DNA from: Parabacteroides sp.
Lineage (GTDB): Bacteria; Bacteroidota; Bacteroidia; Bacteroidales; Tannerellaceae
Reading direction: 5' to 3'
Assembly: GCA_020026285.1 (NCBI GenBank)
Contig: JAHHQS010000098.1
Location: forward strand, 1 to 14,708
Length of the DNA stretch: 14,708 bases
Positions 1 through 14,708 of the stretch are shown piece by piece. Under the pieces are notes generated by a model, which was not told where the DNA came from, did no database searches, and saw only the letters and a program-made list of their open reading frames with translations. The position numbers and the translations under genes are program-made. How positions within the stretch are numbered: position 1 is the stretch's first letter; each line of letters begins with the position of its first letter.

Positions 1-484
1 AAAAACGACGCTCACTCAGCCTTATCTCCCTTATTTCGGCAAGCAAATGTTCAAAGTAATCTACACCTAAGAAAGCCCCGTTCTCCATTCGCTTATGATC
101 AAGTACATATCCACGGATGGCAAACTGACGGAGTACAAACGTACACCACTGACGGAACTGTGTGGCACGAACAGAATTGACGCGATACCCGACACTGATA
201 ATGGCATCAAGATTATAGAACATTGTTTGATAATTTTTCCCGTCTGCGGCAGTTGCCGAGTTTTTCTCGGTAACTGAATCTTTGACAAGTTCTCCGGATG
301 CGAATATGTTTTTTAAGTGCAGACTAATATTGTCAGTGGAGCAATCAAAAAGCTGCGCCATCGCCTTTTGTGTTGCCCAAATGGTCTCATCTTTATACAT
401 CACTTGAATCCCATCCTCTTTGCCTTCAAACATGAAGATAAGAAACTCAGCTGTACTATTTCGTATTTCTATATTCTTTGCCAT
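1..484 (-). CDS. RhuM-family protein, N-terminal part (runs off left edge)
   Basis: Reading the minus strand from an ATG at 484-482 gives 161 codons without a stop to the window edge, so the 3' end is missing. The visible part matches the N-terminal half of the RhuM (virulence RhuM) family as I know it. It has IWATQKAMAQLF (residues 35-46), a winged-helix-like segment, then DNISLHLKNI (51-60), then YNLDAIISVGYRVNS (90-104) followed by RATQFRQW (106-113), the family's most conserved stretch. It ends in EIRLSERRF (153-161), which in relatives leads into the C-terminal domain. Full-length members are about 330-350 residues, so roughly half is seen. The start lies 27 bases after the vsr stop, so it may be the last gene of the operon. 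RhuM genes often sit in restriction-modification loci, but the biochemical role is not established; the name comes from a Salmonella pathogenicity-island gene. Confidence 0.88.
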   Translation of the reverse strand, partial: MAKNIEIRNSTAEFLIFMFEGKEDGIQVMYKDETIWATQKAMAQLFDCSTDNISLHLKNIFASGELVKDSVTEKNSATAADGKNYQTMFYNLDAIISVGYRVNSVRATQFRQWCTFVLRQFAIRGYVLDHKRMENGAFLGVDYFEHLLAEIREIRLSERRF

Positions 485-511
485 AATTTAAATTATCACC
501 TTCGCAATTAT

Positions 512-1021
512 TCATTTCGATTTGCCATAACTTTCAATGGGTTCTGCCACCATGCTATATTCTTCTTCAGTTGTCTCATATGATTTGATTCTTCTATCCT
601 CAAGATAAATATGGTAAAGCGTGTATTCTAAAGCCTCTAAAGTCTGTTGGCGGACTTTCGGTTTCAACTGACATTCCCAAATGGTAATACAATGCCACCC
701 CATCGAAGTTAGCAGTTGCCGTTCCTCTATATCTCTACTCCGATTACGCTCAATTTTATTCTTCCAAAACTCAACATTTGTCTTTGGTAGAACGTAGTAT
801 TTGCATCCTTCGTGACCGTGCCAAAAGCAGCCATTTACGAAAATAACAGTTCTGTATTTACGTAAAACCAAATCGGGATGTCCTGGAAGCCGTGGGTGAT
901 TCAGCCTATACCGAAAGCCACGGCCGAACAAGAACTTTCTCACCAATAATTCCGGTTTCGTGTTCTTGCCCTTTATCGCAGACATGCAACGATGACGCTG
1001 TTCCTTGGTCAATTTATCCAT
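512..1021 (-). CDS. vsr: Very short patch repair (Vsr) endonuclease
   Basis: Vsr nicks DNA 5' of the T in T:G mismatches that arise when 5-methylcytosine deaminates, starting repair back to C:G. The 169-residue product is close to the usual 140-160. The N-terminal helix has RCMSAIKGKNTKPE (residues 11-24). The catalytic aspartate is D50 in LPGHPDLVL, and GCFWHGHEGC (64-73) supplies the second catalytic histidine (H68, E. coli H69 by eye) and zinc ligands C65, H70 and C73. The fourth expected ligand is C117 in WEC. The E. coli H64 position is Asn63 here, a variant I believe occurs in other Vsr proteins. The gene is in the same operon as a C5-cytosine methyltransferase, the expected pairing. 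It follows the helicase relic by 28 bases and precedes the RhuM gene by 27. The C-terminal tail after residue 140 is Glu/Lys-rich and probably disordered. Confidence 0.95.
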   Translation of the reverse strand: MDKLTKEQRHRCMSAIKGKNTKPELLVRKFLFGRGFRYRLNHPRLPGHPDLVLRKYRTVIFVNGCFWHGHEGCKYYVLPKTNVEFWKNKIERNRSRDIEERQLLTSMGWHCITIWECQLKPKVRQQTLEALEYTLYHIYLEDRRIKSYETTEEEYSMVAEPIESYGKSK

Positions 1022-1049
1022 TTATTAACATATTACTGACAGTTATCTA

Positions 1050-1313
1050 TTATTCTACAAATCTATCTATACATCCCTTTACTTTTTGTGGAAGATTCGA
1101 GAATTCTTGCGTTACTATTATTCCTCGTTCATCAATTGATTCAATATAGTCTTCTAACAATTCAATATCTTCAAAGGACATCCCGTACCTTAACATCCAT
1201 ATATGTTTCGTATTGTAAGTACCATATTTTGTCAAATTAGCCATTTTTTCGGCTTGTTCATCCGGACAACGTTCATTGTATTTGACGAATGCTACTTGAA
1301 AGATATTGCACAA
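1050..1313 (-). pseudogene. C-terminal relic of a DEAD/DEAH-box helicase (probable)
   Basis: An 87-codon open frame starts formally at TTG (1313-1311); the first ATG is codon 24 (1244-1242). An in-frame TAA lies at 1331-1329. The sequence reads like the extreme C-terminus of a large defence-island DEAD/DEAH helicase: MANLTKYGT, then HIWMLRYGMSFEDIELLEDY (residues 37-56), then SIDERGII (59-66). Proteins I recall with this ending are several hundred residues long and carry helicase motifs upstream, all absent here. Codons 2-23 still look like helicase sequence although no good start precedes them, which favours a truncated relic over a small gene. It lies 44 bases after the 319-residue gene and 28 before vsr, so it may be transcribed and, from codon 24, even translated. 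The alternative is a real small protein of about 64 or 87 residues. The family match is from memory. Confidence 0.5.
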
Positions 1314-1336
1314 AATAATGTCCCTAATTTATGCAA
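1306..1336. repeat. Small inverted repeat at module junction
   Basis: The arms ttgcacaaa (1306-1314) and tttatgcaa (1328-1336) can form a 9-base-pair stem with one G-T pair and a 13-base loop. It sits between the end of the 319-residue gene and the first codons of the helicase relic, exactly where the three-gene block ends. No T-run follows on the minus strand, so it is not a convincing terminator. It could be an mRNA processing or stabilising hairpin, a trace of the rearrangement, or chance. Confidence 0.25.
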
Positions 1337-1357
1337 CGTTTATTGATGATTTTCATT

Positions 1358-2317
1358 TTACTTTTTTATTATTTCATCGATTGGTAGCATATATATATAA
1401 TCTTCCGGATTCGAATAGGATTCAGTATTATACTGATTTGCTAAAGCGTAACAAATTTGCACATCAGGATATTTCTGGGCAATAGCCGCTATAGAAAGAG
1501 TTGATAGTTTATTGTTCATTGGACTGATTACTATATTATAATCTTTCCTATTCTCGTCAACAATCTTACCAATTTCTTTGATATTTTGCTCCAGATTTTT
1601 ACATGAGAATTGAAAATTTGAAGCTCGAGAATTTTTTTCAAGTAATTTTTCGAAATTCGAACGATTAATTTCGCTTAGAGATTCATTATGACTTTCTGTT
1701 GGCGAAGCCATACCTAAATATAACTTACTAGGCTCGAAAACCTCTATCAATGTTTGAGCACGTTCATATTCAAAACCGACTAATATAATTAGTAACAAAT
1801 CCTTTATTGGTGACATATCGCCAGAATAGCCAACAACAGAACGTATTGTCCTTACCCCTTTACTAAGCCAAGGTAACGAAGTACCCTCTTCATAGGATGA
1901 GTATCTACTCGACGGACAATAACACAGATGTATATCAGTAAATTCAACTATTGAAGAGGATAAGATTTTTATTATTATCAACAATGTTTCTCTAGTAAAT
2001 GTTGATACATCAACATATAGGTGTTCTTTTTTGCTTGTTGTTATTGCATCAAACAAATTATCATAATTATCCAACGGATTCTCAAGAGAGAGTTCTATGA
2101 TAGAAGATCGTCCTATGAATAGTTCTTTTAAACACTCAGCATTCTTCTCTGTTTCTGTATAGTTATTTGGAAAGTAGCAAATAACAGCCTCAATAGATTC
2201 ATTCTTGGAAATCTCATTAGGTATTATTAAACATCTTTTCTCAAAACTTGAACTACAAATAAACAAAGAATCGTTAACTATCTCTTTATCTATACTGTTT
2301 ATTAATATTTTTTTCAT
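1358..2317 (-). CDS. Uncharacterised protein, probable double Rossmann-like fold
   Basis: I do not recognise a named family for this 319-residue protein. It has no signal peptide or clear membrane segment and looks cytoplasmic. Its layout suggests two alpha/beta halves. The first has a hydrophobic strand ending in FICSSSFEKRC (residues 19-29), a strand at 43-49 (EAVICYF), then YVDVSTFTRE (101-110) leading into a very hydrophobic helix. The second begins LLIILVGFEYERA (175-187), continues LYLGMASPTESHNE (199-212), and ends with NIVISPMNNK (261-270) before an alanine-rich helix and a final strand. A strand followed by a polar Ser/Thr/Lys loop and a helix, as at 101-110 and 261-270, recalls ligand-binding loops of Rossmannoid sensors such as CARF domains; this is inference. 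It starts 3 bases after the stop of the ORC/CDC6-like ATPase gene, so the two are probably translationally coupled. It could be the sensor or effector of that three-gene module. Confidence 0.85.
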   Translation of the reverse strand: MKKILINSIDKEIVNDSLFICSSSFEKRCLIIPNEISKNESIEAVICYFPNNYTETEKNAECLKELFIGRSSIIELSLENPLDNYDNLFDAITTSKKEHLYVDVSTFTRETLLIIIKILSSSIVEFTDIHLCYCPSSRYSSYEEGTSLPWLSKGVRTIRSVVGYSGDMSPIKDLLLIILVGFEYERAQTLIEVFEPSKLYLGMASPTESHNESLSEINRSNFEKLLEKNSRASNFQFSCKNLEQNIKEIGKIVDENRKDYNIVISPMNNKLSTLSIAAIAQKYPDVQICYALANQYNTESYSNPEDYIYMLPIDEIIKK

Positions 2318-2320
2318 ATC

Positions 2321-4126
2321 TTAAATAGGATTATTACCGTCAAACAATAGTAATTGAGTAGCCGAAGAACTGTCATCTTCGGTAAATTTAAACTGTGCTA
2401 AAAATCTCTTAGTATCAATCATTGCCATTCTCAATTTGGCGCTATCCATAAATTTGTAACCGGCAAAACTTGTAGCATCCAACTTGAAATGAGGTGCCAA
2501 AATTCTACTTAATATGATTAAGCGATTTCTTCCAGTACCTGTTTTATTTCCAATTGTACTTTTATGGAAATAACCCAGCTGTTCTCCCATGTCAATTATT
2601 TCATTCATTTCGTCATCTGGAGTATCTGTAATTGCCACAGAGAACACTCTTCTTTCTGAGGAATTAGAAGTAAGCTGCAAATGAAATAATTGTCCCAAAG
2701 AGTCTATCATTCGATATAATTTTTCCAATTGTATTTGCCTAGTGTTATTATTGTCAATATCTTTTTTAAGTTTTTCAAACTCACCAACCAAATAGTTGTT
2801 AGAGTATTTTTTTATAACTTCATCTTGAATAGAAGGTTTGATGCTGGTAATATTATCTTCATTTGCTCCAAGTTCTGTAATTGCTAACGAATACATTTCT
2901 TGCGCAGGAGCTAAGAAATGTCGAATAATACCGGAAGACACAGCTACAAGTTGATCAAAACCAGCATAGCTATATGTAGAGCCTGCTTTATGATTCTGTT
3001 GCAACCGTGTTATATATTCAGGTCTTGCATAGCGTCTTGCTGCATCCCCACCTGCATATTTTTTCTCAGGATCTGCATAATCTATCAACATCTGATTATA
3101 TATCTCTTGAATCTTTAGCTCTTGTTCTTTATCCTCTGGAAAGAAATCTTTTGTCTCAATATCAAGGTTCAAATATCTCTTTAGTCTTTTCTTAACAATT
3201 TCTTGAAGTCGTTCATTATACTTACTTTTACTACTTGAATAAACTGTAGAAATGTTTATCTCAGAATAATCATGAGGTGCGTCTATTCTTTTCTCGTTAT
3301 TCGTCAAATGTGTTTTATAATCTAACTGGGTAGAGATCTTAAAACATATGTCTTTTGTTGTGCGATATGACACCCAAGTGTTCAACACCTTTGTTTGAGC
3401 CACATTTAGATAGCCAGCATCGTCAATCAAAATATACAAAGGTTTATCTTGAGGGAAAAATGGTAAAGATTTTAAAGACACAAGTAGTGGTTTCATAAAA
3501 TCTATGAAATCAACAATTGGTCCATCATATGGAATAGAAGTATCTTTTGACAAAGCTATTTTATTGCAATAGATTCGACAGGAACGATTTATCCGTTCTA
3601 CCTCTTTTGCCATTAACTCCATCATTGTTAGTCCATCCTTGTCTGTATCGTTTGGTAATTCAACAATGTTGTTAACACCGCAGTAAGAAAGAACATCCCG
3701 AAAATCAGTATTATAATATTGCCATATCTGCTCTTTATAATCATTTAATATATTCCCCAAATAGCATCCAACCGACTTATACACATTAGACATTACGTAT
3801 GTCGTTAACAAGTGCTCATTTAATATAATTTCGGCATGAATCTCAAGGCGCGCCAAGTCAGGAATATTTATATTTGTTAGTTTTATAGGAACGTATACAG
3901 CAAAATAATCCAGCTCAGATATTTGGCAATGCTTGGCTAAACACTGACAATCTGGTTGTATGTAGCGGAACATCATACTTTTACCTGAACCTCTTGGACC
4001 ATTAATAAATGTATGTCCTTTTTCTAATACTTGATAAAAGTCAGGAAAAACATCAACAAATAAATCGACAACATCCTGAGCGGAGTTCTGTTCTGGAGTC
4101 TTTATTTCAAATGGATTTTCTTTCAT
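2321..4126 (-). CDS. ORC/CDC6-like AAA ATPase
   Basis: A 601-residue cytoplasmic P-loop ATPase. The Walker A motif is GPRGSGKS (residues 43-50), very near the N-terminus, and a clear Walker B is YILIDDAGYLN (231-241) after a long insertion. A sensor-1-like strand, CFKISTQ (261-267), follows. Asp-Asp followed by Ala-Gly rather than the usual Asp-Glu is notable, since the catalytic glutamate would be replaced by alanine. Downstream, a Lys-rich helical part (residues 300-400) and the segment SGIIRHFL (about 404-411) fit a lid plus winged-helix region as in ORC/CDC6-type proteins. Prokaryotic members are commonly annotated 'ORC-CDC6 family AAA ATPase' and occur in conflict systems. Its first four bases overlap the HD gene's end (ATGA, 4126-4123), so the two are translationally coupled. 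It probably acts as the nucleotide-driven switch of the three-gene module. The fold call is firm; the subfamily is less so. Confidence 0.88.
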   Translation of the reverse strand: MKENPFEIKTPEQNSAQDVVDLFVDVFPDFYQVLEKGHTFINGPRGSGKSMMFRYIQPDCQCLAKHCQISELDYFAVYVPIKLTNINIPDLARLEIHAEIILNEHLLTTYVMSNVYKSVGCYLGNILNDYKEQIWQYYNTDFRDVLSYCGVNNIVELPNDTDKDGLTMMELMAKEVERINRSCRIYCNKIALSKDTSIPYDGPIVDFIDFMKPLLVSLKSLPFFPQDKPLYILIDDAGYLNVAQTKVLNTWVSYRTTKDICFKISTQLDYKTHLTNNEKRIDAPHDYSEINISTVYSSSKSKYNERLQEIVKKRLKRYLNLDIETKDFFPEDKEQELKIQEIYNQMLIDYADPEKKYAGGDAARRYARPEYITRLQQNHKAGSTYSYAGFDQLVAVSSGIIRHFLAPAQEMYSLAITELGANEDNITSIKPSIQDEVIKKYSNNYLVGEFEKLKKDIDNNNTRQIQLEKLYRMIDSLGQLFHLQLTSNSSERRVFSVAITDTPDDEMNEIIDMGEQLGYFHKSTIGNKTGTGRNRLIILSRILAPHFKLDATSFAGYKFMDSAKLRMAMIDTKRFLAQFKFTEDDSSSATQLLLFDGNNPI

Positions 4127-5115
4127 AATGAACTATTTACACATTGATGAACATAATCACCTGTTAATTTGTTGTTACTTCGTTCTAATTGTGCCCCACA
4201 ATACTCAAAAACATTATTTATTGATAACGTTGGATATCCCTTTTCCTCTATACGATAAGATATTGTATCAAAGAAAGGTTCAAACCCTTCATCTATAAAT
4301 TCTATAGAAATAATAATCGAATGGAATTGATACTCATAGCTAACAAAACGATTATAGTACAAACATTCCTGGAATGTCTTGAATGTTCTTGTATATATTT
4401 CATCCAACAAATAAATAGAAGACTCACCTTTCTTATATCTATTTTGAACTTGATTCTTAGTGAGAGAAAAGCCCATCTGAATACAATGACTGTCTTTATC
4501 TGGATTGAAGTTGTACAAACTTTCAGAGAAAGCATGATACAATTTGCTATCCTCAGGTATTAAGTCCTTTTTTAGCAAGTAAGAAGACGCACGACTGTTT
4601 TCATCCGCAAGTTCATCACCAAATCTTAACAAAGCTGCTAGTTCACGGATTCTCACATCATGCCCCGAGATAGAGGTCTTGTATGGCAAATTCCCAATCG
4701 GATCATTTTTGCCTGAATGCGCTTTAGCTATATCCCCAATAATTTTTCTCTCAATTGTATCAACGTTTAAATTTTCCAGAAGATATCTGCCAGATTTTTC
4801 ATGACCGTCTCTGCCATTAAAGATATGTCCCGCATCATGAATTTGAATCGCGACCAATAGTATAAAGCATTCATATGGAGTAAGGTATGAACAATCTTTC
4901 AGTATGGAAGATACTTTAACCATAACCATTTTTACATGATTAGCACTGTGATCATTTAGATACACAGTATTATCCAGTCTTGTAGTAATCGCTTTAACTT
5001 CATTATGGATCTCTGAATTCATAAACTGTTTAAAAGTGCGATATATAGCAACATAGTCTTTTTCCGATGGAAAATCCTGACTGCTTTTTGTTTCAAAATA
5101 TTCTTCTAAATTCAT
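4123..5115 (-). CDS. HD-domain phosphohydrolase-like protein
   Basis: A 330-residue protein whose N-terminal two thirds hold a complete HD metal-binding set. The first histidine is in NDHSANH (residues 54-60), the HD doublet is H93-D94 in IHDAGH, further histidines are H97, H105 and H133 (KAHSG), and the last aspartate is D167 in LLRFGDELAD. All ligands needed for a metal-dependent phosphohydrolase or nuclease are present. The segment LAALLRFGDELADE resembles HD domains in bacterial conflict systems, including those attached to Hsp90-like ATPases. The remaining 130 or so residues are beta-rich and unrecognised. The substrate cannot be told: nucleotides, cyclic nucleotides and single-stranded DNA are all known for HD enzymes. 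It starts 10 bases after the AIPR stop and overlaps the ATPase gene by 4 bases, so it opens the nested three-gene block and is expressed with it. Confidence 0.87.
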   Translation of the reverse strand: MNLEEYFETKSSQDFPSEKDYVAIYRTFKQFMNSEIHNEVKAITTRLDNTVYLNDHSANHVKMVMVKVSSILKDCSYLTPYECFILLVAIQIHDAGHIFNGRDGHEKSGRYLLENLNVDTIERKIIGDIAKAHSGKNDPIGNLPYKTSISGHDVRIRELAALLRFGDELADENSRASSYLLKKDLIPEDSKLYHAFSESLYNFNPDKDSHCIQMGFSLTKNQVQNRYKKGESSIYLLDEIYTRTFKTFQECLYYNRFVSYEYQFHSIIISIEFIDEGFEPFFDTISYRIEEKGYPTLSINNVFEYCGAQLERSNNKLTGDYVHQCVNSSL

Positions 5116-5125
5116 TTTACATTAT

Positions 5126-7243
5126 TTACGGCATTACATATCCCTTATCTTCAACATTGCTGACAATCTTCAAGAGTCTCTTACATTGGGCAGACGAAGG
5201 AAGAACCATTTTAGCTATAAATCTAGTTGCAATAGACTTAATAAAATCAAGGTCTCCGTACGAGAGAACATTTTCTTTTAAAAGTTCGTTATAAACCCTC
5301 ATCCAATAGTCAGCACCCAAATTAAATATCTCAACGCTTGCTTCAATGTTTGAATTGAATTTGTGCGCTCGTTTAGCAGCAGCTTCTGTTGTTTTAATCT
5401 CCTTTTGGGAAACAAGGGATTTAATAAATTCGTCAGAGAGTTCAAACGGAACTTTCTTATAGTCATCCCAAACTGCAAGCGTTCTGGATATCGTTCTAAC
5501 AAGGCCTCCACCAGCTTGTTTTGTCAAAAACTTCTGTGTATCAAAAGCTAAACGAATCAACTCATTTGCAAGAGCCGGATACAGTGTCTGTTTATTCCAA
5601 ATCGTAACCCAGTCAAGATCGGCATCCTTTGGCAAAATTGATATCAGTTTTGCAATTGTGTATGGCACAATCTGAGCTTTATCTCCTCCTTTAGGATACC
5701 ATTCGGACTTATTGATCATTACGTCCAATTCATCAAACATAATGACGGAGCAGATTCCTTTCTTAAAGAACACCTCATTAATACTATCCTTTGATTTATC
5801 ATAAAGTTCTTCAACATAATCCGCAAAACGATTGAAGTTGATGGCAGAGCTTTGACAAACCTGGTGAGGATTCATACGAATAGTATTCAAACATTTCGCC
5901 AGCTTTTCCTTCTTGACAACCTGATTTTTCGGACTTTTCTCGCAGAAGGTTTTTCGTTGCGCTTGTGTAAGTTTCATTTGTTCCTGTTCCCATTTTCCAC
6001 GAGAACGCTCGTAGAACCAACGAGTCTGATATGGTTTACCTGCAACAGGAGGAGCAAGAACCTTTTGCGATAGTTTCTCCATCATTACATGGAATGGGTG
6101 ATTAGAGAAAAAATCGGCATCCGAAACAGGATTTTGGCAATTAGCGCATTTTGAGATTGTTTTAGTAATATTGTTATAACGTTCAACCTCTTCCTCAGAC
6201 ATATCGTTGTCCACATTCAGCACAGTCAGCTTCATCGGAACAAACAAATTGTCCATGCCTTTTTTGTCCTCTTTGCGAATAATTGCATTAGCTAACGAAG
6301 CGGTTGTCTGACCACCATTTATAATTTGTAAATCCTTAAAATGAGTAATTCGAGTGTTATCTGCAGAAAAACCTATTGAACGGGCAACAATAGCAATGCC
6401 GTTATTATAGGTAAAGAAATTCTCTGGACTATTAATGATAGTATTTCGGATACCCTTGTTTACCTTACCACGAACACTCAGGAAAGCCCGCACATTGCCT
6501 TGCAATAATTTACTCCCATATTTCAAATAGATATCTGCCAAGAACTTTCCTGGAACAATTCCAAGATATGCATCATAGTCGCTACTATCTCCTAAATCTG
6601 CTTTTAGATATTGAATCCCCTCGCAATCAAAATCTTTTGTATCAAACTCAACAATCTCACTTGCATCGGACATAAATGTTTGGAACAGCCGTTCCAGCGT
6701 CCAGATATTTAACTCTACCGGTCTCTCAAGAAAATCTTCTTGAGAGACACTCTTCACCTGCTTACTAAGAATCGAGTTAGAAATAATATAAAACTTGAAG
6801 CGAAGAATCTCTGTGTCCAACAGTCCTTTGCCAATTTTCTTTCGAAATTCTTTTGCTAAAATAATGGCAGGATCAGAATCGTCACAATAGTCACTCATCT
6901 TGCCGTTGACAACTTCGTCAAGGAAATTGCACATGTGAGTATACAAATCCACGATGCGGGTATTGGTCAACGTGTTTACGGCATCACGCTCATTGGTAAA
7001 ATCACTTGCAATCAATATGAGTGCACTGTCAGCTTCGTCGTAAGCATAAGCATCAAAAGCCATGATACGACCACGCTTGCCTCTCATTTCAATAGACATC
7101 GGCATCGGATCATTAAATTCCCCGATAGATTCCAGTTCTTCTAATGTTTTTAGAATAAACTGAGTTTCCGGTTCTGTTCCTTCGTGATCGGCATCAAATC
7201 TAAGCTGATCAATAAATTGCGCTCTATATTCTTCAATCTCCAT
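5126..7243 (-). CDS. AIPR-family protein (Mza-type system component)
   Basis: The 705-residue product belongs to the AIPR family (abortive infection phage resistance), typically found in restriction-modification operons. The diagnostic core lies in the middle. NVRAFLSVRGKVNKGI (residues 250-265) is followed by FFTYNNGIAI (276-285), IINGGQTTASL (307-317), and the stretch around SKCANCQNPVSDADFFSNHP near 370-390. The N-terminal 100 residues carry a pattern of spaced acidic residues on predicted strands (AFDAYAYDEAD, 62-72, then LILIASDF, 75-82) that could be a nuclease-like fold; that is inference. The C-terminal half is helical and unassigned. The gene starts 12 bases after the DUF4420 gene and ends 10 bases before the HD gene. 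With the MutL-like ATPase, Z1 and DUF4420 proteins it completes the Mza-type gene set, in which its exact activity is unknown to me; a role as DNA-targeting or effector subunit is likely. Confidence 0.93.
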   Translation of the reverse strand: MEIEEYRAQFIDQLRFDADHEGTEPETQFILKTLEELESIGEFNDPMPMSIEMRGKRGRIMAFDAYAYDEADSALILIASDFTNERDAVNTLTNTRIVDLYTHMCNFLDEVVNGKMSDYCDDSDPAIILAKEFRKKIGKGLLDTEILRFKFYIISNSILSKQVKSVSQEDFLERPVELNIWTLERLFQTFMSDASEIVEFDTKDFDCEGIQYLKADLGDSSDYDAYLGIVPGKFLADIYLKYGSKLLQGNVRAFLSVRGKVNKGIRNTIINSPENFFTYNNGIAIVARSIGFSADNTRITHFKDLQIINGGQTTASLANAIIRKEDKKGMDNLFVPMKLTVLNVDNDMSEEEVERYNNITKTISKCANCQNPVSDADFFSNHPFHVMMEKLSQKVLAPPVAGKPYQTRWFYERSRGKWEQEQMKLTQAQRKTFCEKSPKNQVVKKEKLAKCLNTIRMNPHQVCQSSAINFNRFADYVEELYDKSKDSINEVFFKKGICSVIMFDELDVMINKSEWYPKGGDKAQIVPYTIAKLISILPKDADLDWVTIWNKQTLYPALANELIRLAFDTQKFLTKQAGGGLVRTISRTLAVWDDYKKVPFELSDEFIKSLVSQKEIKTTEAAAKRAHKFNSNIEASVEIFNLGADYWMRVYNELLKENVLSYGDLDFIKSIATRFIAKMVLPSSAQCKRLLKIVSNVEDKGYVMP

Positions 7244-7255
7244 AGTGTAACGGAT

Positions 7256-8167
7256 TTAAAGTTTATATTCTTCTAATTCAGAAAGAAAAATCTCGTACTG
7301 AATTCTGTTTATTGCATTCGGTATGTTTTTTCTGCATAAGCGAGGGAAATCGTTGCTTACATTGTACATTGAGAATCCCACATTCGTAAATACGAATTTG
7401 TCGTATTCTGGAGAGAAATCGAATGCGTACATACTCAGTTTAGACATGAAAGTCTCTCTATTTTGAGCTGTCCCCATTTTTGCCATTAGGTTTTGAACCA
7501 GTACATTCAATTTTATACCACTGAATGTTGGACTCATCTTTTCCAAACAATAAATAGCAAGATAGCCCTCGTCATCTCCATCCAGTTGCTCAAGTGATGA
7601 AATCTTTACAGAATCTTTGCCTGCACTTATTGCCTTTATCTCATACCAAACACTCTCTGTAGAATAATCCTTATGGGTCTTTTCTGGACCCATCCAGCTA
7701 TCTAATGCCATATTCACACCATAGTGAGGAATCATATAATCCTGCATAAAAAGCAGTTCGCCTATCAACCCCATTACCTCATTGTCATTCATTCCACCAT
7801 TATTTGGTCGGAACAATTTTTTCCATGAGAAATATCTTGAACAAAGTGTTTTATAAGCATCTTCATCGTCCTTAATAGCTTCCGTAGAATCGAGCAAATC
7901 CTGGCAAAACGTACTAAAATATTCCAGCAGCTCTGAATTACAGAGTGAAAAGCGAAGAATATAATTCTCGCCACTCTTTCCCTGCTGTACTGTAATCACA
8001 TCCGACTGAGCTATTCTAACTGGAACGTATGTACCTCTAAAATCAAAGGCATAGTTTCCTTTCTCATCCTTTCCTACAAAAAGACTGAGGTCGCGGTTTT
8101 CACCAACACGGATAAAAGCTCCGCTTTGGAATCCTTGCGAGAATGTTGTAGATAATTTATTCTTCAT
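7256..8167 (-). CDS. PD-(D/E)XK motif protein (DUF4420 family nuclease)
   Basis: A 303-residue predicted restriction-endonuclease-fold protein. The nuclease core is visible in order. An early glutamate lies in GLIGELLF (residues 133-140), E137 being the expected helix residue. D167 in HKDY is followed eight residues on by the E-X-K motif E176-I-K178 in WYEIKA. The conserved SSLEQLD (190-196) comes next, as in the DUF4420 family. Length fits the family's roughly 300 residues. It is the best candidate for the DNA-cutting subunit of the methylase/MutL/Z1/AIPR system; Vsr downstream is a repair enzyme. The start overlaps the Z1 gene's 3' end by 11 bases, and the stop is 12 bases before the AIPR start, so it should be made in step with both. 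Unmethylated or otherwise non-self DNA is the presumed target, but no target sequence can be read from the protein. Confidence 0.92.
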   Translation of the reverse strand: MKNKLSTTFSQGFQSGAFIRVGENRDLSLFVGKDEKGNYAFDFRGTYVPVRIAQSDVITVQQGKSGENYILRFSLCNSELLEYFSTFCQDLLDSTEAIKDDEDAYKTLCSRYFSWKKLFRPNNGGMNDNEVMGLIGELLFMQDYMIPHYGVNMALDSWMGPEKTHKDYSTESVWYEIKAISAGKDSVKISSLEQLDGDDEGYLAIYCLEKMSPTFSGIKLNVLVQNLMAKMGTAQNRETFMSKLSMYAFDFSPEYDKFVFTNVGFSMYNVSNDFPRLCRKNIPNAINRIQYEIFLSELEEYKL

Positions 8168-11048
8168 CCTCTTCTATTTCGTCTGGTTCATCAAGCATGT
8201 TAAGCTGATAATATGTTTTATTAACTTTATATTTCTTGGTTTTACCTGTTTCTTTTAATCCAGGAAAACCAATAGCAAAAGCTATCATTTTATTGCCATT
8301 AAGTTTCTCTATGAATTTTAAGGCATTCTTGTTGGCTTCAATATTTTCTGGCTCTACCGGTTCGATGAGCATAATTATCAATACAGGTTTTCTGTGTGGA
8401 AGATGCTCAAAATATGCTTTAATAGGAATATGCCGTCCTCCAAACTCAGAACCTTCTCTCGCCCAAACTTCTCTGCATCGTTTTTCTGCCAAATCTATCT
8501 CATCTTGACTTAAGCAGAACTTTCCTTCTCGTAAACCAAGAATCCTACGACGACTCGAAATTTGAATTACATGATCATGTTCCTCAATCTGACGTTTCGG
8601 ACAACGTATCATTTCAAGTCCTGGTATGTCATAAAAGGTCTGCCCATCACCACCTTCGAAAACAATATCCCATTTATCTACTCCTTCTGTTTCTTTGTCG
8701 CAAATAAAATCAATTAAGTTTTGCCGGTTAAATTTCATGTTAACTAATGAACATTTTATATTAGACAGGAAGTCTACCACCAATTCTTTGGACACATCAG
8801 AAAAATATCTAGATTTATCAATATCTGAGCATACATCCTCATCTTTGTATTTGTCGACATTCGCGAAACCAAATTTATAATCATTTTCAAACAGGTGGGC
8901 AGTAAAACATTTTACTTGATTCCAGTTCTCTTCATTATGTTCCGCCTTGACACTAAGGTAAGGGGTATCACAGATATTTCCATAGTAGGATTCCATCATC
9001 AACAATTCGTACGCGGTCCGCATCTTATTGTTGGCTGTTATCTGTAATTCGTCGCAATAGTCACGAACTTTAATGCCGAAATCTTTAGGAGTAAGATGTT
9101 GCTCAAACATTTTCTTAATATCTGCTTTCAATTCGGTAGTGGCTGTCGCTATTTCTCTATACCAAGTTGCACTTGCTTGACTTGTCCATATTTGGAACAA
9201 ATCAGCATAACCAGGTCGATAACCAAACCAACGCCCCATCTGCATCAACACATCAAATGTTGCAGTGTTTCGATAGAAATAGCTTACAAGCAAGCCCTCT
9301 AATGTGAGACCTCGCGAAAGAGCAAGTCCTCCAATAGCAATTACTCTCAACGAAGGATTAGATTTGTAATCTAATTTGCTTGCGCTACTACCATTAACAA
9401 CGATAATTTCCATCTTTGGAACATCAGCTTCAATATCGAACACAGCACCTAATAAATTCTTCTTTTTTATAACATCAATAAAACAGATATCAGTAATATT
9501 ATCAAAATGTTTTTTCCAAAGTCGTTTCAGTTCTTTATACAGTGACAGATGAGCATTCTTTGAGGTATCTTCGTCAAAGTTGTATTTTAGTATTTGAATA
9601 AAGTTGTTCTGTATTTCTTCAATATGTTCCTTAATCACCTGTTGCACCCTTATGAAACGAGACATATTAACCAACATACTTCTTGGTTTAGAGGCATGTC
9701 CTCTTAAATCTCGAATAACATTTGCCAGATAATAACAATAGATGGACTCCTTCAGCGAATTTGGCAAGACTCCATTCCATTCTTTTTTGTGACGAGAGTA
9801 GAATGTCCCAGAATTAAGTTCTTCTATATTTTCGTGTAAATCAGTCCTATATTCATCTGAAGTGTAGTCTGGTTCTTCAACATCAGTTATAAAACGTAAA
9901 TTGCGATAGTACTCTTTATCCTCATAAAAAATTTTATCGGCACCAATATATGAGGAAGGGGTCGGTAACGTATATATGAAATGCTCTGGAAACAAATCTG
10001 CATTCTTCATACTGTCCACCGAATCCGGATCTATAAAAACATTTGCAAATGGAGTAGCAGTAAAACCAATATAATTCGCAGTCTGAAAAAGATTGCAAAT
10101 CTTACGAATTATAGCGTTTGTCTTAGTTGGATCTGTATTATCTTTTTTTGTATTAACCGATGCATTGTCTGCCTCATCGTCAATAAGAAGCATTGGATGG
10201 TTTATACTATTTGTACGAACATCCATATTCTGGTTTTTCAACCAATCATGCAATTTTGTCAGAACTGATACATTTTTTTTAACGACAAAAAGGACCAGAG
10301 AATTATGCTCCGATAAAGTCGTTGAAATCAAATTACTCCCTTTAACAAAATCTTTTACACATGTAGTAAAAGAAGTAGCTCTACGTTGCTTGTTGTCTTT
10401 ACCAACTCCTACCTTCCCCTCGCGAATATGTTTTTCAACCTTACGAATAGTGTACCCAACAACACTTTCATCAATACGTTCTTGTGTTTGCTGACGAAGA
10501 CTTTCTGTTATACCAGCTAGAAGAATAACAACTTTATATCCTGCATCAGCAGCTTTACAAATCAGACCTGAATATGTAGCGGTTTTACCAGACTGTACAT
10601 CACCAATTATTAAGCCCCTCTTCAAACGTTTACCTTCAAATTCTTCCTTTGGATTGTATAAACAATTCATTATGTCAGGCAATGTCTTTTCGTGCAAAAG
10701 ATTAATACTTTTGTCGTCAATTGAAGTGTGTTCTTTTAAATAACGATAATATCTCTCCCAAAAATAGCTGTCATCTACTTTATCATTGAAATACCACTTC
10801 TTTTGTTCATAATCATCATAAATAATATTGCCCAATACATGAGTGATTTTCTCTCGGTATTCTATTTCTTCCAACAATTTATTTTTGTCTTCCTCATCAC
10901 AATCAATACCAGAGAAGGCTATTGCGTCTTCAATCGCAGGCTTAATATTTTCCAAAGATGGAACAAAGCCCGACAGTTCCTTCATAAGTTCCAAACGTGC
11001 GGAAATTATGAGTAGAATCTTATTATATGCTTCGTTTGTTAATTTCAT
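8157..11048 (-). CDS. Z1-domain SF2-type ATPase/helicase
   Basis: A 963-residue protein with a superfamily-2-like ATPase core and the Z1 domain of MutL/MORC-linked restriction systems. The Walker A motif is GDVQSGKTAT (residues 149-158), the DEAD-type motif II is LLIDDEAD (287-294), motif III-like GFTATPFAN is at 328-336, and the Z1 signature lies at about 571-612: GGLALSRGLTLEG, then QMGRWFGYRPG, the last containing the arginine-finger-like motif VI. The N-terminal 140 residues are helical and the C-terminal 300 unassigned, with an acidic tail ending in EPDEIEEDEE. It probably uses ATP to move along or remodel DNA for the nuclease partner. The start codon lies within the end of the ATPase gene (26-base overlap) and is preceded by AAGG, one of the few Shine-Dalgarno-like matches here. 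In Mza-type loci this gene regularly follows the GHKL ATPase. Confidence 0.95.
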   Translation of the reverse strand: MKLTNEAYNKILLIISARLELMKELSGFVPSLENIKPAIEDAIAFSGIDCDEEDKNKLLEEIEYREKITHVLGNIIYDDYEQKKWYFNDKVDDSYFWERYYRYLKEHTSIDDKSINLLHEKTLPDIMNCLYNPKEEFEGKRLKRGLIIGDVQSGKTATYSGLICKAADAGYKVVILLAGITESLRQQTQERIDESVVGYTIRKVEKHIREGKVGVGKDNKQRRATSFTTCVKDFVKGSNLISTTLSEHNSLVLFVVKKNVSVLTKLHDWLKNQNMDVRTNSINHPMLLIDDEADNASVNTKKDNTDPTKTNAIIRKICNLFQTANYIGFTATPFANVFIDPDSVDSMKNADLFPEHFIYTLPTPSSYIGADKIFYEDKEYYRNLRFITDVEEPDYTSDEYRTDLHENIEELNSGTFYSRHKKEWNGVLPNSLKESIYCYYLANVIRDLRGHASKPRSMLVNMSRFIRVQQVIKEHIEEIQNNFIQILKYNFDEDTSKNAHLSLYKELKRLWKKHFDNITDICFIDVIKKKNLLGAVFDIEADVPKMEIIVVNGSSASKLDYKSNPSLRVIAIGGLALSRGLTLEGLLVSYFYRNTATFDVLMQMGRWFGYRPGYADLFQIWTSQASATWYREIATATTELKADIKKMFEQHLTPKDFGIKVRDYCDELQITANNKMRTAYELLMMESYYGNICDTPYLSVKAEHNEENWNQVKCFTAHLFENDYKFGFANVDKYKDEDVCSDIDKSRYFSDVSKELVVDFLSNIKCSLVNMKFNRQNLIDFICDKETEGVDKWDIVFEGGDGQTFYDIPGLEMIRCPKRQIEEHDHVIQISSRRRILGLREGKFCLSQDEIDLAEKRCREVWAREGSEFGGRHIPIKAYFEHLPHRKPVLIIMLIEPVEPENIEANKNALKFIEKLNGNKMIAFAIGFPGLKETGKTKKYKVNKTYYQLNMLDEPDEIEEDEE

Positions 11049-12540
11049 CCTTGTAGTTATCTAAAAGTTTTTCCTCAACAACTTTATATTTGCAGAATGG
11101 CTCTGATTTCATCAGATCAGAAACAATCTCGACTATAGATTTCTTGTTAAAAGATTTTGCCAAGTTTACCATATAAATCCCAAGTTGGAAAATCTCATCG
11201 ACACGATTATCTGGTTCATCTTGACTGATTGCATCATTAGACTTGTCAATGTAAATCTGCTGAGTCGGAACGTTTTGCTCAATTTCTTTCAAAAGCATCT
11301 CAAGCAGAGTATAGTCTTCTTCTGACATTCTATCCCTCACCATCTGGAACACTTTGCTCTCACGATTGATTTGATAATAAAAAGTCTTTCCTCTGCCTTC
11401 CATTCTATCCCAAATATAGTCAATATCCTCAACATTTTCTTTTCGACCACGATGGGTTTGCTTCCTAACAGAAATATCCATCGCTTCAATAACTGTTTGG
11501 CGCAATTGACGCTGAATCTGCTTTGGAATAGAAGCTGTTTGTTTCTTTATATCAATACTCCATATGTCATCAAGTGAATTCGGAATATCTACTCTAACTC
11601 TAGCATTTTTTGTGAGTTCACCACGCGGTTTCATCCCAAACCAAGTTCCCCAAATTATCAAACGCTTATTTCGATAAACATAGAAACCTTGTTTGATTCT
11701 TAATGTCTCTACTCCTCCTATGAGTTTTCTGTATTCATCGTTTAAATCTGTTGCAAATGGCAAGATATATGGTTTAACCCAGATTTGCCGTTCTTGACCC
11801 TTACTGTCACGAATAGCAATGGAACGTGCTTTCTTCGTTGTTGTCTTAGAATGTGATTCAAGGAAAGGATCCATTGGTTTTATTCTCCCTTTATTCAAGT
11901 ACATCTTGATCTGCCCCTTACCTTTTGCTGAAAGAAAGTTATGAAAAATCAGAGCAATATTATTGGCTACAGATTCTTTAAGTTCAACAAGAGCATCATA
12001 AACCATTCCACCACTTGATTTCTCCAACACATCGAAATCCTGCCATAGTACAAGCGTGCCATGTGGCAATTCGAGGAGAGAGTGAATATAAGGAAGTGCT
12101 TTTATTTCATTTTGTGACAGCTCCTTCACCACCCACTCTTTTCTATTTTGAATATAATTATAATCCCAAGAATAGCTACTAATCTTTTCTTCCTGCAAAC
12201 TGACAACCGTCAAAATTCTACATTGAGACAAAGAGGCAGATTTCATTCCTAAACCGAATCGTCCCAAATCATTTGCATTTCTTTCAAGTTCAGAGTCCCT
12301 ACTTCCATACCTCATAGCTTCAAAAAGGACGCCTGCAGACATTCCTTCTCCATCATCTAAGATTCCCACAACAAGATCATCAATAGGTTCTGAAGGGAAG
12401 AATAGTTTGACTACGCTGCAATTTGCACTAATACCATTGTCAATAATATCAGCAATAGCAGCTTCGAAAGAATACCCCATTGAACGCATAGACCCCATAA
12501 GAGTATCAGCTTGTGGAATGCTTTGTCTATAAGTACCCAT
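11023..12540 (-). CDS. MutL/MORC-like GHKL ATPase
   Basis: A 505-residue Hsp90/MutL-type ATPase. The Bergerat nucleotide-binding motifs are in the N-terminal 105 residues. Motif I is AIADIIDNGISA (28-39), with the Mg-binding asparagine N35. Motif II is ILDDGEGMS (60-68), and motif III is LGRFGLGMKSASLS (92-104), forming the ATP lid. The transducer region follows; KGRIKPMDPF and VRVDIPNSLDDIWSIDIKK (about residues 215-330) are typical of the S5-like domain with its ATP-contacting lysine. The usual catalytic glutamate of motif I is aspartate (D31) here. Such ATPases are the 'MutL' component of Mza and related predicted restriction systems, where ATP-driven dimer closure is thought to clamp DNA or signal to the nuclease. 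It starts 2 bases after the methylase stop and overlaps Z1 by 26 bases. Confidence 0.93.
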   Translation of the reverse strand: MGTYRQSIPQADTLMGSMRSMGYSFEAAIADIIDNGISANCSVVKLFFPSEPIDDLVVGILDDGEGMSAGVLFEAMRYGSRDSELERNANDLGRFGLGMKSASLSQCRILTVVSLQEEKISSYSWDYNYIQNRKEWVVKELSQNEIKALPYIHSLLELPHGTLVLWQDFDVLEKSSGGMVYDALVELKESVANNIALIFHNFLSAKGKGQIKMYLNKGRIKPMDPFLESHSKTTTKKARSIAIRDSKGQERQIWVKPYILPFATDLNDEYRKLIGGVETLRIKQGFYVYRNKRLIIWGTWFGMKPRGELTKNARVRVDIPNSLDDIWSIDIKKQTASIPKQIQRQLRQTVIEAMDISVRKQTHRGRKENVEDIDYIWDRMEGRGKTFYYQINRESKVFQMVRDRMSEEDYTLLEMLLKEIEQNVPTQQIYIDKSNDAISQDEPDNRVDEIFQLGIYMVNLAKSFNKKSIVEIVSDLMKSEPFCKYKVVEEKLLDNYKDEINKRSI

Positions 12541-12542
12541 AG

Positions 12543-13649
12543 TTATTCCTTATTGTATGATGAATCGTATTCCAGAATCTGCGCCATCACAGCTTTAGAC
12601 AATAACGGAGGAACCGCATTACCTATCTGCTGCTGTATGCTCATATGAGGCCCTTGAAAGATAAACGTATCAGGAAAACTTTGTAAACGTGCCGCTTCCC
12701 TCACCGATAAACCTCTGTCTTGATATGGATGAATTAGCATACTCTTCCTATAGTTTGAAATGACAACAGAAGGGCAATTTGCTTTCAGACGTTTATATAT
12801 TCCACTATGACAACGGGTCTTGTCTGAATAATTTCGCATCAAGGACTCCGGAATAGCTCTCCAATTCTCACCTTGACCGATATATTTGTAACGTTGCATC
12901 ACAAGGTCGTTACTCTTTGACACAAAATTCTGCTTTGATTCTATTGAACCTTTTCTCATCTGTTGCGCATAAGGGCTAGATTCCTTTATTGACTTAGTGT
13001 AAGGCAATGAATCTATCATATCACCATTATGTAAAACAGGTAAATCTCCAATAGCTTCTTCTACACTCACTTTATAATCAAAAGGCTTTGGAAACTCAAA
13101 GTCAATTCCTTGGTTGTTTCCGACCATAAACATTCTCATCCGTCTTTGTGGAACACCATATTCATCAGCCCATAGAACCTTCCATTTGACCTTATAGCCT
13201 GGCTCTATCTCCTCAAAACAATGTTTTATCATTTCTATTGTCTCTCCATTGTTCATTTTAGTCATTCCCCAAACATTTTCAAGGACAAACCATCTAGGCT
13301 TTATTTCTGAGACCAAACGAACAAACTCTTTGAACAATAAATTATTAGGATTGTCCATATTGCGAGACATCGTATTTGACATAGAAAATCCCTGACAAGG
13401 AGGGCCTCCCATGATTATAAATACTTCCTCGTCTTTATTTAAGAAATCTGTAGCTTTGACATCCCGAATATCGCCACATATTACTTTTGCTCCTTTGTGA
13501 TTAAGTTCAAAAGATTTGGCTGCGTGAGGATTAACCTCAATAGCATAGCGAACCTTAATTCCCGCCATTGCCCCCCCCAGACTTAATCCGCCTGCTCCTG
13601 AAAATATGTCTATACCGATTTTTTTCATAAGCTGAGCATCATAAGTCAT
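12543..13649 (-). CDS. DNA (cytosine-5-)-methyltransferase
   Basis: This enzyme methylates C5 of cytosine in a specific site using S-adenosylmethionine, marking self DNA for the operon's nuclease system. All main motifs of the family are present in 368 residues. Motif I is DIFSGAGGLSLG (14-25), motif IV is GGPPCQGFS with nucleophile Cys85, motif VI is ENV (124-126), and motif VIII is QRRMRMF (168-174). The target-recognition region spans about 200-300, motif IX is SVREAARLQSFPD (315-327), and motif X is QIGNAVPP (341-348). The ATG at 13649 overlaps the regulator gene by 11 bases; a second ATG at codon 8 (13628) gives the start MKKIGIDIFSGAGG typical of the family and may be the true one. The run of eight G at 13571-13578 lies within motif I. 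The recognition sequence cannot be predicted. The gene is followed after 2 bases by the GHKL ATPase. Confidence 0.97.
   Translation of the reverse strand: MTYDAQLMKKIGIDIFSGAGGLSLGGAMAGIKVRYAIEVNPHAAKSFELNHKGAKVICGDIRDVKATDFLNKDEEVFIIMGGPPCQGFSMSNTMSRNMDNPNNLLFKEFVRLVSEIKPRWFVLENVWGMTKMNNGETIEMIKHCFEEIEPGYKVKWKVLWADEYGVPQRRMRMFMVGNNQGIDFEFPKPFDYKVSVEEAIGDLPVLHNGDMIDSLPYTKSIKESSPYAQQMRKGSIESKQNFVSKSNDLVMQRYKYIGQGENWRAIPESLMRNYSDKTRCHSGIYKRLKANCPSVVISNYRKSMLIHPYQDRGLSVREAARLQSFPDTFIFQGPHMSIQQQIGNAVPPLLSKAVMAQILEYDSSYNKE
13571..13578. repeat. Homopolymer of eight C (eight G in the methylase gene)
   Basis: Eight consecutive C on the plus strand read as eight G in the coding strand, spanning codons 24-27 (Leu-Gly-Gly-Ala) of the methyltransferase, at the end of motif I. 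In this AT-rich sequence such a run is conspicuous, and alternative glycine codons were available. The reading frame is intact as written, so this is the ON state. A gain or loss of one base would shift the frame before the catalytic cysteine. Confidence 0.85.
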
Positions 13650-13869
13650 TATTATCTTTTGTTGTAGTTAGCAACTGTCGAATGTCAACATCCAACAAAT
13701 TCGCTATTTCTTGCAATTGAATAATAGATGGTTGCGATTTATTAGAACACCATCTTGAAATTGTGTTCTCTGATTTGCCCATTTGAGTTGCCAACCATCT
13801 ATTGGTTCGTTGCCTTTCAGCCAGTACCGCCTTAATCCTATTCATCATTATTTGTTGATTGTTCGACAT
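13639..13869 (-). CDS. XRE-family transcriptional regulator (controller protein)
   Basis: A 76-residue protein that is almost entirely a Cro/C1-type helix-turn-helix domain. WLATQMGKSENTISRW (residues 25-40) holds the two helices of the DNA-binding unit, and QPSIIQLQEIANLLDVDIRQLL (46-67) forms the last two helices. Short single-domain XRE proteins of this kind sit directly upstream of methyltransferase genes in many Bacteroidota restriction loci and act like C proteins, binding the operon promoter as a dimer and timing expression of methylase and nuclease. It is the first gene of the operon, and its stop overlaps the methylase start by 11 bases. A candidate promoter and a small inverted repeat lie just upstream, fitting autoregulation. 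ATG codons 8 and 9 are alternative starts, but the first gives a complete first helix. Confidence 0.93.
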   Translation of the reverse strand: MSNNQQIMMNRIKAVLAERQRTNRWLATQMGKSENTISRWCSNKSQPSIIQLQEIANLLDVDIRQLLTTTKDNNDL

Positions 13870-13870
13870 C

Positions 13871-13887
13871 AGTATTCAAATTATACT
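13871..13887. promoter_or_regulatory. Candidate operator for the XRE regulator
   Basis: The half-sites agtat (13871-13875) and atact (13883-13887) form a perfect inverted repeat separated by 7 bases, a size suited to a small XRE dimer. It lies between the candidate -7 box and the regulator's start codon, where binding would block transcription. The half-sites are short and AT-rich, so chance cannot be excluded. Confidence 0.35.
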
Positions 13888-13901
13888 CGTTATATTGCAA
13901 A

Positions 13902-13932
13902 CAAAGATACATCTAATTTCCCATATAGCCAA
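13902..13932 (-). promoter_or_regulatory. Candidate Bacteroides-type promoter of the operon
   Basis: On the minus strand, TATCTTTG (13909-13902) matches the Bacteroides -7 consensus TAnnTTTG exactly, and TTGG (13932-13929) lies about 20 bases upstream, the right distance for the -33 element. Transcription would begin near 13896, giving a leader of roughly 25-30 bases before the XRE start codon. No other gene-free space in the operon holds such a pair, so it could drive the whole operon. Confidence 0.55.
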
Positions 13933-14043
13933 GTAGATAAGCAACAAAAACATCGTTTAAAGGAATGACTACAGTTGGTATAAAGATAGGTAAAAGAACA
14001 CATGTATCGTTTTTATCTATTCCATCAATGAATTTCACCTTTC

Positions 14044-14085
14044 AAAAAATTATGCTGCACAAACATTATGTTCGCACAGCATAAT
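14044..14085 (-). terminator. Rho-independent-like terminator of the hipA-like gene
   Basis: The arms attatgctg (14049-14057) and cagcataat (14077-14085) are perfect reverse complements, 9 base pairs with a 19-base loop. Read on the minus strand, the hairpin is followed directly by a run of six T (14049-14044). It lies 88 bases after the hipA-like stop. The stem is AT-rich (four G-C pairs at most), so termination may be partial. Confidence 0.5.
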
Positions 14086-14172
14086 ATAAAATTCAATCAC
14101 ATCCTATCGCTCAACCACATAAAAATCAACCCTCTACCTCGTATCGCTTGGCAAATGGGCACACTATAATAG

Positions 14173-14708
14173 TTATTCCGCCTTGTATCGCCCATCCAAC
14201 ACTCCGGCAAACATATCCATCTCTCTCTTGGAAATTCCTAATCGTGTTGCCAATTCGCGCCATCCTTTTACAGCTTCAATCACCTCCGAAATAATCTTTT
14301 CTGCTGTTTTACGGTTTAGCATGTAGTCTTCGCAAGCATCCAGTAAAATACTCAACTCTGCTTTGTTAGAAGTTGATGAAACAAGCAAACTTTGATACTC
14401 ATTCAACGTGGGGTTCATGTCATATGCAGGAGACAGTATCCATCCTTTTGCAGTCAAAAGGAAACCATGATTGCGGAAATGGTCGTCACTATTGCCTATG
14501 CATATATTGAAAGCCACACGACGGTATAGTTCCTGTAGGTTTCGCTCCACATCGGTACAGCTCTGAATAATAAAGTCAACTATATCCAGATAACCATGCC
14601 TGGTAGTTGCATTGTCACCATCACTCAGCCCCAATAAGGTCATGGCAGATGCTAAATGAATGCGTTTTCCTTCTTGGGTTCTATCGAAGCGTTGTGACAG
14701 CAATGTAT
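14173..14708 (-). CDS. HipA-family kinase, C-terminal part (runs off right edge)
   Basis: The open frame enters from the right edge with no start codon in view and ends with TAA at 14175-14173; 177 residues are visible. It is the catalytic C-terminal domain of HipA-type serine/threonine kinases, the toxin half of HipBA modules, which in E. coli phosphorylates a glutamyl-tRNA synthetase. Counting from the Leu codon at 14703, RFDR (5-8) is the family's conserved strand. GNSDDHFRN (70-78) carries the catalytic aspartate (D73) and Mg-binding asparagine (N78), and SPAYDMNP (91-98) carries the metal-binding D95. All three match E. coli D309, N314 and D332 by eye. The upstream part and any hipB antitoxin lie outside the window. 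A terminator-like hairpin separates it from the defence operon, so it is probably a neighbouring module and not part of that system. Confidence 0.92.
   Translation of the reverse strand, partial: TLLSQRFDRTQEGKRIHLASAMTLLGLSDGDNATTRHGYLDIVDFIIQSCTDVERNLQELYRRVAFNICIGNSDDHFRNHGFLLTAKGWILSPAYDMNPTLNEYQSLLVSSTSNKAELSILLDACEDYMLNRKTAEKIISEVIEAVKGWRELATRLGISKREMDMFAGVLDGRYKAE

What the first reader, a model, noticed from the sequence alone, without database searches (positions are those of the whole stretch)
1358..5115. Three-gene HD / ORC-CDC6 ATPase / Rossmannoid module nested inside a Mza-type operon
The sequence shows three minus-strand genes with a 4-base overlap and a 3-base gap between them, placed between AIPR and vsr with only 10 bases after AIPR. 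They are not among the MutL, Z1, DUF4420 and AIPR genes I know for Mza-type systems. A complete HD hydrolase, a P-loop switch ATPase and a putative ligand-binding protein together suggest a self-contained sensing and effector unit, either a second defence system sharing the promoter or a backup that fires when the restriction system fails. The functional reading is inference.
Basis: partly seen in the sequence, partly recalled or inferred. Interest (0 to 1): 0.72.

Follow-up and report, generated by a model that had tools for sequence, protein, structure and literature searches.

The report
Methylase-linked HD, ATPase and CARF module
Three neighbouring genes from a gut bacterium turn out to be part of a four-gene set, found in many bacterial phyla, that pairs a DNA-marking enzyme with a sensor, a switch and a probable killing enzyme, and here a second defence system appears to share the same DNA-marking enzyme.

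The parts
4123..5115 (-). HD-CE hydrolase (330 aa), proposed effector; putative metal-site residues H56, H60, H93, D94, H133, D167
2321..4126 (-). ORC-CDC6-like AAA+ ATPase (601 aa), proposed switch
   Evidence: PF24389 377.5 bits; Walker A pattern in 50 of 51 loci (the exception L088 may have a wrongly set start)
1358..2317 (-). tandem CARF protein (319 aa), proposed ligand sensor
12543..13649 (-). m5C DNA methyltransferase of the module's clade, fourth member of the module
   Evidence: PF00145; clade MTase in 46 of 51 module loci; tree and AU test; same 4 plasmids as the ATPase
11023..12540 (-). MzaB-like GHKL ATPase
   Evidence: NCBIfam MzaB 266.8 bits, cut-off 850; HATPase_c_3
8157..11048 (-). 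[not shown]
   Evidence: NCBIfam MzaC 461.1 bits, cut-off 1500; PF10593
7256..8167 (-). MzaD-like PD-(D/E)XK protein (DUF4420)
   Evidence: PF14390; NCBIfam MzaD 87 bits, cut-off 420
5126..7243 (-). MzaE-like AIPR protein
   Evidence: PF10592; NCBIfam MzaE 238.3 bits, cut-off 1050
1050..1313 (-). 87-codon ORF of unknown nature, TTG start; a counterpart was labelled only in the window's twin L038 (L032)
   Evidence: no family at a meaningful score
512..1021 (-). Vsr mismatch endonuclease, usual companion of m5C methylases (recalled)
   Evidence: TIGR00632 142 bits, cut-off 97.85; Vsr within seven genes in 5 of 51 loci

Best explanation
The three genes are the effector-switch-sensor part of a four-gene, methylase-coupled defence module: an m5C methylase marks host DNA; an ORC-CDC6-type AAA+ ATPase together with a tandem CARF protein detects infection (unmarked or replicating foreign DNA, or a nucleotide signal bound by CARF); and the HD-CE hydrolase is then unleashed, most likely on nucleotides, stopping phage growth. 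In this window a Mza-type second arm (MzaBCDE) lies between the methylase and the HD gene and, as only one methylase is present, relies on the same mark. Shown: the recurrent four-gene set, the family and predicted fold of the parts, the clade of the methylase and its co-occurrence with the module, the exchangeability of the first gene. Inferred: defence function, the order of signalling, nucleotide as substrate, and that both arms read the same methyl mark.
For: 49 of 51 loci have HD directly before the ATPase, 51 of 51 a CARF homologue directly after, 46 of 51 the clade methylase, in 33 of them directly upstream on the same strand (30 of these 33 with a gap of at most 28 bases or an overlap; three overlaps of 83-221 bases probably mean wrongly set starts). 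Plasmids: the ATPase (E<=1e-5) matches 4 of 72,556 records and the methylase (E<=1e-60) the same 4; three have the run methylase-HD-ATPase-CARF, the fourth, a 19-kb plasmid, has it across the record's start. Viral contigs: 3 distinct loci of 3 have all four genes. Control: in 247 Bacteroidota genomes a methylase at E<=1e-60 occurs in 2, the window's twin and one 40% identical. Distances of HD, ATPase, CARF and methylase correlate (r 0.49 to 0.84, 0 of 500 permutations as high). Methylases of module+Mza loci group with the module's; holding them with the Mza-only methylases is rejected (AU p 3e-30). First gene alternates: PRTase-CE (L031, L125, L130, L133) or calcineurin-like (L033, L127; L034 and L128 by resemblance) before the same ATPase family; seven of seven CARF partners tested from loci without HD-CE match CARF6.
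Confidence: 0.55

Rival explanations
1. A straightforward restriction-modification system: HD-CE is a DNA nuclease brought to unmethylated sites by the ORC-type ATPase; CARF only regulates.
For: Clade methylase in 46 of 51 loci; HD metal-site residues in 49 of 49; Vsr companion in 5 of 51.
Against: The same slot is filled by PRTase-CE and calcineurin-type proteins in relatives, and a phosphoribosyltransferase fold is not a DNA nuclease (general knowledge); HD-CE fold is nearest PPX/GppA and cyclic-nucleotide phosphodiesterases. Nothing excludes DNA as substrate.
Confidence: 0.25
2. HD-CE is an off-switch: a phosphodiesterase that destroys the CARF ligand, while the ATPase or another protein is the effector.
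For: Cyclic-nucleotide phosphodiesterases are among the closest folds; CARF pathways elsewhere use ring nucleases as off-switches (abstracts in listing).
Against: The first gene is the part seen to be exchanged (HD, PRTase, calcineurin), the pattern of an effector; PRTase is not a phosphodiesterase.
Confidence: 0.1
3. The methylase is only a neighbour in a defence island, without a functional link to the three genes.
For: Methylase is on the opposite strand downstream in 3 and elsewhere in the locus in 5 of 51; G418 and G520 have it without the module.
Against: 46 of 51 loci in many phyla, one side of a branch in the tree (support 90/97), identical set of 4 plasmids of 72,556, rarity of such methylases in 247 genomes.
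Confidence: 0.07
4. A guard or backup: the module fires when phage proteins disable the methylase or the Mza arm.
For: It sits in the same run of genes as the restriction genes; other cassettes lie in the same place, PDC-M33ABC in L129 and a GHKL ATPase set in L045.
Against: 42 of 51 loci have no Mza-type genes in the stretch read; their flanks were not scanned for other restriction systems.
Confidence: 0.12

Closest known systems
HD-CE / PRTase-CE / Calcineurin-CE nucleotide-targeting effector systems (Nicastro et al. 2023 NAR, doi 10.1093/nar/gkad879; abstract recalled, citation seen, paper not held)
   Same: HD-CE (PF24391), PRTase-CE (PF24390) and calcineurin-type first genes; ORC-CDC6-like ATPase (PF24389), whose origin in that paper is my guess.
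   Different: I could not check whether that paper describes the constant m5C methylase, its sharing with Mza-type genes or the ThyX neighbours.
CARF6 family of the CARF classification (Makarova et al. 2020 NAR; recalled, not held; PADLOC models seen)
   Same: Third gene is CARF6 by sequence and CARF by predicted fold.
   Different: No type III CRISPR or CBASS cyclase among the ten window proteins scanned.
Mza system and the Mza-like 'type II' system of Miller et al. 2022 (PMC9523054, section 11 read)
   Different: In 11 of 17 loci found here by Mza similarity the methylase is only 24-31% identical to the window's; the HD/ATPase/CARF genes are not in the section that I read.
BREX and BREX-related systems (PMC12839542, passages read)
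   Same: DNA methylase plus ORC/Cdc6-type ATPase plus a phosphatase/hydrolase.
   Different: No PglZ, BrxC or PglX match in the rows shown for the ten window proteins; m5C rather than N6-adenine methylase.
Clover (CloA HD dNTPase + CloB; PMC12265719, passages read)
   Same: HD hydrolase that hits the nucleotide pool under nucleotide control.
   Different: Two genes, no methylase, ATPase or CARF in the passages read.

Membership tests
HD-CE | match to PF24391 above its cut-off | tested here: met
   110.5 bits against 27
HD-CE | intact HD metal ligands | tested here: met
   H56, H60, H93, D94, H133, D167 in 49 of 49 aligned proteins; which of them bind metal is inferred
HD-CE | hydrolysis of nucleotides | not testable with these tools
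   needs purified protein
ORC-CDC6-like ATPase | PF24389 above cut-off and Walker A | tested here: met
   377.5 bits against 27; Walker A pattern in 50 of 51 loci
CARF6 | sequence match to CARF6 models and CARF fold | tested here: met
   [not shown]
CARF6 | binding of a cyclic oligonucleotide | not testable with these tools
   needs ligand assay
CBASS / type III CRISPR signalling | cognate cyclase (CD-NTase or Cas10) beside the CARF gene | tested here: not met
Mza | NCBIfam MzaB-E equivalog cut-offs | tested here: not met
   266.8/850, 461.1/1500, 87/420, 238.3/1050 bits; relatives of Mza, not members by that standard
[not shown]
   gene content in window against text (which writes DUF4220 where Pfam here gives DUF4420); no sequence comparison with their set was made
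BREX | BrxC, PglX, PglZ | tested here: not met
   no such match in the rows shown for ten window proteins
Restriction-modification | methylase protects host from a cognate cutter | not testable with these tools
   methylase present; cutting and protection need experiments

The most novel reading that the evidence does not exclude
One methylase serves two unrelated defence arms: a methylase native to the HD-CE/ORC/CARF6 module has been taken over by, or shared with, two Mza-type lineages whose relatives carry their own methylase. Within the module, recognition of unmarked DNA by the ORC-type ATPase produces or gates a nucleotide signal read by the tandem CARF, which unleashes an exchangeable nucleotide-destroying effector: a CARF pathway without CRISPR or CBASS cyclase, wired to DNA methylation, and linked in some lineages to thymidylate supply (ThyX beside the module).
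Probability: 0.3. Interest if true: 0.8.

Novelty: new variant of a known kind. Interest (0 to 1): 0.55.

Why it matters
CARF proteins are known as readers of signals made by CRISPR or CBASS cyclases. Here a CARF protein is a constant member of a methylase-linked set, with no cyclase among the ten window proteins scanned, which makes it directly testable what its ligand is and who makes it. The shared methylase also offers a clean case of how separate immune systems may come to depend on one self-mark, and a small plasmid-borne version (19 kb, Spirosoma) makes the system easy to move into a laboratory strain.

Tried and rejected
Rejected: that the three genes are constant Mza members (2 of 17 loci found by MzaE or MzaC similarity have them). 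Of those 17, 2 have the module (G001, the window's twin, and G416), 2 the clade methylase without module (G418, G520), 11 a methylase 24-31% identical to the window's (one of them, L104, has only the AIPR match and may not be Mza-type), 2 no methylase found (L158, L159); two further hit genomes (G474, G554) were not fetched. Rejected: that the methylase clade is exclusive to the module (G418, G520). Rejected: three-gene self-sufficiency.

Corrected on the way: my first gene caller missed ORFs that overlap longer ones; it hid the methylase in L069, L073, L080, L102 and the CARF gene in L054. tblastn and a second caller recovered them; the locus counts in this report use the second, while the distance test and first tree used methylases from the first. 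ThyX motif: my pattern missed L084 and L147, the alignment shows RHRTANVN there, so they are not deviant in the arginines.

Led nowhere: PDB sequence search with the CARF and HD profiles (no credible relative); closest solved methylases do not tell the recognition site; phage records gave one 6,963-base fragment; viral contigs gave 4 loci, two of them apparently copies. Foldseek alone ranked KaiC and dehydrogenases first for the CARF model, with low TM-scores; Csm6 and Csa3 appeared at ranks 31 to 44 with probability 1.00, as did an unrelated methyltransferase at rank 23; the second look put CARF proteins first. The L131 first gene was not identified. Methylases beside L034, L127/L128, L130 and L131 were not found, but their neighbours were scanned only in part. 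In L125 the first caller showed no CARF gene after the ATPase. A systematic scan of all flanks for cyclases was not made. Literature: the rows listed by searches (several lists capped) show no paper on this module; the two most likely papers are not held.
Full report
What is there. The window holds a run of minus-strand genes with small gaps or overlaps: m5C methylase, MzaB-like, MzaC-like, MzaD-like, MzaE-like, HD, ATPase, CARF, an 87-codon ORF, vsr (families). The window is 98.7% identical over bases 1-14121 to Phocaeicola massiliensis DSM 17679 (L038), so it probably comes from that species or a close relative, unless the run has moved between hosts.

Recurrence. A scan of genome contigs with an ATPase alignment gave 51 loci, from Bacteroidota, Pseudomonadota, Acidobacteriota, Bacillota, Planctomycetota, Verrucomicrobiota, Gemmatimonadota, Omnitrophota and others; many are metagenome bins. 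L040 and L041 come from one bin and are near copies, and L038 is the window's near twin; all are counted. HD directly before the ATPase: 49 of 51 (L066 starts inside the ATPase; L088, archaeal and only distantly related, has none; L056 counts, although its HD gene is split by an opposite-strand 288-codon ORF). CARF homologue directly after: 51 of 51. Clade methylase (over 36% identity to the window's): 46 of 51, of which 33 directly upstream on the same strand, 5 directly downstream same strand, 3 directly downstream opposite strand, 5 elsewhere within seven genes; not found in L048, L053, L065, L066 (each with a contig end beside the module) and L088. Another contig of the L065 genome (L169) has MzaE next to a 57% identical methylase. 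Mza-type genes in the stretch read: 9 of 51. Vsr within seven genes: 5 of 51 (arrangement).

Independent checks of the methylase link. Plasmids: tblastn of the ATPase (E<=1e-5) hits 4 of 72,556 records; tblastn of the methylase at E<=1e-60 hits 4, the same ones: Yoonia, Rhizobium leguminosarum, Spirosoma rhododendri, Agrobacterium salinitolerans. Reading them shows methylase-HD-ATPase-CARF in order (HD of Yoonia and CARF of Agrobacterium are labelled only with the second gene caller, and the Spirosoma set runs across the record's start). Viral contigs: L145, L146 and L147 (L148 appears to be its copy) have all four genes. Background: 247 Bacteroidota genomes hold a methylase at E<=1e-60 in 2 cases, the window's twin and a 40% identical one (G058) with no module gene in the 20 kb read round it. 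Pairwise distances: HD-ATPase r 0.82, ATPase-CARF 0.84, HD-CARF 0.71, methylase with each 0.49 to 0.53, none reached in 500 permutations; MzaC with methylase 0.79 in 7 loci (6 of 500), MzaC with HD, ATPase and CARF 0.40 to 0.51 in 8 loci (14 to 28 of 500). Host phylogeny is not controlled. That analysis used 44 methylases found by the first gene caller.

Whose methylase is it? Mza-type loci were sampled by MzaE in 201 genomes of the family (12 hits) and MzaC in 247 of the phylum (8 hits); 17 of the 19 distinct genomes were read. Two carry the module (G001, G416), two carry the clade methylase without it (G418, G520), eleven carry a methylase 24-31% identical to the window's, two none found. 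A tree of 69 methylases (44 module-only, of which L039's contig ends right after the methylase, 7 module+Mza, 10 Mza-only, 8 other) puts all 51 module methylases on one side of a branch (support 90/97, below the tool's star), the 7 of module+Mza loci inside it in a set of 15 with 8 module-only ones (100/100), and 9 of the 10 Mza-only methylases together (100/98). Forcing module+Mza with Mza-only is rejected, AU p 3e-30; long branches among the others are a caveat. A second, quicker tree with L069, L073, L080, L102 and L166 added and five rows (L104_o8, L069_o0, L031_o12, L132_o11, L129_m) dropped agrees; L129_m was a module methylase. In that tree the seven fall in three places. The MzaC tree (22 rows, quick method, G520 present twice as L103 and L166) has the module-bearing Mza genes in two separate sets (window/L040/L042 together with G418/G520; and L047/L051/L052/L062/L065). 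The gene orders differ: methylase-Mza-HD.. in the window, HD..-methylase-Mza in L040, HD..-Mza with a reversed methylase in L051 and L052, Mza and methylase on the opposite strand in L042, L047, L062. The simplest reading is that Mza-type genes joined a methylase of the module's clade at least twice. In the genomes of L047, L062, L051, L052, L042 and L040 the search finds one methylase of the clade per locus (two near copies in the L040/L041 bin) and otherwise matches of 30-37% identity.

Exchangeable first gene. Family searches with PF24389 in 395 Bacteroidota, 398 Pseudomonadota and 299 Bacillota genomes bring in other types: PRTase-CE in L031, L125, L130, L133; calcineurin-like in L033 and L127 (Pfam), L128 (same gene lengths as L127) and L034 (by the look of its sequence only); unknown in L131; proteins of over 1,200 residues in L035 and L132. 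The CARF partners of L031, L033, L034, L133, L128, L130 and L131 all match CARF6 models. Methylases of other classes stand beside some: N6/N4 in L031 and L133, D12-class N6-adenine in L033, an N6-type in L125; none was found in L034, L127/L128, L130 and L131, whose neighbours were scanned only in part. So coupling to methylation may be general, but is shown only for the HD type.

ThyX. A thymidylate synthase ThyX lies next to the module or its methylase in L073, L084, L147, L162 and L164: 5 of the 60 module loci printed (59 in its cluster count). In the Aquisphaera genome (L084) a ThyA exists elsewhere, and in the Omnitrophota genome (L073) a second ThyX match, so at least there it is not the only thymidylate synthase. 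My rough estimate of chance is well under one case, but I ran no formal control. It fits a nucleotide-directed effector and is otherwise unexplained.

How it would work. Taken together: host DNA marked by the methylase; ATPase as surveillance switch; tandem CARF as ligand-binding regulator; HD-CE as effector. Only the composition, order, predicted folds and co-occurrence are shown. That the substrate is a nucleotide rests on the recalled proposal of Nicastro 2023, on the PRTase alternative in the same slot, and on fold resemblance. That both arms read one mark rests on there being one methylase.

Novelty. The three families have names; the HD-CE and CARF6 labels belong to published classifications that I recall but could not read; the Mza-like part is described (PMC9523054, section 11 read; it calls mzaA a sigma factor). 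I did not find the methylase link or the sharing in the rows listed by searches. I therefore call it a new variant of a known kind. Papers: of PMC12839542, PMC12265719, PMC10853773, PMC12669027 and PMC10924106 I saw passages; of all others the search listing only.

Noticed in passing
L073:12756-13667, L084:9903-10802, L147:12576-13508, L162:8814-9752, L164:8795-9754: ThyX thymidylate synthase genes directly beside the module (or its methylase) in five loci of several phyla, 44-68% identical to each other, with the RHR signature.
   Followed up: partly
L129:4449-7966 and L045:5573-8938: Other cassettes lie between the methylase and HD: PADLOC PDC-M33ABC in L129, a GHKL ATPase with a sub-threshold response-regulator match behind it in L045. 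The slot seems to accept further arms.
   Followed up: partly
L102, L103, L166 (G418, G520): Mza-type genes with the module-clade methylase but no ORC-type ATPase match in the genome; in L102 and L103 a 688-aa gene, Schlafen-type helicase by Pfam in L102, follows MzaE instead.
   Followed up: partly
L056:7639-9986: HD gene split in two pieces by an opposite-strand 288-codon ORF.
   Followed up: no
L088:8934-12648: Archaeal relative: ATPase and CARF without HD, a Mutator-family transposase gene upstream.
   Followed up: no
L035 and L132: ORC-CDC6-like stretches inside proteins of over 1,200 residues, possible fusions of the module.
   Followed up: no
window:2-484: Gene cut by the window edge, matching PADLOC PDC-S05; its full-length counterpart (340 codons) follows vsr in L038.
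   Followed up: partly
window:14173-14703: Fragment at the window edge that looks HipA-like to me (recalled); PADLOC gives only a weak PDC-M03A match.
   Followed up: no
phage record MT838009.1:6536-6961: A 6,963-base 'Bacteriophage sp.' record from human stool ends in the first quarter of the window's ATPase gene at 99.3% identity; perhaps a bacterial fragment filed as phage.
   Followed up: no
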